From positions 27,964 to 91,963 of the forward strand of contig NZ_FOTC01000004.1 in NCBI RefSeq assembly GCF_900114455.1: a stretch of DNA of 64,000 bases, written 5' to 3'. Below the pieces are notes generated by a model, which saw only the letters and a list, made by a program, of their open reading frames with translations, searched no databases and was not told where the DNA came from. Positions 1-64,000 of the stretch are shown in pieces (the first letter of the stretch is position 1; every line of letters begins with the position of its first letter). Both the position numbers and the translations under genes were made by a program. This DNA is from Halogranum rubrum (GTDB taxonomy: Archaea; Halobacteriota; Halobacteria; Halobacteriales; Haloferacaceae).

Positions 1-1
1 G

Positions 2-382
2 CGAGTCGCACAGCGGCTTGGGTCACAGCCCTTTGTCACGCAGGTCAATCCATTTCCCTCACACAAACCGGCGACTGTCGAGGTCGTCTTCGATGCGACA
101 GCCTATCCAGACCAGGTCTCGCGGGTGTACGTCGACCTCGAAGTCGAACGCAGTGGCAACTTCTACATTCATTACGTCGAACAGTGGGACGGTCACCAGA
201 AAGAATGTCGGTGGGACCGCCACGAGAATCCACATAACAACCGAGACCACTATCATCCGCTCCCCGATGCGTCCACTAACGACGCTGTAGATCGAGCGTA
301 TCCTGCTGACTTCGTTGCGGTTGTTGGAGAAGTGCTTGCGGAGATTCAGTCTCGATGGGGAGAGACGTTTGACGAAGTCTGA
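2..382 (+). CDS. Haloarchaeal hypothetical protein, 5' end outside window
   Basis: The reading frame is open from base 2 to the stop at 382, so the gene begins before the window; the first internal GTG at 125 is not a convincing start. About 126 residues are visible. The middle carries a conserved-looking block rich in His, Trp and Asp (YIHYVEQWDG, then WDRHENPH and DHYHPLPDAS), and the C-terminal 30 residues look like an amphipathic helix. This architecture is common among small haloarchaeal proteins of unknown function, often next to helix-turn-helix genes; I cannot assign a reaction. The His/Asp cluster might bind metal, which is inference. No membrane segment is seen. Confidence 0.65.
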   Translation, partial: RVAQRLGSQPFVTQVNPFPSHKPATVEVVFDATAYPDQVSRVYVDLEVERSGNFYIHYVEQWDGHQKECRWDRHENPHNNRDHYHPLPDASTNDAVDRAYPADFVAVVGEVLAEIQSRWGETFDEV

Positions 383-451
383 GTTACGCACGATGGGGTG
401 TCGTCCTCGCCACGGGATGTCGTTAAGATTCGTTCTGCTGTATAGTCCACT

Positions 452-925
452 ATGGAACTCCCGAAATCCTCTCTCCTCAATGTTGCCCGCGGAGCTGGTG
501 TACTCGCGTGTCTCAGCGGCGGGTATGGGTTCTTGTTCATGCTGGGCGCATTCGGGCCCGTCTCATGCTGGACGACGCAGACGGCCACCGAGAGTGCCAG
601 TGGAAAGTCCACCACTGTGGTCACTCGTGGTTGTGAAGCAGGAATCGACTACCTCTTCGGGAGCACAGGCGGCAACGCCCCAGTCCTGTTTGGTTGGGCC
701 ATGGTACTGATCGGACTCGTCGCCTTTGGCGGAGCTGCTGCGTGGCTTGGCTATCGACACATCATCTGGGCGACCGTAGCCATCGGGACGAGTATCTCGA
801 TTCTCGGTATGCTGAGCATCGGATGGTTCTTCGTGCTTCCAACGCTGTGCCTACTGATTGCCGCGGTCGCGCTCACCGTCCAGGCCCGCCGAGAGAGTAC
901 TGGGAGACGCCCAACGGCGATTTGA
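452..925 (+). CDS. Small integral membrane protein, unknown function
   Basis: 157 residues with about four hydrophobic segments: roughly residues 13-37, 72-93, 98-120 and 123-145. The loop between the first and second contains two cysteines (SCW and RGCEAG) that could form an extracellular disulfide, and the tail RRES..RR is basic, consistent with a cytoplasmic C-terminus. No enzymatic or transporter motif is visible. It starts at ATG 452, about 70 bp after the preceding gene, with the same orientation. I do not recognise the family; the membrane topology is read directly from hydrophobicity. Confidence 0.7.
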   Translation: MELPKSSLLNVARGAGVLACLSGGYGFLFMLGAFGPVSCWTTQTATESASGKSTTVVTRGCEAGIDYLFGSTGGNAPVLFGWAMVLIGLVAFGGAAAWLGYRHIIWATVAIGTSISILGMLSIGWFFVLPTLCLLIAAVALTVQARRESTGRRPTAI

Positions 926-962
926 GAACGAGATCCAAGACGGTAAGGCCCCAAATTCTGCA

Positions 963-1937
963 TCAGGAACGTGAGCCGACTTCCGTCCCAGGCGTGAACT
1001 CGGTCAACTCCTCAATTCGGCGTTCGAGTGCCTCGACTTCCTCGCGTAACTGCTCGGCTTCTGGGTCATCACTTGCAGTGAGTCGATCTTTCAACCCTTG
1101 CAGTCGCGTTTGCTTGTGTTCGTCGTCGACGTCGGCTTTCCGGACGTACGCACGTTCTTCGATATCGTACACTGCCGACTCCGGAAGGTCGGTCACGTCG
1201 AGTGCGTCATCGACTTTCTCGCGGTCGATACCCATGACCTGTTCGCGAGGGACACCCGCATTTTCGAGGACACCCAATACTTCCTTGTCGTCCTTGAGGG
1301 TGCGATTGCGTCGCGTCGTCCGCTGGACGGATCCGTACTGACCGTGGACGGGTTGGTCGTGGTGGAGTCGGTCAAGCAGGCGTTCCCGGACCGACTGACG
1401 GAGGTCACCAGCGTTGCGCTGGACGTCCGAACACAGCGTGTAGAGATTGATGAGCACCGGCGTCTCGCACTCGGCGAGTGCCGTTGGGTCGTGCCGTTCG
1501 AGCGCGTCGATGAGAAGCAGCATATCCGCATAGACGTCGAGGTCGGGTTCGACGCGTTTCTCGTCAGCTGCAGTGGGCGTGCTTTCAACGAGTTGTGAAC
1601 TCGTCGGGTCGTCGGTTGCAGTAATCGTTCCGGCCCGCTCGTCGCACTCGTAGCGAGGGTGAAGACTCAACACCGCCGCATAGGGTTCGGCGTCGGGTGG
1701 GAGTCGGCTCAAGTCGAACGTGCCACCGACCTCCTCGATCCGCTCGGCAAGTGTCGCGAACTGGTCGCGCTGCAGCGGTTGTGAGTCGCCGGAGTCGACG
1801 AACTCGATAACGACACGGTGTTCTTGGCTGTCGGTAATGTGGAATCGCGTCTCCGTGAGCGGCGTCACGAGTGTCGCCTCAGCGGGGAGTGCATCGCACT
1901 CCTCGAGCAACGTGTGCCAACTCCCAGTGAATGGCAT
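963..1937 (-). CDS. Acidic haloarchaeal protein with C-terminal coiled coil
   Basis: About 324 residues if the ATG at 1937 is used; a GTG three codons upstream (1946) is also possible. The N-terminal 110 residues form a compact alpha/beta-looking domain (MPFTGSWHTLLEEC, then LTETRFHITD and HRVVIEF). The middle is helical, and the last 70 residues are highly charged heptad-like sequence (RLQGLKDRL...EEVEALERRIEEL) that should make a coiled coil. A basic stretch near residue 215 (RTTRRNRTLKDD) could contact nucleic acid. Similar proteins are, from memory, common on haloarchaeal plasmids, but I cannot name a function. It converges with the membrane protein upstream. Confidence 0.65.
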   Translation of the reverse strand: MPFTGSWHTLLEECDALPAEATLVTPLTETRFHITDSQEHRVVIEFVDSGDSQPLQRDQFATLAERIEEVGGTFDLSRLPPDAEPYAAVLSLHPRYECDERAGTITATDDPTSSQLVESTPTAADEKRVEPDLDVYADMLLLIDALERHDPTALAECETPVLINLYTLCSDVQRNAGDLRQSVRERLLDRLHHDQPVHGQYGSVQRTTRRNRTLKDDKEVLGVLENAGVPREQVMGIDREKVDDALDVTDLPESAVYDIEERAYVRKADVDDEHKQTRLQGLKDRLTASDDPEAEQLREEVEALERRIEELTEFTPGTEVGSRS

Positions 1938-2109
1938 ACGCGACACTTGCCGCCAGTCGATAAAACGTCTCGGCTCGCTTTCGACGACGAGAAAAATTCT
2001 GGTTCGCTAGCGGGAGTCTCCACGTGTTGAAATCGGTCAACCGCGACGTCTCATACTCGCCCGAGAGCTTCGGAAACGGTGGAGTCTGTCGTCGGTGTTG
2101 CAGAGCAGT

Positions 2110-2152
2110 GTTAACCAACGCAAGCCGCACAATTCCGAGTTTGTTGGTTAAC
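2110..2152. repeat. TTAACCAAC/GTTGGTTAA dyad, copy 1
   Basis: Ten-base arms GTTAACCAAC (2110-2119) and GTTGGTTAAC (2143-2152) form a perfect inverted repeat around a 23-base spacer. An ATG follows at 2156 and opens a 27-codon frame ending at 2239. The same dyad recurs at 19073, 20636 and 45940, each time with an ATG within 14 bases. Confidence 0.75.
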
Positions 2153-2202
2153 AAGATGGCAAGTGCTCAGTGTCTCGATGTTCTGGCTCTTGCCGGGACG
2201 TG

Positions 2203-2421
2203 TTACGGAGTAAGCCGGAGTCCGTTCGTCGATTCATAGACGTACCCCTTCAGCAACAGCTGTTCGAGGAGGTCCTCCGCCTCTGGCCGCTCGAACCCAC
2301 CGTCAGTGAGGAGATCGACAGCTGCGTCGTGTGTAATCGTCCCGTCCTTATCGCTTCCCTGCGTTATCAGTTCCAGCGCAGTTTGCTGTGACGGCGTCAA
2401 CGGGGTTGACGAATGCCGCAT
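2203..2421 (-). CDS. Small winged-helix-like protein, copy A
   Basis: 72 residues, close paralogue of the protein at 14411-14629: both begin MRHS, continue LTP(S/T)QQTA, share a PEAEDLLEQLLLKGYVYE-type block and end at the wing (TNGLRLTP). The predicted pattern of three helices followed by two short strands is that of a winged-helix domain with little else, so DNA binding or a protein-protein role in transcription is likely. Start is ATG 2421. It lies between a hypothetical gene and a divergent lipoprotein gene; its 3' end is about 50 bases from the dyad at 2110-2152. Confidence 0.65.
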   Translation of the reverse strand: MRHSSTPLTPSQQTALELITQGSDKDGTITHDAAVDLLTDGGFERPEAEDLLEQLLLKGYVYESTNGLRLTP

Positions 2422-2532
2422 TATTCATGTCTCTGTTGGCGACCACCGAGACTGTTGGGGTTGTGTCGGCTTCTTGGGTTTCTGTTTGTTGTGTGAACCC
2501 GGGGTCACTGATTCTTCATCCTCGACGTCGGA

Positions 2533-2560
2533 TTGTCTCATATCAGACAATATATAATAG
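2533..2560. promoter_or_regulatory. TATA-like site next to a short dyad
   Basis: TTGTCT (2533-2538) and AGACAA (2545-2550) form a 6-bp dyad with 6-base spacer that abuts an AT-rich TATA-like run (2551-2558, tatataat). The position is about 70 bp before the lipoprotein start at 2629, so it may be a promoter with an overlapping operator. Assignment rests only on sequence and position. Confidence 0.4.
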
Positions 2561-2628
2561 CGAGACACGAAGTCTGACCAGATTTCGATGCCCTCCAACC
2601 AACAAGACGACTGTGAGAGTGAATACTG

Positions 2629-3513
2629 ATGAGACGCCGTGGAGTACTCACATCGCTAGCGTGTGGGGCCAGCATGTTGGCTGGATGTGCGACCCGCGAG
2701 AGAGACAGCCGCAGTCCGGTCTCAACGTCTCAACCTACACCGCCACCAGATGTGACGACATTCACCGAGACGAAACCACTCCCCGAACCGAGTGACGTGT
2801 CTAGCCGTGCAGTTGCTCAATCGTTCGTTGAGACATACGAACAGCGCTACGTGTATAACGAACTTGTCGGTGGATTCGGGAGCTCAGGGGTAGCGGCGAA
2901 GATTACGGTTGAGCCAGCGCGTGTCGCTGTCGTCCACACGACTGACTCGGGGTACTACGTGTTGTCCTCCTGTCGGGGATCCGCACGCTACTTCGACCCA
3001 GATGGATCGCCGAGTAGCGCAACCCGTAACGCTTCGAGTGTTGCCCACTTCGTGAGCGATGAACTACACCGGCGAATCCCGTTCAATGCCTATCGGTGTG
3101 AGCGGCCTGTCGTTCAGACAGCCACTGCGAACAACAGCGACGAGCCACTCGCCCGGTTGCAGATCTACGACTTCGAGACTAAGCCCGATTACGAAGACTT
3201 TGAGCAGGGTGGACGAACAGTCGACGTCACCGTCCGGAACGCCGACGAGGAGGTCATCCTCGAGCAAGCATATCAAACATCGCTTCCGTTGACGGTTCAG
3301 CCCGCAGTCACCGAAACACCAGGGTCGTATACACTCGCTGCCTCGCTTACCGATGGACCGACGGTTCAGTATGAGTGGGACCTCTCAACACCGGGTACTC
3401 CCAGCTGGTGGGCACTCTGTCTAGTAATCACGGCTGGTGGCACGTTGGCTATCAAACTGTGGTACCCAAATGAAGAAGTTGGCGTGCCATCGAATGGCGT
3501 CTGTAGACACTAA
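2629..3513 (+). CDS. Secreted lipoprotein with C-terminal membrane anchor
   Basis: 294 residues. The N-terminus MRRRGVLTSLACGASMLAGC has a basic start and a lipobox (LAGC, Cys20), so the mature protein should be lipid-anchored outside the membrane. A Thr/Ser/Pro-rich linker follows (about 27-55), then a folded domain of about 180 residues with a Cys pair (SSCRGS, YRCERP) that may form a disulfide. Near residue 262 a hydrophobic stretch (WWALCLVITAGGTLAIKLWY) could be a second anchor. The domain contains an immunoglobulin-like C-terminal part (VDVTVRN...ILEQAY). Function is not recognisable; a dyad-containing promoter lies upstream. Confidence 0.7.
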   Translation: MRRRGVLTSLACGASMLAGCATRERDSRSPVSTSQPTPPPDVTTFTETKPLPEPSDVSSRAVAQSFVETYEQRYVYNELVGGFGSSGVAAKITVEPARVAVVHTTDSGYYVLSSCRGSARYFDPDGSPSSATRNASSVAHFVSDELHRRIPFNAYRCERPVVQTATANNSDEPLARLQIYDFETKPDYEDFEQGGRTVDVTVRNADEEVILEQAYQTSLPLTVQPAVTETPGSYTLAASLTDGPTVQYEWDLSTPGTPSWWALCLVITAGGTLAIKLWYPNEEVGVPSNGVCRH

Positions 3514-4000
3514 CGTGAGAAGTGCCCACCTTGTCGACGTATTTGGAGCGTTTGTTCGCTTCCGTATTGAGTATGGAGCGACAGTCGAGAATGAAAGCCC
3601 CCGAAAGCCCCCGGACGTTCGACGGCTGCGCCTCGCTGCGGTCCTCGCTCCGCTGTGGTCCTTACGTCGGCTCGCTCGCCGAGCGTCCGGCCCCTTTCAG
3701 TCCCACCCGGTGTAGAGTGGTTAGCGTCGCTTCATCACTGTCTACCAGGTGTGACGCTTCGGTACGCCCGCTCGCCGTCCGGTCGGCCGGTCGCCTGCAC
3801 TCGGCTCACGCTGTTCGCCTCGGCACGCCGCGGGACTCCCGGTGGTCGTCCCGCGCGTCGTTCGCTTCTCCCGAAGCGCCAGCGGGTTAGTCAGTCGACG
3901 CCTGCGCTCCGGTGGGTGCTCGTCGTCGACGAGACTAACTCCGCTGGCCACTCGGACCGGCCTGTCCGGCGCGCGTGCTTGTCTGTGTCCTCCGTATAGG
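3514..4000. other. GC-rich intergenic stretch without a credible gene
   Basis: About 490 bases are dominated by CTCGCT/GCGCC-type low-complexity GC sequence open in several frames at once. None of the frames has acidic haloarchaeal composition or a recognisable domain: translations are Arg/Ser/Pro-rich. I see no gene. It passes directly into the hairpin run at 4001-4149. Confidence 0.5.
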
Positions 4001-4149
4001 CGCGCTCTCGCTCGCGCCCCAGGGGGCGCTCACGAAGGCGCGAGCGAGAGCGCGGAGACGAGTCTGTCGGGTGACGGTGTGAGAAGTCCGCGATGTTAGT
4101 GCATCGCGGTGTCGGGCGCGTGAGCGCCTTCAGGTCTTGGTGAGACCAA
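4001..4149. promoter_or_regulatory. Run of four inverted repeats before an OB-fold gene
   Basis: Four dyads follow one another. Arms 4001-4018 and 4037-4054 are an 18-bp perfect inverted repeat with an 18-base loop that itself contains GCGCCCC/GGGGCGC. CCGCGATG (4088-4095) pairs with CATCGCGG (4102-4109). GGCGC (4115-4119) pairs with GCGCC (4124-4128) across a GTGA loop. TTGGT (4137-4141) pairs with ACCAA, ending at the ATG at 4149. Such a structure could regulate the downstream gene or act on single-stranded DNA; the function is inferred. Confidence 0.6.
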
Positions 4150-5045
4150 TGTCAAGTAACAACGCAACCAGTAATGTAGTTTCGGTCGATGAACAGGCGT
4201 TCGAGAAACAAGACGAAGCGGAAGTCGACGAGGACGGCTTCGAGGTCGTCGATGAGACGCCGAAATTCAGAGCGACGGTGCAGATGGAAGTGCAAGCGAA
4301 GGTGGATGCGAACCACCCGGACGGAATCGTCGACACGAGTGACGAGCGCATCTACGGGGCAACCCTCGAACAAGAAGAGCGCATTCGGGGTCGCGAGGAA
4401 GAGCTAGAGCGCATCAGTGCCAGAGCGACGTTTGGAACGCAAGCGGGACGAGAAGAGCGGTCGCGAGACGTGGCGGCGACACGGAGTGTAGAGCGACGGA
4501 CGAAGTTCCAGAAGCGAGCGGCGAGTGTGGATGTGTGGGCCGACCCAGAGCGAGCTGATCCACGTGAAGAGCTGACTCAGGACCAGTTGGCGGCGGTGAA
4601 CACACAGGCGGTGCGATTGAGTGAGAAGCTCGATGGCTGGTCGCGAGCGGCGATTGGGCGGCGACTCGGTGAAGTCGTCGCCGGTGAGACGGACATGATG
4701 AGCGCGGTCGTCAGCGTGTTCGAGGCGTTGCAGACGGCGCCGGGACAGGTGGTACCCATCGGGAAGCTCGAGGATGTGAATCGCAAAGAGGTGAGTGTTG
4801 AAGGGCGCGTCGAGAAATTGTGGGTACCCTCCCATCCAAGTATCAGCCAAGTGGGTCTCATCGCGGACGACAGTGGACGAACTCGAGTGACGGTCTGGAA
4901 GGCGTCAAATGCACCCCTGATGGACGAGGGCGAGCAGGTGCGCATCGATGGCGCGGCGCGAAATTGGTACGAGGGACGTGTCTCCCTGGCCGTCACTGGG
5001 TGGTCGAGTCTCACCTTCCCTGAGCGCGGTCGGTGGTGGGAATAG
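4149..5045 (+). CDS. OB-fold (RPA-like) single-strand DNA-binding protein
   Basis: 298 residues from ATG 4149; a TTG at 4137 would add four residues but lies inside a hairpin arm. Residues 1-190 are acidic and helical (EEERIRGREEELERIS, and QDQLAAVNTQAVRLSEKLDGWSRAAIGRRLGEV). Residues about 195-290 form an OB-fold as in replication protein A: VNRKEVSVEGRVEKLW, LIADDSGRTRVTVWK and GEQVRIDGAARNWYEGRVSLAV. OB-folds of this type bind single-stranded DNA in replication and repair. The N-terminal helical part resembles other plasmid-borne haloarchaeal RPA-like proteins. The hairpin run directly upstream makes autoregulation plausible, by inference. Confidence 0.75.
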   Translation: MSSNNATSNVVSVDEQAFEKQDEAEVDEDGFEVVDETPKFRATVQMEVQAKVDANHPDGIVDTSDERIYGATLEQEERIRGREEELERISARATFGTQAGREERSRDVAATRSVERRTKFQKRAASVDVWADPERADPREELTQDQLAAVNTQAVRLSEKLDGWSRAAIGRRLGEVVAGETDMMSAVVSVFEALQTAPGQVVPIGKLEDVNRKEVSVEGRVEKLWVPSHPSISQVGLIADDSGRTRVTVWKASNAPLMDEGEQVRIDGAARNWYEGRVSLAVTGWSSLTFPERGRWWE

Positions 5046-5579
5046 CCGGACGACGTGGCCTTCTTTTTGTTACGTGCCCGTTCGCCCGCTTCCCGCCGCC
5101 CCACCCAACCTCCACGGTCCGGGCGGCTCGCAGAGCCGCCGGGCTTTCGCTATCGTTCGGTGGTGAACTCGTTCCGTATCGGCGGTCTTGGATTGTTCTC
5201 GGTTGGTGATAGGTTTCTGTAGCCGTGCTAAATCGAGACCGCAGTCTCGCATATCTGAAAATTACAGAAGACATAGATCCCAAGTAATTCACGCTAAAAG
5301 TATGGGTGGTTCTCATCGAGGTGCTCTCCATTTGCTGGGTACAGGCTCATGGCCGGGTTAGCGGGATGCAGTATTACTACAGTCCTTGAGGTCAAGAAAG
5401 GCTTGAAAAGCGTACTGCCGAAAACTACGCGACACACTTTCTGAGATGGGCGTAGCGGAGGAATCAGACACCACCGATCGAGGGCATCTCTAGCAGGATG
5501 TGTTTATCATCGGCCATCAGAAACCGGATGAATCACACAAAAAACTTTGCTAACGATGCTATTAACGTGTGTGACTCTG
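5046..5579. other. Intergenic region with one strong hairpin
   Basis: About 530 bases without a credible gene. GGCGGCTC (5122-5129) pairs with GAGCCGCC (5133-5140) across GCA and could act as a terminator or structural element behind the OB-fold gene. The stretch 5340-5500 contains short open segments that may be decayed coding DNA, but I cannot identify the source. Confidence 0.45.
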
Positions 5580-6383
5580 CTACATGCAGTTTGCCCAGTT
5601 GTGGTCTGCTTCGCTCCAATCTTTCTGGGTGTGGCCCATGTAGTCCTTCTCCCCATTGGCGCAAAAGTCCCAAGACATCCCACCACCAGCATCGACTGAG
5701 AAACCGCAGAGTTCGAGTGATTTGTAGGTGTGGACGTATTTCCCAGCGATGGTTGTCGAGTCACTATACCCGCTCTCGGTACGAACGTGGACGCCACCGT
5801 ACCCCCAGTCGCTGTCGTTCCTATCGATGTGCACCGCGTCGTGATACTTAAAGCTCAGACCGTTCAGCATGTTGCTGCGGTCATAGAATTCAACGTTGCT
5901 ACTATTGACCCAACTGTCGTTTTCGATTTCGAATGTGTTGTCAGGCCATCCGATCGAGAACCCGTCTTTTGATTCGACGCCCCAAGCATTGTCACCAGTG
6001 TTAAGATCGAAAGTATACTCGAAGTAGATATCGTACGGGTCAGGGTTGCAGTTCCTGTGCCAGGCCGTTATGTTGAGCGTACCGGTCATGTTACCGTCGT
6101 ACAATCGGCTGGTGGATAGCCCGTCTTCTTCCCCCCAGTGGCTTGACTGCATAGGGCTTTGGGTAGAAGTAGTCCAGACTGGGTACCCCTTCTTGCGGAG
6201 GTATTTGACGAATTTATCGTTGTCACCGGTCTTCTCACGGAGCCTTCTGGCACGTTCTAAATCGCGCCGGAACTGGTTCTCCTGTGCGGCAGTGACAGTG
6301 CCGGCCGTCGAGAGACCAATGGTGCTTGCGCCGATCGTCTTCAGTACCTTTCGTCGACTAGTCTGTCTGTTGTTTTCCTTCAT
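5580..6383 (-). CDS. Tat-secreted protein with four conserved cysteines, copy 1
   Basis: 267 residues. The N-terminus has a twin-arginine motif (SRRKVLK) followed by a hydrophobic stretch and AAQ cleavage-like site near residue 33, so the protein should be exported folded. Residues 35-70 are a charged helix (RRDLERARRLREKTG). The mature part is Gly/Tyr/Trp/Asn-rich with motifs HRNCNPDPYD, KDGFSIGWP and a C-terminal KDYMG..Q.D.SEAD..WANC. Four cysteines are shared with the neighbouring paralogue at 6459-7259, suggesting two disulfides. The two genes are in tandem, 75 bases apart. An extracellular binding or toxic role is possible; I recognise no known halocin. Confidence 0.75.
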   Translation of the reverse strand: MKENNRQTSRRKVLKTIGASTIGLSTAGTVTAAQENQFRRDLERARRLREKTGDNDKFVKYLRKKGYPVWTTSTQSPMQSSHWGEEDGLSTSRLYDGNMTGTLNITAWHRNCNPDPYDIYFEYTFDLNTGDNAWGVESKDGFSIGWPDNTFEIENDSWVNSSNVEFYDRSNMLNGLSFKYHDAVHIDRNDSDWGYGGVHVRTESGYSDSTTIAGKYVHTYKSLELCGFSVDAGGGMSWDFCANGEKDYMGHTQKDWSEADHNWANCM

Positions 6384-6458
6384 TTGTGTGATAGTGGTGT
6401 GGGTTGGTAAATTCGTGTTAACTTGTCTATATTGATGGATACTTTGCAGTCTGATTAG

Positions 6459-7259
6459 TTATTGGCAGTTTGCCCAATACTGGTCAGCCTCGCTGTAGTC
6501 CGTCTGCGTGAATCCCATGTAGTCCTTCTTCCCGTCGTTGCAGAAGGACCACGACGGTTCTCCTGACCCACTCGCAGAGGCTCCACAAATGGTTAGGTTA
6601 TCATACGTATGAGCCCACTTCCCGGCAAAAGTGGAGCTATCGCCGTATCCACTTTCTGTATTCATGTAACAGCCACCGTACCCGGAATCGTAATCATCTC
6701 CCCAATACCCACCGAGGCCCGTGTCGTCATATTTGAAGAAAACGGCGTTCAAGCTGTTATCCCGCGTGTGGAAATCGACGTTGCTACTCGATGTAGCTGA
6801 GTTCTCTTCGTACTGGAAATCCGACGCAGGCCATCCAACAGAGAACCCATCTTTGTCACCATCCCCACTACCGCCGTTCATGTTCCACTCGAAGTAGTAT
6901 TCTGCATAGACATCATACGGGTCTGGGTTACAGTTTCTGTGCCACGCACTCACGTTGATAGTCGCGGTCAACTCGTCACTTGAAAGCCGCTGCGTTGACG
7001 GCCCATCGTTCCCTCCCAAATGAACCTTGTCGTGCACTGTGTTCGATTTTACAGCGTAACCCTTCTTCTGGAGATATTCAATGAACTTGTTATTCTCCCC
7101 GGTCTTCTCCCTGAGTTTGCGTGCCTGGTCAACGTCGCGTCGGAATTGGTTCTCACGTTTAGCAGTGACGGTGCCGACCGTTGAAAAGCCGATTGCGCTC
7201 GCGCCAATGGTTTTCAATACATTACGCCGGTTCGTATTGTCTTGTTTCCGAACCATCAC
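6459..7259 (-). CDS. Tat-secreted protein with conserved cysteines, copy 2
   Basis: 266 residues, tandem paralogue of the protein at 5580-6383. It has a twin-arginine region (NRRNVLK), hydrophobic segment and TVTAK export end near residue 34, the same charged helix (RRDVDQARKLREKTG) and the same HRNCNPDPYD, KDGFSVGWP and KDYMGFTQTDYSEAD..WANC blocks. It has an extra Cys (GGCYMNT) absent from copy 1. The insert between the helix and HRNC is shorter and differs most, which fits divergence after tandem duplication. It is divergent from the lipoprotein gene at 7371, with an AT-rich promoter region between. Function unknown. Confidence 0.75.
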   Translation of the reverse strand: MMVRKQDNTNRRNVLKTIGASAIGFSTVGTVTAKRENQFRRDVDQARKLREKTGENNKFIEYLQKKGYAVKSNTVHDKVHLGGNDGPSTQRLSSDELTATINVSAWHRNCNPDPYDVYAEYYFEWNMNGGSGDGDKDGFSVGWPASDFQYEENSATSSSNVDFHTRDNSLNAVFFKYDDTGLGGYWGDDYDSGYGGCYMNTESGYGDSSTFAGKWAHTYDNLTICGASASGSGEPSWSFCNDGKKDYMGFTQTDYSEADQYWANCQ

Positions 7260-7370
7260 CTATTACTTTCAGATGATTTTATATATATCTTTTCATCCAA
7301 TTGGTTTGGTAATTCTATATTGGAATCAAGAATAAGATATTTGTATTTGGGTTATAAACACAATCTTGAA
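7260..7370. promoter_or_regulatory. AT-rich divergent promoter region
   Basis: Between divergent start codons. The tract at 7277-7290 (ttttatatatatc) is TATA-like for the leftward secreted-protein gene. The segments at 7335-7346 and 7350-7357 are TATA-like for the rightward lipoprotein and would place transcription at or very near its ATG, so that transcript may be leaderless. Inferred from composition and spacing. Confidence 0.4.
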
Positions 7371-7829
7371 ATGTACCGTCGGAAATTCCTCGCAACGAGT
7401 AGTGCCCTCCTGAGCCTCGGAATAGCCGGATGTCTCGCCGGCGCCGATGGAACAGACAAGACACAGAATAAAACTGTAAGCGACGAGGCCCAGAATCAAG
7501 CTGGAAAAGTTCAACTAAAACGAATCCGCATAGAAAACCACTCGGGAAAGCAGACCCTTTTCAATGTTGACCTCGCCCGTAATGGAGACCATCCGTATCA
7601 CAGTCAACTGGATATCGGACCCAATGAAACAGTCACCATCTCGGATTGGACCCAAACCGGCAGAACCTTTACCGCCGTCGGTATGTCAAAGCGGTTTGGA
7701 AATTACGAGATGGTAGCTGTCAATTCAGCCGAAGAGCAGTCGATGAAAACATTGGAGATCCACTTCACAATTGATGAACAAGGCGATGTTGCCGGAACAG
7801 TCAAGCCAATTAGCGACTCGAATGCATGA
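7371..7829 (+). CDS. Small secreted lipoprotein
   Basis: 152 residues from ATG 7371. MYRRKFLATSSALLSLGIAGC combines an RRKFL twin-arginine-like motif with a lipobox (IAGC, Cys21), so export and lipid anchoring are expected. After an Asn/Gln/Thr-rich linker (about 25-48), the rest looks like a single beta-sandwich (VQLKRIRIENHSGK, TLFNVDLARNG, GPNETVTISDW, MKTLEIHFTIDEQGDV). Codon use is noticeably more AT-rich than in the surrounding metabolic genes, in line with recent acquisition of the 5.5-7.9 kb block. No specific function. Confidence 0.7.
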   Translation: MYRRKFLATSSALLSLGIAGCLAGADGTDKTQNKTVSDEAQNQAGKVQLKRIRIENHSGKQTLFNVDLARNGDHPYHSQLDIGPNETVTISDWTQTGRTFTAVGMSKRFGNYEMVAVNSAEEQSMKTLEIHFTIDEQGDVAGTVKPISDSNA

Positions 7830-7969
7830 GCGTTTGACTGTAAATTGATTCCCGGATTTGAAAGGCGACGTGCATGTTGTCTATTGGATTATCGTAGCCA
7901 ACCGGATATTCAGAGACAGACTCTTTGACAACGGCACTCGGTTCTGCATCAAGAATCTATGAACTCCTA

Positions 7970-8488
7970 CGATAATCCCTATGGATACGCCGCTCTTGAT
8001 AGCACGTTCTTCGACCGCCGCCGTGCGTCTCGTACTTCCGCCAGCGGTCGGGGAGCACCGTACAGACGCTTAAATTAACGACATTAACTGATGTGGAGTA
8101 CTCTTGGAGTTCTCGGCGTTCACATCACAGCGTGGTGGAAACACGATACGAAAGCCAAATCGCAGGTCGTCCGCCGGTACGAACGCGGAGACCTGCAGTC
8201 CGTGGCTGCCGACAACGGATTTCAAGAATGGCACATCGATACGAGATTGCCGCATACGACATTGAGTACCTTGTTCACTACCGTGGATCATCACCGAAAG
8301 CAGCGGTGAACAACGTGCTCAACCAGACAAAAGGCTACTCTCAGCGTTGGATGGCCGAAACGTCGTACTCAACAACGAAGCGCTCGCTCGGCGATGCCGT
8401 GCGAGCGCTGGGTTGGTATCGTCAGTTCCGTGAAATTGTCTTGATGTTCGCTATCACCAACATAGAATCGCTGTGTGAGTCGCTTTAA
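7970..8488 (+). pseudogene. Decayed IS5-type halophilic transposase
   Basis: Transposase-like fragments occur in more than one frame: YGYAALDSTFFDRR near 7985, YERGDLQSVAADNGFQEW near 8180, and AETSYSTTKRSLGDAVRALGW followed by FREIVLMFAITNIE at 8352-8467. These match the order of the DDE transposase core and C-terminus of haloarchaeal IS5-group elements. Frame changes between the pieces show it is inactive. Terminal repeats could not be defined. It sits immediately before the TFB leader. Confidence 0.7.
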
Positions 8489-8582
8489 CTGTCACGCAGC
8501 ATCTATTCAATAGAGCAGATATTCTCTATTCAGCACGCACCTTCTGTCAGCACTTGGAAAATTCGACGAGACAGCAGTGTTG

Positions 8583-8610
8583 TTTTTCTGCCCCTGAGGG
8601 GTGAGGGGCG
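8583..8610 (+). promoter_or_regulatory. T-run plus GCCCC/GGGGC element, TFB leader
   Basis: TTTTT (8583-8587) is followed by GCCCC (8590-8594), an AGGGGTG core and GGGGC (8605-8609). ATG lies at 8652. The T-run could serve as TATA box, which would put the GC dyad between TATA and transcription start. Matching elements lie at 10781, 18491, 19155, 20693, 44932 and 51326. Confidence 0.65.
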
Positions 8611-8651
8611 CGTGGAGACGTGCGATTCGTCTAGTGTCCTTCGTGAGTACC

Positions 8652-9608
8652 ATGGCAACGAGAAACATCTACGAAACGGCGTTCGACGAAGACGTCCAGT
8701 GTGAGTCCAGTTCGAACAGCTGTCCCGAATGCAACGGTCACGTGGCAACGAACGCCCTAGAAACAGTCTGTGAAGACTGTGGGCTCGTCATCGCAGACCA
8801 GCAAATCGACCACGGCCCCGAGTGGCGCTCGTTCGAAGACGACGACACCAACCGCGAACGGACGGGCACCCCACTCACAGCGGCCCGTCACGACCGGGGC
8901 TTGTCGACCACGATCGGGCGCAGCACCGATGGGAAGAACAATGCACTCTCCAGTCAGAAACGATGTCAGCTTGCCCGACTGCGACGTGAACACAGTCGTA
9001 GCCGGTTCCAGTCGAAAGCCGAGCGCAACCTCGCACACGGGTTAGGTGAAGTCCGAAGAATCACGAGCACGCTCGAACTCGGTGGCTCGATTCGCGACCA
9101 AGCGTGTCAGCTCTTCCGGAGTGCCCAACGCGAGGACCTCTTGTTGGGTCGGTCGATTGAAGCGATCGCCGCCGCCAGCGTCTACGGAATCTGTCGGTGT
9201 CACGGACGGCCACTCGCACGTGACGATCTCGTCGACGTTGCTCGTGTCGACCACTCAAGTGTCACGAACGCGTACAAGACGCTCAACAAAGAACTGGGTC
9301 TCCCGACACAACCCGTCGCCCCACAATCGCTCATTCCGAAGCTCGCCTCGGAACTCAATGTCAATTCACAGGTTCGTCGTCGGGCACGGGCGCTTGCCGA
9401 GCGCGCGCATGAGACGTCCATTACGAACGGCTATCAGCCGTCTGGGGTTGCTGCAGCCTGTCTCTATCTCGCCAGTCGTGAACACGGAGAGTCACTGACA
9501 CAGACACAGGTTGCAGCGGCCGCTGGAACGACGCCGGCGACATTGCGAGCACGACATGCAGAACTCATCGAGCTAATCGACGGGGAGGTCCAAGTCGCAT
9601 CAACGTAG
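8652..9608 (+). CDS. tfb: Transcription initiation factor IIB (TFB), accessory copy
   Basis: 318 residues from ATG 8652; upstream codons are in frame but cover the GC element. TFB joins TBP at the promoter and recruits RNA polymerase. The N-terminal zinc ribbon has C24-x2-C27-x12-C40-x2-C43. A B-reader-like segment follows (EWRSFEDDDTNRERTGTP, then TAARHDRGLSTTIG). Two cyclin-like repeats occupy about 110-205 (RDQACQLFRSA, SIEAIAAASVYGICR) and 210-305 (RRRARALAERA, PSGVAAACLYLASREHG, TQTQVAAAAGTTPATLR). The length matches the family. Its setting beside transposase debris marks it as one of the extra TFBs haloarchaea carry, probably serving a subset of promoters. Confidence 0.93.
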   Translation: MATRNIYETAFDEDVQCESSSNSCPECNGHVATNALETVCEDCGLVIADQQIDHGPEWRSFEDDDTNRERTGTPLTAARHDRGLSTTIGRSTDGKNNALSSQKRCQLARLRREHSRSRFQSKAERNLAHGLGEVRRITSTLELGGSIRDQACQLFRSAQREDLLLGRSIEAIAAASVYGICRCHGRPLARDDLVDVARVDHSSVTNAYKTLNKELGLPTQPVAPQSLIPKLASELNVNSQVRRRARALAERAHETSITNGYQPSGVAAACLYLASREHGESLTQTQVAAAAGTTPATLRARHAELIELIDGEVQVAST

Positions 9609-9696
9609 GATTCATTCAGGAGAGGACAGCGTCGACAGACAAGACGAGTGCTTCTGTGGCCGAACGCAACCCGAGTACGCTTCGTCGGGGTCGTCT

Positions 9697-9796
9697 GGAT
9701 ATTGAAATACGAGGACGGATGAAATCGAGACAAGCCGATGACTGACCACTACGCCGACTACGAAACACTTCGTCCCGTGGGTGAAGCGACCCGGAT
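9697..9796. repeat. Leader and gene start duplicated at 20848-20940
   Basis: About 100 bases spanning the leader and first codons of the zinc-ribbon gene at 9738 recur at 20848-20940 with roughly 88% identity by eye. The second copy has a stop in place of the second Tyr of YADY and is cut off by a tnpB fragment. Confidence 0.75.
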
Positions 9797-10610
9797 GCCG
9801 GATCGCGAACTCGATGCTCGTTTCGACGCTCAGAACAACAGTCGTTCCATCGCAGGCTACCCAGCCGAGGCTCAACAACGAGAGACAACGTGTGCTTCCT
9901 GTGGGACGTCGATCCCACCCGGCCAGCCAAAGTGCCGATTCTGTCTCACACACCATCTCGATCCATCGGACGAGCAGCATCACTCGGACACTGAGCTGTC
10001 GCTGCTGCACGTTGTGCACCTGTTCGTCGAGTCGTCGACGTACTACGGCGCCGTCGCAAAAGGAGCCGCTGCAGCGAGACTGCTTGTGACGAATGCGTCC
10101 GATCCCGCCGTCGACGAGTGCCAGCTCATCTACGACTTCGACGAGGAGCCTGCTGCACAGTTGACCGACGCGTGGCCAACACTCTCCCCTGCGCTGCGAG
10201 TCGCTTCGAAGTATGGTGAGGAGGTGCTTGCAGTTGCCCGTGAGCGAACGACCTGGGGAAGCACAGCTCGCTCATTGAATCAACACGCGACGTACCTCTA
10301 CGACGAGAGTGGGAGCGCCATTCGAGATCAAGCGAAACTCTCGACGCTCCTCGAGAGCGCCGGCGACGACGGCTGGCTCGTGCCAGCGATTGCACTGCAG
10401 CACGCTCCCGTGGAGACGCGTTCGGAGTCTCAGGAACACCGGATACCAACGAAGAGGTCGCTGCAGTGTTGGGAGTGTGACCGAGAGACGATACATCGGC
10501 TTTCGACGTTTGAGGAGAGTCCTGGCGACAAGTGGAGTGGACAGCCAATCTGGGAGTGCAATCTCTGTGGAACACCCTGCTTTGGGTCAAATCCGGGAAT
10601 AGAGACGTAG
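9738..10610 (+). CDS. Two-zinc-ribbon haloarchaeal accessory protein
   Basis: 290 residues. The first zinc ribbon is C52-x2-C55-x10-C66-x2-C69, the second at about 244-280 (CWECD...ECNLCGTPC). Between them lies an alpha/beta domain of about 150 residues with LHVVHLFVESSTYYGAVAKGAAAARLLV and a C-terminal block LYDESGSAIRDQAKLSTLLES. That block is shared with the protein at 18547-19038 (LYDEYGGAIRHRDQLDRVLES), so the two belong to one superfamily. Zinc ribbons usually bind nucleic acid or protein; exact role unknown. It follows the TFB gene by 129 bases in the same orientation. Confidence 0.7.
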   Translation: MTDHYADYETLRPVGEATRMPDRELDARFDAQNNSRSIAGYPAEAQQRETTCASCGTSIPPGQPKCRFCLTHHLDPSDEQHHSDTELSLLHVVHLFVESSTYYGAVAKGAAAARLLVTNASDPAVDECQLIYDFDEEPAAQLTDAWPTLSPALRVASKYGEEVLAVARERTTWGSTARSLNQHATYLYDESGSAIRDQAKLSTLLESAGDDGWLVPAIALQHAPVETRSESQEHRIPTKRSLQCWECDRETIHRLSTFEESPGDKWSGQPIWECNLCGTPCFGSNPGIET

Positions 10611-10780
10611 GGTCGCGCAGAGAAATTCCGAGAGAATGGTGGGGGAGGAGGGCCGAACTGTCAGCGAGTCATTGTGCCGACAGGAGTAGCGAAGTGAGTT
10701 CCATATAAATTCTTTCTGGTGAGAAAGCTCGTGAACGGAACTAAACAGCAGAGTGGTTCCGATTTGTATCCTCGGAGAGA

Positions 10781-10809
10781 TTTTATCCACCCCCTGAAGG
10801 GTGCGGGGC
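10781..10809 (+). promoter_or_regulatory. T-rich run plus CCCC/GGGG element, SWIM gene leader
   Basis: TTTTAT (10781-10786) precedes CCCCC, an AAGGGTG core and GGGGC (10805-10809). ATG at 10834 lies 25 bases downstream. A degenerate relative of the AACCAAC dyad (taaacagcagag...) lies at about 10742-10770. Confidence 0.6.
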
Positions 10810-10833
10810 ACTCGAGAGGTGCCTCGTCGACCC

Positions 10834-11238
10834 ATGACGAATGCATTTGCACACCTCGACACAACCCGGAGAGTCGTCAAACGAGCCCAGTATGAGGCAT
10901 TCGAGTTCGAATGCTGTGAGGGCGGTATTCGCGTTAGAAACTGTAGTCACGCCGAGCCAGCAGAGCACGAGTACCACGTCACCGTCGACGACGGAGTTCC
11001 GGTAGCGTGTGAGTGTCCAGCCGACGCGAAGTACTCGTCGGCGTGTAAGCACCGTGTCGCAGTTGCGATTCGAACTCCACTCCTCGATGCCGCTGCAACG
11101 CAGGCGGTCGCCGACGGCGGAACCGTCGTAAGCGACGGCGACGCTGGGGAGTCAGACGAGTGCGACTGTGCAGACCTTGGCGACGGGTTTCCCTGCTGGG
11201 AGTGCTATCGAACGGGGAAGCGAACACTGCCGGAGTAG
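10834..11238 (+). CDS. SWIM zinc-finger protein
   Basis: 134 residues from ATG 10834; eleven upstream codons in frame overlap the GC element and are not used here. A SWIM motif (CxCx..CxH) is clear near residues 62-76: CECPADAKYSSACKH. SWIM fingers bind DNA or protein in transposases, helicases and archaeal accessory proteins. The N-terminal half (TTRRVVKRAQYEAFEFE, then IRVRNCSH) looks like the small beta-rich domain that normally precedes SWIM in haloarchaeal proteins. The C-terminus adds a cysteine cluster (CDCADLGDGFPCWEC) that may bind another zinc. Single-gene unit with the shared leader element. Confidence 0.8.
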   Translation: MTNAFAHLDTTRRVVKRAQYEAFEFECCEGGIRVRNCSHAEPAEHEYHVTVDDGVPVACECPADAKYSSACKHRVAVAIRTPLLDAAATQAVADGGTVVSDGDAGESDECDCADLGDGFPCWECYRTGKRTLPE

Positions 11239-11300
11239 CACCGGCTTACGGCTCACAAAGCGAGCAGCTATCGGTGTGTTTCTCCAAGTGGTGACAGAAA

Positions 11301-11323
11301 GCGCGTGCTGAACTTAGAGGGTG
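11301..11323. repeat. MITE-like repeat, right half only
   Basis: GCGCGTGCTGAACTTAGAGG followed by GTG equals the right terminal part of the 17927-17999 repeat. The left part is not found here. Confidence 0.5.
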
Positions 11324-11440
11324 AGTCTTGCACGGCAGCTATTGACTCATTTTGGTATTGTAAGAGGTGAAGCAGCAGCCTTGGTACGACTGTCTCGTAT
11401 TTCGACAAGAGCTATATTTCAATTGAGTGTAAGATGTGTA

Positions 11441-12007
11441 ATGAGTCCTCCACTCTCTCGCCGTCGGTTTCTCACTCTCAGTGTAATTGCTGGTGCGAGT
11501 GCTATTTTTGCCCTCTCCAGCCACGCTGAAGTCACGCTCTTCGGGTCAAATAGAGTTCGATGCCGAGGAGACCCCGTTTCAATTGAGAAGACAGTACTCG
11601 ATAAACCGGGGTACGATGACGGCTTTGAGTACATCAGTTCCAAGAAGATTGTCCGAACCGTCACGCTCGCGAATAGTGAAGGCCCAGTTGAGTTTACAGA
11701 GCAGCGCTTCAAGAGGTGGGCAACTATTCAGTGTAGAAAAATAGGTAGTCAGCATGTGGAGGCTGTAACCGCCGAGCGTCTCGGGACAGATAAGATTGAC
11801 TCGGCTATCGGAACTCATGCTGAGAAGTCAGTTATTGTACTGGAACCATTGACAAACCTCACGTCCGACTCAAACCCAGCCGTTTCGGTTTCTCAACTTG
11901 CAGACGTTGCTCCAAAATCAGTCACTGTGACGGTGACATTGGAAGACAGCACACTGACGCAGTCAGTAGCTGTGTTTGCCGATTATGTCGCACGGAGGCC
12001 CGGATAA
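11441..12007 (+). CDS. Tat-exported protein of unknown function
   Basis: 188 residues from ATG 11441; the frame is open further upstream but that part has no export signal. SRRRFLTLSVIAGASAIFAL (about 8-27) is a twin-arginine signal with hydrophobic core, with cleavage likely after SHA near residue 30. The mature part is beta-rich: VSIEKTVL, SKKIVRTVTLANSEGPVEFTEQRF and KSVTVTVTLEDSTLTQ. It contains two cysteines (RVRCRG, TIQCRK). No catalytic motif is seen. AT-richer codon use and flanking repeat fragments suggest the segment was acquired. Confidence 0.65.
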   Translation: MSPPLSRRRFLTLSVIAGASAIFALSSHAEVTLFGSNRVRCRGDPVSIEKTVLDKPGYDDGFEYISSKKIVRTVTLANSEGPVEFTEQRFKRWATIQCRKIGSQHVEAVTAERLGTDKIDSAIGTHAEKSVIVLEPLTNLTSDSNPAVSVSQLADVAPKSVTVTVTLEDSTLTQSVAVFADYVARRPG

Positions 12008-12417
12008 ACCACACTCTCGTGCTACACTTGCGCCCTGAGTTCAGCATGCCCGCAGAAATCTCTCTGAATGCTGTCAGAAGTCGCGTGCAACACTCAGAGG
12101 CAGTATTCAGCAATCGAACGACATTCAATTCGCGACGGTTCAAGTGAAATGACTGGTAGCTCGTTTCAGCGAGTTACTTGAATTACGGAAGGAGGGTCAA
12201 AGCGCCGGCGGCTCCAGAGGGCTGTCCTCTCGCTCTAGGTATCCATTTGAGGGTAATAGAGAGCGCACGATTTGCTCATATTTTGAAACACCGATTTCAG
12301 CAGGAAAACTCGCACAGGCCCGAGGACCTTCAGGAGATGTATAGACGGATTTATCGGCCGTCCAAAACGTAGCAGGGACTTCACGATTTCCGTGCACCAA
12401 CAGGAGTTCTACCGGTC
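12008..12417. other. Intergenic region with a MITE-like copy
   Basis: Bases 12029-12100 hold a degenerate copy of the CTGAGTTCAGCA...repeat (see 17927). The remainder includes a 64-codon frame at 12178-12372 with mixed composition, which I do not accept as a gene. Confidence 0.45.
12029..12100 (+). repeat. MITE-like repeat, degenerate full copy
   Basis: Left end GCGCCCTGAGTTCAGCATG, central CGCAGAAATC.CTCTGAATGCTGTCA and right end CGCGTGCAACACTCAGAGG keep the layout of the family with several substitutions. Confidence 0.6.
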
Positions 12418-14031
12418 CTACCGCTTTCTATAGGCGGCAATATCCTTCTTGGTGAACTCTCCGTCGCCGTCGAAGTCCAGCGCGACCACCTGCGCGTTCG
12501 TGAGCTGAATCTCTCCTTTCCGGTGGGCGGCCTCCAGTTGCGTCAAGCGCGAGACGTCGTGGCCGTCGACGTCACCATCGCCGTCGAGGTCCTCGTAGAG
12601 CCCGTCACCGTCGAGATCTTGGGGATCGACTACCTTTCCGTTCTTTAGGACGATCGGCTCCGGGAACACCGCCAACTGCTCCAGTTCGAACACGTACGCC
12701 GAGCCCGAGTGGCGACCATTGTCGTCGTCTGTATACGCCCCAATGAGGGCGGTGGTCCCGTCGGCGTTCACCGACACCGAGATGCCGAAGTCATCTAAGG
12801 CAGCGGCGTCGCTGGCGGTGAGTTTCGTCTCGGCTGGTGGATCCTGGCACAGGTCGTAGACGTACGCCGATCCCGATTCAGTGCCAGCGTCATTATTTCC
12901 CCAAGCTCCGACGAGGGCAGTTGTTCCGTCACTGCTCACTGATACGTCGTGGCCGAAGAGATCGCCGTCGGCGGCGTCGCCGGCAGTGAGCTTCGTCTCG
13001 GCTGGCGGATCCTGGCACAGATCGTAAACGTACGCCGATCCCGATTCAGTGCCAGCGTCATCATCTCCCGAAGCCCCCACGAGCGCCGTGTTCCCGTCGC
13101 CGCTCACCGACACCGCTGAGCCGAAGAAATCATCGGCGGAGGCGTCGCTGGCGGTGAGTTTTGTCTCTGTCGGCGGGTCCTGGCTCAGGTCATAGACGTA
13201 CGCTGAACCTGAGTATTCGCCAGTGTGATCATCTCCCCGTGCCCCGACGAGGGCGGTGGTCCCGTCGGTGCTCACCGACACCGCAAAGGCGAATTCAGCA
13301 CCGCCGGCGGCGTCGCTGGCGGTGAATTTTGTTTCGGTCGGTGGGTCCTGGCACAGGTCGTAGACGTACGCTGAGCCTGAGTATTCGTCAGTGTCGTCGC
13401 TTCCGTGAGCTCCGACAAGGGCAGTGTTTCCGTCACCGCTTAGCGAAACCGCGTAGCCAAAGAGATCGCCGCTGGCGGCGTCACTGGCAGTGAGTTTCAT
13501 CTCGGTCGGTGGGTCCTGTCTCAGGTCATAGACGTACGCTGCCCCCGATTGAATGCCAGCGTCATTATCTCCCGAAGCCCCCACGAGCGCCGTGTTCCCG
13601 TCGCCGCTCATCGACACCGCAAAGGCGAATTGAACGCCGCTGGCGGCGTCGCTGGCGGTGAGTTTCGTTTCAGTCGGTGGGTCCTGACTTAGGTCGTAGA
13701 CGTACGCCGACCCTGAGCCAGGTCCAGCGTCGTCGCTTCCGTGAGCTCCGATGAGCGCCATACTCCCGTCGGCGCTCACAGATACAGATACGCCGAAGTT
13801 ATCTAAGGCGGCGCCGTCGCTGGCGGTGAGTTTCTTGACCTGAGTAAACAGTCGGGTGGATCGAACCTCGCTAAGGCGGCCGGCGGCGACGAGCGAATCA
13901 AGTTGGGCACCGAGAGCTGTCCCGCTTCCGGCGACGCTTGCGGTGCCGAGGATACCGAGTGCTTTGAGCATCCGGCGGCGGGAGTGATTCGCTATCGGGT
14001 TGGTTGATCTCGTATGGGTTTTGTTTTGCAC
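12418..14031 (-). CDS. Tat-secreted seven-repeat beta-propeller with dockerin-like end
   Basis: 537 residues. A twin-arginine signal (SRRRMLKALGILGTASVAG, about 17-35) gives export. Seven tandem repeats of about 55 residues fill 65-445. Each runs KLTASDAA..D.FG.AVSVS.DG.TALVGA..DDD....SGSAYVYDL.QDPP(A/T)ET, resembling FG-GAP/integrin-alpha-like blades, so seven repeats predict one seven-bladed propeller. The C-terminal 90 residues have calcium-type Asp loops (DLDGDGLYEDLDGDGDVDG, and DFDGDGEFTKKD) as in dockerin or EF-hand modules. An extracellular adhesion or matrix role is likely. Repeats are nearly identical in parts, indicating recent expansion or gene conversion. Confidence 0.8.
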   Translation of the reverse strand: MQNKTHTRSTNPIANHSRRRMLKALGILGTASVAGSGTALGAQLDSLVAAGRLSEVRSTRLFTQVKKLTASDGAALDNFGVSVSVSADGSMALIGAHGSDDAGPGSGSAYVYDLSQDPPTETKLTASDAASGVQFAFAVSMSGDGNTALVGASGDNDAGIQSGAAYVYDLRQDPPTEMKLTASDAASGDLFGYAVSLSGDGNTALVGAHGSDDTDEYSGSAYVYDLCQDPPTETKFTASDAAGGAEFAFAVSVSTDGTTALVGARGDDHTGEYSGSAYVYDLSQDPPTETKLTASDASADDFFGSAVSVSGDGNTALVGASGDDDAGTESGSAYVYDLCQDPPAETKLTAGDAADGDLFGHDVSVSSDGTTALVGAWGNNDAGTESGSAYVYDLCQDPPAETKLTASDAAALDDFGISVSVNADGTTALIGAYTDDDNGRHSGSAYVFELEQLAVFPEPIVLKNGKVVDPQDLDGDGLYEDLDGDGDVDGHDVSRLTQLEAAHRKGEIQLTNAQVVALDFDGDGEFTKKDIAAYRKR

Positions 14032-14410
14032 GTGAGTTCTCCTCCAGATGCCACCCGGTGGCTTCCAGTGTTAACTAATTGACTTGATTGGTGATAACGT
14101 TGCCCGTGATTATTCATGTAGAGTTCAATACCATTGGAAGTGGGACGAAAGAGAGGTGGCTCCGACGATTGGTCGGGGCTGGCCCTCGGAAGAGTCGTAC
14201 AACCGGTTTTGCGGTCACATATCCCCGAACGTGCCGAATTGAAGATTGTTCTCTTTCCGAATCCATCTTCTGTAACTACCATTTTAATCCCTCATCAGAT
14301 GGCAACGGTAGGTAACCGACTTGCGCCCTCTCTTCAGCACGACCGCAGAAACCTCACCGAACGCTGTCAGGAGTGCCGTGACACACACCGTGTAGAACAC
14401 GTCGCGGCCG
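14032..14410. other. Intergenic region with promoter of the propeller gene and a MITE-like copy
   Basis: Bases 14033-14100 should hold the promoter of the leftward propeller gene. Bases 14322-14398 hold a MITE-like copy (CTTGCGCCCTCTCTTCAGCACG, CGCAGAAACCTCACCGAACG). No gene is seen. Confidence 0.45.
14322..14398 (+). repeat. MITE-like repeat copy
   Basis: Left end CCCTCTCTTCAGCACGACCG and centre AACCTCACCGAACGCTGTCA are well kept; the right end (GTGCCGTGACACACACCGTG) is degenerate. Confidence 0.6.
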
Positions 14411-14629
14411 TTACTTCGTAATTTGGAGGCCAGTGCCGGTCTCGTAGAGATAGCCTTTCAACAGCAACTGTTCGAGGAGCGCTTCGGCCTCGGAGTGCTC
14501 GACGTCGCCGGTACTGATCCAGTCGATTGCTGTGTCGGGTGTGAACGGCTCGTCTGTCTCCACCGCCTGTTCGATCTGCTCGAAGGCTGTTTGTTGTGTT
14601 GGGGTCAATTGGTTCGGCGAATGCCGCAT
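14411..14629 (-). CDS. Small winged-helix-like protein, copy B
   Basis: 72 residues, paralogue of the protein at 2203-2421 with the same length: MRHSPNQLTPTQQTAFEQI, then SEAEALLEQLLLKGYLYETGTGLQIT. Helix-helix-wing prediction is as for copy A. The middle (VETDEPFTPDTAIDWIS) diverges, which may give different specificity. Both copies stand alone rather than in operons. DNA binding is inferred from the fold pattern only. Confidence 0.65.
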   Translation of the reverse strand: MRHSPNQLTPTQQTAFEQIEQAVETDEPFTPDTAIDWISTGDVEHSEAEALLEQLLLKGYLYETGTGLQITK

Positions 14630-14787
14630 TGGGAGTCAGTGGTATCGTGATGCTGTTACTATTATCGGTTGCTCGCCTGGTCACGATGTCGTGTTCGTAG
14701 ACTCAACGATTACCGTGAAGACATCACTTGCTATTTCAAGAGTGAGTGGACGTCGCGAAAAGAGTACCTTGTGCGGCGGTGACCGTC

Positions 14788-14988
14788 TCAAGCGTTGTTC
14801 ATCCGCAGTGCTGTCTTGGTTTGACATTCCATGCAAGTCGCCACGCGATACGGCTCGCGGGAGTACTCCGCGTTCTCCGATTTTGAACTCTCTTTCCGGA
14901 GCTCCACCCGGACCTTGTGGAGCGTCTCGCGTGCGCATTCAGAGCATGCTTCTGTGGTTCCGTCAAGGTCGGATGGTTTGGTTGCCAT
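14788..14988 (-). CDS. Small zinc-ribbon protein
   Basis: 66 residues from the ATG at 14986-14988. Two CxxC pairs (ACSEC near 16-19 and TCMEC near 53-56) make a zinc beta-ribbon, with a basic stretch between (HKVRVELRKESSKSE). Haloarchaea encode many such single-ribbon proteins of unknown function; the layout ACSEC.RETLHKV..EL is typical. A longer in-frame extension to 15111 is not used because it lacks acidic composition and this ATG fits family length. Probably nucleic-acid or protein binding. Confidence 0.7.
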   Translation of the reverse strand: MATKPSDLDGTTEACSECARETLHKVRVELRKESSKSENAEYSREPYRVATCMECQTKTALRMNNA

Positions 14989-15164
14989 AGTAATCTGTAG
15001 GACTCGCGGAGACCGAATAAAGACGGAACTCCGTCTCGAATTGTTGTACTCTGTTCCGGATGTTTTTCGACTCTTAATCACAGCACTGCGTTGGCTTCCA
15101 GCCTGAAACACATCGAGTAGTAACGAGAGCAGTCTCCCCGTCTCTAAGCTACCCGACCGCGAAC

Positions 15165-15662
15165 GTGCCCACGATCAAGCGCTCAAACAGGTCACCGAGA
15201 CGAACCAGGGAGACATCGACGTCAAACACATCGGCAACCTCGGGGGAACTCGCCTTTGAATCGTTTTGCCGTGAATACCTGCCCATGGAGATGTGGCACT
15301 GGGAAAACAACGACGCCATGCGTCTATGTAATCCAGAGAGCTACTCGGGCCATGACTTCGAGGTCTCTGAAGCTCAAGGAGACGGACTTCCCGATTACAA
15401 AGGCGGGGTCGTGACGCATAAATTTCTACGCACCTTCGCTGACTACATACAGCCCGACGAAGAACTCGATATCCAGACAGCAGGGTTCACGGAGTGCCGA
15501 CTCCCAGTCCTCGCAAAGCGCTACATCATCCGGGAAGGGGAAGTCCTGTACGCGGACCTCAGGGCCCCTGAACCAATCGACAAGTGGCGTCGGACAGTTC
15601 TGATTGAAGCAATCAGCCGGTCGCGCGTCGATTTTCTTCGCATTGAAGCATCGGTTTGGTGA
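15165..15662 (+). pseudogene. Hypothetical protein fused to transposase debris
   Basis: An open frame of 166 codons whose central part (about 15255-15590) looks like real protein (YLPMEMWHWENNDAM, YKGGVVTHKFLRTFADYI, AKRYIIREGEVLYADLRAP). The start is Arg/Ser-rich and atypical. The last 20 codons read through transposase DNA in the wrong frame. I therefore regard it as a gene fragment interrupted by a mobile element rather than an intact protein. The central part matches nothing I recognise. Confidence 0.4.
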
Positions 15663-15760
15663 GACGTTGCAGGCTAGAACGTGGTTTGGACAGTTCAGAG
15701 AGCTCGTCCTAAAGTCCGCCGTCAGAAACATAGAACAAGCCGTCAAGGTCTCACACTAGC
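15605..15760 (+). pseudogene. C-terminal fragment of a halophilic transposase
   Basis: In the frame IFFALKHRFGETLQARTW..QFRELVLKSAVRNIEQA the DNA encodes the end of an IS5-group halophilic transposase; the catalytic Glu region is upstream and lost or frameshifted. It is a different subgroup from the remnant at 7970-8488. Confidence 0.65.
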
Positions 15761-15966
15761 GTTCTTCCGCGTCTAAACAAGGCACAGGGCACGCAATGCA
15801 CTATCCGGTTCACATTATGTCCGTCAATCTCCTGTGCGCAACCAATTGAAAGATGAAACTCTGAGCCTTCAATTCTACCAATTTTGAATGTATATTACTA
15901 CAGAAATTATCCATTTATAACGTGTGGCCCTAATGTACTTCAGTACAGCACCGGTTGACCGTAAAA

Positions 15967-16212
15967 ATGACTACCTATACTGTTTACAGGTGTAGTGATG
16001 GGCACTATTACGGTGACGGGGACATCTGGAACCAGCTTGAGTCGGGAGCGTGGACACCGTGTTGCTGGGATACGGAATCTGGAAAAGAGTGGATAGAAAG
16101 ACAAGACGGAGAGCTACTGATTCTCGAACCGATTTCCAAAACTGACCTTCCAGAATCCGTGCGAACTGAATCGGCTGCCGCTGGCACTGTTGTCAAAAAT
16201 AGCGACCAATAG
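15967..16212 (+). CDS. Small acidic protein, unknown
   Basis: 81 residues from ATG 15967; an upstream GTG at 15955 is less likely. MTTYTVYRCSDGHYYGDGDIW suggests a small beta-rich domain, with CCWDTESGKEWIE following. Three cysteines (one early, two adjacent) could bind metal. The last 25 residues look disordered. An AT-rich tract at 15885-15925 upstream could hold the promoter. No family is recognised and the gene stands alone among repeats. Confidence 0.5.
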   Translation: MTTYTVYRCSDGHYYGDGDIWNQLESGAWTPCCWDTESGKEWIERQDGELLILEPISKTDLPESVRTESAAAGTVVKNSDQ

Positions 16213-16888
16213 CAGATGAGTTGATCGAAAGCAACTGGCTAGGTTACACTGAGTCGAAGAGAAGGTCCACGAGTTGAGTCGCGATTTGAATCCGACAATT
16301 CGTGAACCGACCATCTCAGTACACACTGTAAGTTGTGCTACCGAGTCAGAGGGAAGGTGTGCACAGTCGACCCCGACGCGCCGTGGTAACTCGTCTCATT
16401 CGCTGACATTCTTTTCGCGGTGAATGTGGCCGCTAACACTCCCGTATTTGTAAACGTCAGCACTCACACGAACTACACGCTCTGTTCTGAGCAATCCGAC
16501 TCGCACATACTGGATGCTGTGCCAGTGACCGATTCGCGCCCTCTATTCAGCATGATTGCAGAGACCTCACCGAACACTGTCAAGAGTCGCGTGCTGAGTA
16601 TAGAGGATGTAGTCAACGGAATGTCAGCTTCAGAGGAATAGTCACCAGTTAGTTGGCCCTGACTCACATGCACGGGATAACGGAACGCCATACGTCCGAA
16701 CGCCGGTAGCCGTCTCCCGCTTGCCGCTGATAAATTTATAATGCTACATATTGTCACCCATATTCGGGGAGAGACATTATGGTACCACCATTTCATCTTA
16801 GTCTGGGATCGCGGATTATTCAGGTCCGACGAGCGGACCCGACTCCGAATACAGTCGAACCACAGCAGCTGCTGTCTGGAGGGTATTC
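16213..16888. other. Intergenic region with one MITE-like copy
   Basis: About 675 bases without a credible gene. Bases 16537-16608 hold a repeat copy. The last 150 bases, with an AT-rich stretch at 16730-16755, probably include the promoter of the channel gene at 16889. Confidence 0.45.
16537..16608 (+). repeat. MITE-like repeat copy with terminal inverted repeats
   Basis: Left end CCTCTATTCAGCATG and right end CGTGCTGAGTATAGAGG are imperfect inverted repeats around AGAGACCTCACCGAACACTG. Confidence 0.65.
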
Positions 16889-17872
16889 ATGAGCGACGAA
16901 TCCGAGGACTCGCCACCAGTCGTCCGATCCCAGGACCGGGCTGCTTCCGGCGTCCCGGCAGCGGGCTGGGCACTCGGCGATCGCTTCTCATGGAATGAAA
17001 TCCATCAACGGCTGCTCGCGTCCGCCGACGAGGAAATCGCCAGCACGCTCTCGGAACTGTTTTTCAGCGGTTTCACCGCCGGCTTCGCGATCGTCTTGAC
17101 GTTCATCGGCTACACGGTCGGGACCGCGACGTTCCCAAACAATAGATTCCTCGCCGCAGTGCTGTATCCGATCGGGTTCATGTACATCATTCTCGGACGG
17201 TACGAACTGTACACCGAGACCACTCTCCCACCGGTCAAGCTGGTGCTGACCCGGTTGGCCAGTCTCCCCTTGCTGTTACGCATGTGGAGCGTTGTCCTGC
17301 TGGCGAATGTCATCGGTGCCGCGTTCGGCGCGTTCATCCTCGCAAACACGCACGTACTTGCGCCGGCAGAGATGGAGGTCGGAGCCGAATTCCTCCAGCA
17401 CGGCCTCGAACTGGGCTGGTGGGACCTGTTCTTCAAGGCCCTGTTCGCGGGGTGGCTTGTTGCTGGCGTGGTGTGGCTCCATACGGCTGCGCGAGACACG
17501 ATCTCGCGTGTCGTAATCACCTATCTCGTCTTCTACACGATTCCCGTCCTCGGCCTGTACCACGTCGTGAGTTCGGGCGCTGAAGCACTCTTCGTCGTGT
17601 TTCTCAAGACGCCGAGTCCGGGGGTACTCACCCTGATTTATGAGTTCTGGCTTCCGATCCTGCTTGGCAACACGACTGGTGGCGTCGTATTGGTCGCGCT
17701 CGCGAGCTACGCGCAAGCCGTGAGACGCCGGTATCCGGAGATTCGGGTTCTGTCGAGCCGGGAGATGCTGTTCAGTTTGAAAGGCGGTCGCCCGTTCGAA
17801 ACGCCGAGACCGGGCATCCAGTTACCGGAAAACGGTGGTGGACCCGAGGAGGAATCCGACACAACTAGGTGA
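16889..17872 (+). CDS. Formate/nitrite transporter family channel (YfdC-like)
   Basis: 327 residues. After an acidic N-terminal 45 residues come six hydrophobic segments at about 57-80, 87-106, 128-152, 180-200, 208-230 and 252-285, the FNT aquaporin-like layout. The signature-like stretch GFMYIILGRYELYTETTLPP (about 92-111) resembles the FNT/YfdC subgroup more than classical FocA. FNT proteins form pentameric channels for small monovalent anions. The exact substrate cannot be read from sequence. The C-terminal tail is cytoplasmic and Pro/Gly/Glu-rich. The gene stands alone between repeat copies, so no pathway context is available. Confidence 0.8.
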   Translation: MSDESEDSPPVVRSQDRAASGVPAAGWALGDRFSWNEIHQRLLASADEEIASTLSELFFSGFTAGFAIVLTFIGYTVGTATFPNNRFLAAVLYPIGFMYIILGRYELYTETTLPPVKLVLTRLASLPLLLRMWSVVLLANVIGAAFGAFILANTHVLAPAEMEVGAEFLQHGLELGWWDLFFKALFAGWLVAGVVWLHTAARDTISRVVITYLVFYTIPVLGLYHVVSSGAEALFVVFLKTPSPGVLTLIYEFWLPILLGNTTGGVVLVALASYAQAVRRRYPEIRVLSSREMLFSLKGGRPFETPRPGIQLPENGGGPEEESDTTR

Positions 17873-17926
17873 CGTTGTACTATAGACAACCTGCAACTCT
17901 CCATTTTGTGGGATGGTGCTGAATAT

Positions 17927-17999
17927 GCGCGCTGAGTTCAGCACGACCACAGAGACCTCACCGAGCGCTGTCACGAGCGGCGTGCTGAACTTAGAGGGT
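17927..17999 (+). repeat. MITE-like repeat, best full copy
   Basis: Terminal parts CGCTGAGTTCAGCACG and CGTGCTGAACTTAGAG form a 16-bp imperfect inverted repeat around about 40 bases (ACAGAGACCTCACCGAGCG...). Related copies lie at 12029, 14322, 16537, 18396 (left half), 11301 (right half), 47815 and 49150 (reverse), and stubs at 8519 and 51270. Confidence 0.7.
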
Positions 18000-18122
18000 G
18001 TATCTGTCACTGAAATCTTGTTTGCTTAGTCCCATCGGTGCTGAGTTGACCCAGGTATAGCACAAGTATTCATTTCGGATTGTCACAAAATCTATTTATC
18101 TACTCTATTGATTACTACGCAT

Positions 18123-18344
18123 ATGCCCTCCCAGAAAGCAGGAAGAATAGTGGCTCTGATAGCTGTCCCAGTAATAGTCTGCTCTGCGGTCTTTGTCCTA
18201 TATGCCGGCGTGACTGGTTCTTTACCAGCGATTTTTGGTTTCGAGAAGGGATATGCTATCATAGTTGGTTTACAGCTCCTAGCAGCGATTCAGATGTTGC
18301 TAATTGGCTCTAATTCTCGTCTACTATCATACGGCTCTGACTGA
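18123..18344 (+). CDS. Two-helix small membrane protein
   Basis: 73 residues from ATG 18123. Two hydrophobic segments (about 9-31, GRIVALIAVPVIVCSAVFVLYAG, and 43-64, YAIIVGLQLLAAIQMLLIG) predict a hairpin in the membrane, with a short charged tail. Codons are AT-richer than average. No motif suggests a role. Small double-helix membrane proteins are common on haloarchaeal accessory DNA. Confidence 0.5.
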   Translation: MPSQKAGRIVALIAVPVIVCSAVFVLYAGVTGSLPAIFGFEKGYAIIVGLQLLAAIQMLLIGSNSRLLSYGSD

Positions 18345-18395
18345 TAGCTTGCCCATACATAACATCGAGACTCAAGCAATCGTGTGACCGACTTG

Positions 18396-18432
18396 CGCGC
18401 TGAGTTCAGCACGGCTTCAGAAACCTATCACA
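18396..18432 (+). repeat. MITE-like repeat, left half only
   Basis: GCGCGCTGAGTTCAGCACG followed by CTTCAGAAACCTA equals the left half of the 17927 repeat; the right half is absent. Confidence 0.55.
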
Positions 18433-18490
18433 AATTGTGGATTAAACGAGAGCGACGAGATACATAGAAACTAGAGCACACCGGAAAGCG

Positions 18491-18518
18491 TTTTTCTGCC
18501 CCCCAAGGGTGCGGGGCG
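18491..18518 (+). promoter_or_regulatory. T-run plus CCCC/GGGG element before 18547 gene
   Basis: TTTTT (18491-18495), GCCCCCC, an AAGGGTG core and GGGGC (18513-18517). The ATG follows at 18547, 29 bases downstream. Confidence 0.65.
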
Positions 18519-18546
18519 TCACACACATCGCGTCCCGAGAACCACA

Positions 18547-19038
18547 ATGCACCAACTCATCTACGCGCTCGTTGAAGCACCGAATCGGGACGATGCCCTC
18601 ACCAGAGGTAACGCAGCGTTCGACCGACTCGTCGGCGTCGGCCCCGACACCGCTGCCGTCTTTGATTACTACGTCACGTTCGACGACGAGACAACGTCTG
18701 TCGCCGGGAAGGCACGGTGGGGTGAACTACCCGTGGTGGCACCGGTCGGCTCCGACGAGGGATCGGAACTCCTGGAACGAGGATGGAACGCAACGACCGA
18801 AGAGTTCGAGCGGAATCTCGAACGAGTGCGAGCCGCCGTCGACGAGTTCTCTACTGAGGAACTCATGCGCGACAAAGAGCTTGCTCGACACGCTTGCTAC
18901 AATCTCGGGGCGTACCGTGGCCCGTCGCTCTTCCTGTACGATGAGTACGGCGGGGCGATCCGCCATCGCGACCAGCTCGATCGCGTCCTCGAGTCCGATG
19001 AGCAGGTGTGGATTATCCCGGCGGACGTCCACTACTAA
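18547..19038 (+). CDS. Hypothetical protein sharing a C-terminal motif with the 9738 protein
   Basis: 163 residues. The N-terminus (MHQLIYALVEAPNRDDALTRG, FDRLVGVGPDTAAVFDYYVTF) looks like a ferredoxin-like alpha/beta fold. A helical middle follows (FERNLERVRAAVDEFSTEELM), and a C-terminal block LYDEYGGAIRHRDQLDRVLES..QVWIIPADVHY matches LYDESGSAIRDQAKL..LLES in the protein at 9738-10610. The two genes therefore share a domain though separated by 8 kb. It is preceded by the shared T-run/GC element and followed by dyad copy 2. Function unknown; likely an accessory plasmid protein. Confidence 0.7.
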   Translation: MHQLIYALVEAPNRDDALTRGNAAFDRLVGVGPDTAAVFDYYVTFDDETTSVAGKARWGELPVVAPVGSDEGSELLERGWNATTEEFERNLERVRAAVDEFSTEELMRDKELARHACYNLGAYRGPSLFLYDEYGGAIRHRDQLDRVLESDEQVWIIPADVHY

Positions 19039-19072
19039 GCGAAGAATCGCGCGAGGAAACGGGCACTATGGT

Positions 19073-19115
19073 CTTAACCAACAGAGCGCGACCGTTGCCG
19101 TTTCTGTTGGTTAAG
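19073..19115. repeat. TTAACCAAC/GTTGGTTAA dyad, copy 2
   Basis: CTTAACCAACAGA (19073-19085) and TCTGTTGGTTAAG (19103-19115) form a perfect 13-bp inverted repeat with a 17-base spacer. An ATG follows at 19119 but reads only seven codons. The T-run/GC element of the next gene begins 40 bases later. Confidence 0.75.
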
Positions 19116-19154
19116 GCGATGACGAACCTGCGAATTCGGTGAGCGCCGAGTGAG

Positions 19155-19182
19155 TTTTTTCACCCCCAGAGGGGTGCGGGGG
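19155..19182 (+). promoter_or_regulatory. T-run plus CCCCC/GGGGG element before 19207 gene
   Basis: TTTTTT (19155-19160), CCCCC, an AGGGGTG core and GGGGG (19178-19182). The ATG at 19207 lies 24 bases downstream. Confidence 0.65.
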
Positions 19183-19206
19183 ACAGAGAACCCTCGCAGT
19201 AAACCA

Positions 19207-19470
19207 ATGACTGACGACAACCCAACAGCGACGGAATCGAATCGAGAGGAAGCAACTCAGACGGAATACGTCGAGCGCAGCGACGTCGGCGTGTCACTGA
19301 CGGTGAAACTGAAACGTGGAACGGCGACGAGAGACCAGGACGAGCTGACGGCCAAGGCCAAGGCACGAACGCTTGCGGAGGCCCGTGACGACATGGACAC
19401 GCTGCGAGTGTATCTGCACGACCTCGCCGAGGACGTTCGGCAGATTCAGCCCGACGACGAGTCAGAATAG
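19207..19470 (+). CDS. Small haloarchaeal protein (DUF7389-like)
   Basis: 87 residues from ATG 19207. A disordered acidic start (about 1-28) precedes VGVSLTVKLKRGTATRDQDELTAKAKARTLAEARDDMDTLRVYLHDLAEDVRQIQP. From memory this resembles the haloarchaeal family DUF7389; no function is known. A beta-hairpin followed by a long helix is predicted. The gene lies in a string of short genes all oriented rightward and starting with the shared leader elements. Confidence 0.7.
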   Translation: MTDDNPTATESNREEATQTEYVERSDVGVSLTVKLKRGTATRDQDELTAKAKARTLAEARDDMDTLRVYLHDLAEDVRQIQPDDESE

Positions 19471-19494
19471 AGCGCTCGGAGAGCTGGTTTTTCG

Positions 19495-19517
19495 CGCCTC
19501 CAGAATGGCTGGAGGCG
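19495..19517 (+). promoter_or_regulatory. 9-bp hairpin after a T-run
   Basis: CGCCTCCAG (19495-19503) pairs with CTGGAGGCG (19509-19517) across AATGG; TTTTT (19488-19492) precedes. ATG at 19525 follows by 7 bases. A similar but weaker unit precedes the gene at 43198. Confidence 0.6.
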
Positions 19518-19524
19518 AAACTTA

Positions 19525-19746
19525 ATGAGCAACGACTCGGCCGAATCAACGACATCGACCGGCCTCACACCCGAGCAGCGTCTCGAAGCGCCGACTACCA
19601 ACCTCATCGATGCAGGTATCGCGACCATCCACGACATGGCGACGCTTCGAGCCTGTGTCGCCTACGAGAACGCGAATCAACAGCGCGTGCGGATTCTCCG
19701 GCGACTCGCAGAGCGGGCACAGGAGATTCGGACACAGGAGAAATGA
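19525..19746 (+). CDS. Small helical haloarchaeal protein, intact member of a three-copy family
   Basis: 73 residues. An acidic Thr-rich start is followed by LIDAGIATIHDMATLRACVAYENANQQRVRILRRLAERAQEIR, which predicts two helices. The same block occurs as broken copies at 42562-42655 and 44205-44340, so this is the only intact one in the window. The ATG lies directly behind a perfect hairpin, suggesting translational or transcriptional control. The helical, Arg-rich C-terminus could bind protein or nucleic acid; nothing more can be said. Confidence 0.65.
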   Translation: MSNDSAESTTSTGLTPEQRLEAPTTNLIDAGIATIHDMATLRACVAYENANQQRVRILRRLAERAQEIRTQEK

Positions 19747-19775
19747 ATCGTATCGGTGAGAGACAAACGGATATC

Positions 19776-20222
19776 TCAGGCCTTCGCGCTATCATCAACT
19801 GGTTCTGTATCAGTGATCGCAACCGGGAGTTCGATATTGATGTCATCGTACCACACCGTCGGCTTTTTCGAGCGACCAGCCTGCTCAAACTCAACTAGTC
19901 CGAGCGTTTCGAGCTCCGAGAGGTTGTCATGAACCTGCCGGACGTCGCGACCGACGAGTCGTGCAGCTTCACGAATACTCTGTGGCTCTTCGCGAGCAAT
20001 GGTTTGCAGGAGCTGGACGTTTCTTGCTGACAGCAATCGTTGAAGATCTTCCTCCCGCTGGAGGACGACCTCATAGAGTGGCTCTGGTTCATCGCCCGCT
20101 TCAAGGGCTGCGAGCTGTGCTTCGACCGCATCGAAAGCATTGTCAGGTGTGCCGACCCGAACGGTCAGCGTCCGGCGGTCGTTCGGTTCATCATTGGTTG
20201 GTTCAGTCTTGCTCATATTCAT
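19776..20222 (-). CDS. HTH antitoxin/regulator (HVO_A0114-like, TumA type)
   Basis: 148 residues. Residues about 20-60 form the first domain (TLTVRVGTPDNAFDAVEAQLAAL). Residues 65-120 are a winged helix-turn-helix: ARNVQLLQTIAREEPQSIREAARLVGRDVRQVHDNLSELETLGLVEFE. This arrangement is that of the haloarchaeal HVO_A0114-type DNA-binding proteins, which pair with TumE-family toxins. It overlaps the upstream toxin-like gene by 20 bases on the same strand, typical of coupled toxin-antitoxin expression. A second ATG at 20216 is possible. Antitoxin role is inferred from order and family. Confidence 0.75.
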   Translation of the reverse strand: MNMSKTEPTNDEPNDRRTLTVRVGTPDNAFDAVEAQLAALEAGDEPEPLYEVVLQREEDLQRLLSARNVQLLQTIAREEPQSIREAARLVGRDVRQVHDNLSELETLGLVEFEQAGRSKKPTVWYDDINIELPVAITDTEPVDDSAKA

Positions 20223-20511
20223 TCACCTCGCGTCGAAATCGCTGCAGGACCTCGACGTAACTGCCGGGATACTCGTAGTCGCTGTCGATGTCCTCGCCAA
20301 CGTGACGTTCGTGTCCTTTCGTCTCCGGATGGGCATTGTCGTAACGGAGAATCGTGTCTCCCGCCTTATTCCCGTAGTGCATGCTGTACTTGATTCCCTC
20401 AGGGTAGGCTTCTGACTCAGGAACGGACCACACCGAGATATGCGCGAAGCGATCCGATTCCGGATAATCGATTGTTTGATCGATGATTCGTTTCGCACCA
20501 TTCCCGGCCAT
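20203..20511 (-). CDS. TumE-like toxin (DUF6516 family)
   Basis: 102 residues, first gene of a leftward pair with the HTH protein. KRIIDQTIDYPESDRFAHISVWSVPESEAYPEGIKYSMHYGN and ILRYDNAHPETKGHERHVG match the layout of TumE/DUF6516 toxins: a beta sheet containing ..YDNAH..KGHH.H. The H/D/K-rich block RYDNAHPETKGHERH is the likely active region. Toxin-first order and 20-bp overlap fit this family. An AT-rich promoter region with ATATAT-type sequence lies at 20520-20545. Activity is not proven by sequence. Confidence 0.75.
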   Translation of the reverse strand: MAGNGAKRIIDQTIDYPESDRFAHISVWSVPESEAYPEGIKYSMHYGNKAGDTILRYDNAHPETKGHERHVGEDIDSDYEYPGSYVEVLQRFRREVNEYEQD

Positions 20512-20635
20512 CTAATGTTGTTATGCACCACATCATCATATATGTTGTTGTAGGGAACAACAGTACCACAATATCGACGAGAATCAGCAAACGCTCGCCG
20601 GCAACGAGGCGGCCGCTCGCTGCTTGTTCGAGAAG

Positions 20636-20675
20636 TAACCAACAGAGTGGGGCCGATTCCGGTCTTGTTGGGTAA
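20636..20675. repeat. AACCAAC/GTTGG dyad, copy 3 (degenerate)
   Basis: TAACCAAC (20636-20643) and GTTGGGTAA (20667-20675) keep the dyad with one mismatch; an ATG overlaps its end at 20675. The T-rich/GC element begins 18 bases further on. Confidence 0.65.
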
Positions 20676-20692
20676 TGCATCCCGCAGTAGTG

Positions 20693-20720
20693 TTTATCCG
20701 CCCCTGAGAGCTGCGGGGCG
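20693..20720 (+). promoter_or_regulatory. T-rich plus GCCCC/GGGGC element without an intact gene
   Basis: TTTAT (20693-20697), GCCCC (20701-20705), a short core and GGGGC (20716-20720). What follows is the duplicated, broken start of the 9738-type gene, so the element is orphaned. Confidence 0.6.
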
Positions 20721-20847
20721 GCGGTGCCTCGCAGGTGACTCCCTGTGTCCATCCACGACTTCTCAGAACCGACCAGCGACAGCGCGACAAACTCCTGTAT
20801 CTTTGTGTCTTCTCGAATAATCAAGAGCGAGAAGTCGGAGTCGTCTC

Positions 20848-20940
20848 GATATTGAAATACGAGGACGAATGAAATCGAGACAAGCCGATGACTGACCACT
20901 ACGCCGACTAGGAAGCACTCCGCCCCCTGGGTGGAGCTAC
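20848..20940 (+). pseudogene. Truncated copy of the zinc-ribbon gene start
   Basis: ATG 20888 begins MTDHYAD as in the gene at 9738, then TAG replaces a Tyr codon, the frame continues EALRPLGGAT and stops being similar at about 20938, where tnpB sequence begins. It is a dead duplicate. Confidence 0.75.
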
Positions 20941-21540
20941 CAAAATTGGGAGAAACAGCGTGTCATTGTTGCTCAACGATACGCGGAGTTGAAGCAAAAG
21001 CGACGTGACTTCCTTCACAAACTCTCAAACTACTACGCGAGAGAGTACGACCTTATAGCGGTCGAAAACCTTGACGTGAATGGGCTGGTTGAGTTACCAT
21101 CTGATTCCCGAAACCGCGCTGGCTCCGCGTGGGGAACGTTCCTCCGAATGCTCGAATACAAGTGCGGACGAGAAGGGACGCACTTCGTCACAGTCGAGCC
21201 AGCAGGAACAACAAAGGAGTGTGCGTCGTGCGGTGTCACAACAACAAATCCACTGTGGGTTCGTGAACACGCCTGCCCCGCGTGCGGATTCACAGCGGAT
21301 AGAGACGCGAATGCAGCGTGGAACATTCTTTCTCGCGGTCTCGACAATATAGGAGTGGTTCACTCCGAATCAACGTCCTCAGAACCGCAGAGTGGTTCTG
21401 ATGTGCGGACGAGAGCGTCGCTCTCGTCAACGCCTGTGGAGACTGCGCTTCCTGTGGATACTTCAGTATCTGCAAAGCGCGTCGTCGAAACAGGAAGCCC
21501 CGTCCTCAACGAGCGCGTCAGCGCGAGTAGGGCGGGGTAG
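20941..21540 (+). pseudogene. tnpB: 5'-truncated IS1341-type tnpB
   Basis: The frame is open from about 20941 (QNWEKQRVIVAQRYAEL) to the stop at 21540. It contains the C-terminal half of TnpB: LSNYYAREYDLIAVENLDV with a catalytic Glu, ECASCG...CPACG zinc ribbon, and DRDANAAWNILSRG with the last catalytic Asp. The N-terminal half with the first catalytic Asp and wedge domain is missing, so the nuclease is inactive. The last 90 codons lie over the element's right end. No tnpA is nearby; this is an IS200/IS605-superfamily remnant. Confidence 0.88.
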
Positions 21541-21545
21541 TTCAC
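21440..21545 (+). other. Right end of the tnpB element (guide-RNA scaffold region)
   Basis: The end of the tnpB frame and about 5 bases beyond carry GTAGGGCGGGGTAG-type structure (pairing GCCCCGTCC with GGGCGGGG). In IS605-family elements this region encodes the omega/reRNA that guides TnpB. A related end without tnpB lies in reverse at 46329-46452. Confidence 0.5.
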
Positions 21546-23785
21546 CCCAACAATCGCTCCCGAATCGACCGAGCATGTGGCCGTTCAGCGAGTAGTACGG
21601 ACGTGTCGACGGCATCAAGTACGGATAGATTCAGCGACCCCCCGATGATTCGCGAGAGCAAGCCACGCTCAGTAGCTCCGACGATGATCAGTGTCCGGCC
21701 AATCGCTGCATCTCCGATTGCGGTTTCGACATCACCTGTCTCTACCAGTAAGTCGACTTCGTCCAGCCCGTGCTCGGCAACCCATTCCTCTAAGAACTCG
21801 CGACCCGTCTCCACGTCGTCGGTCACGTGGAGGACCGAAACGTTCGCGTCGGCTGTTTCCTGCAGTGCCCGAGCGACTTCCGCAGACAACTCAGAGGAGT
21901 GGCCGCCCGCGGTTGGGAGGAGGATCTCGCTCGGATCGAATCCTCGTTCGTCGAGAACGAGAACGTCACACGGCAACTGGTGAATCAACTCGTCGAGTCT
22001 TCCCTCGGCACGACCCCCGGCGAGACGCGTCCCTCGGTGACCCATGATGAGTCGATCAACGTCGTGCTCGCGTGCCGCATCGAATACCTCCCCAATCCCC
22101 TGATGGGAGAGGATCGTTCGCGTCTCGACGGGGACACCGAGCGCTTCGGCGTCAGCCCGGGCGTCGGTCAGTAGTTTCTCCGAGGTCTCGGAAATACGCT
22201 CGCGCCGCTCGGCGGCTGCCGCCAGCGATGTCTGGTCTGGCACCTGAATGACGTGGGTCGCGAGGAGTCGCCCGTCATCGTGTTTCGCAAGCGCCGCTGC
22301 CAACGTGACGAGCGAGTGTTCGGTCCGGGGGTTCGAGAGCGCGACCATCGTCGTCGGACCATCCGTGTCAGCCCCTGAACCATTCGGTGCGACCGTCGCC
22401 GCTGCGTCGACGACAGACGAGGGCAGCACCTCCCCGCGACTCAGAATGTGCCGGCCGAGGAGCCCTTGTCTGTCGGCCCGACGACGTGCGTACGCGAAGT
22501 ACCACACCAGCGCTGCGACGACGAAGGCAGCCGAGAGGAGTAGTTCACGCTGGCCGACGAACGCCAGCAATCCGAGCGAGAGTATCATTCCGAGGATGGG
22601 GGTGATCGGATAGAGCGGCACCCGGAACGCGGGTTCGTACTCAGGGTCGGTTTCCCGGAACACGATGAGTGCGGCGTTCATCAGCGCGTAGACGACCAGA
22701 TGCAGGACGCTCGCCGCCTTCGCGAGAACTTCGATGTCCTGGCCCAAGAGCGCAATGAAGACGACGATCATCGCACCCGTGACCAATATCGACCGGTATG
22801 GCGTCGCGTACGAGGGGTGGATCTCGTTGAGCCAGTTGGTGACGATCCGATCGCGTCCCATCGCGAAGTTGATCCGTGCCGACGCGAGGATCGACGCGTT
22901 CGCGCTCGACGCCGTCGCGAGCAGCGCACCAAGCGTGACAATCGTGACAGCGATCCCCGCGAGACCACTGGGGAACGCGACTTGCGTCGCCTGTGTGAGC
23001 GGTGCGCTCTGGCTCAGGTCCACCCACGGTACCACACCGAGCATGATGCTAACGAGAATCGCGTAGAGGACCGTCACGATGACGACACTGCCAATAATCG
23101 CTAGTGGGAGATTCCGTCCGGGATTCTTCAGTTCCTCAGCGACGGTCGCGATCTTCGCGTACCCGAGAAACGAAACAAAGACCAGTGCCGTCCCCGGGAG
23201 GATCGCACCGTAGCCGAACGGCGCTGCCCCACCGTCACCGAGGAGTGTCGCCAGGTCGAACGACAGCCAGCCCTGGACTGCGAACAGGGCCAATATTGCC
23301 AGCAGAATAGTGACGATGACCGTCTGCACCCCACCAGTCTCTTTGGCACCAATGTAGTTGACGCCCACGAAGACAGCGCCGGCGATGAGTGCACCGACTT
23401 GAATATCGGTGAGAAACAGGACACTAGGCATCGAGATCAAGGTCGCGAGATACTGCCCAAATCCGATGCTGTAGAACGCGCTCGCGAACGCCAGTCCCAT
23501 CCAGTCGCCGAGCCCTGCAATGGAGCCGAATAGGGGACCGAGGGCTCGGTTGACATAGTAGTAGCCACCGCCGGCTTTCGGCATGGCTGTCCCGAGCTCG
23601 GAGACCGACAACGCGTTCACCATTGCGATGAGCCCGCCAATCACGAACGAGAGTATGACGACGGGGCCAGCCGTACTGGCTGCCACACCTGGCAGCACGA
23701 AGATACCCGCACCGATCATCGTGCCGATCCCGATGGTCAACGCCGAGAGTAACCCCAGATCCTTCGCAAGTTCTTCGTCGCTCAT
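21542..23785 (-). CDS. APC-family amino acid permease with two UspA-like domains
   Basis: 747 residues. Residues 10-450 carry twelve membrane segments of the APC superfamily, with the start TIGIGTMIGAGIFVLPG (substrate-binding loop of helix 1), GGGYYYVNRALGP in helix 3 and EELKNPGRNLPLAI. From about 480 two universal-stress-protein domains follow: MVALSNPRTEHSLVTLAAALA...HRGTRL.GG, then ILLPTAGGHSSELSAEVA...IIGGSLNLSVLDAVDTSVLLAE with a partial nucleotide-binding motif. APC-USP fusions are typical of haloarchaea and probably link uptake to stress or ATP status. The downstream neighbour in transcription order is absent; the upstream UspA gene overlaps by four bases. Confidence 0.88.
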   Translation of the reverse strand: MSDEELAKDLGLLSALTIGIGTMIGAGIFVLPGVAASTAGPVVILSFVIGGLIAMVNALSVSELGTAMPKAGGGYYYVNRALGPLFGSIAGLGDWMGLAFASAFYSIGFGQYLATLISMPSVLFLTDIQVGALIAGAVFVGVNYIGAKETGGVQTVIVTILLAILALFAVQGWLSFDLATLLGDGGAAPFGYGAILPGTALVFVSFLGYAKIATVAEELKNPGRNLPLAIIGSVVIVTVLYAILVSIMLGVVPWVDLSQSAPLTQATQVAFPSGLAGIAVTIVTLGALLATASSANASILASARINFAMGRDRIVTNWLNEIHPSYATPYRSILVTGAMIVVFIALLGQDIEVLAKAASVLHLVVYALMNAALIVFRETDPEYEPAFRVPLYPITPILGMILSLGLLAFVGQRELLLSAAFVVAALVWYFAYARRRADRQGLLGRHILSRGEVLPSSVVDAAATVAPNGSGADTDGPTTMVALSNPRTEHSLVTLAAALAKHDDGRLLATHVIQVPDQTSLAAAAERRERISETSEKLLTDARADAEALGVPVETRTILSHQGIGEVFDAAREHDVDRLIMGHRGTRLAGGRAEGRLDELIHQLPCDVLVLDERGFDPSEILLPTAGGHSSELSAEVARALQETADANVSVLHVTDDVETGREFLEEWVAEHGLDEVDLLVETGDVETAIGDAAIGRTLIIVGATERGLLSRIIGGSLNLSVLDAVDTSVLLAERPHARSIRERLLG

Positions 23786-24258
23786 TCGCCGCCCCCTGTG
23801 CTGCGTGCCCGCGTACTATCGTTCGACGACAAGCGGGCCTCGTCTACCGCATGGAGTGAAACGACGGGGAGTTTGGGATCTGTCACGAGACGGGCAGCGG
23901 TATCGCCCGAAAGTAATCGGGCGAACCGATTGCCCCCCCGGGGACAGAAGGCAATCGCTGTTGCACTAACGTCGAGCGCAACATCGACGATCGTCTCGGC
24001 GACGTTTGTCCCGAATTCGAGTCGACGTTCGACCATTACCTCGTCTCCGAGTCGTGACTCGACGGCTAAGAAGAACTCTCTCGCGTCTGACTCTCGTTTC
24101 TCCATTGGGGCTTTATCCACGACTCCGCCCCCTTTCTCGATGACGTGTACCACGGTGATGTGTTTGATCTCACTCAGATGTGACGTTAGGACAGCTGCGG
24201 TCACGGCTGCGTCCGTTTCGTCGGCGACTGGAACGACGATGTGGTCGAGGAGAGACAT
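23782..24258 (-). CDS. Universal stress protein, UspA family
   Basis: 158 residues. DHIVVPVADETDAAVTAAVLTS opens the Usp fold, followed by HITVVHVIEKGGGVVDKAP, and a C-terminal FCPRGGNRFARLLSGDTAARLV that corresponds to the ATP-binding G-x2-G-x9-G(S/T) region, with R-G-G-N rather than the classical G-S/T ending. It lacks a signal sequence, so cytoplasmic. It overlaps the transporter gene by 4 bases and so is co-transcribed with it. A paralogue lies at 25728. Roles in stress response and transporter regulation are inferred from family. Confidence 0.85.
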   Translation of the reverse strand: MSLLDHIVVPVADETDAAVTAAVLTSHLSEIKHITVVHVIEKGGGVVDKAPMEKRESDAREFFLAVESRLGDEVMVERRLEFGTNVAETIVDVALDVSATAIAFCPRGGNRFARLLSGDTAARLVTDPKLPVVSLHAVDEARLSSNDSTRARSTGGGE

Positions 24259-24779
24259 TTGTCAGCCACCTCCATCGACCGTCGATCCACACGGATTCTG
24301 GTGCACCTGATAGTCGCGGACGATGGATTGCCGGGGCAGTCTCCGTCTCGCGTCGAGACAGCGAACGATGGCGTCCGCTCGGCGTCTACCGAACGGTTTC
24401 CGGTCGGTCCTTGTTCCGTCCATAACCGAGGGCAGTTTCGAGATTATATAAAGACTCCCATTTAAATTTTTGACTTAGAAAAAATAGACACCCAAAATTT
24501 TTGTCTTAAAAATATAATGGGCTGGTCCGCTGTCGGATGCTAGCCTAGCTATCTATGTCACGACGAAACTCGGTTTACGTTGATTCCAGGTTTAACGCTG
24601 TTCTCGCATCGTTTTGGACAGCTAGCAGCACCCTACGGTTCTGTCCAGAAACGGCAGTGACCTCTGTCCGATCCTCCCCCACGAGTTTCGGTATCGAAAA
24701 AAAACACCCCGCCGAAGAAAATGTTATATGAGTCTGCCTGGTATTCTATTTTGCAAACCGAAATGAGGCTCGTTTACAT
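24259..24779. other. Divergent intergenic region with AT-rich direct repeat
   Basis: Divergent starts lie at 24258 and 24780. AT-rich tract 24440-24515 contains two imperfect direct copies of aaatttttg(a/t)ctta(g/a)aaaaata about 38 bases apart, near a TATA-like tatataaag at 24446, presumably for the leftward usp-transporter operon. A second TATA-like ttatatgag near 24723 may serve the rightward gene. The direct repeat may be a regulator site, by inference. Confidence 0.45.
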
Positions 24780-25559
24780 ATGCCCTACCACAACACCGAC
24801 CATCGCCTCGACGAAATCGACAGGCGCATCCTCCACGCGCTCATGGACGATGCCCGTAACGCGTCCGCCAGCACACTCGCCACAGCGGCCGGTGTCTCCG
24901 GAGCAACCATTCGAAATCGTATTCACAAACTCGAGGATGCTGGAATCATCCGCGGTCACACCACACAGATCGATTTTGAGCTAGCCGGCGGCAAACTCAC
25001 TAACCTCTACCTCTGTGACGTCCCTGTCACCGAGCGTGAGGCGCTCGCCTACGAAGCGCGGGCAATTCCGGGTGTGATCAACGTTCGGACGTTGATGACC
25101 GGTCGGCGTAACCTTCACGTCCTCGCTGTCGGCGACAACACCAGTGATCTCCGACGCGTCGCGCGACAACTCACAGACATGGGGATCCACATCGAGGACG
25201 AAGATCTCGTCGAAGAAGAACTGTTCACCCCGTACGGTCCATTTGACCCTGACGATGGCGAGCAGCCACCCGAAGCCAACGACTTCATCAGCCTCACTGG
25301 CAACGCGAGTGTCGTCGAGGTCACTGTCAAGAGTGGCGCTCCGATCGCAAATCTCACGCTCAAAGACGCGTCACAGCAGGGTATTCTGGATGAGGAGACG
25401 CTTGTCATCGCCATCGAGCGAGACGATCTCGAACTCACCCCTCACGGCGACACCGTCGTCCAGCCCGATGACATCGTGACCGTCCTCTCGCGAGCCGGTA
25501 GCGATGGGGCTGCACTGTCGGCCTTCCGCGAATCACAGTCGGAACCGGTCACACGGTAA
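24780..25559 (+). CDS. Lrp/AsnC-type regulator fused to TrkA-C domain
   Basis: 259 residues. Residues about 8-60 are an AsnC-type helix-turn-helix (LDEIDRRILHALMDDARNASASTLATAAGVSGATIRNRIHKLEDAGII). Residues 65-145 are a RAM-like effector domain (LYLCDVPVTEREALAYEARAIPGVINVRTLMTGRRNLHVLAVG). Residues 170-245 resemble a TrkA-C domain (SVVEVTVKSGAPIANLTLKDASQQGILDEETLVIAIERDD, VVQPDDIVTVLSR). The fusion should sense amino acids or a nucleotide/ion ligand. It is divergent from the transporter-usp operon and probably controls it, by position. Confidence 0.88.
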   Translation: MPYHNTDHRLDEIDRRILHALMDDARNASASTLATAAGVSGATIRNRIHKLEDAGIIRGHTTQIDFELAGGKLTNLYLCDVPVTEREALAYEARAIPGVINVRTLMTGRRNLHVLAVGDNTSDLRRVARQLTDMGIHIEDEDLVEEELFTPYGPFDPDDGEQPPEANDFISLTGNASVVEVTVKSGAPIANLTLKDASQQGILDEETLVIAIERDDLELTPHGDTVVQPDDIVTVLSRAGSDGAALSAFRESQSEPVTR

Positions 25560-25570
25560 GATCACAGAGT

Positions 25571-25723
25571 ATGCCTGCACTGAGAGCGCTGCTCCGGCAC
25601 GTGTTTGGGTCCGAGGACATCCTGTACGAGTGTCGAAACTGTGGCACGACTCTCGAAGAAGACACTGAACAGTGCCCTGAGTGTGGAGCGACAGATATCG
25701 CAACCTACCAACTCACACCATAG
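25571..25723 (+). CDS. Small zinc-ribbon protein
   Basis: 50 residues, found by reading the gap between the regulator and the UspA gene. [25 protein letters not shown] has two CxxC pairs about 13 residues apart, the classic single zinc ribbon. The start ATG 25571 lies 11 bases after the regulator's stop and the TAG is 4 bases before the UspA gene, so all three form an operon. A short basic N-terminal helix ([10 protein letters not shown]) precedes the ribbon. Likely a regulatory accessory protein. Confidence 0.75.
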
Positions 25724-25727
25724 ATTC

Positions 25728-26150
25728 ATGACCACTCACATCACCGATCACATTCTCGTCCCCGTCGCCGATCCTGAAGATGCACGCGAGACGGCGCTCG
25801 CGCTCGAACCGTACGCACCCAACCACGTGACGGTCTTACACGTCGTTGAGAAGGGTGAAGGCGTTCCGGACAAGACGCCTGTCGAGCAGTCAGAACAGCT
25901 TGCCGACGAGGCGTTTACAGCGTTCCAGAAAATAATTCCCGATGCGGAGGCTGCGACTAACTACGGCCGCGACGTAGTTGAGGGCATCATCGAAACGGCC
26001 GACGAACTCGACGTGAGTGCCATCATGTTCCGGCCGCGCGGTGGCTCTCGAATTGTTCAGTTCCTCGCTGGTGACCGCTCACTCAAGTTGATTAGCGAGG
26101 CCAACCATCCAGTCATCGTCTTGCCAGACACCGCGGAGTCAGAGGAGTAA
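25728..26150 (+). CDS. Universal stress protein, UspA family
   Basis: 140 residues from ATG 25728; codons further upstream are in frame but run through the zinc-ribbon gene. [48 protein letters not shown] and [33 protein letters not shown] follow the same layout as the protein at 23782 and share its VEKGxGVxDKxP and RPRGG motifs. It is the last gene of the regulator-zinc ribbon-usp unit. Likely cytoplasmic dimer; physiological role inferred from family. Confidence 0.85.
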
Positions 26151-26745
26151 ATACTACCGTCAAGTGGAGCGTTACAGGTCTCGACCAGTTGTCGAAGCTG
26201 ATCATTACCGTTGAAATCACGAGCGGCAGGGCGAGTCGTCCGAGAGAGACAGGACGACCGGTACGCCAGTTCAACCCACCACGAGATGGGGACGCTCTTT
26301 CGAGTATTTTTGCTGAACTTTTTCCGTGCGAACCACAATCAGGATGGGACGCTTGGTTCGGTCGGTGTGACCGTCGAGACCGGAGCATACTCACACTTCG
26401 AGGCCACGAAGCTCTGAGTTCACTATGACGCTACTGATGGCCGCGCCAGATAGTCGATTGACTATCCGTGCAGAATACAAAGAGGAACCCCGAAGAACGT
26501 GAGGATTCATTAGCAAAGGGACAGATGCGAGCCATGAGCAGTGGTGTTCCGTGTAGCTTCTCGTCATGCTTGTGGAGATAGACGTCTGCCTCAGTACTCG
26601 CGTAGCACCAAATCCCGGGTGGTGGCTGTTTCCGACGGCGTGCTCGATCCCCACGGATATGCAACGAGTAACACCCGGATGTCGGGAACTGTAGGGGCGA
26701 GAGCCACCCCGACCTTAATCAGTTAGGTGATGAAATAACTTACCA
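26151..26745. other. Intergenic region without a firm gene
   Basis: About 595 bases. Frames at 26189-26428 (+) and 26391-26664 (-) are open but their composition is not haloarchaeal-acidic and no domain is visible; the stretch encoding GTLFRVFLLNFFRANHNQDG (+, about 26286-26345) may be a decayed gene. Treated as non-coding. Confidence 0.4.
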
Positions 26746-27033
26746 ATGCTCAATGTGAGGCGGCTCGTGCTGGATCTGTTGAAACCGCACGACCCAGATG
26801 TCGTCACGTTCGCTGAATCGGTCGCTGGCTGCGAAGGTGTTGCCGGCGTAAACGTCGTCTTGATGGAGACAGACAAGGAGGTTCAAAACGTTAAGATGAC
26901 TATCGAGGGGGACTCTGTTCCAGTGGACACCGTCCACGACGCTGTTGAGGACCTCGGCGGAACGGTCCACTCTATCGACGAGGTGGTCTGTGGGGAGGTC
27001 ATCGTCGAAGAAAGCAAAACACCACAGGACTGA
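26746..27033 (+). CDS. DUF211 family protein
   Basis: 95 residues. MLNVRRLVLDLLKPHDPDVVTFAESVAGCEGVAGVNVVLMETDKEVQNVKMTIEG is the DUF211 ferredoxin-like fold, the family's usual length. DUF211 proteins form oligomeric assemblies of unknown function, often next to metal transport genes. Here the next genes are a VIT-like membrane protein (8 bases downstream) and a P-type ATPase, so a role in divalent cation handling is suggested by context. Start ATG 26746. Confidence 0.85.
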   Translation: MLNVRRLVLDLLKPHDPDVVTFAESVAGCEGVAGVNVVLMETDKEVQNVKMTIEGDSVPVDTVHDAVEDLGGTVHSIDEVVCGEVIVEESKTPQD

Positions 27034-27040
27034 ACTCGTC

Positions 27041-27622
27041 ATGCTCTCCCGTCTGAAACGCCTGCTGAGAGCGCTGGAGCGCGATGACGTCCGCTCTATC
27101 TCGCGGCGATACTTCATCTCGAACGGCTTCGATGGCGCACTCACCAGCGTCGGCGTCGCTGTCGGCTCATACCTCTCGGGCGTCCCTGACGGGCTGGTCG
27201 TCTTCAAGATCGGTACCGGAGCCGCGATTGGGCTCGGCACGTCAGGCGTCTGGAGCGTTTGGGAAATCGAGCGTGCGGAAAAACGAGCCGAACTCAAGCG
27301 CATCGAGCGCGCGATGTTGACCGACCTCGACGAGACACAGATTGAGCGCCAAAAGGCCGGTGCCAGGCAGGTGAACGCGCTGATGAGCGGTATCGGGCCG
27401 GTCATCGGTGTCGTGTTACCGATGCTCCCGTTTCTCCTCGAAGGAACACTTCTAGGCTTGCGCGATGCCACGCTGGTCTCTATCGGCGTCGCAGTCTCCA
27501 TCCTCTTCGTGTTCGGTGCATACCTCGCCGACATTTCCGAGCAGAACTGGATCGTCGCTGGCGCCCGGATGGGCCTGGCTGGTATCGTTGTCGCGTTACT
27601 GAATCTCGTTCTACCTGGGTGA
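27041..27622 (+). CDS. VIT/CCC1-like membrane transporter
   Basis: 193 residues from ATG 27041, the first ATG after the DUF211 gene. SRRYFISNGFDGALTSVGVAVGSYLSG is the family's opening helix, followed by a charged cytoplasmic insert with EIERAEKRAELKRIERA (metal-binding domain position in VIT1) and three more hydrophobic helices at about 110-190. VIT1/CCC1 proteins move Fe2+ or Mn2+ out of the cytoplasm. The acidic-basic insert here is short, so metal binding is uncertain. The gene's stop overlaps the next gene's alternative GTG start. Confidence 0.8.
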   Translation: MLSRLKRLLRALERDDVRSISRRYFISNGFDGALTSVGVAVGSYLSGVPDGLVVFKIGTGAAIGLGTSGVWSVWEIERAEKRAELKRIERAMLTDLDETQIERQKAGARQVNALMSGIGPVIGVVLPMLPFLLEGTLLGLRDATLVSIGVAVSILFVFGAYLADISEQNWIVAGARMGLAGIVVALLNLVLPG

Positions 27623-27624
27623 GT

Positions 27625-30270
27625 ATGACTTGGCACGATCGATCCATCGATGCAGTGTTCGAGGATGTGGACAGCGACACTAACGGAATCTCGACAGACG
27701 AGGCAGAACGGCGGCTCGAAGAAGTCGGCGCTAACGAGATCACGAGTGAGGAGGGCCGAGGAGCCCTCGAGGTACTCGTCTCGCAATTCACTAGCGGACT
27801 GGTGCTCATCCTTGTGGGAGCCGCAGTACTATCGGTCGCTGTCGGTCACGTCGTCGACGCCGGCCTCATTACGATAATCTTGCTTGCTAACGGCGTCTTC
27901 GGGTTCGTCCAGGAGTATCGCGCCGAACAGAGCCTCGAGGCGCTTCGGAAACTGGCCGCCCCGAATGTGACCGTCCACCGCGACGGGACGCGCCAGGAGA
28001 TCGATATCACTGAAATCGTTCCGGGAGACGTGCTAGTGCTCGAACAGGGTGACGCTGTCCCGGCCGATGCTCGGGTCGTCGAGTCGGCGAGTCTGCAGGT
28101 CGACGAAGCACCCTTGACCGGCGAGAGCGTTCCCGTCGAGAAGCTCACGGGGGAACTCGACAGCGAGACCCCGCTGGCCGAGCGCGAGAACATGGTTTAC
28201 CGGGGGACGACCGTCACTCGTGGCCGGAGCAAGGCGGTCGTCGTCGAGACCGGCATGGCCACGGAGATGGGGACCATCGCGACCGAACTCGCGGAAGCCG
28301 AGACGCGCCAGACGCCACTCCAGCACGACCTGGACCGTCTTGGGCGACGGATCGGATTCGGCGTCGTCGTCCTCTCGGCGCTCGTGGTCCCCTTCTTGGT
28401 GTTTCGTGGTACCGCCCTGTTGTCTGCAGCACTGGCGGCTATCTCGCTGGCCGTCGCTGCCATCCCAGAGGGCTTGCCCGCGGTCGTCACGTTGACTCTG
28501 GCGCTCGGTGTCCAGCAAATGGCCGACGAGAACGCGCTCGTCCGAACTCTCCCGGCCGTCGAGTCACTCGGCTCCGTGGACGTCGTCTGTACGGACAAGA
28601 CCGGAACGCTCACTGAGGGGCAGATGCACGTCGCTCGCCTCTGGGTCCACGACGAGGTGATTGATGAATCGTTTGACCCAGACGACGACCGCGTCGGTAC
28701 CCTGCTCCGAATCGGGGCACTGTGCAACGATGCCGACGATGAACGCGGTGAGCCGACCGAGCAGGCCTTGCGACAGGCTGCCATCGAAGCAGGTATTGAC
28801 GTCGCCGCGCTCCGGAACGACACTCCCCGCGAAGACGAGGTTCCGTTCTCCTCAGACCGCAAGCGGATGGCGACCGTTCACACCGACCGTATTCGTGTAA
28901 AGGGTGCTCCCGAAGTCGTCCTGGAGCGGTCGACGCACGTCTTGACCGCCTGTGGCGTCGTAGAATTAGACAACGCAACTCGCAACCGAATTCGAGAGCA
29001 GGTCGAAACGTTCGCCGACGACGCACTACGCGTCCTCGCGTTCGCCGACAAGCCGACCGACGACGGTGGCGACCCTGAGGATAATCTAGTGTTCGTCGGC
29101 CTCCAGGGACTCATCGATCCGGCTCGGCCCGAAGTCGCAGACGCCATCGCCGAAACCCACATCGCGGGTATCAATGTGAAGATGATCACGGGCGACAACC
29201 GCCTCACTGCGCGGGCCATCGGACGCGAGGTCGGCATCGAATCCGACGTCCTAACTGGCCCCGAGCTGGATGCGATGGACGACGCGGAACTGCGCGAGCG
29301 CGTGAAAGACGTGGACATTTACGCCCGAGCTACGCCCAGTCATAAGGTACGTATCCTGCGTGCACTGCAGGACGATGGGCGAACGGTCGCGATGACAGGC
29401 GATGGCGTCAACGACGCACCCGCGCTCAAGAACGCCGACGTTGGCATCGCCATGGGCGTCCGGGGCACGGACGTTGCTAAGCAGGCCAGTGATATCATCC
29501 TCCTTGACGATAACTACGCGACCATCAAGAACGCCATCCGACGCGGACGGACCATCTTCGACAACGTCTGGAAGTTCGTCGCCTACCTCCTGTCGGCCAA
29601 TCTCGCGGAGGTGCTGCTCGTGTTCGTCGCGTCCCTCTTTGGCTACCTCATCCTCCCCGCTGTCCAGTTGCTTTGGATCAACCTGCTAACCGATGGTCTC
29701 CCGGCACTCGCACTCGGGGCCGACTCCGCATCCGGCGACGTGATGCGCCGAGAACCACGTGAATCCGCGGATGGTATCATCGACCGACCGATGACGGCGC
29801 TCATGGGCGGCGTCGGTCTGACGACTACCGTCGTCCTCCTCGGAGTGATGTTCCTCACGCTTGACGGGGCACCTGAAGTGACGCCGTACGCCATGTCGAT
29901 GGTGTTCACTGGGTTCGTCGTCTTCGAGTTCGCCAAACTGTACGTCGTGCGCTGGTCCCGGGGGACATCGCCGCTGACAAATCCCTGGCTGGCGGGAGCC
30001 GTCCTCGCATCGTTCGTGTTACACCTGTCAGTGCTGTACACTCCCCTGAATCAGTACTTCGGGACAGTTCCGCTGAGCATCGGCGATTGGGGACAGCTTC
30101 TAGCTGCGCTCGCAGTCGCCTTCCCTGGATTCCTCGGAATTGCGTGGTACGTCCGGCGGTCGACCCGCGAACACCGGACCGCACAGAACCGAACGGGCGA
30201 CAAGCCACACCGCCAAGAAGACAACGAACGGCAGAAGGGAACGACGGAACGGGGCCAAGATGCTCGTTGA
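27625..30270 (+). CDS. P2-type cation-transporting ATPase
   Basis: 881 residues from ATG 27625 (a GTG at 27619 is an alternative). N-terminal cation ATPase domain, TGES motif near 164, IPEGLPAVVT near 280, phosphorylation motif CTDKTGTLT with Asp324, KGAPE near 427, TGDGVNDAP near 592 and a C-terminal six-helix domain. PEGLP with N and D in the later helices (WINLLTDGLPALALG) is typical of P2A/P2B Ca2+ or Mn2+ pumps rather than heavy-metal P1B, which carry CPC. Preceded by VIT-like and DUF211 genes and followed by a broken exchanger, it fits a divalent-cation efflux locus. Confidence 0.92.
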   Translation: MTWHDRSIDAVFEDVDSDTNGISTDEAERRLEEVGANEITSEEGRGALEVLVSQFTSGLVLILVGAAVLSVAVGHVVDAGLITIILLANGVFGFVQEYRAEQSLEALRKLAAPNVTVHRDGTRQEIDITEIVPGDVLVLEQGDAVPADARVVESASLQVDEAPLTGESVPVEKLTGELDSETPLAERENMVYRGTTVTRGRSKAVVVETGMATEMGTIATELAEAETRQTPLQHDLDRLGRRIGFGVVVLSALVVPFLVFRGTALLSAALAAISLAVAAIPEGLPAVVTLTLALGVQQMADENALVRTLPAVESLGSVDVVCTDKTGTLTEGQMHVARLWVHDEVIDESFDPDDDRVGTLLRIGALCNDADDERGEPTEQALRQAAIEAGIDVAALRNDTPREDEVPFSSDRKRMATVHTDRIRVKGAPEVVLERSTHVLTACGVVELDNATRNRIREQVETFADDALRVLAFADKPTDDGGDPEDNLVFVGLQGLIDPARPEVADAIAETHIAGINVKMITGDNRLTARAIGREVGIESDVLTGPELDAMDDAELRERVKDVDIYARATPSHKVRILRALQDDGRTVAMTGDGVNDAPALKNADVGIAMGVRGTDVAKQASDIILLDDNYATIKNAIRRGRTIFDNVWKFVAYLLSANLAEVLLVFVASLFGYLILPAVQLLWINLLTDGLPALALGADSASGDVMRREPRESADGIIDRPMTALMGGVGLTTTVVLLGVMFLTLDGAPEVTPYAMSMVFTGFVVFEFAKLYVVRWSRGTSPLTNPWLAGAVLASFVLHLSVLYTPLNQYFGTVPLSIGDWGQLLAALAVAFPGFLGIAWYVRRSTREHRTAQNRTGDKPHRQEDNERQKGTTERGQDAR

Positions 30271-30800
30271 ACTCGGCTTATTCGTACTTGGCTTCGCGTT
30301 CCTCGTGTTCGGTGCGAACCGCGCCGTAACGTCTGCCGGCGATCTCGCACTCTACTACGGCGTCTCGCCGTTTTTCATCGGCGGCGCTACCATCGCCGGC
30401 CTCACCACCGGACTCATCTCGGCCGTCTAGCATCTCCCGCTGTTCTAAATTCCCAGTCAGACGATCTACGAGAATATCCCTACATTCGGCTTCTTCGTCT
30501 CCTCCACCTTCCTCTCGGTCTTCATACGTGGCTGTACAATACCAATCGCACCCTTCTGTCCGGCCTCCCCATGCACACGGCATTCAACTGGGCAACGGGG
30601 TGTTTCTGGTGCTTGAGTCCGACCCCGCGAGCCTCACGCTTCTGATACTGCTCGCCGCGATGACCGTCGGTGTCGTCGCCTACTGGGGCTCATCGACGCA
30701 TCACGGCCCCGCTCACGGTCCGATACCACCGTCGCTGCATCCTCTCATCGATTTATATAGTCGCCAAATAACCTCTTGGCACGTCGTACCGACATACGAT
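30260..30800 (+). pseudogene. Broken CaCA-type cation exchanger
   Basis: From ATG 30260 the frame reads MLVELGLFVLGFAFLVFGANRAVTSAGDLALYYGVSPFFIG, the first alpha repeat of Na+/Ca2+ exchangers (CaCA). The conserved (G/T)TS region is missing and a stop follows at 30430. Further downstream (about 30590-30760) a short transmembrane stretch (FLVLESDPASLTLLILLAAMTVGVVAYWG) fits its C-terminal end. The gene overlaps the ATPase end, so an operon once existed. Confidence 0.7.
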
Positions 30801-30801
30801 T

Positions 30802-31731
30802 ATGACGTTCCCGATTCGCGTCAACGACGTGATGAGCAGTCCGGTCGAGACCGCTTCGCCCGAGACAACTGCTAGCATTGCCGCCGGCCAATCTCGTGCA
30901 GCCTCGATTGGATCACTGGTCGTCGTCGAGGATGAAGAAGTCGTCGGCATTGTTACCAACGACGACTTCGTGCGACTACTCAGTGAGGAGTCAGACCCGA
31001 AAGAGCGCCCACTATCGGAGTTCATGTCACGGGATGTCGTTTCAGTCAATGCAAGCGCTCCCCTCGGAGACGCAGTCGAAACGATGTTTGAGCACGACAT
31101 CGCCCGGTTAGTTGTTTTTGATGGTGACGAGCTGGTTGGGCTGGTCAGCACCGATGACATCGTCCGTTGTGTCCCTCAAATCCTCCAGCGGCGGGAAATC
31201 GAACGGTACGAGGGACAGACGGCTCGCTATCACCGATATCAAGAGACCGTGTACGATGAAGACGACTGGGATGTCGATGGTACGGGACTCGACGATCACC
31301 GCGTCAACGTCGGCGACAGAGTCGAATTTTCAAAGACAATCTGGGAACACGATGTAAGAACCTTCGCGGCCGCCAGCGGCGACACCAACCGGCTCCACCT
31401 CGACAACGAGTACGCCAGACAGACGCGGTTCGGCCGGCGGATCGCCCACGGAACGCTCATCAGTGGGTTGATCAGCGCCGCGTTGGCCCGCCTCCCTGGC
31501 GTAACCATCTACATTTCACAGGATCTCTCGTTCCTCAAACCGGCCGACATCGGTGACCGCCTCACCGCGGTCTGTGAAGTCGTTGAGGACCTCGGCAGGA
31601 ACAAATACCAGCTCACGACGGACGTAACCGATTCGAACGGCGAACGGCTGATTGAAGGGCAGGCCGCCGTCCTCATCGACGAGACACCGGAGACTGGCCG
31701 GGTAACCGTTGAGGCCATCGCCAGCGGCTAG
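30802..31731 (+). CDS. CBS-pair protein fused to MaoC-type hydratase domain
   Basis: 309 residues. Residues 1-130 hold two CBS motifs (VNDVMSSPVETASPETT, LVVVEDEEVVGIVTNDDFVRLL, then MSRDVVSVNASAPLGDAVETMFEHDIARLVVFDGDELVGLVSTDDIV). After a linker, about 160-300 is a hot-dog MaoC domain: VNVGDRVEFSKTIWEHDVRTFAAASGDTNRLHLDNEYARQTRFGRRIAHGTLISGLISA, with the D..N..H catalytic hydratase motif. Such fusions suggest an enoyl-CoA hydratase regulated by adenine nucleotide. An operon is not evident. Confidence 0.88.
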   Translation: MTFPIRVNDVMSSPVETASPETTASIAAGQSRAASIGSLVVVEDEEVVGIVTNDDFVRLLSEESDPKERPLSEFMSRDVVSVNASAPLGDAVETMFEHDIARLVVFDGDELVGLVSTDDIVRCVPQILQRREIERYEGQTARYHRYQETVYDEDDWDVDGTGLDDHRVNVGDRVEFSKTIWEHDVRTFAAASGDTNRLHLDNEYARQTRFGRRIAHGTLISGLISAALARLPGVTIYISQDLSFLKPADIGDRLTAVCEVVEDLGRNKYQLTTDVTDSNGERLIEGQAAVLIDETPETGRVTVEAIASG

Positions 31732-31826
31732 TTGGGCGATCAGCAGACGATCTCAACTTGTTGTTTATCTGGAAGTAGGAGACAGCAGACGGAATTATGC
31801 CACTCGCTAGCGTACCTCGAAGCGGA

Positions 31827-32294
31827 ATGACTCTCGACGAACTCACCGACTTTGGGATGCACGAGATGACTGACGAAGAGGTAGAAGGGTTTCTGTCTAG
31901 CCAGAGCATGGGGACACTCGGACTCTCAACGGAGGCTGAACCCTACTTAATTCCAATGTCCTATGGGTATAACGGAGGTTCGCGTCTCTACTTCTACTTC
32001 GTCGTAGGGAACGGTAGTCGGAAGGTAGAGTTGGCCAACCAGGCAGAGTCGGCAGCGTTCTTGGTGTATAGCGCTGAGACGGCATTTAACTGGCGGAGTG
32101 TCGGACTCATCGGGACGATTCGGGAACTCCCGGAAGACAGTCGTGGTGACATCGACGAGACGGAGATGCCAACGTGGCGACCGGAACTATTCGAAACCGC
32201 GAGCGAGTCCTTGGAAACACAGATATACGAGTTCCGGATTACGGAGTGTACCGGTGTCCGACACACGGGTCTCCCACCGGGCTTCTACGGTTGA
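31827..32294 (+). CDS. Pyridoxamine 5'-phosphate oxidase-like flavin protein
   Basis: 155 residues from ATG 31827; ATG 31797 would add ten residues (PLASVPRSG) that lie outside the usual family start. The split-barrel fold appears as SSQSMGTLGLSTEAEPYLIPMSYGYNGGSRLYFYFVVGNGSRKVELANQAESAAFLVYSAETAFNWRSVGLIGTIREL. Family members bind FMN/F420 or haem and act on small molecules, often as uncharacterised stress or haem-degrading proteins. Stand-alone gene. Confidence 0.8.
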   Translation: MTLDELTDFGMHEMTDEEVEGFLSSQSMGTLGLSTEAEPYLIPMSYGYNGGSRLYFYFVVGNGSRKVELANQAESAAFLVYSAETAFNWRSVGLIGTIRELPEDSRGDIDETEMPTWRPELFETASESLETQIYEFRITECTGVRHTGLPPGFYG

Positions 32295-32817
32295 ACGTGC
32301 CGTTGTCTGGAGTGAGCCGGGCTGCTCAGGGACGGAGCCAGATAGAGTGCGACCCATTGCTCTCTCGTCGGTTGCCTTCCCTCAACGAAAAGTGACGGAA
32401 CAGCGGTGTTCACGACGAACATGCGAGTGAGCGTCTGTAGCGCGAAGAACTGCGTATCCTCGTACGCCGTGTTAGCAGCGCGATTCGAGTTGAACTCATC
32501 GGAGTCGTGATTACGAGGGAGTCGGGTCATCCAGCAGGCACGGTCCGAGAGCGGGTCAAACGTCACCAATATCGAGTCTCGATTGTATCGGCAGGAACGA
32601 GGTGGTCGAAGAAATGAACGCTCCCGACGGTGGAACGTATCCGCACTGTGGGCTCGATATGCACGAGAGTGGCCCGTTGATGTGTCCGCAATATGGTGCC
32701 CCTCGCTGACAGATTAGGCCTGCCTAAATCGGAATCACATTTCTACAATATCTATCGTACCGTCGCCGTCACAGGTGCCGCTCACAGTTATTCTGTCTGG
32801 GTGCCTACCTCATACAC
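32295..32817. other. Intergenic region with decayed fragments
   Basis: About 520 bases. A leftward frame (32285-32569) reads HDSDEFNSNRAANTAYEDTQF, of real protein-like character, but is truncated and unassigned. A rightward 32-codon ORF (32615-32713) resembles a small zinc ribbon that has lost two of four cysteines (TYPHCG, MCPQYG). Nothing functional is claimed. Confidence 0.4.
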
Positions 32818-33240
32818 ATGTCCGAGACGTCTTTCGACACAGAGATCGACACCGAAATCGCCGACCGCATCGTAAGTTTGTCCCGAACTAGTCTTGGTGA
32901 CTCGTTGCGGAGTGTCCTCTACTTCACTCCCTCTGCCTTCGATGTCCTGTACGTTCGTCGAGACCTCTATGAGTCGACCGAGGTAGCTCGACCAATCAAG
33001 GAACCGCTCGTCGAGTTCGAGCAAGTCGGCTTCGCAGAGGCACCCGTTCGAACGGCAATCTCCCGGCGAGAAGGGTCATCTATCGGCCCTTACGAGTTCA
33101 CGGTTCGCTTCCACAGTGACGGATTCGTCGTCAGAGCAATCGAAGGCGACGGCGGTGTCATCCTCACGACAGACAGCATGGACGTCACGGCGTTCGAGGA
33201 AGCAATCAACGCCATTCAACGACTGCTCGTCGAGAGGTGA
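32818..33240 (+). CDS. Haloarchaeal hypothetical (DUF7522-like)
   Basis: 140 residues. LGDSLRSVLYFTPSAFDVLYVRRDLYESTE, GPYEFTVRFHSDGFVVRAIEGDGGVILTTDSMD and TAFEEAINAIQRLL describe an alpha/beta roadblock- or profilin-like fold. From memory it resembles the family DUF7522. In haloarchaea these proteins often accompany light- or stress-regulated genes, but no such neighbour is here. Cytoplasmic; no motif. Confidence 0.65.
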   Translation: MSETSFDTEIDTEIADRIVSLSRTSLGDSLRSVLYFTPSAFDVLYVRRDLYESTEVARPIKEPLVEFEQVGFAEAPVRTAISRREGSSIGPYEFTVRFHSDGFVVRAIEGDGGVILTTDSMDVTAFEEAINAIQRLLVER

Positions 33241-33350
33241 GGGTCGGTCTCACAATATCCGTGACACGACAACTCACCCAGTGAGTTTAGAGAACACCTG
33301 TTCGAAGTTTTCGAGCGCGTCCTGGGAAGTTCGTACGCTTCTTGTCGGAT

Positions 33351-33887
33351 TCACGCCCGTCCAAACAGTGGACACCGAATCAAATGAAGGATGTGTAGTA
33401 CAACAAGCCAGATGAGACACCCTTGAAACCGACCTCGGTACCCCACAAAGCATCCTCGGCTAGCGGTCGCTTTGTTTCCTCGGCCGCCACCAACAACTGC
33501 CAACTGGTACGCGAGGTTCCGTAGTCCACCGCTGACTGTTGCGTAGGGAGCACTGTTGGGGTCACTTCCATCACTACCGGCTCGATTGTTCCGGCCGCCA
33601 CCGACCACGGCAAAACTATCTAATGCCTGATTTTCGAGTCCCCCGGCGACGACCGGAAACCGGCCCAAGACTTGGTTTCGTCTCCCCGAGAGAATCCCGT
33701 CTTTGTCGAGGTCAGCTTGGGCCGACGCAGTCCCTGTCCCGACGACACTGGCCAATCCCGCTGCCGCCAGTGCTGCAAGTATACTCCGTCGAGATGTGGG
33801 AGACGCTGATTCCGTTCTCAGCTCCCCCTCACGATTGCTGCTCGTTTCCCCGTCTGCTGTATCCGCTTCATCTGGATGCGTTGTCAT
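33351..33887 (-). CDS. Tat-secreted YadA-head-like repeat protein, probably truncated
   Basis: 178 residues. TSRRSILAALAAAGLASVVG (about 31-50) is a twin-arginine signal, with TASAQAD as the cleavage region. The mature part repeats (V/A)VxGGGxxNxA units: RFPVVAGGLENQALD, FAVVGGGRNNRAGSD, YATVSGGLRNLAYQ, LAVVGGGRGNKAT, the left-handed head repeat of trimeric adhesins. After residue 153 the sequence changes to FQGCLIWLVVLHILHLIRC, which looks like frameshifted sequence, so the native protein was probably longer. Surface or extracellular location is expected. Confidence 0.6.
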   Translation of the reverse strand: MTTHPDEADTADGETSSNREGELRTESASPTSRRSILAALAAAGLASVVGTGTASAQADLDKDGILSGRRNQVLGRFPVVAGGLENQALDSFAVVGGGRNNRAGSDGSDPNSAPYATVSGGLRNLAYQLAVVGGGRGNKATASRGCFVGYRGRFQGCLIWLVVLHILHLIRCPLFGRA

Positions 33888-34065
33888 TGATCTTGTTCGT
33901 CTTGTACCCGTCTCAACTGGGCAGTGATTTTCTCTGGCTCTTCCGACAGGACTACTCCAATTGAATCACATCATTCTTATTACAACACATATTGACACAA
34001 TTCCGATTACAAAGTAATTTGCGCAAGATTATTTCTGTAATGTATGTCACAGTCGAATGTAGGGT

Positions 34066-34629
34066 GTGGGAGAATACCTACGATTCGCGGTGCTATGCGT
34101 TGATTTAATAGGATTTCCTCAGTGGGGGGGACTGCGGACAGTTCTATCTACTATTGAGCGCCCAGTGAGAGATCTCGTGGAGCTTCCGACCAACCGGCTC
34201 AACTCGTTCGACATCATGTTATCTTTGCTCGCGGCCTATACCGATTACATCGTTGGTGTCCTCGAAAAGGAGAGTGGCGGTGAAGCACCAGAACTGGGCG
34301 AGATCGACGACGCGCCCTACTTCGAGAAGTCGTACGTGTTCCCGCGCGATTACACCTGGGTCTCGGACACGAATCTCGTATCGAAACAGCACGTCATCCA
34401 GGCTGCCGTCGAGATTGCATTCACCGGCGAATTGAGTGGCGACGAGACACAGACGGAGATTACGTCGCTCGTCAAGCGTGCACAGGTTGCTGAGATTGAC
34501 GTTTCCGAACAGGAGGTCTGGGATGTGGTCGACGAGCGAGAGAGCGAAGGCAACGCGCCAGCGACGTACAGCTGGGTCCATCTCAACAAGTTCCGGAAGT
34601 TCGAACTGCACGGCCGATGCCTCCCCTGA
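34066..34629 (+). CDS. Hypothetical protein, start uncertain
   Basis: 187 residues if GTG 34066 is used; ATG 34214 (MLSLLAAYTDYIVGVLEKE) is a good alternative because the first 50 residues look unlike the rest. The later part is acidic and helical (PYFEKSYVFPRDYTWVSDTNLVSKQHVIQAAVEIAFTGEL; ITSLVKRAQVAEIDVSEQEVWDVVDERESEGN). The final EL.GRCLP is short of a natural domain end. It may be the C-terminal part of a larger protein. No function suggested. Confidence 0.45.
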   Translation: MGEYLRFAVLCVDLIGFPQWGGLRTVLSTIERPVRDLVELPTNRLNSFDIMLSLLAAYTDYIVGVLEKESGGEAPELGEIDDAPYFEKSYVFPRDYTWVSDTNLVSKQHVIQAAVEIAFTGELSGDETQTEITSLVKRAQVAEIDVSEQEVWDVVDERESEGNAPATYSWVHLNKFRKFELHGRCLP

Positions 34630-34721
34630 ACTACAGAGGAGGAACTCCGAGTCGCCGTCTCGGAGCTTCCCTCGCCGACCCCACGTCCCGCATGGGAGAA
34701 GAGCGAGGAGTCCTGAGTAAA

Positions 34722-34772
34722 CTACCCAGCCCTATCGCTCACCTCACAGTTCGCACTTGAGGGTGTCGTCAG
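34722..34772 (-). repeat. Short IS605/IS1341-like right-end fragment
   Basis: TAAACTACCCAGCCCTATCGC followed by CACTTGAGGGT resembles the end at 46329-46380 in the same orientation. Only about 50 bases remain. Confidence 0.5.
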
Positions 34773-34864
34773 AACGCAAAAACTAGTGAGTAGAGAAGGT
34801 GTGGATATAGCGTAGGATGAGAACTGAATAAATATCAATCGGTAAGTTTGAAGACGAAATTATA

Positions 34865-36100
34865 TCAAGACTCGACTCGCGGGAGATAATGACCGGTCTC
34901 TCGTCGGACACCACCCACGAGAATTACGGCCGCAATCAGTGGTAGGGCCGCACAACAGAAATACACGGGCCAGAAGCCGACGGAATCGACGATCGGGAGT
35001 GTGACGATGGGGCCGAATCCACCGCCGATATCCCCAAGCACGTTGTTCGTTCCCACGGCACGACCCATCTCCCCGTCGACAACAAGATCGCCTAATAGCG
35101 CCATCAGAGGCCCGCTCGTGCCGCCCTGCCCGAGCCCAATGCATACACAGGCGATAGCGAGAGTTATCACAGAATCTGCAAATGCGAGCAGCAAGAAACC
35201 GATCGACGTGACGCCCAGAAACAGAAGCAAGATAGGGACTCGTGACTTGTTCCGATCACTGACGTACCCCCCGAGATACATCGAGAACCCCGCAGCGACA
35301 ACGGTGAGGCCCATGAACAAACCTGAGGAGCCCTGAGCATCGAATCCAAATACACCGAGTTGGTTCTGGCCGATAAATAGGACGAGTGTCGCGAACAGCG
35401 CCCCGACGTAGACGAAGAACACGGCGAAGTTTACCATGCCGACCGTGACCGCAGGGAGACTCGTGTTGATCTCCCAGGGTTTGACCGACCGATTCTCTCC
35501 CCCTTCGACGTGTGTTTCGGGCACCGTCTGGTATGCGATGACGCTAGCAAGGAATGCGAAGACGGTAGCGACCGCGAACGCGACGAGGTTCCCGGAGAGT
35601 TCGCTGACCAGACCGCCAAGTACCACTCCAGTCGGGAAACCGAACAGGACGCCGCCTCTGATGAGCCCCATATTCGAACCTCGTGATCCACCGTCGCTGA
35701 TGTCGTCGGCAATCGTGTAAGCGGTCGCGAAGACGAACGCGCTTCCGACACCCCAAAGCAGACGAGCAACGATGAACCACGCTTCAGGAAGTGGTGCGAT
35801 CAGTGCGATAACGTAACCCGCCGTAGAGAATCCCTGGATGAACATCCCGATGACGAACGGTTTTCTCGTCCCGAACCGGTCCACAAGGCTTCCAGCGGGC
35901 GCGTTCGCGAACAGACGTGAAAACCGGTTCGCGCTCAAGATAATCCCGACGAGAAACGGGGAGATTCCGAGAACAGCACCGAGGTTCGGTAAGATAGGAA
36001 AGATCACGCCGCCGCCGAAACCGATGAAAAACGTGCTAACGATGACCGACCCAAGAATGAGTCGTCCCTCGGTTACTGACCCTGAGAACCGAATATTCAT
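34865..36100 (-). CDS. MFS transporter, efflux type
   Basis: 411 residues with twelve hydrophobic segments. The loop 2-3 motif (SLVDRFGTRKPFVIG, about 74-88) is the MFS A-motif GxxxDRxGR/K variant; YVIALIAPLPEAWFIVARLLWGVGSAF matches helix 4. It resembles drug-efflux MFS proteins of haloarchaea. The central cytoplasmic loop (HVEGGENRSVKPW) is short. No regulator is adjacent; the divergent gene at 36326 is a Bat-type regulator, 225 bases away, and could control it, though that is speculative. Confidence 0.85.
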   Translation of the reverse strand: MNIRFSGSVTEGRLILGSVIVSTFFIGFGGGVIFPILPNLGAVLGISPFLVGIILSANRFSRLFANAPAGSLVDRFGTRKPFVIGMFIQGFSTAGYVIALIAPLPEAWFIVARLLWGVGSAFVFATAYTIADDISDGGSRGSNMGLIRGGVLFGFPTGVVLGGLVSELSGNLVAFAVATVFAFLASVIAYQTVPETHVEGGENRSVKPWEINTSLPAVTVGMVNFAVFFVYVGALFATLVLFIGQNQLGVFGFDAQGSSGLFMGLTVVAAGFSMYLGGYVSDRNKSRVPILLLFLGVTSIGFLLLAFADSVITLAIACVCIGLGQGGTSGPLMALLGDLVVDGEMGRAVGTNNVLGDIGGGFGPIVTLPIVDSVGFWPVYFCCAALPLIAAVILVGGVRRETGHYLPRVES

Positions 36101-36325
36101 GCTTGAGACGGCCGTGTTTGATACGCTTGAGTATGACTATTTCAGAATCGACATTTGAGTGCAAATCTTAGAGACGATTCTTGAGGGGTTAGACAGCAAA
36201 CGGCTTTGTTCACGGGTGGTTGATTAACGAACCATGCACCGACACTCCGGCATGGCCCAGCAAAGCTGGAACCGAACTCGAATCGGTATCAAGAGCAGCG
36301 TTGGTTTTTGCTCTCTATTCGAATA

Positions 36326-39199
36326 ATGGACTCTCCACCAACCGTCCTCGATTCGTCGACGATTTTGCTCGTCGGGACGAACGACTGGATTACAGAACTT
36401 GCCGCAGCGCTGAAAGCACAAGCTGACGCGACTGTACAGCGTGTTCGGACCAAGTCAGAGGCAACTGACGTCATTCGGACGCACACCACGGACTGTCTCA
36501 TCAGCGAGTACGCGCTTGGAGAGGCGACCGGACTCGAACTTCTCAGAGAGATTCGCGCCGAAACCACTGCACTTCCAGTATTACTCGGTACTGCCGCCGG
36601 AAGTGAGGCTATTGCCAGCGAGGCTATTGAAGCTGGAGTCACCGATTACATCGCGCTCACGGATCCAATCGAGCGGATGACCGAAGAGCTCGTCGAACGA
36701 ACTGAACGTGCTATCCGGTCCGCACAGCGGTCGGCCACGCAACGAGAGCGGGCCAGACAGTTCGACGCAATCTTCAACGATTCACGAACCGCAACGTGGG
36801 TGCTTGACCCGAATGGTGCACTTGCCCGTGTGAATGAAACAGCACGACAGATGATCGATGAAGACGTCGAAACGCTCGTCGGCGAGCCATTCTGGACACT
36901 TCCGTGGTGGTCGCAGGCCGATGCAACTGAAGCGGAAGTGCACCAAATCGTGGAGAGCGCACTCGATGGGACGTTCGGAAATGTTGTCGTTCCACAACCG
37001 CAACACATCGAGAATCCGCGTGTTGTCGATCTCTCCGTGCGCCCGGTCGAGAACGAACACGGTGACCTCGTTTCGATTGTCGTCGAAGGTGTCGACATCA
37101 CCGAGCGTGTCGACCTCGAACGCGACCTTCGCCGATCAGAGGAACTCCATCGAGTTACGCTCAACAACATGACCGACACCGTCCTCATCACGAACGAAGA
37201 CGGTGAGTACACCTACGTCTGTCCCAACGTCCACTTCATCTTCGGGTACACGGCTGACGAGATTCACGAACAAGAGGCGATCGGCGACCTTCTTGGAGAC
37301 GATTTCTTCGACCGTGACGAACTCGCGGCCGAGGGCGTTCTGAAGAACATCGAGACGACCGCGACGGACAAGGCGGGGAACGAACATACGCTCTTAGTCA
37401 ACGTTCGAGAAGTCTCGATTCAGGACGGAACGCTCCTCTTCAGCTGTCGAGATATTACGAAACGCAAGCAACGTGAAGAGGCGCTTGCTACTCTCCAAGA
37501 GACCGCTCGTGATTTCCTGTACGCCGAGACCCATCAAGAGATTGCCCAACACGTCGTCGACGATACACCCGGTGTTCTCGATTTGGATGCGAGTGCAGTC
37601 TACCTCTTCGATGCTGATACCAACGACCTTCGACCTGCAGCGCATTCGACAACGATGAGAGAGTTGAATGGGCCGCTTCCAACCGTTCACGCCGACGGCG
37701 AAACCCTCCCGAGTTTTAGTTTCGTCGAGGGCAAGACACTGTTCTTCGACGATGTCCACGAAGCAGACCGACTCGAAAATCGGGCGACTGACCTTCGCAG
37801 TGCAGCCTACATTCCACTCGGCAACCACGGCGTGTTCGTCGCTGGTTCGAATCAGGTTGGCGTCTTCGATGACGTGACGCGGGAACTAGCCGATCTTCTC
37901 GCCGCAACTGCTGAAGCAGCGCTCGATCGTGTCACACGAGAGTCCCGACTCCGGAAGCAAGATCGAACGCTGCAAGGCCAAAACGAACAGCTCACTGCTC
38001 TGAATCGCATCAACGAGACGATTCGAGAGATCGATCAAGCGCTCGTGCAAGCGGAAACACGGGAGGAAATCGACCATACAGTCTGTGAACTGTTGACCGC
38101 GGACGACCGGTTCAGATTCGCCTGGGTTGGCACGGTCGACCCGACGACCGACACCGTCGAACCACGAGCGTGGGCTGGAAGCGAACGTGGATATTTAGAT
38201 AGCCAGACGTTCGCTGTCAACGCATCGGATACAGAGCCGGCCGGACAAACTGCCGCGACTGGTAACGTGACGATAGTGACTAACGTCGCTGCTGGGCTCC
38301 GCGACGAGCCGTGGCGGAAGGACGCACTCGCTCGCGACTATCTCTCGGTGTTGAGTATTCCCCTCGTCTACAACGACCTCACACACGGGGTATTGACGGT
38401 CTACGCGCCGACTCAAAACGCGTTCGACGACACGACAGAGGCTGTGCTAGCTGAACTTGGCGAAACCATCGCATCTGCTCTCAGTGCGATCGAGCGGAAG
38501 AATGCGCTGCTGACGACGTCGATGACGCGTGTCGAGTTCACAGTCGACGATTCGGCGTTCGTCCTCTCTCGGCTTGCAGAGGACGGAGCGTGCACACTCT
38601 CGTATCAGGGCGGCGTTCAGCAATCTACAGAAGGAAGCTACGTGTTCGTCACCGTCGAAGAAGGGTCTCTGGAGGGTGTCGCAGAAGCCGCCTCACAGTT
38701 GGTTGCAATCGACGACGTCCAACAGATCAGTACCGAAGGAGACGGTGGTGTCTTGCGGCTCCGTCTCACACAGCCATTTCTCGCCTTAGAGTTAGCCGAC
38801 CATGGCGCAATCTTCCGAAAAGCGACTGCTGACCCGACCTCTACGACGCTTGTCATCGACATTCCGGACAGCATCGACGTCCGAACGATCACCCAACTCG
38901 TTCATCAGACGTTTTCAACTGTCGTACTCCGTTCGAAAAAGACGCTCGACCAGTCGATGGAACACGACCTCTACTCGAAGTTCCTCGAGAAGTTGACCGA
39001 GCGCCAATTCGAGGTGATTCAGACAGCATACTACAGTGGGTTCTTCGAGTCACCGCGCGAGAGTACGGGAGAAGACGTTGCAGAGACACTCGGTATCTCT
39101 CCACCTGCGTTCTACAAACACGCTCGAACCGTCCAGCGGAAACTGTTTGCAACAATTTTCGAGGAGAGCAGCCTTTCACTCGCGGAATCTAGCAAGTAG
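36326..39199 (+). CDS. Bat-type sensor/regulator: REC-PAS-PAS-GAF-GAF-HTH10
   Basis: 957 residues from ATG 36326. Residues 9-120 are a receiver fold, but the usual phospho-Asp position reads CLISEYALGEATG, i.e. Glu. PAS domains at about 145-270 (FDAIFNDSRTATWVLDPNGALARVNETARQ) and 275-400 (VTLNNMTDTVLITNEDGEYTYVCPNVHFIFGY). GAF domains at about 415-540 and 575-720. From about 730 an HalX/Bat middle domain, then a C-terminal HTH_10 (LTERQFEVIQTAYYSGFFESPRESTGEDVAETLGISPPAFYKHARTVQRKL). Bacterio-opsin activator-like proteins regulate transcription in response to oxygen, light or redox. Confidence 0.9.
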   Translation: MDSPPTVLDSSTILLVGTNDWITELAAALKAQADATVQRVRTKSEATDVIRTHTTDCLISEYALGEATGLELLREIRAETTALPVLLGTAAGSEAIASEAIEAGVTDYIALTDPIERMTEELVERTERAIRSAQRSATQRERARQFDAIFNDSRTATWVLDPNGALARVNETARQMIDEDVETLVGEPFWTLPWWSQADATEAEVHQIVESALDGTFGNVVVPQPQHIENPRVVDLSVRPVENEHGDLVSIVVEGVDITERVDLERDLRRSEELHRVTLNNMTDTVLITNEDGEYTYVCPNVHFIFGYTADEIHEQEAIGDLLGDDFFDRDELAAEGVLKNIETTATDKAGNEHTLLVNVREVSIQDGTLLFSCRDITKRKQREEALATLQETARDFLYAETHQEIAQHVVDDTPGVLDLDASAVYLFDADTNDLRPAAHSTTMRELNGPLPTVHADGETLPSFSFVEGKTLFFDDVHEADRLENRATDLRSAAYIPLGNHGVFVAGSNQVGVFDDVTRELADLLAATAEAALDRVTRESRLRKQDRTLQGQNEQLTALNRINETIREIDQALVQAETREEIDHTVCELLTADDRFRFAWVGTVDPTTDTVEPRAWAGSERGYLDSQTFAVNASDTEPAGQTAATGNVTIVTNVAAGLRDEPWRKDALARDYLSVLSIPLVYNDLTHGVLTVYAPTQNAFDDTTEAVLAELGETIASALSAIERKNALLTTSMTRVEFTVDDSAFVLSRLAEDGACTLSYQGGVQQSTEGSYVFVTVEEGSLEGVAEAASQLVAIDDVQQISTEGDGGVLRLRLTQPFLALELADHGAIFRKATADPTSTTLVIDIPDSIDVRTITQLVHQTFSTVVLRSKKTLDQSMEHDLYSKFLEKLTERQFEVIQTAYYSGFFESPRESTGEDVAETLGISPPAFYKHARTVQRKLFATIFEESSLSLAESSK

Positions 39200-39317
39200 G
39201 TTAAATAATAAACCACTTCCTTAGAGAGGGGTTTGGTAGTTAACTGCCAGATATTCCCTAATACACCTATTATGTCGATTCAGAGTGCCCCGGATTCGTG
39301 GCACTCGAAAATCCACT

Positions 39318-39461
39318 ATGAGAGATGTAAACCCCCAGCCGGACGAGAAAACCCCATACGAGTGCTTCCAGTGTGGAAACATCGTCATCGAGGAAGATAG
39401 ACCAGGGCAGTGTCCCGACTGCAGCGGACCGATGCGAAATCGACAGATACCGATCGAGTAA
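39318..39461 (+). CDS. Rubrerythrin-like small zinc/iron ribbon
   Basis: 47 residues, found by reading the gap. [34 protein letters not shown] has a rubredoxin-like CxxC...CxxC ribbon, as in haloarchaeal 'rubrerythrin-like domain' proteins. ATG 39318 to TAA 39461; the glutamate dehydrogenase ATG follows 3 bases later, so the two are translationally linked. It probably binds Zn or Fe; role in electron transfer or regulation of the enzyme is inferred. Confidence 0.8.
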
Positions 39462-39463
39462 CC

Positions 39464-40765
39464 ATGGTATCCCAAACTCATACGACTCACGACAAGTCGG
39501 ATGATGCGACGACGGATTTGGACCAGTCAGAATCAGCGCTTGAAACGGCTCGCCGACAGCTGCGTAGTGCTGCCACTCACATAGACATCGACTCGAGCAT
39601 CGTCGAGCGGCTCAAGTATCCAAAGAAGGTCCACGAAGTAACGGTTCCAATCAAACGAGACGACGGAACAGTTGAGGTGTTCACGGGCTATCGAGCACAA
39701 CACGATAGCGTCAGGGGACCATTTAAAGGAGGGCTTCGATACCACCCCGAGGTTACTCGAGATGAGTGTGTTGGGCTCGGAATGTGGATGACGTGGAAGT
39801 GTGCCGTTATGGACCTCCCGTTCGGGGGTGCCAAGGGTGGCATCGCCGTCAACCCGAAGGAGTTGAGTCCAGAGGAAAAAGAGCGGCTCACCCGTCGGTT
39901 TGCACAGGAACTTCGTGACGTCATCGGCCCTAACCAGGATATTCCCGCACCCGATATGGGGACAGACCCTCAGACGATGGCGTGGCTAATGGACGCCTAC
40001 TCGATGCAGGAAGGCGAGACGACACCGGGCGTCGTCACCGGCAAACCACCTGTTGTCGGTGGTAGTAAAGGCCGTGAGGAAGCCCCCGGGCGGAGTGTCG
40101 CGATTATCACACGGTTGGTGTGCGAGTATTACGACCGACAGCTGGAAGAGACGACGGTAGCAGTCCAGGGCTACGGGAGTGTCGGTGCGAATGCGGCCCG
40201 ACTACTCGACGATTGGGGCGCGACCGTCGTCGCCATCAGCGATGTCAATGGTGCGATGTACGACCCAGCGGGAATCGACACGGCATCAGTTCCGTCGCAT
40301 GATGAGGAACCGGAAGCAGTCACGAAGTACGCCGAGAGCGTCATTTCGAACGACGAACTACTCACACTCGATGTCGACGTACTCATTCCCGCCGCCCTCG
40401 GGAATGTGATCACTACAGAGAACGCAGGAGCGATTAGTGCAGATTTTGTCATTGAAGGTGCGAACGGCCCGACGACGTCCGCGGCTGATTCGATTCTTGC
40501 AGAACGAGATATCGCAGTAATTCCTGACATTCTCGCTAACGCCGGTGGGGTCACTGTGAGCTACTTCGAGTGGCTCCAAGACATCAATCGACGAGCGTGG
40601 TCACTCGAACGGGTAAACGACGAACTCGACGCAGAGATGCAGGCCGCGTGGGATGCGGTTCGAGGAGAGTTTGAACAGCGTGATGTCACCTGGCGTGATG
40701 CGGCCTACATCGTTGCACTATCCCGAATCGCAGAAGCACACGAAGCACGAGGGCTGTGGCCATAA
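39464..40765 (+). CDS. gdhB: Glutamate dehydrogenase (Glu/Leu/Phe/Val family)
   Basis: 433 residues from ATG 39464. Reversible oxidative deamination of glutamate to 2-oxoglutarate and ammonia with NAD(P). Catalytic Lys lies in [11 protein letters not shown] (about 88) and in [11 protein letters not shown] (about 125), both conserved; the dinucleotide fold starts at [17 protein letters not shown] (about 228). Length matches hexameric GDHs. It stands behind the rubrerythrin-like gene and before a membrane protein and a HemD-like gene, so the order may be an operon though spacing to the next gene is only 4 bases and then 64. Cofactor choice cannot be read with confidence. Confidence 0.93.
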
Positions 40766-40769
40766 TCAG

Positions 40770-41168
40770 ATGCCTCACCCCTCCGCTCTTCAGGCGTGGC
40801 ACCCATCGACGCCACTCGAGCGAGAGCTTTACCGAATATTCCGGCTGTCATCGGTTGGGAGCGCAGTGACAATAATGAGCTTCGCCGGCTATCTTTGCAT
40901 CGGCAGTGCGCTCCACATCGCTGGGGTCTATACACCCTCATTCCCACTGATGAGTTTCTCTGATCCCGTGTTCACGATTCTGAGTTTCCTCGTCGGGGGA
41001 TTCATCTGTCTCCTCTCCGGGTCGCTCACGTGTCTCACACTGCTAGTGAGTGTAAAAGATGCTAACGCCGAATTTGTTCTATTGACGAGTCTCATCGCCT
41101 TCGGCTTCGGTGCAGCCACAGTCCGAATCACAGTGAACCCAGTTCTAACCTGGTTGGCTGCGCTCTGA
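40770..41168 (+). CDS. Three- or four-helix membrane protein
   Basis: 132 residues from ATG 40770, 4 bases after the GDH stop; longer upstream extension overlaps GDH. Hydrophobic segments at about 28-50, 57-78, 85-104 and 108-129. No family recognised. Position directly after GDH suggests co-transcription; possible roles such as ammonium handling are speculation. Confidence 0.6.
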   Translation: MPHPSALQAWHPSTPLERELYRIFRLSSVGSAVTIMSFAGYLCIGSALHIAGVYTPSFPLMSFSDPVFTILSFLVGGFICLLSGSLTCLTLLVSVKDANAEFVLLTSLIAFGFGAATVRITVNPVLTWLAAL

Positions 41169-41231
41169 CCAGTATAGAATCCTGAAAATGACGAATTACA
41201 TGAATCACTACACACGAAGTTCGGGTCGAAT

Positions 41232-41990
41232 ATGATCAACAACACGATCTCTCAAAGATGTAAGCCGACGGTAGCCGTTCTCCGGCCTGACGACACTCGT
41301 ATCGTCGAGGCAGTCGGGTATCTCCGGTCACTTGGGGCTTCGCCAGTGGCAGACCCCATGTTGACGATACAACCGACCGGAGCGACACCTTCGGTAGGAG
41401 ACTATTACGTCTTCACAAGCCGGACCGGAGTACACATAGCTGCCGAACAAAATTGGCTTCCGGGTAACTCAACAGTGTGTGCGGTCGGCGAGCGCACTGC
41501 ATCAGCATTACAGGCCTGCGGCGTGTCAGTAGATATTGTACCGTCGACATTCACATCCGCTGGTCTCGTCGAAGAACTTGCTGGGGAGGTCGACGGATCG
41601 ACTGTCGAGATTGCTCGAAGCGCTCACGGCAGCGACGTATTAATCCAGGGACTAGAGGCTACCGGTGCAGACGTCCATGAAACGCAGTTGTACCGATTGG
41701 AGAGACCACAAGCAGCTGGTCAATCTGTCTCGCTTGCAATCGACGGCCAATTGGATGGAATACTATTTACCTCACCGAAAACGGTCGACCACCTTTTCGA
41801 GATTGCCGCGGAGCAAGACAATGTACACGCACTCCAACAGGGAATAGCGGAGACAGTTATTGGGGCCATTGGAACGCCGACCGCTCGTGCAGTTCGAGGG
41901 CATGACATCACGGTGGACGTCCAACCAGACACAATCGAATTCCCTGAGCTCGCCAATCGCACCGTGAAGGAAATCAACACCCGCAATTGA
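41232..41990 (+). CDS. hemD: Uroporphyrinogen-III synthase family protein
   Basis: 252 residues. HemD closes hydroxymethylbilane to uroporphyrinogen III in haem and cobalamin synthesis. The two-domain fold is visible: VAVLRPDDTRIVEAVGYLRSLG, YYVFTSRTGVHIAAEQNW, VCAVGERTASALQACGVSVDIVPSTFTSAGLVEEL, then VEIARSAHGSDVLIQGLEATGADVHETQLYRLERP and GILFTSPKTVDHLFEIAAEQ, and VIGAIGTPTARAVRGHDI. It is isolated from other haem genes. The 3' end sequence recurs at about 51417 fused to TFB. Whether it is the cell's primary HemD or a paralogue with another role cannot be decided. Confidence 0.85.
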   Translation: MINNTISQRCKPTVAVLRPDDTRIVEAVGYLRSLGASPVADPMLTIQPTGATPSVGDYYVFTSRTGVHIAAEQNWLPGNSTVCAVGERTASALQACGVSVDIVPSTFTSAGLVEELAGEVDGSTVEIARSAHGSDVLIQGLEATGADVHETQLYRLERPQAAGQSVSLAIDGQLDGILFTSPKTVDHLFEIAAEQDNVHALQQGIAETVIGAIGTPTARAVRGHDITVDVQPDTIEFPELANRTVKEINTRN

Positions 41991-42072
41991 CTCCTGCATC
42001 CTCATATCCGGTGTACAGCAACTCTTGCCGAGAGATTGACTACCTCAACCTTTTACCACTAAGACAGAAACC

Positions 42073-42506
42073 ATGACCACAACTAACCTCCTCAAAGACA
42101 GTACGTCGCAGCGCTGCAGCATAATCTCGTGGACATACCAACGGAGGCAACGCTCGTGGGTGTGGTTCGGCGGCCAACCAGCTGGTTCAGAACAACAGTC
42201 GATGAAAATTATCCAGCACTCGGCCCCCCAGCAGACCTCCTCGACGAATGCAAACAGCGCCACGAGGATTTCAAGATGCAGGGGCTGTGTGACGAAGGGG
42301 CACATAATGCTGCTTGGGACGACGTGGAGTTTGAGAAGCGGTATCAATCATATCTTACTGAAAACGTAGATGCCCTCAAAGCAATCAACGAACTTACCAG
42401 CCGGCTTCGCGATGGAGAACACCTCGTCTTAGTTTGTTTTGAGAACATCAATCAGAAACGGTGCCATCGCACGCTTCTCAAAGCCCACCTGAATGCACAG
42501 CTGTAG
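42073..42506 (+). pseudogene. DUF488-family copy with N-terminal frameshift
   Basis: Aligned with the intact copy at 51532-51966, one base is missing near 42100 (GACAGTACG against GATACGTACG), so the ATG at 42073 is out of frame with the rest. From GTG 42129 the frame is open to 42506 (VDIPTEATLVGVVRRPTSWF...HNAAWDDVEFEKRYQ...RCHRTLLKAHL). The DUF488 ending CFEN.NQKRCHRTLL is intact. It might be translated from the GTG, giving a 125-residue protein lacking the first 24 residues, but a decaying duplicate is more likely. Confidence 0.65.
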
Positions 42507-42561
42507 TCAATTGTTCCGTCCAGTGTAACTCTTTTTTCAGTTCTTCAGTTTGTGATTGACT

Positions 42562-42655
42562 AGCGGCGCTTCGAGCCTGTGTCGCCTACGAGAAGGTAAA
42601 TCAACAGCGCATTCGGATTTTCCGACGGCTCGAAAATCGGATACAAAAAAAAATG
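42562..42655 (+). pseudogene. Fragment of the 19525-type gene
   Basis: Matches LRACVAYE...NQQR(V/I)RI of the 19525 protein at about 85% DNA identity over 85 bases; no start and an A-rich end. Confidence 0.65.
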
Positions 42656-42657
42656 AC

Positions 42658-43059
42658 TCAGTTTGAGTCAGAAAGCCAATCGTGCCGTAGCTCGTTGAGA
42701 GCGATTAGCACGTAGAGCAATCCGACCAGCCGCGTTCCTTCGTAAACCCATGGTCTCCACTTGCAGTTGCTTGCGTCGGTGTACGCAAGCGGTGTTGCAC
42801 AGCCAACAAAGACATGTGGAGAACTCACGGCGAGAATTCCGATAAGACCGAGGACTTTCTTGAATCTCGAATACGAGGCGTCACTGCTCCACACAAGCAG
42901 TAACAAGGCGATTCCTTCAACCCGCGCACCAGTCATAACCCAGGACCGCAACTCGCACTCATCTGGGTCCTCGAGGGCGACCCGCTCGGCAGTCGCAATG
43001 AGCGCTTCTGGTGCCAAGAGTTCGATGAGACCGATCGTTGTGAGTATCTTGCGGAGCAT
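42658..43059 (-). CDS. Membrane protein, four helices
   Basis: 133 residues. Two related halves: each has a helix, then Glu/Asp/Lys-Cys-Lys/Arg-Trp-type charged loop (DPDECELRSWVMTGARVEGIALLLLVW; DASNCKWRPWVYEGTRLVGLLYVLI). The internal repeat C.(L/W)R.W(V).(T/E)G(A/T)R(V/L)(E/V)G(I/L)A/L is visible. Hydrophobic segments at about 8-24, 48-66, 71-90 and 108-123. No known family; small haloarchaeal membrane protein. Confidence 0.6.
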   Translation of the reverse strand: MLRKILTTIGLIELLAPEALIATAERVALEDPDECELRSWVMTGARVEGIALLLLVWSSDASYSRFKKVLGLIGILAVSSPHVFVGCATPLAYTDASNCKWRPWVYEGTRLVGLLYVLIALNELRHDWLSDSN

Positions 43060-43160
43060 GGCTACAGATTAAACGGTTACCCATATAACACGTCGTCTGT
43101 TTGCTGACCCATTAGAGAACCATCGTGGTGACCACGGATTGCAGTCGGGTCTCCTGAGAA

Positions 43161-43190
43161 GTTTTTCGAGCCCCACATGGCTGGAGGCTG
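43161..43190 (+). promoter_or_regulatory. T-run plus imperfect hairpin before the 43198 gene
   Basis: TTTTTCG (43162-43168) is followed by AGCCCCAC, ATGG and CTGGAGGCT, imperfectly self-complementary. The layout is like 19488-19517 but with mismatches. Confidence 0.45.
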
Positions 43191-43197
43191 GGTTCAG

Positions 43198-43482
43198 ATG
43201 AGCAACCGACTATACATCTCAGTGCATCGTCAGACAGCCTTTAGTGACGACGGCCAGCTCGAAGTAACCGAAATGAACGTCGAAACTTCACTCGAATACT
43301 TCGGCGCTGAGGCTAATAACCGCAATCGCGAGTCGCGACGTGACCAACCAGCGGCGAGCGAGTCCGGCATCGACGACCGACCGGAAGTGGCCCGTGTATC
43401 CGAGGGCGATCAGTTGACTTTGTTCGTGGGTACTGACGAGAATCAACAGACGCTCGTCGTCACAGAGGCTACCGATTATTGA
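43198..43482 (+). CDS. Small hypothetical behind a hairpin leader
   Basis: 94 residues from ATG 43198. A beta-rich start (LYISVHRQTAFSDDGQLEVTEMNVETSLEYFGAEA) and end (SEGDQLTLFVGTDENQQTLVVTEATDY) flank a disordered basic-acidic middle. The leader TTTTTCG followed by an imperfect AGCCCCAC/CTGGAGGCT hairpin resembles that before the 19525 gene. No family recognised. Confidence 0.55.
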   Translation: MSNRLYISVHRQTAFSDDGQLEVTEMNVETSLEYFGAEANNRNRESRRDQPAASESGIDDRPEVARVSEGDQLTLFVGTDENQQTLVVTEATDY

Positions 43483-43671
43483 ATCTTGATCAGATTAGGC
43501 GACTAATCACGAGTATGTTGAATAGACATGGAGAAACTACACAGATTTTAGGTCGTGATAGCGTTGGTTGAGTTGACAAATTCCGAATTGTCTCATTCTC
43601 GTGTCGATATCAGCGAGTTGTGGTATGCGAAAAATTGTATGCACTGCCGCTTGAACCGACACGTGGACACT

Positions 43672-44079
43672 ATGGACTACGTCGAAGAAGATGAGCAGAT
43701 CATCATCAGGCTCGACCCCGGAGAGCAGGTACTGGACTCACTCGAAACGCTCCGTGACGACCTGGACATTGAGAACGGATTCCTGACAGGCATCGGCGCC
43801 GTCGATACGGTCACACTCGGGCACTACGACGTCGACGAACAGGAGTACATGGAGGAAAAATTCACAGGGCAGTTCGAGGTGACGAGTTTCCTCGGGAATA
43901 TTGGCCCTGACAAGATTCACACCCACATCCAGGTCGCTACCCGTGAGTTCGAGTCACTCGGCGGGCATTGCTCGGGGGCACGAGTTTCAGGGACGTTCGA
44001 AGTCATCATCACGCGGGGTGAGACCCCATTGACGCATCAACTCGACGAACAAACAGGGCTTGACGTGTTCGACATCTGA
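43672..44079 (+). CDS. PPC (DUF296) domain DNA-binding protein
   Basis: 135 residues from ATG 43672; an upstream GTG region in frame looks unrelated. PPC/AHL domain: ENGFLTGIGAVDTVTLGHYD, FEVTSFLGNIGPDKIHTHIQVATREFESLGGHCSGARV. His83, His85 and His99 match the metal-binding positions of PPC proteins; GFLTGIGAV is the family signature. PPC proteins form trimers; in plants they combine with AT-hooks, while prokaryotic ones are free-standing and of unclear role. Stand-alone gene among accessory DNA. Confidence 0.88.
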   Translation: MDYVEEDEQIIIRLDPGEQVLDSLETLRDDLDIENGFLTGIGAVDTVTLGHYDVDEQEYMEEKFTGQFEVTSFLGNIGPDKIHTHIQVATREFESLGGHCSGARVSGTFEVIITRGETPLTHQLDEQTGLDVFDI

Positions 44080-44204
44080 ACGACCTGGCAATCCAGGGAG
44101 TACACTCTGTCTTTTTCGAACAACCGAGTTCAAGATATGAGCGCTTGCAGAGGTGTCGACCTATTTCATATCCGTTCAGTGTCTCAAACCACCAACTCCC
44201 CACC

Positions 44205-44340
44205 TTATCCACACGGGTATTGCGACCATTCACGATATGGCGACGCGTCAAGCCTGTGTCGCCTACGAGAACGCGAACCAACACAGGTGCGAATCCTCCG
44301 GCGGCTCGAACACCGAGCACAGGTGGGGTGGAATTGATTT
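44205..44340 (+). pseudogene. Frameshifted second fragment of the 19525-type gene
   Basis: HTGIATIHDMAT.QACVAYENANQ matches the 19525 protein; then one base loss near 44285 shifts the frame (HRCESSGGS instead of QRVRILRRL). Confidence 0.65.
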
Positions 44341-44382
44341 CTTGGAGGCTGAAACACCACGAGACCTAGAATACGGCCTCTG

Positions 44383-44790
44383 TCACTCGTAGTAGGGCTT
44401 ACGTTCGATTAAATCTGCAAAGCCAACTGACTCGCTCACATCAGTGACCTCAACAGTTACTCGTTCGCCTTGTTCAGTGTCAGGAACGACGAGAACGTAT
44501 CCACGGTCAGTACGGGCAATGCCATCGCCCTGTTCTCCGATGTCTTCGATGTCGACGGTCCGCTGATCCCCTTTCTCAACCGGTGCGAGGTTCTCCCGGT
44601 TCTGCACCACCTCGTGGGTTGACGGAGTGTCATCAGTAGTATTAGTCACAAAGACAGCCACGCGGTGAACATCGCCTACTTGTATATCGTCTGTTGTCAC
44701 TTCCTGTTTCGGCACTTCGAGGATGTATGAATCTCGCTGCTCATCCACCCGGGCGCTGAAGAGATAGAGTAAATCGTCTGGAATTTGCAT
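44383..44790 (-). CDS. TRAM domain protein
   Basis: 135 residues. Residues about 72-133 are a TRAM domain (VEKGDQRTVDIEDIGEQGDGIARTDRGYVLVVPDTEQGERVTVEVTDVSESVGFADLIER), an RNA-binding beta barrel also found in tRNA-modifying enzymes. The N-terminal 60 residues are an additional beta-rich domain (LLYLFSARVDEQRDSYILEVP, HRVAVFVTNTTD). Stand-alone TRAM proteins in archaea act as RNA chaperones. It is convergent with the ArdC region upstream elements; no operon partner. Confidence 0.85.
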   Translation of the reverse strand: MQIPDDLLYLFSARVDEQRDSYILEVPKQEVTTDDIQVGDVHRVAVFVTNTTDDTPSTHEVVQNRENLAPVEKGDQRTVDIEDIGEQGDGIARTDRGYVLVVPDTEQGERVTVEVTDVSESVGFADLIERKPYYE

Positions 44791-44931
44791 ATGTAACGCT
44801 CGTCTGTGAAATCTTGTCGTTCTCCCATCTTAACCTGGTGATTAGCAGTAGAAGGACTCGTCTGCGGTCTTTGTGAGCTCAGGTAGTGTGGCACGTAGCC
44901 GGAGGCTGAGAAACCGCTCCTCGCCGGCGAG

Positions 44932-44958
44932 TTTTTTTGCCCCCGAAGGGTGCGGGGC
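44932..44958 (+). promoter_or_regulatory. T-run plus CCCC/GGGG element, ArdC leader
   Basis: TTTTTTT (44932-44938), GCCCCC, an AAGGGTG core and GGGGC (44954-44958). ATG at 44990 lies 31 bases downstream. Confidence 0.65.
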
Positions 44959-44989
44959 ATTCCAAACCTGGAGTGCTCGCGAGAAATTC

Positions 44990-45916
44990 ATGGCGAGTAG
45001 TGACTATGCAGCGGTGTCGTTCGACGACTCCGACACCCGACGTGACGAGATGCACAGTACCATCGAACAGTGGATTGACGACCTTGTCGACTCCGTCGAC
45101 GACGCACAAGCGAGTGCAGAGTTCCAAGCATGGCTTGACGTCCAACGGCAGTTCCACGATTACTCCTACCGGAACACACTCCTCATCAAACAGCAGTGTC
45201 CCGAGGCCAGTCGCGTCGCCGGGTACCGAACCTGGCAAGATGAGTTCGACCGCCACGTCGAGGAAGGTGAGCAGGCCATCTGGATTTGGGCACCCATCAT
45301 CACCAAACGGTGTCCCGAGTGTGAGAACTCGCCGAGCTACCACGCCAACACCGACTGTGACTACAACGGGACGCCACCCGAGGAGTGGTCGAGAGGGCTC
45401 GTCGGGTTCAGACCAGCCCCTGTCTTCGACATCTCACAGACCGACGGCGAACCGCTCCCCGACCTCGAGACAGCCGCGACGGGTGACGCTGGCAATCTCG
45501 TGGAGCAACTGACTGACGCGGCTAATGAACTCGGTGTGACGGTCCGAATTGTCCCCGAAGAGAAGTGGTCCCACGGGAGTGCACGCGGTATCTGCCAGCG
45601 ATTGAGCCTCGTCGACATCCAACCACTCGTCGAGGTCAAGGACCGAGCAAACGAAGCCGACCTTGCACGGACGCTGGTTCACGAGTACGCGCACGCGCTG
45701 TTGCATTTCGACGTCGACGATGACACCGAGCGGGCAAAACGCGAGGTGGAAGCCGAAGCCGTGGCGTACATCGTCGGGCGGTACTGTGGACTCGATACGA
45801 GTGGGTCAGCGTTCTACCTCGCCTCGTGGGAATCCGACGATGCAGACGTGACTCGCGAGCGACTCGGACGGATCAGTCGAACGTCGACAGAGATTATCGC
45901 GCTGCTTGAAGAGTGA
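44990..45916 (+). CDS. ArdC-family antirestriction protein with metalloprotease motif
   Basis: 308 residues from ATG 44990; upstream frame codons cover the leader element. The N-terminal ArdC-type domain (about 20-105) includes the typical DYSYRNTLLIKQQ block (residues 57-69); ArdC N-domains bind single-stranded DNA. A Cys cluster (C108, C111, C123) may bind zinc. The C-terminal domain carries HEYAHALLH (His231, His235) and a downstream Glu-rich helix (KREVEAEAVAYIVG), a gluzincin-type ImmA/IrrE-like protease. In bacteria ArdC protects incoming DNA from restriction. Here it is preceded by the shared GC element and followed by dyad copy 4. Confidence 0.88.
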   Translation: MASSDYAAVSFDDSDTRRDEMHSTIEQWIDDLVDSVDDAQASAEFQAWLDVQRQFHDYSYRNTLLIKQQCPEASRVAGYRTWQDEFDRHVEEGEQAIWIWAPIITKRCPECENSPSYHANTDCDYNGTPPEEWSRGLVGFRPAPVFDISQTDGEPLPDLETAATGDAGNLVEQLTDAANELGVTVRIVPEEKWSHGSARGICQRLSLVDIQPLVEVKDRANEADLARTLVHEYAHALLHFDVDDDTERAKREVEAEAVAYIVGRYCGLDTSGSAFYLASWESDDADVTRERLGRISRTSTEIIALLEE

Positions 45917-45939
45917 ATCGACGCTGAACCAGATTCTAC

Positions 45940-45980
45940 TTAACCAACGCAGCTTTGCTGTTGGCGTCTGTGTTGGTTAA
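45940..45980. repeat. TTAACCAAC/GTTGGTTAA dyad, copy 4
   Basis: TTAACCAAC (45940-45948) and GTTGGTTAA (45972-45980) are perfect arms with a 23-base spacer that also contains GCTTTGCTGTTGGCG. ATG 45995 of the next gene is 14 bases away, so this is the one copy with an intact gene directly behind it. Confidence 0.75.
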
Positions 45981-45994
45981 CACGACGGTGACCC

Positions 45995-46318
45995 ATGTCC
46001 GATTCCCCACCAACGCCGCCTCAGAACGTCCCAAGCGGTATCGCTGAGAAGCTTACCGACCAGTCTCCCGACGTGTTGCGAGACATCGCCCGATACGCTG
46101 ACGAACTCGCCGAGCATCGCGAGCGCGAGGCGCAACTTGCAGAACAGGATGAGCAGGATGAAGAGGTCGAAGCGGAAGCAGACGATCGCCCGGGTGACGT
46201 CCCCTCAAAGGCGACGATTACGATCAAAGAGATCAACGACCATCGTTACTACTACTGGCAATGGAGAGAGGGTGAGAAAATCAAGTCGAAGTACAAAGGG
46301 CTAGTCTCGGACGAATAG
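45995..46318 (+). CDS. Small haloarchaeal protein (DUF6788-like)
   Basis: 107 residues. An acidic helical first half with a low-complexity stretch (LAEHREREAQLAEQDEQDEEVEAEADD) is followed by KATITIKEINDHRYYYWQWREGEKIKSKYKGLV, a compact beta-hairpin motif with conserved aromatic residues, resembling DUF6788. The motif reads like the DNA-recognising arm of integrases (Y-Y-W-...-G-K-K-S-K-Y), so nucleic-acid contact is plausible. Directly behind dyad copy 4 and the ArdC gene. Confidence 0.75.
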   Translation: MSDSPPTPPQNVPSGIAEKLTDQSPDVLRDIARYADELAEHREREAQLAEQDEQDEEVEAEADDRPGDVPSKATITIKEINDHRYYYWQWREGEKIKSKYKGLVSDE

Positions 46319-46328
46319 GCAACACCCG

Positions 46329-46452
46329 TGAACTACCCCACCCTACCGCTCGCCTGACGGCTCGCGCTTGAGGGTAGGGCTTCCTGTTTCGACGACGCGC
46401 TTTGCAGGAACCGAAGTGGTCCCCGTAGGGAGCGTAGTCTCCACAGGATCTC
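46329..46452 (-). other. Solo right end of an IS1341-type element
   Basis: Reverse complement of 21440-21545 with about 75-80% identity by eye: TGAACTACCCC, GCGCTTGAGGGTAGGG, then GGCTTCCTGTTTCGACGACG and CGCTTTGCAGG...GTCTCCACAGG. No tnpB follows. It may be a residual omega-RNA-type scaffold or simple debris. Confidence 0.65.
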
Positions 46453-46505
46453 ACGGTTTGACAGATATCCGAATAATCAAGAGACTGGTTCACACAGTAT
46501 GAGCG

Positions 46506-47672
46506 ATGACCGACCGTGCCGTGTCGAATCGAGTCGCACAGATTGAACCCCAACAGATTCGTCGCCTGTTCGACTTAGCAAACGAACACGATGCTGACGA
46601 TTTAGTCCACCTCGAACTCGGCGAACCTGACTTTCCCACGCCGGAACACGTTGTCGACGCGGCAGCGACGGCGGCGCGCGAGGGTCGGACGAACTACACG
46701 CCCAACGCCGGTATCAGGGCGCTCAGACAGGCAATCGCCGATAGACTCCGTGGTCGCGACGTCGACGCCGAGCCTAACCGCGTGGTCGTGACCACCGGCG
46801 GAGTGGAGGCACTCTACTTGACGCTGTTAACCGTAACCGACCCTGGTGACGAAGTTGTCGTCCCCACACCAGCGTGGCCGAATCCTCTCTCACAGGCGCG
46901 GTTGACGAACGCCGTCCCAGTCGAGGTTCCGTTGTCACCCGTCGATGGCTTCGCTTTCGACGCTGACCGAGTCGTCGACACCATCACCGATCGAACCGGC
47001 GCCGTCGTTTTGACCTCCCCGTCGAACCCGACCGGTCGGGTATTCGACGTTTCGGCTATGGAACGTGTCGTCGAGGCGGCCGTCAGCCACGATGCCTACG
47101 TCATCGCCGACGAGGTGTATCACGAACTCATCTACGAGCGGTCCCAGTCTAGCCTCGCGGCCGTCACGGACTATCCGGAGCGAGTCGTGACCATCGACTC
47201 CTGCTCGAAGACGTACGCGATGACAGGGTGGCGTGTTGGTTGGTTGAGCGGTCCCGCCCCCGTGACTTCGGCCGCAACGAAAATTCACGAGAGTACCACC
47301 TCGTGTGTGAACACGCCCGCCCAGTACGCTGCCCTTGCCGCGCTCACCGGTCCGGATGCGCCGGTTCGTGAGATGAAGGCTGCCTTCGAACGGCGGCGTG
47401 ACGCGGTCGTCGAGCGAATCAACGAACTTCCCAGCGTCTCGATGACGGTACCCGAAGGCGCCTTCTACGCATTCGTCGACGTGAGCGCGCTTCGGGGTTC
47501 AAGCATCGAAATCGCCGAGCGACTGCTTTCCGAGTACGACGTGGTCGCTGCGCCCGGAAGCGCATTCGGCGACGCCGGAGAAGGGTACCTCCGCTTCAGC
47601 TTCGCGAACGACCTCGAACGAATCGAACTCGGACTCGACCGCTTCGAGCGGATGATTGAGACAGAGACCTGA
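46506..47672 (+). CDS. Class I/II PLP-dependent aminotransferase
   Basis: 388 residues. Fold-type I aminotransferase: LELGEPDFPTPEHVVDAAATAAREG, TNYTPNAGIRALRQAIA, VVTTGGVEALYLTLL (cofactor phosphate region), PSNPTGRVFD with the Asn that contacts PLP, VIADEVYHEL with the Asp and Tyr, SCSKTYAMTGWRVGWL with the Schiff-base lysine, and a C-terminal RFSFAND with the Arg that binds the carboxylate. Length is that of aspartate/alanine aminotransferases. Stand-alone gene; amino acid specificity is not readable. Confidence 0.92.
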   Translation: MTDRAVSNRVAQIEPQQIRRLFDLANEHDADDLVHLELGEPDFPTPEHVVDAAATAAREGRTNYTPNAGIRALRQAIADRLRGRDVDAEPNRVVVTTGGVEALYLTLLTVTDPGDEVVVPTPAWPNPLSQARLTNAVPVEVPLSPVDGFAFDADRVVDTITDRTGAVVLTSPSNPTGRVFDVSAMERVVEAAVSHDAYVIADEVYHELIYERSQSSLAAVTDYPERVVTIDSCSKTYAMTGWRVGWLSGPAPVTSAATKIHESTTSCVNTPAQYAALAALTGPDAPVREMKAAFERRRDAVVERINELPSVSMTVPEGAFYAFVDVSALRGSSIEIAERLLSEYDVVAAPGSAFGDAGEGYLRFSFANDLERIELGLDRFERMIETET

Positions 47673-47993
47673 TTCAAGCTTCGCATAAGCCGGTGACTGC
47701 GTTAGTTGGAGTCCTCCTTCTGGATGGACGTCTCATCAGTGACCATTGGGAATCTATATGGTCGTTTGTCGAATACGTCCTCTGCCTGCTTCACGTGACT
47801 TGTGATAGGGGTTAGTGAGGTTTCTATGGTCGTGCTGAATACAGGGCGCGCACTGATCGTGTAGCCACCGTGTCAATCGTCACTATCGTCATTAAGGAGT
47901 TCGTCGAGTGTCCGATAGGATGCGTCAGTTTTACCTGAAAATATGATCCGAAGCGACGAACGTGGCGAAGTAACTTGTTGTGTAGATACGTAA
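47673..47993. other. Intergenic region with a reverse MITE-like half copy
   Basis: About 320 bases between convergent genes. 47815-47850 contains the half repeat in reverse. A short protein-like tail (SLRIIFSGKTDASYRTLDELL, leftward, 47876-47950) may be a gene fragment. No gene claimed. Confidence 0.4.
47815..47850 (-). repeat. MITE-like repeat, half copy in reverse
   Basis: Reverse complement reads GCGCGCCCTGTATTCAGCACG followed by ACCATAGAAACCTCAC, the left half of the family. Confidence 0.55.
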
Positions 47994-48953
47994 TCAATCG
48001 AACGATCTATTGGCACCCCACGACCGTAATCGAGGTATCTCGTATCGATTTCCGAGTGCCCACGCGACGACGAAGACCAGCGGAAACCCAAGCATGGAGG
48101 CGAGCATCACTATGTTCATATCACCATTTAGGCCACCCGCCGTCTTGATGTGGAACACATTGAGAATGAGGTTGTCCAACGTGTGGGCAAGCCAAGGGGT
48201 CCAGAGGCTGTTCGTCTGGAAGAAGAGATACCCGAAGACAAAGCCGGCGCTCGTCGTCAAGAACAGCAGTTGGACCGCCTGATCGATTGCTGCAGACGTC
48301 GTCAGTTGACCGGTCACGAGACCGTGGAGCGGGAACACGAGGTGCCAGAGGCCGAATAACATGGCTTGCAGCGCGTTCGCTCGCCAGAACGAGAGCCGGT
48401 GCATGAAATGCGTGAGGAGCACGCCACGGAACAGCCCCTCCTCCAAGAACGAGTTCAGAAATGTTCCCCCGACGTACACCACCGTGAAGAGGGTACTGGC
48501 TGTCGATCCGGTCATCGGATCAATCGCTCCGAAGAGGAGTTGCGGGGATGTCTCCCCGACGACGAGGAGGGTGAACTGAAGTCCGTACCCAACGAGGAAC
48601 AGGACCATGAAGGGGAGGCCACCAATCACGAAAGACCAAGTAACATTCTTCGAATGCAGTCCGATAGCACGTAGCGGCTGTCCCAGAAGCCACAGATAGC
48701 CAAGCACGACAAAAATCCCAAGCACTCTCGATGCGATTAGCGGAAACGGAACGGCGGACAACTGAAGGACGAAAACATCAACAAACTGTACAAAGGAAAC
48801 GACTAGGAGAAGCGCAATTGCGAAGTAGACCGGATAGGTCAGCGACAACTCGAAGCGCCACTCGGCACTGGATGGATCAAGTGATGCGTAATCCGAGTCG
48901 TGGGGGCCATCTGCGGACCCTTGACTTTCCTCTGACGCTCCGTTAGACGACAT
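47994..48953 (-). CDS. CPBP-family intramembrane metalloprotease
   Basis: 319 residues from the ATG at 48951-48953; two TTG codons further upstream give alternative starts. About eight hydrophobic segments. The CPBP (Abi/CAAX prenyl protease-like) motif is visible: FLNSFLEEGLFRGVLLTHF with EE..R (about 170-180), the H in ANALQAMLFGLWHLVFP and the final H in LWTPWLAHTLDN. In haloarchaea these are often stand-alone and of unknown substrate; roles in bacteriocin immunity are known in bacteria only. Cytoplasmic N-terminus is acidic and disordered. Confidence 0.85.
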   Translation of the reverse strand: MSSNGASEESQGSADGPHDSDYASLDPSSAEWRFELSLTYPVYFAIALLLVVSFVQFVDVFVLQLSAVPFPLIASRVLGIFVVLGYLWLLGQPLRAIGLHSKNVTWSFVIGGLPFMVLFLVGYGLQFTLLVVGETSPQLLFGAIDPMTGSTASTLFTVVYVGGTFLNSFLEEGLFRGVLLTHFMHRLSFWRANALQAMLFGLWHLVFPLHGLVTGQLTTSAAIDQAVQLLFLTTSAGFVFGYLFFQTNSLWTPWLAHTLDNLILNVFHIKTAGGLNGDMNIVMLASMLGFPLVFVVAWALGNRYEIPRLRSWGANRSFD

Positions 48954-48959
48954 CAACAA

Positions 48960-49320
48960 ATCCTTATAATGAGATGTGAGCGCATGGACAATATAGTTGG
49001 GGGCACTCGGTGCAGTCTATCACAACGGATTCTCGTCGGTGATATACGACAGTCTTCGAACGTCGCCCGGAAACCGGTGTCATCGTTCGCATCACCGCGA
49101 GCGTGCGATCCTATCGGTATCCTCACTCGCCGCAGATCTCGCTCTGATGCATAAACTCTCTGTATGTGTCACGCCGCTTCTGACAGCGTTCGGTGGGTTT
49201 CTGTGACCGTACTGAACTCAGGTCACACATCGATTACATGATCTCTCCGGCTCGGTCGCCACTTCCAGAACGTGAGTACGGGAACAGTGACGACGCTATT
49301 GAGGGGTGTTTCTGTCTACG
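48960..49320. other. Intergenic region with a reverse MITE-like copy
   Basis: About 360 bases between the 5' end of the CPBP gene and the 3' end of the alpha-glucosidase. 49150-49223 is a reverse repeat copy. No gene found. Confidence 0.45.
49150..49223 (-). repeat. MITE-like repeat, reverse copy
   Basis: Reverse complement reads CCTGAGTTCAGTACG, GTCACAGAAACCCACCGAACG, CTGTCAGAAGCGGCGTG; the right end (ACACATACAGAGAG) is degenerate. Confidence 0.6.
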
Positions 49321-51048
49321 TCAGTACCGATAGACAGCTGCTTCGTAGGGGCGGAACAACAGTTCGTCAGATTGGGTCGCCGTTTCCTCGTAGTTCGAGA
49401 GACACACAGACAGGTCGGTGAAATCGAAGTCGACCTCGGTCTGTCCGAGATCGATCGTGGCGGGGTTCTCTGACCAGTTGAGTACGATTAGCAACCGATC
49501 ATCGCCAAGCACTCGAGTGTACGCGTACACCTGCTCGTGGTCAGGGAGTAGCAGACTGTACTCACCGTAGACGAGGGCATCTTCATCGTGTCGAAAGTTG
49601 ATGAGTTCCCGGTAGTGGTGCCAGACCGACCCCTCGTCGTCCCGGGCAGCCTCGACGTTGATGTCACGATAGTTCTCGTTGACGGGGAACCACGGCTTTT
49701 CGTCGGTGAACCCTGCGTGCTCGTCATCTGACCACTGCATTGGCGTCCGTGCGTGGTCACGGCTTTGGGTGTTCCAGAACTCTCGCAGCTCCTCCGGGGA
49801 ATCCGCCTTCCCAGCGGCGAGGTAATCCTCGACAGCACCGATCATCATCGGGTCGTCAAGTTCGTCGAGACTCTCGAACTCGGCGTTCGTCATGCCAATC
49901 TCCTCGCCTTGGTAGACGAACGGCGTCCCGTGAGTAGTCAACAGGAACGTCGCGAGGAGCTTTGCGCTCTCTCCTCGATACGTTCCGTCATTGCCGAATC
50001 GAGAGACGATTCGGGGCTGGTCGTGATTACCGAGATATTGTGCGTTCCACCCCTCAAGTTGGGTCTGCCAGCGACTCATGATTCGCTTGAACTCTGGGAG
50101 ACTCCACTCGCCTCCTCCTTCCGGGTCCCATCGTCCGCGTGGACCGACGTCGATGTCCATGTGCTCGAAGTGGAAGAGCATGTCCAGTCCGTCCCCCTCT
50201 TCACCGAGATACTCGGAAGCGATGTCGACTGTCGTCTCTCCCATCTCGCCGACGGTCACGACGTCATAGTTCGCGAACGTCCGGTCATAGAGTTCGCGGA
50301 GGTAATCGTGGACACGGGGACCGTGACTAAACACTTCGGATCCGATAGGCTTCTTGTCAGTAGTTCCGTTCGGGAGACCTTCCGGCTTCGAGATGACGTG
50401 AATCGCGTCGAGACGGAACCCATCGATTCCCTTTTCGAGCCACCATTCGACGAGCGATGCAATCTCGTCGCGCACGTCCGGGTTACGCCAGTTCAGATCT
50501 GGCTGTTTCTCGTCATAGAGGTGAAGATACCACTGTTCACGTATCTCGTCGTAGGTCCATGCCGACCCCCCCATGAATGATCCCCAGTTGTTGGGCGGAG
50601 TGGGGTTACCGTGTTCGTCTTCGCCCCCATCGCGCCAGTAGTAGTAATCCTTGTAGGCATCGTCTCCACGACGGGACCGCTGGAACCACTCGTGTTCGTC
50701 CGAGGTGTGGTTGACGACCAGGTCCATGAGTAGCCGCATATCGTGTGCGTGTAACGCCTCCAGAAGGGCCTCCCAGTCGGCCATCGTTCCGAACTGCTCG
50801 TCTATCGAGCGGTAATCGCTAATGTCGTAGCCGTTGTCGGCTTGTGGTGATTGATAGACGGGACAGAGCCACACGACGTCGATTCCGAGTGAGTCCAGAT
50901 AGTCAACCTTCTCTGTAATACCCCGAATGTCACCGATACCGTCGCCGTTGCTATCGTTGAAGCTTCGCGGATATATCTGATAGGCAACTGCCTCTTTCCA
51001 CCACTGTCTATCAGGCGTATCAGACGAAACGGTGCTATTAGGAGCCAT
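49321..51048 (-). CDS. GH13 alpha-glucosidase (oligo-1,6-glucosidase type)
   Basis: About 575 residues from ATG 51048; a frame extension to 51102 adds 18 residues of unlikely sequence. GH13 (beta/alpha)8 barrel: QIYPRSFNDSNGDGIGDIRGI (family region), DLVVNHTSDEHEWF, GFRLDAIHVISKPEG with nucleophile Asp (about 214), VGEMGE with acid/base Glu (about 267) and NHDQPR with the third Asp (about 343). The C-terminal DFDFTDLSVCLSNYEE is the all-beta domain. It hydrolyses alpha-1,6 or alpha-1,4 bonds of short oligosaccharides. No signal peptide, so intracellular. No sugar transporter is adjacent. Confidence 0.92.
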   Translation of the reverse strand: MAPNSTVSSDTPDRQWWKEAVAYQIYPRSFNDSNGDGIGDIRGITEKVDYLDSLGIDVVWLCPVYQSPQADNGYDISDYRSIDEQFGTMADWEALLEALHAHDMRLLMDLVVNHTSDEHEWFQRSRRGDDAYKDYYYWRDGGEDEHGNPTPPNNWGSFMGGSAWTYDEIREQWYLHLYDEKQPDLNWRNPDVRDEIASLVEWWLEKGIDGFRLDAIHVISKPEGLPNGTTDKKPIGSEVFSHGPRVHDYLRELYDRTFANYDVVTVGEMGETTVDIASEYLGEEGDGLDMLFHFEHMDIDVGPRGRWDPEGGGEWSLPEFKRIMSRWQTQLEGWNAQYLGNHDQPRIVSRFGNDGTYRGESAKLLATFLLTTHGTPFVYQGEEIGMTNAEFESLDELDDPMMIGAVEDYLAAGKADSPEELREFWNTQSRDHARTPMQWSDDEHAGFTDEKPWFPVNENYRDINVEAARDDEGSVWHHYRELINFRHDEDALVYGEYSLLLPDHEQVYAYTRVLGDDRLLIVLNWSENPATIDLGQTEVDFDFTDLSVCLSNYEETATQSDELLFRPYEAAVYRY

Positions 51049-51265
51049 TTGAATATGATGAGGATACAACTCGACTCCGAATGAGTCTTGGGTCGTCGAC
51101 AATCGGGACTAAGAGTGATTTCGAGACTGGAGTTTCAGTGTCTGCCACGACGTCGAAGAGTTCTCCCGGTTCGGCAGAGATTACTTGACGGATACGTTCT
51201 CTCTCCATAGGAGACCTCGTCGTTGAGTCGCTGGGATAAAATGTGGCCGTTTGTTGAACCAATTC

Positions 51266-51430
51266 TCTACGTTCAGCACGCACCTTCTGTCAGCACTTGT
51301 AGAGGCTAACGAGACCGCCTAGCTGTACTTCTGCCCCTGAGGGAGGAGGGGCGCATGGAGACGTACGATTCGTCTAGTGACCCTCGTGAGTCCCATGACA
51401 ACGAGAAACATCTACGAGAGTACCACGAAA
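51266..51430 (+). repeat. Second copy of the TFB leader, orphaned
   Basis: TTCAGCACGCACCTTCTGTC, then GCCCC..GGGG element (51326-51352), CGATTCGTCTAGTG and CATGACAACGAGAAACATC match 8515-8690 closely. The start codon ATG 51395 opens a frame (TTRNIYE) that passes in frame into the HemD-end sequence. Confidence 0.75.
51326..51352 (+). promoter_or_regulatory. T-rich plus GCCCC/GGGGC element in orphaned leader
   Basis: TACTT replaces the T-run; GCCCC (51333-51337), a short core and GGGGC (51348-51352). Compare with 8583-8610. Confidence 0.55.
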
Positions 51431-51534
51431 GATATCAATACCCGCAAGTGGCACCAACATCCACAGATCCAGTGGACAGCATCTTGCCGGGGAATTGACT
51501 ACCTCAGCCCCCATCCACTAAGTCAGAAACCATG
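51395..51534 (+). pseudogene. TFB-HemD junction frame
   Basis: Reads MTTRNIYE (TFB start) then STTKDINTRKW, corresponding to RTVKEINTRN at the end of the HemD-like protein (41232-41990), and runs through to a stop that overlaps the ATG of the next gene. Both halves keep the reading frame of their parent genes. Probably a recombination scar. Confidence 0.6.
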
Positions 51535-51966
51535 ACCACAACTGACCGCCTCGAGGATACGTACGTCGCAGCGCTGCAGCATAACCTCGTGGATATTCCC
51601 ACCGAGGCTACGCTCGTGGGTGTCGTTCGGCGACCAACTAGCTGGTTCAGAACGACAGTCGACGAGAACTATCCAGCACTCGGCCCCCCAGCAGACCTCC
51701 TCGACGAATGCAAACAGCGCCACGAGGATTTCAAGATGCAGGGGCTGTGTGACGAAGGAGCCCATAATGCAGCCTGGGACGAAGTCGGATTCGAAGACCG
51801 ATATCGGTCGCATCTCACCGACACTGCAGATGCTCAGGAGGCAGTTATAGAACTCGTCGAGCGCCTTCGGAGCGGAGAACACCTCGTTCTCGTTTGTTTC
51901 GAGAACACCGACCAGAAGCGATGTCACCGGACGCTTCTCAAAGAGTATCTCACTAGACAGCTGTAA
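51532..51966 (+). CDS. DUF488-family protein, intact copy
   Basis: 144 residues. DUF488 signature CFENTDQKRCHRTLLKEYL near the C-terminus (about 122-140), preceded by LVVIRSGEHLVLVC-type strand. The N-terminal half contains RRPTSWFRTTVDENYPALGPPADLLDECKQRHEDFKMQGLCDEGAHNAAW. It resembles DUF488, a family of unknown function with a Rossmann-like fold and conserved Cys/His/Arg, hinting at a metal or nucleotide site. Its paralogue at 42073 is frameshifted. Upstream comes a duplicated HemD tail, indicating that this copy was moved together with that neighbour. Confidence 0.75.
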   Translation: MTTTDRLEDTYVAALQHNLVDIPTEATLVGVVRRPTSWFRTTVDENYPALGPPADLLDECKQRHEDFKMQGLCDEGAHNAAWDEVGFEDRYRSHLTDTADAQEAVIELVERLRSGEHLVLVCFENTDQKRCHRTLLKEYLTRQL

Positions 51967-52250
51967 TCGGCCGCTCGTTGTGGGGACTCTCTGTTCGAGC
52001 GTTTCGATGTGCACGTCGTCTCAAGTAACTCACCTAGATGCTCCAATTGACCGAGTCTTCGTAGCATCGATATGCGCAAGGGTCTTCTGAACGAGGTTGC
52101 GGGCGTGAACTCGTCAGGTCACTTCTCCCACCGTGAGGATCACGTCGTACTTCACCGGTTACATGCGCTTCCGGGGTGGCTGGAGATTCCTACGGGCCAA
52201 CAGTGATATTATCACGCACGCCTTTTCTCAAACACAACGAGAGTTAAGTT
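51967..52250. other. Leader region of the protease gene with a short open frame
   Basis: A 44-codon frame at 52072-52206 (MRKGLLNEVAGVNSSGHFSHREDHVVLHRLHALPGWLEIP) has protein-like composition but no known relative; it may be a fragment of a mobile-element gene. Otherwise nothing recognisable. Confidence 0.35.
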
Positions 52251-53591
52251 ATGCCCTGCACCAAAGATTTTGAGCACTTACTCGAACGCAAGAACGTCAT
52301 CGGCGTCGAATACGACGAGGAGACGAACACCGTGACAGTCTACGTCTCCCAAAAGCTTCCCGACAGCGAACTTGCAGACGAAGACAACGTGAAGAAGCTC
52401 GTCACCGACGCCGACGTCAAAGTGGAAGACTCCGGCTTCGACGAGGAGCGCGATGGGTTCGACGCACTCTCGCTGACCGTCGAGATTCCGGAGGCCGAGA
52501 CGGACCGCAAGGACCGCCACCGCCCGGTCGTCGGCGGGGTGAGCGAGATAAACGCGAAGTCCACCGCAGCAACCGCGGGACCGTACCCCGCCCGTATCAC
52601 CGACACATCATCGGGGAAGTGGAGCGACGACGCCACGGAGGGCGATCTCGTCCGCTTGTCGAACAACCACGTCTACGCTCGAGTAAACAAAGCGGAGTTC
52701 GGCGAACCCATCATTCAGCCCTCACCGCGTGACGGTGGGAAGCACCCCGACGACGAGACGGGCACGTTGCAGGGGTACGTCCCGGTCGAAGTCGGTTCGA
52801 CAGTCGATGTGGCCGCCCGCTCCGTGAGTGTCGAGCGCGAGTCCCCGGAGTACCACGAACTCGACGATTCGTGGCCGACGGCTGTGCGGCGCGAAGATTA
52901 CCGGTCACTGAAGGGCGAGACAGTACGGAAAACTGGACGAACGACGGGCGTCACGAGTGCGGACGTGTCGGCGGTCGGCGCGAGCGTTCGTGTGAACTTC
53001 GGTGACGCCGGCACGCTGACGCTGCGCGATCAGCTCATCGCCGGCCAGATGTCGAAAGGCGGCGACAGCGGGTCACCCGTCTTCCACGACGGAAGCGGCG
53101 AACTCGTCGGCCTCCTGTTCGCGGGGTCGAAGCGACAGACGATACTCAACAAGATCGGCAACGTCGAGTCGCAACTCGGCGTCGAGCTCCTGACAGAAGA
53201 ACCGGGTGACGGCGACGACGGAAACGGTGGTGACGGCGACGGTGATGGAGGAGAGGGAGATGATGGAGATGGGACGCGGACGTACCGTGAAACACTGGAC
53301 ACTACGGTCACTGTCTCGATGGACGGACCAGAACTATCACTGGAGTCCTTCTCGATGCAAGGCGATATTTCGCCCGGCGAAGAAGCCGAGGCGACGGCGA
53401 CGGTGACCGGAACCGACACTGGCACGGGCTGGCTCAACGTGCAGGGTGAACAGTATACGTTCGAACTGACCGACGAGCATGCCGACAGCGGGCGGTACGT
53501 GAGGAGCGTGACGGTGCGCGTCGTCGTGCCAGAATCGGCCGGTGATTCCTTCGAGGTCCACGTCGAGGGAGGATACGTCGTCAAAGCGTGA
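52251..53591 (+). CDS. Trypsin-fold serine protease with C-terminal beta domain
   Basis: 446 residues. Residues 1-85 are a small alpha/beta domain (VIGVEYDEETNTVTVYVSQKLP). The protease part spans about 90-320: LSNNHVYA with His140 and KGGDSGSPVFHDGSGELVGLLFAG with Ser273, oxyanion GDSGSP. The catalytic Asp is not clearly seen. After a Gly/Asp-rich linker (about 323-345) comes a beta-sandwich of 95 residues ending in a hydrophobic pattern. No signal peptide, so cytoplasmic or exported by a non-classical route. From memory the HV/GDSGSP layout resembles family S1-like haloarchaeal hypothetical proteases. Confidence 0.75.
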   Translation: MPCTKDFEHLLERKNVIGVEYDEETNTVTVYVSQKLPDSELADEDNVKKLVTDADVKVEDSGFDEERDGFDALSLTVEIPEAETDRKDRHRPVVGGVSEINAKSTAATAGPYPARITDTSSGKWSDDATEGDLVRLSNNHVYARVNKAEFGEPIIQPSPRDGGKHPDDETGTLQGYVPVEVGSTVDVAARSVSVERESPEYHELDDSWPTAVRREDYRSLKGETVRKTGRTTGVTSADVSAVGASVRVNFGDAGTLTLRDQLIAGQMSKGGDSGSPVFHDGSGELVGLLFAGSKRQTILNKIGNVESQLGVELLTEEPGDGDDGNGGDGDGDGGEGDDGDGTRTYRETLDTTVTVSMDGPELSLESFSMQGDISPGEEAEATATVTGTDTGTGWLNVQGEQYTFELTDEHADSGRYVRSVTVRVVVPESAGDSFEVHVEGGYVVKA

Positions 53592-54910
53592 TCAGGGCGC
53601 AAGATGTACTTGGGCCTCTCTCGGTTAGCTCGTCACGCAACTGGTGACCGATAGCCCCCGGCGACGACATCGTTTCGCAGCGGTGTCATCGAAGTAGCCC
53701 GTGACGTTCCAGTTGGCAGTAGTGTAGATTTCGAGTATAATACTAATAATTGTCAGTTCTGTGTCGGTGCTCTCGATATTGCGTAACAATGGGGTGCAGA
53801 ACACAACTGACAACCACAGACGGTGCCGGCTCAAATGGCGTCGTGATCGGGGAGGTCGTGACTCGACTCGACGACGACCGATTCCATCTGTACACTGGGT
53901 CCGGTTCCAAGACAAGCCGGTTAATTCCCAGTTGCCCGTTAGCGACCAGAAATCTGGCGATTAACGAGACGACTCTCCGAATCTGTCGCAAATATCTCGT
54001 CAGCGACGCACTCTCTTTCGTCGATTCTGCACCGTGGCTACAAGCGATGCTCCACCCACACGACCTCAGGTACAGATGTGAACAAGAGAGCAATCAAACA
54101 GTGGGGACCTGTCACTCGTCAGTGAAATTCTCGAACAGGTCGAGAGACAGTCATATAATTATACTGAAAAGACACCGTCGGGAGCTGGTTGCAATCGTTC
54201 GCTTCGCGTGAGATCAGATAATCTGAGCACTACCGCGCTGCCAGCACTCAAGCGTTGGAGTGACTAGAGTCTCTTTGACAGATCTCAGCGTAGCGTCGAA
54301 CGGTAACTCTTCGACCCGCCCGTTCCGCATCTGAATCGTGTTAGTCTATCGTCTGCGACGTGCCCCTGCCTAAAGATACGCTCGTCGTCGAGGGTAGCCC
54401 CGTTCACTCCTGTGACTACGGATCGAAATCTGGACATCAATCGATACTGCGCACGTGTGGTTTAGAGACACTTTCACCAGTATCTGACATTCGTCCCCCG
54501 TTAAAACAATTACATTATTAGTATTGTAATACTAGTGTAGTGACGCCAGCTCCGGTGAGCTGTCTATTTGACTAGCTGATATCGGAGTAAAGGAAACAAA
54601 CTACAACCACCTCTTGCTAGAGGTCGTCGAGGAAACCGTCGTAGACTACGTGAGCATCGGGGAGACTTTCTGTCGACGTCGGCGTGAAGTCTGGTTCGAG
54701 TCGCTCAAAGTCCGCTCAGTTTGAACCGAGGGGTGCACTGGTGGTCTAACAGCTTCGGTCTAGTACATCTCTGTTCGACACCGTCGAATTTCAGTTCGTC
54801 CGGTTGCAACCGGTCGCAGACGGGAGTACTGCCGCGGCAAAGGCCGGAGTCTCATCGAGACACTCTCGGAGCAAAACGGAACCAGCACGCGTGTGTGAGT
54901 CCTCCCTGCA
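53592..54910. other. 1.3 kb of probably decayed DNA
   Basis: No intact gene. A rightward frame at 53789-54211 (MGCRTQLTTTDGAGSNGVVIGEVVTRLDDDRFHLYTGSGSKTSR...) is possible but weak. On the minus strand, 54249-54329 reads MRNGRVEELPFDATLRSVKETLVTPTLE and 54626-54700 ends FTPTSTESLPDAHVVYDGFLDDL, each of natural appearance, suggesting two pieces of lost genes. The region marks the border between accessory DNA and the catabolic cluster. Confidence 0.4.
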
Positions 54911-55675
54911 TCACTGGAAGGCCAGCCGCAGCTCGATTTCGTTTGCGACCCCAAGGATGAGGTCGGGGATCTCCTCGTGGAGCACAGTCCCCTTGATACG
55001 GTGTGTCGGCCCCGAGATACTGATCGCACCGAGAATCTCGTCGTCGCGGTTCATGATCGGGACGCCTACTGCCCGGAGTCCACGTGTACTCTCCTGTTGA
55101 TTGATCGCGTACTCGTTAGCTCGGATCTCTTCGAGTTCCGCTCTGATGGCTTCGGTGTCGGTTATCGTGTGTTCGGTGAACGCGACATGTTCGCCTTGGA
55201 GGACGGACTCACGCCGCTCTTCGGGGAGGTACGCGAGGATTGCCTTGCCGGCAGCCGAGATGTGGAGTGGGAAATGTCGTCCGACCCAAACGTTCGTCTG
55301 GACCGCGTTCTTGCCGTACGAACAGTAGAGATGGACGCCGACCCCGTCCTGTTCGACGACGAACTGTGCCCGCTCTTCGGTCTCGATGGCCAGTTCATCC
55401 ACCTTCTGACGAATCAGTTCGGGGAGATACCGATCTTGGACGGTGCCACCCAAATCCAGCATACGTAGCCCCAGCTCGAAGCCGTTCTCGCCCTCGATCA
55501 GATACCCCTCCTCCGCCAACGTGTGAACGTGGGCGTGGACCGTGCTCTTGGCGAGTGAGAGTTCGTCTGCCAGTTCGGTGATTGTCTGTCCTCCCGACTG
55601 CTGTAGTGACTGCAGTATCCGGAGGAGTGTGATATCGGATTTGATGCGACGCGGCGATCCGTTTGTGTCTCCCAT
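54911..55675 (-). CDS. IclR-family transcription regulator
   Basis: 254 residues. N-terminal winged HTH (LLRILQSLQQSGGQTITELADELSLAKSTVHAHVHTLAEEGYLIEGENGFELGLRMLDLG, about 17-78) and a C-terminal effector-binding GAF-like domain (ERAQFVVEQDGVGVHLYCSYGKNAVQ, GRHFPLHISAAGKAILAYLPEERRE, STRGLRAVGVPIMNRDDEILGAISISGP). IclR proteins usually repress catabolic operons and respond to their substrates. The first gene of the catabolic set; a perfect-looking dyad lies 123 bases upstream. It probably controls the dehydrogenase to transporter genes, by position. Confidence 0.9.
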   Translation of the reverse strand: MGDTNGSPRRIKSDITLLRILQSLQQSGGQTITELADELSLAKSTVHAHVHTLAEEGYLIEGENGFELGLRMLDLGGTVQDRYLPELIRQKVDELAIETEERAQFVVEQDGVGVHLYCSYGKNAVQTNVWVGRHFPLHISAAGKAILAYLPEERRESVLQGEHVAFTEHTITDTEAIRAELEEIRANEYAINQQESTRGLRAVGVPIMNRDDEILGAISISGPTHRIKGTVLHEEIPDLILGVANEIELRLAFQ

Positions 55676-56053
55676 GTGTGCAAGATGATGGTATTCGCTT
55701 AAATGTTTTACTCTGTCGAACGCTGTATTTCCCGTATTTGAGGGTCGTTATACAGATTAGAGGTTCCTACAGCCCGAATTCATCCGTTTAAACTTTATTC
55801 GATGTTAGCGAACGAAATCCGAGTATGTTCGCTGTCATCGAATGATTAGTGATAACAAATGACACAATATTTCGGCACGTTCGAGCGTTGGAACTACCCT
55901 GTCTCTGAGCAACGACAGTCCGGGCCTCGATAGAGAACAAAAAACAGCCCTCCTTGTCGTTCACGGTGTCGACAGGACGTCTGCGGCGTACTACTGCCTC
56001 GAAACGAGTCGAAAGTCAACTTGCTGTATCTGCGTCAACAAGCCAAGGTTGAC
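55676..56053. promoter_or_regulatory. Intergenic region with a long dyad, IclR side
   Basis: TTCGATGTTAGCGAAC (55798-55813) and GTTCGCTGTCATCGAA (55827-55842) form a 16-bp inverted repeat with 14 matches and 13-base spacer. It lies 123 bases before the IclR start and beyond the dehydrogenase's stop. Such a dyad is of the size bound by IclR dimers. No gene is present in the rest. Confidence 0.55.
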
Positions 56054-57088
56054 CTACTCACCCGGTCGGATCACAACCTTCCCGACGACGTCACGGTTTT
56101 CTAGGGCACGATGCCCCTCGTGGATTCGGTCTAGCGGCAGAACACGGTCGACACACGGTTTCAGGTCGCCAGTACCAACCAGCCGACCGACCGTCCGGAA
56201 CTCCTGGCGGTTGCCCATCGGGGCACCCAGAATCTGGCGATGGCGCTGGTACACCGACCGAATATCGATATCGGGGTCCGCACCAGACGTGGCACCGCAG
56301 ATCACCATCCGGCCCCCAGTCGCGAGGCTGTCGATACTCGTCTGCCACGTCTCTTGGCCGACGTGGTCGGCGACTAAGTCGACGCCACGACCGTCTGTCA
56401 GGTCCACAATCGCCTCGTCGAACGAACCGGCCGTATAGTCGATCATCTCGTCGGCGATGCTCGAAAGCGCGTCGGCCTTCTCGTCCGTGGAAGTCGTCGC
56501 GTAGACGGTCGCACCGAGGAACGCGGCGATCCGAGCAGCGGCGTTTCCGACGCCGCCGGAAGCCCCGAGGACAAGTGCCGACTCGCCCGGCCGCAGGTCA
56601 CCCGCCGTGACGATCATTCGCCACGCCGTCGTGAAGGCGACAGGATACGCGGCAGCGGTCACGAAGTCGATATCTCCGGGGATCGGATCGAGGATTCCCG
56701 CAGGGACGACGAGGTACTCGGCAAGTCCACCGGGACGGCTCTCACCGACGATCTCGTAGCTCGAACACATCGTCTCTTCGCCCATCGAGCAGTACTCACA
56801 GTCGCCACAGGAGACAATCGGATACACGACGGCTCTATCGCCGGATTCCCAGTCGGTCACGTCGTCGCCGACGGCGTCGACGACGCCCGCGACGTCGCCG
56901 CCGGTCTGCTTGGGGAAGCGGTCTTCTTCGTCGGGGTGGCCAACTCGAGCGAACACGTCCAACCGATTCAGGGCACAGGCCTCGACGCGAAGGCTGACTT
57001 CCTCCGAACCTGGTTCCGGCTGTTCGACGTCGACCACCGAAATCGCCTCTTCCGGACTACCGAGTCGGGTCACGTGAGCGGCACGCAT
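56054..57088 (-). CDS. Zinc-type medium-chain alcohol/polyol dehydrogenase
   Basis: 344 residues. MDR fold: N-terminal GroES-like part (VSLRVEACALNRLDVFARVGHPDEEDRFPKQTGGDVAGVVDAVGDDV), structural zinc site CGDCEYCSMGEETMC (about 94-108), then Rossmann part VLGASGGVGNAAARIAAFLGATVYATTST. Here the catalytic Cys/His pair typical of zinc-dependent members is replaced (LNRLDVF, not C-H), so it looks nearer to the quinone-oxidoreductase-like side. NAD(P) use is expected. It is transcribed leftward, divergent from the enolase-superfamily gene, and may share regulation with it. Confidence 0.85.
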   Translation of the reverse strand: MRAAHVTRLGSPEEAISVVDVEQPEPGSEEVSLRVEACALNRLDVFARVGHPDEEDRFPKQTGGDVAGVVDAVGDDVTDWESGDRAVVYPIVSCGDCEYCSMGEETMCSSYEIVGESRPGGLAEYLVVPAGILDPIPGDIDFVTAAAYPVAFTTAWRMIVTAGDLRPGESALVLGASGGVGNAAARIAAFLGATVYATTSTDEKADALSSIADEMIDYTAGSFDEAIVDLTDGRGVDLVADHVGQETWQTSIDSLATGGRMVICGATSGADPDIDIRSVYQRHRQILGAPMGNRQEFRTVGRLVGTGDLKPCVDRVLPLDRIHEGHRALENRDVVGKVVIRPGE

Positions 57089-57307
57089 GGTTCGGCCTCC
57101 CAGGAAGCGAGTATAGTCCCGCTGAGTTTGGCAATATTTGCTGAGTCCGCGGTAGTAGAGCAGCTACGAGCGCGAATAATGTGGATTTTCGGACACCGAC
57201 CAGTCACCGACCTGCGCACATATGCTTTAGTCGCTGGCCGGTAGAGACGAGGTCATGAAACGGAGAGACCGACCGCGAGGAATCACTGGAACCGCAGAGA
57301 GGTCACG
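57089..57307. promoter_or_regulatory. Divergent promoter region
   Basis: About 220 bases separate divergent starts of the dehydrogenase and the enolase-superfamily gene. An AT-rich stretch with TATA-like character lies at 57135-57185. No clear dyad is seen here, unlike upstream of iclR. Confidence 0.35.
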
Positions 57308-58393
57308 ATGGAGATAACGGACGTCGACGTCGTCGGCCGCGATATTCCGCTCGCGGACGACTTCCCGGTGAGTTACGAGGACCACCTGACGACCGACCAC
57401 GCGTTCGTCCGTCTTCACACCGACGACGGAGTCACGGGATACGGCGAGGGAACCGCACTGCCGTGGTTTACCGGCGAGACGACGCGTAGCATGGTCGCAT
57501 TTCTCGACGACTGGCTCGTCCCGCGCATCGAGGGAGCGACCCTGGACGACGCCGCCCGGGAACTCGCCACCTTCGGGAGCGACTTTCCGCACAACGCTGG
57601 CGGGAAAGCCGCGGTCGAACTCGCGATTCTCGACCTACAGGGTAAGCGCGCCGGCGTTCCCCTGTGGGAGCTACTCGGTGTCAGGCATCGGGAGACAGTT
57701 CCCTGCGTGTATCCGGTTCCCGGCCTCTCACCGGAGCGCGCCCGCGAGGTGACCGAGACCGGCATAGAGGCAGGCTACCGTCGATTCAAGATCAAGGCGA
57801 CCGGCGACGTCTCTGCCGACGTTGCGCGGATCGACGCAGTGCTCGATCAGCTCCCACCCGACGCGACTGCTCGCGTCGACGCAAACACCGGGTGGGAGTC
57901 GTATCCGAAGGCGAAAGCGGCAATCGGAGCCATCTCCGACCGCTCGAAGATAGAGTACTTCGAACAACCCGTCGCTCCTGACCGTCCGGAGGACCTCCTG
58001 AAGCTCTGGGAGGATACCGGTATCCCGGTCTACGCTGACGAACTCGTGCACACCCCCAGCGATGTCGAACTGATCGGGCGGAAGGGCCTCACACGTGGCT
58101 GTCACCTCAAACTCGCCAAGACGGGGTCGCTCCGCATCATGGCAGACATGGCGCGGACGGCCAACCGACACCGGCTGAACGCGACTGCTGTCAGTGCCTT
58201 CGGAACCTCTCTGGAGGCGAGCGCGATTCTTCACCTCGCCGCCGTCATTCCCGCCATCCCGTTGGCGTGTGAACTCGACCCCGCGTTGCTCGCCGAGGAC
58301 CCGACGGACGAACCGCTCGTCGTCGGTCCGGAGACACCCGTCCCCGACGGGCCGGGAATCGGCGTCGAACTCGACGACGACCTGTTCGAGTGA
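57308..58393 (+). CDS. Enolase-superfamily epimerase/lactonizing enzyme (MR/MLE)
   Basis: 361 residues. Muconate lactonizing enzyme-like: capping domain (1-125), then barrel with FKIKA (Lys near 156-158), VDANTGW (Asp about 191), FEQPV (Glu about 219), YADEL (Asp about 244) and HLKLAKTGS (Lys about 268). These are the catalytic Lys pair and three metal-binding acids of the dipeptide-epimerase/MLE subgroup, which use Mg2+ to abstract an alpha-proton next to a carboxylate. With a racemase and a peptide transporter beside it, epimerisation of a dipeptide or amino acid derivative is likely. Substrate is inferred only. Confidence 0.88.
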   Translation: MEITDVDVVGRDIPLADDFPVSYEDHLTTDHAFVRLHTDDGVTGYGEGTALPWFTGETTRSMVAFLDDWLVPRIEGATLDDAARELATFGSDFPHNAGGKAAVELAILDLQGKRAGVPLWELLGVRHRETVPCVYPVPGLSPERAREVTETGIEAGYRRFKIKATGDVSADVARIDAVLDQLPPDATARVDANTGWESYPKAKAAIGAISDRSKIEYFEQPVAPDRPEDLLKLWEDTGIPVYADELVHTPSDVELIGRKGLTRGCHLKLAKTGSLRIMADMARTANRHRLNATAVSAFGTSLEASAILHLAAVIPAIPLACELDPALLAEDPTDEPLVVGPETPVPDGPGIGVELDDDLFE

Positions 58394-58521
58394 CGGTTCT
58401 CGGCACGAGACAGCCGGAGCATCTGTATTCACGTCTTTCGTGGTGGAGTCGCGAGGGTGGAACTGCGGCGGGGTTCGCGAGGTGGCGTAGTTATTTATAA
58501 TCGAGTTCCCCTCTCGTATCT

Positions 58522-59253
58522 ATGGCAGATATCGCGTACCTGCTCTCTAGTGTCGGACATCACGACGAAGAGATCGAACGACGGGAACGTGTCGCGAACG
58601 AACTGGTTCCGGACGGCGACACCGTCCAACTGGTCACACCGTCGGACGCACCGCTCTCGGTCGAGTCCACAGTCGAAGAACAGTGGGCGGCCACCGAACT
58701 CGTGCGGTCGGTCGAAGCGCACGAAGACGAGTTCGACGCGTTCTTCGTCGGCTGTTTCGGTGAGCCAGGGCTCTCTGCCGTCCGAGAGATGACTCGAAAG
58801 CCGGTGGTTGGGTCGGCGACGGCGACGTTCCACACGGCCGCACAGGTGGCCGACAGATTCAGCGTGCTGACGATTCTCGACTCGACCGAACCGATGGTCC
58901 ACCGGCAGATCCACGAGGCCCATCTGGACGACCGCCTCGCATCCGTCAGGGTGGTGGAGGCACCGGTGTTAGACATCGATCACTCCTCGGACTCACTGGT
59001 CCAAGACATGATCACGACGGGTCGAGATGCCGTCACGGAGGACGGAGCCGAGGCGCTCATCCCCGGATGCATGAGCCTCTCGTTCATGCAGGTCCACGAC
59101 GGCATCGCCGCAGAACTCGGTGTCCCGTTTCTCGATCCCGTTCGAATCGGGCTCGGAACGGCATCGATGTGGGCTCACTGGAACGTCACACAGAGTCCCG
59201 TCACGTACCCGACCCCAGACCGGTCGAAGCTCGGGGATCTCTTCTACAGCTAA
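58522..59253 (+). CDS. Aspartate/glutamate/hydantoin racemase family protein
   Basis: 243 residues. Two catalytic cysteines at family positions: FFVGCFGEPGLSAVRE (about 77) and LIPGCMSLSFMQ (about 183), the latter in an (I/V)xGCx pattern of Asp/Glu and hydantoin racemases. VGSATATFHTAAQVADRFSVLTI lies between. The fold is cofactor-independent two-base racemase. The order after the epimerase and before the transporter suggests handling of D-amino acids or hydantoins. It lies 128 bases after the epimerase gene; a short TATA-like run at 58491-58496 may give its own promoter. Confidence 0.85.
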   Translation: MADIAYLLSSVGHHDEEIERRERVANELVPDGDTVQLVTPSDAPLSVESTVEEQWAATELVRSVEAHEDEFDAFFVGCFGEPGLSAVREMTRKPVVGSATATFHTAAQVADRFSVLTILDSTEPMVHRQIHEAHLDDRLASVRVVEAPVLDIDHSSDSLVQDMITTGRDAVTEDGAEALIPGCMSLSFMQVHDGIAAELGVPFLDPVRIGLGTASMWAHWNVTQSPVTYPTPDRSKLGDLFYS

Positions 59254-59391
59254 CCTGGGGCCGCTCGAGACGCTCGAACACCTGCCGGGCGACGGCCGAA
59301 TGTCTGACAGGCGTATTTTTGCCCCCACTGCGTTGGTGTGGTAATCGATAGCATCACAATGCTTAAGCACGAATCCCTGTAGGGAGCTAAC

Positions 59392-60348
59392 ATGGAATGG
59401 TATGAATACGTCCTCAAGCGTCTCTTGCTGTTCGTCCCCACGCTCTTCGGCGTGTCAGTCTTCGTGTTCTATCTCGTCCATCTCGTACCTGGGAGTCCGG
59501 CGGTCGCGATGCTCGGTGTCCGGGCGACCGAGGAGCGAGTGCAGGAGATCGAGCGGGAACTGGGTCTACACGAGCCTCTCCCGGTCCAGTACGTCGATTG
59601 GTTCTCCGGCGTCCTCGTCGGCAACCTGGGACAGTCCTACTCGTTCAACGGACCTGTGGCGCCGATACTGGCCGACCGCTTCTTCGTGAGTCTCGAGCTA
59701 GTGCTGCTCACGCTGCTCGTGTCGCTCTCCGTGAGCATCCCGCTCGGCATCGTCGCCGCACTGAACAAGAACAGTGCTGTGGACTACTTCAGTATGGGAG
59801 TCGGAATCACGGGCGTGAGTGTGCCGACGTTCTTCTCCGGGGTCGTGTTCATCGCCATCTTTGCGGTCGGCCTGAGCTGGTTCCCGGTCAGCGGCTACGT
59901 TGCGCCGACGGAAGACCTCGTGGAGAATCTCCGGCACATGGTGCTGCCCACGCTCACGATGACGTTGGTGGCCGTCGCGGTGGCGATGCGGATGATGCGG
60001 TCGTCGATGATCGAGACGCTGGGAGAGGAGTACATCCGGTTCCTGAAGGCGAAGGGGCTCCGCTCTCGGTCGATCTTGTTCGGTCACGCGCTGAAGAACA
60101 GCTTCATCCCCGTGATTACGGTCATCGGCCTGCAGTTCGGCTACATGTTGTCGGGTGCAGTCGTCGTCGAACAGATCTTCGCGATTCCCGGACTCGGGCG
60201 GACAGTCCTTCAGGCGGTTCTACAGCGGGATTACCCGCTCGTGCAGGGGTCGGTACTCCTACTCGCACTGTGGTTCTCGGCAGTCAACCTCGGTACCGAC
60301 CTGATAATCTCGTATCTCGATCCGCGCATCATGGAGGAGGAGGCCTAA
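59392..60348 (+). CDS. dppB: Peptide ABC transporter permease, DppB type
   Basis: 318 residues with six membrane helices. N-terminal helix LKRLLLFVPTLFGVSVFVFYLVHLVPG, conserved GDxG-like loop at VGNLGQSYS, and the ABC permease EAA loop (EEYIRFLKAKGLRSRSILFGHALKNSFIPVIT). Matches the first inner-membrane subunit of dipeptide/oligopeptide/nickel transporters. First gene of a four-gene transporter unit dppBCDF; the substrate-binding protein gene is missing from the window. ATG 59392 is preceded by a short leader with AGGGAG ribosome-binding-like sequence. Confidence 0.9.
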   Translation: MEWYEYVLKRLLLFVPTLFGVSVFVFYLVHLVPGSPAVAMLGVRATEERVQEIERELGLHEPLPVQYVDWFSGVLVGNLGQSYSFNGPVAPILADRFFVSLELVLLTLLVSLSVSIPLGIVAALNKNSAVDYFSMGVGITGVSVPTFFSGVVFIAIFAVGLSWFPVSGYVAPTEDLVENLRHMVLPTLTMTLVAVAVAMRMMRSSMIETLGEEYIRFLKAKGLRSRSILFGHALKNSFIPVITVIGLQFGYMLSGAVVVEQIFAIPGLGRTVLQAVLQRDYPLVQGSVLLLALWFSAVNLGTDLIISYLDPRIMEEEA

Positions 60349-60350
60349 CA

Positions 60351-61235
60351 ATGGCAACAGAAATCGAAACCCAACAGACGACCGGTCGCGACGAATCACA
60401 GCTCCGTCAGTTCGCCGAGAGCTTCCTCGAGAACAAACTCGCAGTGTTCGGACTGTTCCTCATCCTGTCGATCGGCGTGATCACGCTGTTTGCGCCACAG
60501 ATTGCGCCGTACGAACCACGGACGCAGAACTACGACGCAATCCTGGAAGGCCCTTCAGCGGAGCACCTGTTTGGGACCGACAATCTGGGTCGCGATATCT
60601 TCTCTCGCGTGCTGTACGGCTACCAGACTGTGATGACGATTACCCTCGGTGGGGTGATGATGGCGTTCGTCTTAGGGACGTCAATCGGGCTGACGGCCGG
60701 ATACCGCGGCGGCTGGACTGATCAGGCGATGATGCGCGCAGTGGACGTGTTGATGGCCTTCCCGTCGCTCATCCTCGCGCTGGCGTTGATCTCGGCTCTC
60801 GGTCCGTCGAAGTGGGGTGTCCTACTGGTACTCGGCGTCGCGTACACGCCGATCTTCGCCCGCGTCGCCAGAAGTGAAGCCGTCTCGCTCCGAGAAGAAC
60901 AGTTCGTCAAGAGTCTGGAAGTGCGAGGGGCAAGCCAGTCTCGCATCGTCTTTCGGCATATCCTCCCCAACGCAGTCGGGCCGCTCATCGTCACCATCAC
61001 ACTGCAGTTCGCCTTCGGAATCCTGACGACGGCCACGCTGTCGTTCCTCGGCGTCGGCGTCCAGCCCCCGGACCCGTCGCTCGGGCGGATGCTCACTGAG
61101 GGGAAGGACTACCTCGCCACCGCGTGGTGGTACAGTATCTTCCCCGGTCTGGCGATCATGATTCCGGTGATCGGCTTCAATACGATCGGCGACGGACTGC
61201 GTGACACCTTCGACCCGAGGCAGGTGAACCGCTGA
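60351..61235 (+). CDS. dppC: Peptide ABC transporter permease, DppC type
   Basis: 294 residues from ATG 60351, 2 bases after dppB ends. N-terminal extension (1-40), a helix (FGLFLILSIGVITLFAP), GTDNLGRDIFSRVLYGYQT loop typical of DppC/OppC, then helices and EAA loop (EEQFVKSLEVRGASQSRIVFRHILPNAVGP). The frame stays open about 250 codons upstream over dppB, which is a shadow and not part of the gene. Pairs with DppB to form the channel. Confidence 0.9.
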   Translation: MATEIETQQTTGRDESQLRQFAESFLENKLAVFGLFLILSIGVITLFAPQIAPYEPRTQNYDAILEGPSAEHLFGTDNLGRDIFSRVLYGYQTVMTITLGGVMMAFVLGTSIGLTAGYRGGWTDQAMMRAVDVLMAFPSLILALALISALGPSKWGVLLVLGVAYTPIFARVARSEAVSLREEQFVKSLEVRGASQSRIVFRHILPNAVGPLIVTITLQFAFGILTTATLSFLGVGVQPPDPSLGRMLTEGKDYLATAWWYSIFPGLAIMIPVIGFNTIGDGLRDTFDPRQVNR

Positions 61236-62299
61236 TGACGAGCCCACGCCTCAGTGTGCGCGACCTCCAAGTGACGTACACGACGAAACACGACGAGGTC
61301 AACGCCGTGGATCGGGTGTCGTTCGACGTCCAGAACGACGAGATCTTCGGCATCGTTGGCGAGTCCGGGTGTGGTAAGAGCACGCTCGCGAGCACGATCC
61401 TCCGGTTGCTCGACGACAACGGTGAGATAACGGGCGGCGAGATCCGGTACGGCGATTGGGATCTCGCAGCCATGTCCGAGGGCGAACTCGCCAAGCAGAT
61501 TCGAGGGAGGGAGATCAGCATGGTGTTCCAAGACCCCAACACCAGTCTGGACCCGGTGTACACGATCGGTCGTCAGTTGATAGAGACGATCCGTCAGCAT
61601 CTCGATGTCTCGAAACAGGAGGCCCGGAAGCGAGCGATCCAGTCGCTCGCGGACGTCGGCATCCCCAGCCCCGAAGACCGACTCGACGATTATCCCCACC
61701 AGTTCTCGGGCGGAATGCGTCAACGTGTAGTCATCGCAATCGCGCTCTCGTGTGATCCGGGCCTGCTCATCGCCGACGAACCGACGACCGGACTCGACGT
61801 CTCCATCCAAGCGCAGATTCTCGATCTACTGGAGGACATCAACGCCAACCACGACACATCGATCATCCTGATCACGCACGACCTCGGTGTCGTAGCGGAG
61901 GTCTGTGATCGCGTGGGAGTGATGTACGCGGGCAATCTGGTGGAAGTCAGCCCGGTCGACGTCGTCTACGACGACCCGAAGCATCCGTACACAGAGGACT
62001 TGCTACGGTCCATCCCGGAGACCCACGAGATGAAATCGGAGCTCACGGTCATCAAGGGGACGCCCCCGGACCTCCGGGAGCCACCTTCGGGCTGCCGCTA
62101 CCACCCTCGGTGTACGAAGGTGTGTAGCGACGCTTGTGAGACCGGTGACATCCCGCAGGAGTACCGAGAGGACGGCTCGGTCGTCCGGTGTTACCTGTAC
62201 GATCCAGCCGAGAACCCCGAGTACGAGGGCTCCGCAAAGGTCGACGAGGGACAACGGGACGGCCAACTCGAGAGCCCCGAACGGGGGGATCAGCTGTGA
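61235..62299 (+). CDS. dppD: Peptide ABC transporter ATPase, DppD type
   Basis: 354 residues; ATG overlaps the dppC stop (TGATG). Walker A GESGCGKST (about 39-47), Q-loop MVFQDPNTSLDP, signature FSGGMRQR, Walker B LLIADEPTTGLD and H-loop LITHDLGVVAE. The C-terminal domain PSGCRYHPRC...CSDAC carries the four-cysteine oligopeptide-transport motif. Cytoplasmic motor subunit driving peptide import. Co-transcribed with dppBC. Confidence 0.92.
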   Translation: MTSPRLSVRDLQVTYTTKHDEVNAVDRVSFDVQNDEIFGIVGESGCGKSTLASTILRLLDDNGEITGGEIRYGDWDLAAMSEGELAKQIRGREISMVFQDPNTSLDPVYTIGRQLIETIRQHLDVSKQEARKRAIQSLADVGIPSPEDRLDDYPHQFSGGMRQRVVIAIALSCDPGLLIADEPTTGLDVSIQAQILDLLEDINANHDTSIILITHDLGVVAEVCDRVGVMYAGNLVEVSPVDVVYDDPKHPYTEDLLRSIPETHEMKSELTVIKGTPPDLREPPSGCRYHPRCTKVCSDACETGDIPQEYREDGSVVRCYLYDPAENPEYEGSAKVDEGQRDGQLESPERGDQL

Positions 62300-63333
62300 C
62301 CGACCCGATACTGGAGGTCGACGGACTCACGAAGCAGTTCGCCCTGAACAGCAGCGTGCTCTCACGCCTTCTGGGGAACACCCGGACGCTCACTGCCGTC
62401 CGCGACGTCTCCTTCGAGGTCGGGAGGGGTGAGACGCTCGCGCTCGTCGGCGAGAGTGGGGCGGGCAAGTCGACCGTCGGCAACATCGTCACCCGTATCC
62501 ACCAGCCGACGTCGGGGGCGGTTCGCTACCGCGGCGACGACATCCACGAACTGTCCAACGAAGGTCTGAGAGAGTACCGACAGTCCGTCCAGATGGTGTT
62601 TCAGGATCCGTACTCCAGTCTCGACCCACGCTACCGAATCGGTGCGACGATCGCCGAACCGCTGAAGATCCACACGGATCTCTCGAAAGCGGACCGTCGC
62701 GAGCGCGTCGCCGAGCTGTTGGAGACGGTCAATCTGGATCCGGACTTCGCAGACCGGTACCCACACGAACTGAGCGGCGGCCAGCTACAGCGTGTCTCGA
62801 TCGCGACTGCGCTGTCGGTCGACCCGGAGTTCCTCATTCTCGACGAACCCGTCTCCGCGCTGGACGTGTCCGTCCAGGCCCGGATCCTGAACCTGCTCAT
62901 GCAGCTCCAGCGCGAGCGGAACCTGTCGTACCTGTTCATCTCTCACGACCTCGGCGTGGTCAAACATCTCAGCGACCGGGTCGCGGTGATGTATCTCGGA
63001 GAGATCGTCGAACAGGGTGAAACCGCCTCCTTGTTCGAGAGGCCAGCCCACCCATACACCGAAGGACTGCTGGCCTCCGTCCCCCAGGCGAATCCACACG
63101 TCCGCCGCCGCGGACAGCGACTGACGGGAGAGATTCCGTCGCCGATCAACCCACCGAGCGGCTGTCCGTTCCACCCGCGCTGTGAGTATGCTACCGAGGA
63201 GTGTGAGAGCGACCACCCGCCGCTGGAATCGGTCTTCGAAGGGCGTGAGGCTGCCTGCCACCACTGGGAGGAAGTAAGCGCGTTCGAGCACGTCGGCGAG
63301 ATGTCGGCAGAAGAACGTCGGGAAGCTAACTGA
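62296..63333 (+). CDS. dppF: Peptide ABC transporter ATPase, DppF type
   Basis: 345 residues from GTG 62296, overlapping dppD's stop; an upstream frame of 36 codons is not used. Walker A GESGAGKST, Q-loop MVFQDPYSSLDP, signature LSGGQLQRV, Walker B FLILDEPVSALD, H-loop FISHDLGVVKH, and C-terminal PSGCPFHPRCEYATEEC. Second motor subunit of the peptide importer. GTG start and overlapping stop indicate translational coupling. Confidence 0.92.
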   Translation: MTDPILEVDGLTKQFALNSSVLSRLLGNTRTLTAVRDVSFEVGRGETLALVGESGAGKSTVGNIVTRIHQPTSGAVRYRGDDIHELSNEGLREYRQSVQMVFQDPYSSLDPRYRIGATIAEPLKIHTDLSKADRRERVAELLETVNLDPDFADRYPHELSGGQLQRVSIATALSVDPEFLILDEPVSALDVSVQARILNLLMQLQRERNLSYLFISHDLGVVKHLSDRVAVMYLGEIVEQGETASLFERPAHPYTEGLLASVPQANPHVRRRGQRLTGEIPSPINPPSGCPFHPRCEYATEECESDHPPLESVFEGREAACHHWEEVSAFEHVGEMSAEERREAN

Positions 63334-63340
63334 CAGGTGG

Positions 63341-64000
63341 TCAGGCCACCCGGACGCCGTCTTTGAACACTCCGGCCGGATTCTCGAGAGCGCTGATGTC
63401 TGCTGTCGGGTCGTCGTCGAGCAACACGAGGTCTCCTCGCTTGCCAGGGGTGACGCTGCCGACCTCGTCCTCTCGATCTATCGCGCGCGCTGCGTCGAGC
63501 GTAGCGGCGTTCAACGCCCGCTCCGTCGTCGCGCCGAGCTCGACGATTTTACCAGCCTCGTAGTACATGTACCCGTGCATACTGTCGGTCCCGATGGCGA
63601 TGTTCACGTCGGTCTCGAGGATCTGCTGCCAGGCATCGGCACTCTTCACTCTCGACTCTCTGAGCTTCGCCATGATCGCCGGGTTGTCGGCGTCTCCTGT
63701 CTCGATTCCGCGGGGGTGAGAGCCAATCGCGAAGTTGCCCACGACGTACTGGTCCGACCCCTCCAGCATGTCGATCTCCTCGTCGCCGAAGAGGTTCGCG
63801 TGTTCGATCGTGTCGACTCCCTCCTCGATGGCCATCCGTGCCCCAGCACCACCGTGGGCGTGGGTTGCGACGTGTTTTTCGTGCCGGTGCGTCTCGTCGA
63901 CAATCATCTGTATCTCCTCACGCGAGTACTGAGACTGTCCCGGTGACCCCGTATCCGAGGAGATACCGCCTGTAGCGAAGAACTTGGTGTGCGTCGCCCC
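63341..64000 (-). CDS. Amidohydrolase family protein, 5' part outside window
   Basis: The reading frame is open to the window end at 64000; it is transcribed leftward and its first part lies beyond. The visible 219 residues contain a metal-dependent hydrolase barrel end: THAHGGAGARMAIEEGVDTIEHANLF (H-x-H region and Glu), GNFAIGSHPRGIE, NIAIGTDSMHGYMYYEAGKIVELGATTERALNAATLDAARAI with the Asp of the amidohydrolase site (GTDS), and EVGSVTPGKRGDLVLLDDDPTADI. Such enzymes (imidazolonepropionase/prolidase-like) hydrolyse amide bonds. It converges on dppF, 7 bases away. Confidence 0.85.
   Translation of the reverse strand, partial: GATHTKFFATGGISSDTGSPGQSQYSREEIQMIVDETHRHEKHVATHAHGGAGARMAIEEGVDTIEHANLFGDEEIDMLEGSDQYVVGNFAIGSHPRGIETGDADNPAIMAKLRESRVKSADAWQQILETDVNIAIGTDSMHGYMYYEAGKIVELGATTERALNAATLDAARAIDREDEVGSVTPGKRGDLVLLDDDPTADISALENPAGVFKDGVRVA

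What the first reader, a model, noticed from the sequence alone, without database searches (positions are those of the whole stretch)
5580..7259. Tandem pair of Tat-secreted cysteine-containing proteins
Two 266-267 residue proteins with the same HRNCNPDPYD, (K)DGF(S)(I/V)GWP and KDYMG..Q.D.SEAD..WANC blocks and a shared charged helix after the signal. Four cysteines are conserved. I recognise no family. Exported, disulfide-bonded, tandem-duplicated and low in GC: a possible antimicrobial or adhesin pair.
Basis: partly seen in the sequence, partly recalled or inferred. Interest (0 to 1): 0.55.

Follow-up and report, generated by a model that had tools for sequence, protein, structure and literature searches.

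The report
Putative secreted haloarchaeal toxin–immunity cassette
Two neighbouring genes encode exported proteins of an unannotated, fast-changing family of salt-loving archaea whose genes often sit beside a small membrane protein, the arrangement expected of a weapon and its self-protection gene.

Summary
The tandem pair is real: 267 and 265-266 residues, 54% identical, twin-arginine (Tat) signals, four shared cysteines; no Pfam, NCBIfam, PHROGs or PADLOC family above cut-off. They belong to a diverse, patchy haloarchaeal family: Tat signal, a helical segment (A..(I/L)R..TG....F..YL in the nearer members), then a probably beta-rich domain. The cysteines are not a family trait. Family genes are poorer in GC than their surroundings (73 of 74 loci tested; median 46% against 64%). 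The telling observation lies outside the given coordinates: 40 of 76 family loci have, within 250 bp, a small hydrophobic membrane protein (mostly about 60-residue two-helix hairpins) or a 100-220-residue lipoprotein. Controls: 0 of 59 loci of two other exported families, 10 of 108 other genes, mean 1.2 of 76 with shuffled flanks. In the window the partner is the divergent lipoprotein at 7371-7829; its homologue stands beside the pair's closest relative in another genus. Related partners recur on either side and strand, and also without a family gene. I read this as a halocin-like secreted toxin family with exchangeable membrane immunity proteins. Killing and immunity are inferred, not shown; structure prediction failed, so fold and target are open.

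The parts
5580..6383 (-). p1: Tat-exported protein of the new family, 267 aa (signal about 1-32, helical segment about 34-68, probably beta-rich domain after that)
   Evidence: ORF and translation; 54% identical to p2; family profile E 3e-100; no known family above cut-off; helices and strands only from a poor model
6459..7256 (-). p2: tandem paralogue of p1, 265 aa from ATG 7256 (266 aa if the GTG at 7259 is used)
   Evidence: closest relative outside this genome 47-48% identical (G124, L005/L049)
7371..7829 (+). candidate immunity protein: 152-aa lipoprotein (signal with lipobox LGIAGC), divergent from p2
   Evidence: homologous to the divergent lipoprotein beside L049, the closest relative (phmmer E 2e-15; 26% identity); strands only in a poor model
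7257..7370 (.). short AT-rich region between the divergent p2 and lipoprotein genes; presumably carries both promoters (inference)
   Evidence: sequence

Best explanation
p1 and p2 are two paralogous secreted toxins of a halocin-like haloarchaeal family, and the divergent lipoprotein at 7371-7829 is their shared immunity protein. Proposed working: (1) each protein folds in the cytoplasm and is exported by Tat, as its signal indicates; (2) the signal is removed and the soluble protein, which has no membrane anchor, is released; (3) the probably beta-rich domain recognises the envelope of related haloarchaea, and the protein, possibly through the N-terminal helical segment, damages membrane or surface; (4) the producer is spared because a lipid-anchored protein on its outer membrane face (or, in other family members, a two-helix hairpin in the membrane) binds or shields the toxin's site of action. 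Shown here: the export signal, the family, the linkage to membrane partners, the homology of partners between loci, the low GC. Inferred: steps 2 to 4.
For: Partner linkage: 40 of 76 loci have a small hydrophobic membrane ORF (28) or a lipoprotein (12) within 250 bp; 37 of 66 after removing near-copies. Controls by the same rule: 0 of 30 halocyanin and 0 of 29 subtilase loci of 30 of the same genomes, 10 of 108 other genes of the first loci with the partner excluded (Fisher p 2e-13 and 8e-11). The rule was written after reading the first 41 loci; 35 loci whose flanks I had not read give 19 of 35. Shuffled flanks give a mean of 1.2 and at most 5 of 76 (60 rounds), so AT-rich DNA does not explain it. 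Partners are homologous between loci yet lie upstream or downstream, on either strand. Partner class follows the family tree (25 changes, shuffled mean 36.9, as low in 0 of 200; near-copies included). Hairpin genes look constrained (dN/dS about 0.14 and 0.24 in two pairs). GC is below the flanks in 73 of 74 loci. Annotated records: Halomarina BND7 WP_254547422 has a lipoprotein gene 6 bases away (meets the rule); DL31 Halar_0376 has a 71-aa two-TM gene one gene on, about 425 bp away (outside the rule). Hairpins and lipoproteins without a family gene fit orphan immunity. Some members are broken or tandem.
Against: No activity, expression or confident structure. 36 of 76 loci fail the strict rule and 20 of 76 have no partner even among relaxed, hand-chosen ones; of four plasmid loci only one meets the rule. 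The lipoprotein class is widespread: of 11 strong matches not used in the profile, the 10 whose DNA I held have no family gene within 1.5 kb; 14 hairpin matches likewise. These proteins may have another job. A looser first version of the test gave only 25 of 41 against 27 of 91 (p 0.001) and 4 of 23 genes of the window. In several pairs the partner diverges faster than the exported protein, which is not diagnostic. AlphaFold2 models were poor.
Confidence: 0.6

Rival explanations
1. The exported protein is a surface or adhesion/self-recognition factor, and the membrane protein or lipoprotein is its anchor, receptor or assembly partner rather than an immunity protein.
For: Both partner classes sit at the membrane and the exported protein looks soluble and probably beta-rich; variable surface genes can also be low in GC and patchy.
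Against: Partners fall into several groups without detectable relation and change class on the tree, which an assembly partner would be expected to do less; hairpins also occur without a family gene; no transmembrane segment after the signal in 72 of 72 members.
Confidence: 0.17
2. The family are latent precursors like HmHapP (HFX_0892): an extracellular serine protease frees the N-terminal helical piece, which is the active peptide, and the larger domain is a carrier.
For: Same layout and size: HmHapP has 235 residues without its signal (705 bp), a 45-aa two-helix N-terminal piece and a 190-aa remainder (PMC12893001); p1 is about 235 residues after the signal, and the poor model still shows two N-terminal helices. 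Deleting hapP left antagonism in place, so further precursors exist there. The window's genome has six subtilase matches. In the 11-row alignment four of the few conserved positions outside the signal (A45, T52, G53, L62 of p1) lie in the helical segment.
Against: Peptides read from the HmHapP primers show no trace of the family's helical pattern; its full sequence was not obtainable. In the 36-row alignment only two signal arginines and D140 remain (nearly) invariant. Helix charge varies from -9 to +7. That paper's held text mentions immunity only in a reference title.
Confidence: 0.12
3. It is a virus-related or defence cassette (for example a decoy or a superinfection-exclusion pair acting at the cell surface).
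For: Accessory, low-GC location; transposase genes near some loci (annotated in DL31; by my reading in others).
Against: No match in phages with p2, no confirmed relative in three viral-contig scans, none in PHROGs or PADLOC.
Confidence: 0.06
4. Ordinary secreted enzyme or stress protein, with chance or AT-rich neighbours.
For: Nothing is known of catalytic residues; no expression data.
Against: Partner linkage and homology; no Pfam or NCBIfam family at E <= 0.01 in any of 36 members besides Tat-signal models.
Confidence: 0.05

Closest known systems
HmHapP / HFX_0892 of Haloferax mediterranei (PMC12893001; read: abstract, all three parts of the results, discussion, two methods sections, passages)
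   Same: Exported haloarchaeal precursor of the same size, an N-terminal helical piece of 45 aa followed by 190 aa; antagonistic to other haloarchaea.
   Different: Primer-derived peptides do not show the family's motif; no partner or immunity gene appears in the parts I read; acts after cleavage by halolysin. Homology could not be tested directly.
Halocin C8 (HalC8/HalI; features recalled; that one gene directs production and immunity is the title of a reference seen)
   Same: Exported haloarchaeal antagonist with self-protection.
   Different: Small cysteine-rich C-terminal peptide with its immunity part on the same precursor (recalled). Here the immunity candidate is a separate gene and cysteines are few and not conserved. 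A protein that looks HalC8-like to me (L014) matched p2 only over residues 1-70, the signal and helical region.
Bacterial bacteriocins with small membrane immunity proteins (recalled)
   Same: Exported killer gene next to a small membrane protein, exchangeable partners, orphan immunity genes.
   Different: No sequence relation found in the libraries searched; Tat export of a protein of about 235 residues; a second partner class is a lipoprotein.
Thermococcales hypervariable immunoglobulin-domain module (PMC8416519; search listing with start of abstract only)
   Same: Archaeal hypervariable locus placed in the context of conflict and self/nonself recognition.
   Different: Large proteins with several Ig domains; another order; no relation tested.

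Membership tests
halocin (functional class) | exported from the cell | tested here: met
   Tat motif in p1 and p2; RR motif in 69 of 72 members, no transmembrane segment after the signal in 72 of 72. Sequence evidence only.
halocin (functional class) | inhibits other haloarchaea | not testable with these tools
   needs culture or purified protein
halocin (functional class) | producer carries an immunity function | tested here: inconclusive
   membrane partner linked in 40 of 76 loci by a strict rule, 56 of 76 with relaxed hand-chosen partners; protection itself untested
halocin C8 family | cysteine-rich C-terminal peptide (about ten cysteines, recalled) | tested here: not met
   0 to 7 cysteines after residue 35 over 72 members, 15 with none
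HmHapP-type precursor | sequence relation to HFX_0892 | not testable with these tools
   sequence not held; a native primer string was found in 0 of 5 genomes of one genus and 0 of 74 genomes of the window's family, so the organism was probably not in the sample
HmHapP-type precursor | N-terminal helical segment then a larger domain | tested here: inconclusive
   two N-terminal helices (block pLDDT 54-68) in an otherwise failed model, mean pLDDT 35.6
any Pfam, NCBIfam, PHROGs or PADLOC family | match above the curated cut-off or with a clear E-value | tested here: not met
   only Tat-signal models and weak, below-cut-off hits such as Ribosomal_S15 (E 0.053) on the helical segment

The most novel reading that the evidence does not exclude
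A large, polymorphic family of Tat-exported toxins, spread over much of the Halobacteria on low-GC islands and plasmids, each paired with one of several unrelated membrane-bound immunity proteins (two-helix hairpins or lipoproteins) that also persist as orphan immunity genes: a haloarchaeal toxin-immunity arms race that could account for part of the unidentified halocin activity.
Probability: 0.42. Interest if true: 0.78.

Novelty: new variant of a known kind. Interest (0 to 1): 0.62.

Why it matters
Halocin production is considered common among halophilic archaea (start of the abstract of PMC3831642, search listing), yet few producing genes are known and separate immunity genes hardly at all (recalled). 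A family with a recognisable partner gene gives dozens of toxin-immunity candidates, some in named organisms and on plasmids, and a direct test: does the small membrane gene protect against its neighbour? It would also show how an archaeal envelope, which lacks peptidoglycan, is attacked and guarded. Caution on novelty: a 2019 mBio survey of archaeal toxins and archaeocins (doi 10.1128/mBio.00715-19, content recalled) predicted candidates among uncharacterised families. It is not held here, so I cannot say whether this family is in its lists.

Tried and rejected
Ribosomal_S15 (E 0.053) and formate_TAT (E 0.017): far below their cut-offs, covering only the helical segment or the signal region; rejected. 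Single-sequence hits L011, L014 and L019 cover only the signal and helical region, and L016 lies inside a different 670-aa ORF; left out of the family. Profile A2 finds 74 of 391 genomes, but many rows match only the signal, so that is not a count of carriers.

Structure: p1 with p2 and the Natrinema mahii relative gave mean pLDDT 35.6; the lipoprotein alone 43.6. No fold search was run, since such models give meaningless matches.

Relatives elsewhere: genome contigs with A3 none confirmed, with A6 one, Natrinema mahii H13; viral contigs, three scans, none confirmed; phages none.

Partner tests, all versions: 22 of 41 at 300 bp without a control, looser rule, 25 of 41 against 27 of 91 other genes and 4 of 23 window genes, 41 of 77 against 17 of 90, 0 of 30 and 0 of 29, 40 of 76 against 10 of 108 after excluding the partner itself from the controls, 0 of 30 and 0 of 29. 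Dropped or set by hand: L137 (same locus as L156), L151 (no hit), a signal-only second hit in L083, extents of L052 and L070, and one false ORF in L155 for the curated list. Subtilase control L213 had no usable frame. Removing near-copies leaves 37 of 66. The 56 of 76 figure includes 16 partners chosen by eye, three of them about 400 aa long, and has no matched control; I do not rest on it. In one search the family comparison for L081/L083 used the wrong L083 gene and is ignored. The GC test used 74 of 76 loci (two with too little flank).

Weaker lipoprotein matches (144 of 391 genomes in all at E <= 1e-5) were not examined; many look signal-driven. Pfam on ten hairpins and ten lipoprotein-type partners: only below-cut-off hits. 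Promoter scan: at shuffle level and of the wrong type for archaea.

Full report
WHAT IS THERE. On the minus strand, 5580-6383 (p1, 267 aa) and 6459-7259 (p2, 266 aa from GTG; 265 aa from the ATG at 7256) encode two Tat-signal proteins 54% identical over 269 aligned positions. They share four cysteines. They are 52.7% and 51.3% GC in a window of 57.2%. Neither has a Pfam, NCBIfam, PHROGs or PADLOC family beyond weak, below-cut-off hits to the signal or helical segment; p1 and the first family profile have no meaningful PDB match. The window is positions 27964-91963 of a 253-kb contig of an unnamed 4.57-Mb genome, a haloarchaeon by its relatives; no further member was found in it.

THE FAMILY. 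A search with p2 finds 13 of 391 genomes of the class (its own included) at E <= 1e-3, only one other with a close copy (48%, G124). A 36-row profile, built up through an 11-row one, matches 45 of 125 genomes of one other family and 15 of 170 of the window's own family (its own genome included) at E <= 1e-8, some of them in part only. Named carriers are Natrinema mahii H13, plasmid phalar01 of archaeon DL31, two Halomarina sp. BND7 plasmids and a Halorussus aquaticus plasmid (family profile E 1e-43 to 2e-53). Members share a Tat signal (RR motif in 69 of 72), a helical segment best seen in the nearer members as A..(I/L)R..TG....F..YL, then typically D.(I/F)...W, a D, and Y.HT(W/Y); no transmembrane segment follows the signal in 72 of 72. 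Of 36 members scanned, none matches a Pfam or NCBIfam family at E <= 0.01 except Tat-signal models. Family genes have median GC 0.462 against 0.643 for their flanks, lower in 73 of 74 loci tested. Some copies are broken: 7 of 65 listed matches have stops inside. Another tandem pair lies in L079.

THE PARTNER GENE. Reading the flanks of 41 loci, the window's included, showed small membrane proteins again and again. I then wrote a fixed rule: within 250 bp, an ORF of 45-120 aa with a transmembrane stretch and mean hydropathy over 0.7, or one of 100-220 aa with a lipobox. I applied it also to 35 further loci whose flanks I had not read. Result: 21 of 41 and 19 of 35, together 40 of 76 (28 hydrophobic ORFs, mostly two-helix hairpins, and 12 lipoproteins), or 37 of 66 without near-copies. 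Controls by the same rule: 0 of 30 halocyanin and 0 of 29 subtilase loci from 30 of the same genomes, 10 of 108 other genes in the first loci with the partner excluded, and dinucleotide-shuffled flanks mean 1.2, at most 5 of 76 in 60 rounds. The last control matters because the islands are AT-rich and AT-rich DNA makes hydrophobic ORFs. Earlier, looser versions gave weaker contrasts (25 of 41 against 27 of 91, and 4 of 23 window genes; 41 of 77 against 17 of 90).

Partners are related to one another between loci. The roughly 60-aa hairpins of L081, L083 and L105 (E down to 2e-20) lie upstream-opposite, downstream-opposite and upstream-same. L085, L113, L117, L145, L149 and L154 form a looser group (E 3e-10 to 2e-4) with varied placement. 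L111, L112, L141 and L142 carry related lipoproteins just downstream; L080, L110 and L078 others. Linkage that survives rearrangement argues for selection on the pair. Hairpins look like real genes by dN/dS (about 0.14 for L056/L057, about 0.24 for L081/L083). Partner class clusters on the family tree (25 changes, shuffled mean 36.9, as low in 0 of 200; near-copies are included, and 27 of 69 inner branches of this quick tree are weak). Of four annotated plasmid loci one meets the rule: the Halomarina gene WP_254547422 has a convergent lipoprotein gene 6 bases away. In DL31 a 71-aa two-helix gene, Halar_0378, lies about 425 bp beyond Halar_0376, with one gene between. The first Halomarina locus has only a 68-aa lipobox ORF about 110 bp upstream, and the Halorussus locus none.

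IN THE WINDOW the partner is the 152-aa lipoprotein at 7371-7829 (+), divergent from p2 across about 110 bp of AT-rich DNA. Its homologue stands in the same divergent place beside L049, the nearest relative of p1/p2, in another genus (phmmer E 2e-15; 26% identity). One lipoprotein for two tandem exported proteins suggests a duplicated toxin with one guard (inference).

AGAINST THE READING. 36 of 76 loci fail the strict rule and 20 of 76 have no partner even by relaxed hand inspection. A lipoprotein profile finds 11 strong matches (E < 1e-24) besides those used to build it, by eye mostly of the L067/L068 type; the 10 whose DNA I held have no family gene within 1.5 kb. A hairpin profile finds 14 matches besides its three source loci, the last few weak, again with no family gene within 1.5 kb. 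These can be orphan immunity genes, which are known from toxin-immunity systems (general knowledge), or signs of another role. Models of p1 and of the lipoprotein are poor. Nothing here shows killing.

COMPARISON. The best functional parallel I found is HmHapP of Haloferax mediterranei (PMC12893001): a 235-residue exported precursor whose 45-aa two-helix N-terminus, freed by halolysin, lyses haloarchaea; its deletion left antagonism in place, so that organism has further precursors. Layout and size agree; peptides read from its primers do not show our motif; its full sequence could not be obtained. So 'works like' is possible, membership untested. Halocin C8 differs in its cysteine-rich peptide and fused immunity part (recalled; the reference title agrees on the second point). 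My searches for a description of such a family showed none in titles and abstract starts; I read only PMC12893001, and a 2019 mBio survey of archaeal toxins was not held.

VERDICT. Observation confirmed; interpretation partly supported and sharpened: a putative halocin-like toxin family with membrane immunity partners, confidence 0.6. New variant of a known kind (toxin-immunity pairs), in a protein family that appears undescribed in the libraries searched.

Noticed in passing
window 8652-9608 (+): A transcription factor B gene (TFIIB repeats and zinc ribbon, Pfam) lies about 0.8 kb beyond the lipoprotein; a TFB with a nearly identical N-terminus stands divergent from a lipoprotein in L230 (329-1336), where the 3.4 kb held show no family gene.
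   Followed up: partly
window 4149-5045 (+): OB-fold nucleic-acid-binding protein (Pfam E 4e-5, just below cut-off) downstream of p1; a similar C-terminal stretch occurs near the family gene of a Halomarina plasmid (L219 4215-4418, seen by eye).
   Followed up: no
window 12418-14031 (-): Tat-signal-like protein with seven FG-GAP_2 stretches and a C-terminal dockerin domain.
   Followed up: no
window 8093-8488 (+): ORF similar to what I read as transposases in L072 and L088; no Pfam match. Possibly an insertion-sequence remnant.
   Followed up: no
L014 1456-2334: 292-aa Tat-signal ORF with a cysteine-rich C-terminal part that looks like a halocin C8 type precursor (my reading, no test).
   Followed up: no
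L255-L268: Hairpin genes of the L081/L083/L105 type in 9 genomes (14 matches, the last few weak) with no family gene in the 1.5 kb held on each side.
   Followed up: partly
L115 (G057:C1:901093-901935 and 923376-924218): Two family copies with the same score 22 kb apart in one genome, perhaps a recent duplication.
   Followed up: no
L062 4907-6100, L069 2522-3721, L074 2557-3768: Related proteins of about 400 aa, two of them with a lipobox, adjacent to three family genes in place of a small partner.
   Followed up: no
L219 2286-2872 (-): A 68-aa lipobox ORF and an overlapping ORF divergent from the family gene of a Halomarina plasmid; perhaps a broken partner gene. Not mended or searched.
   Followed up: no
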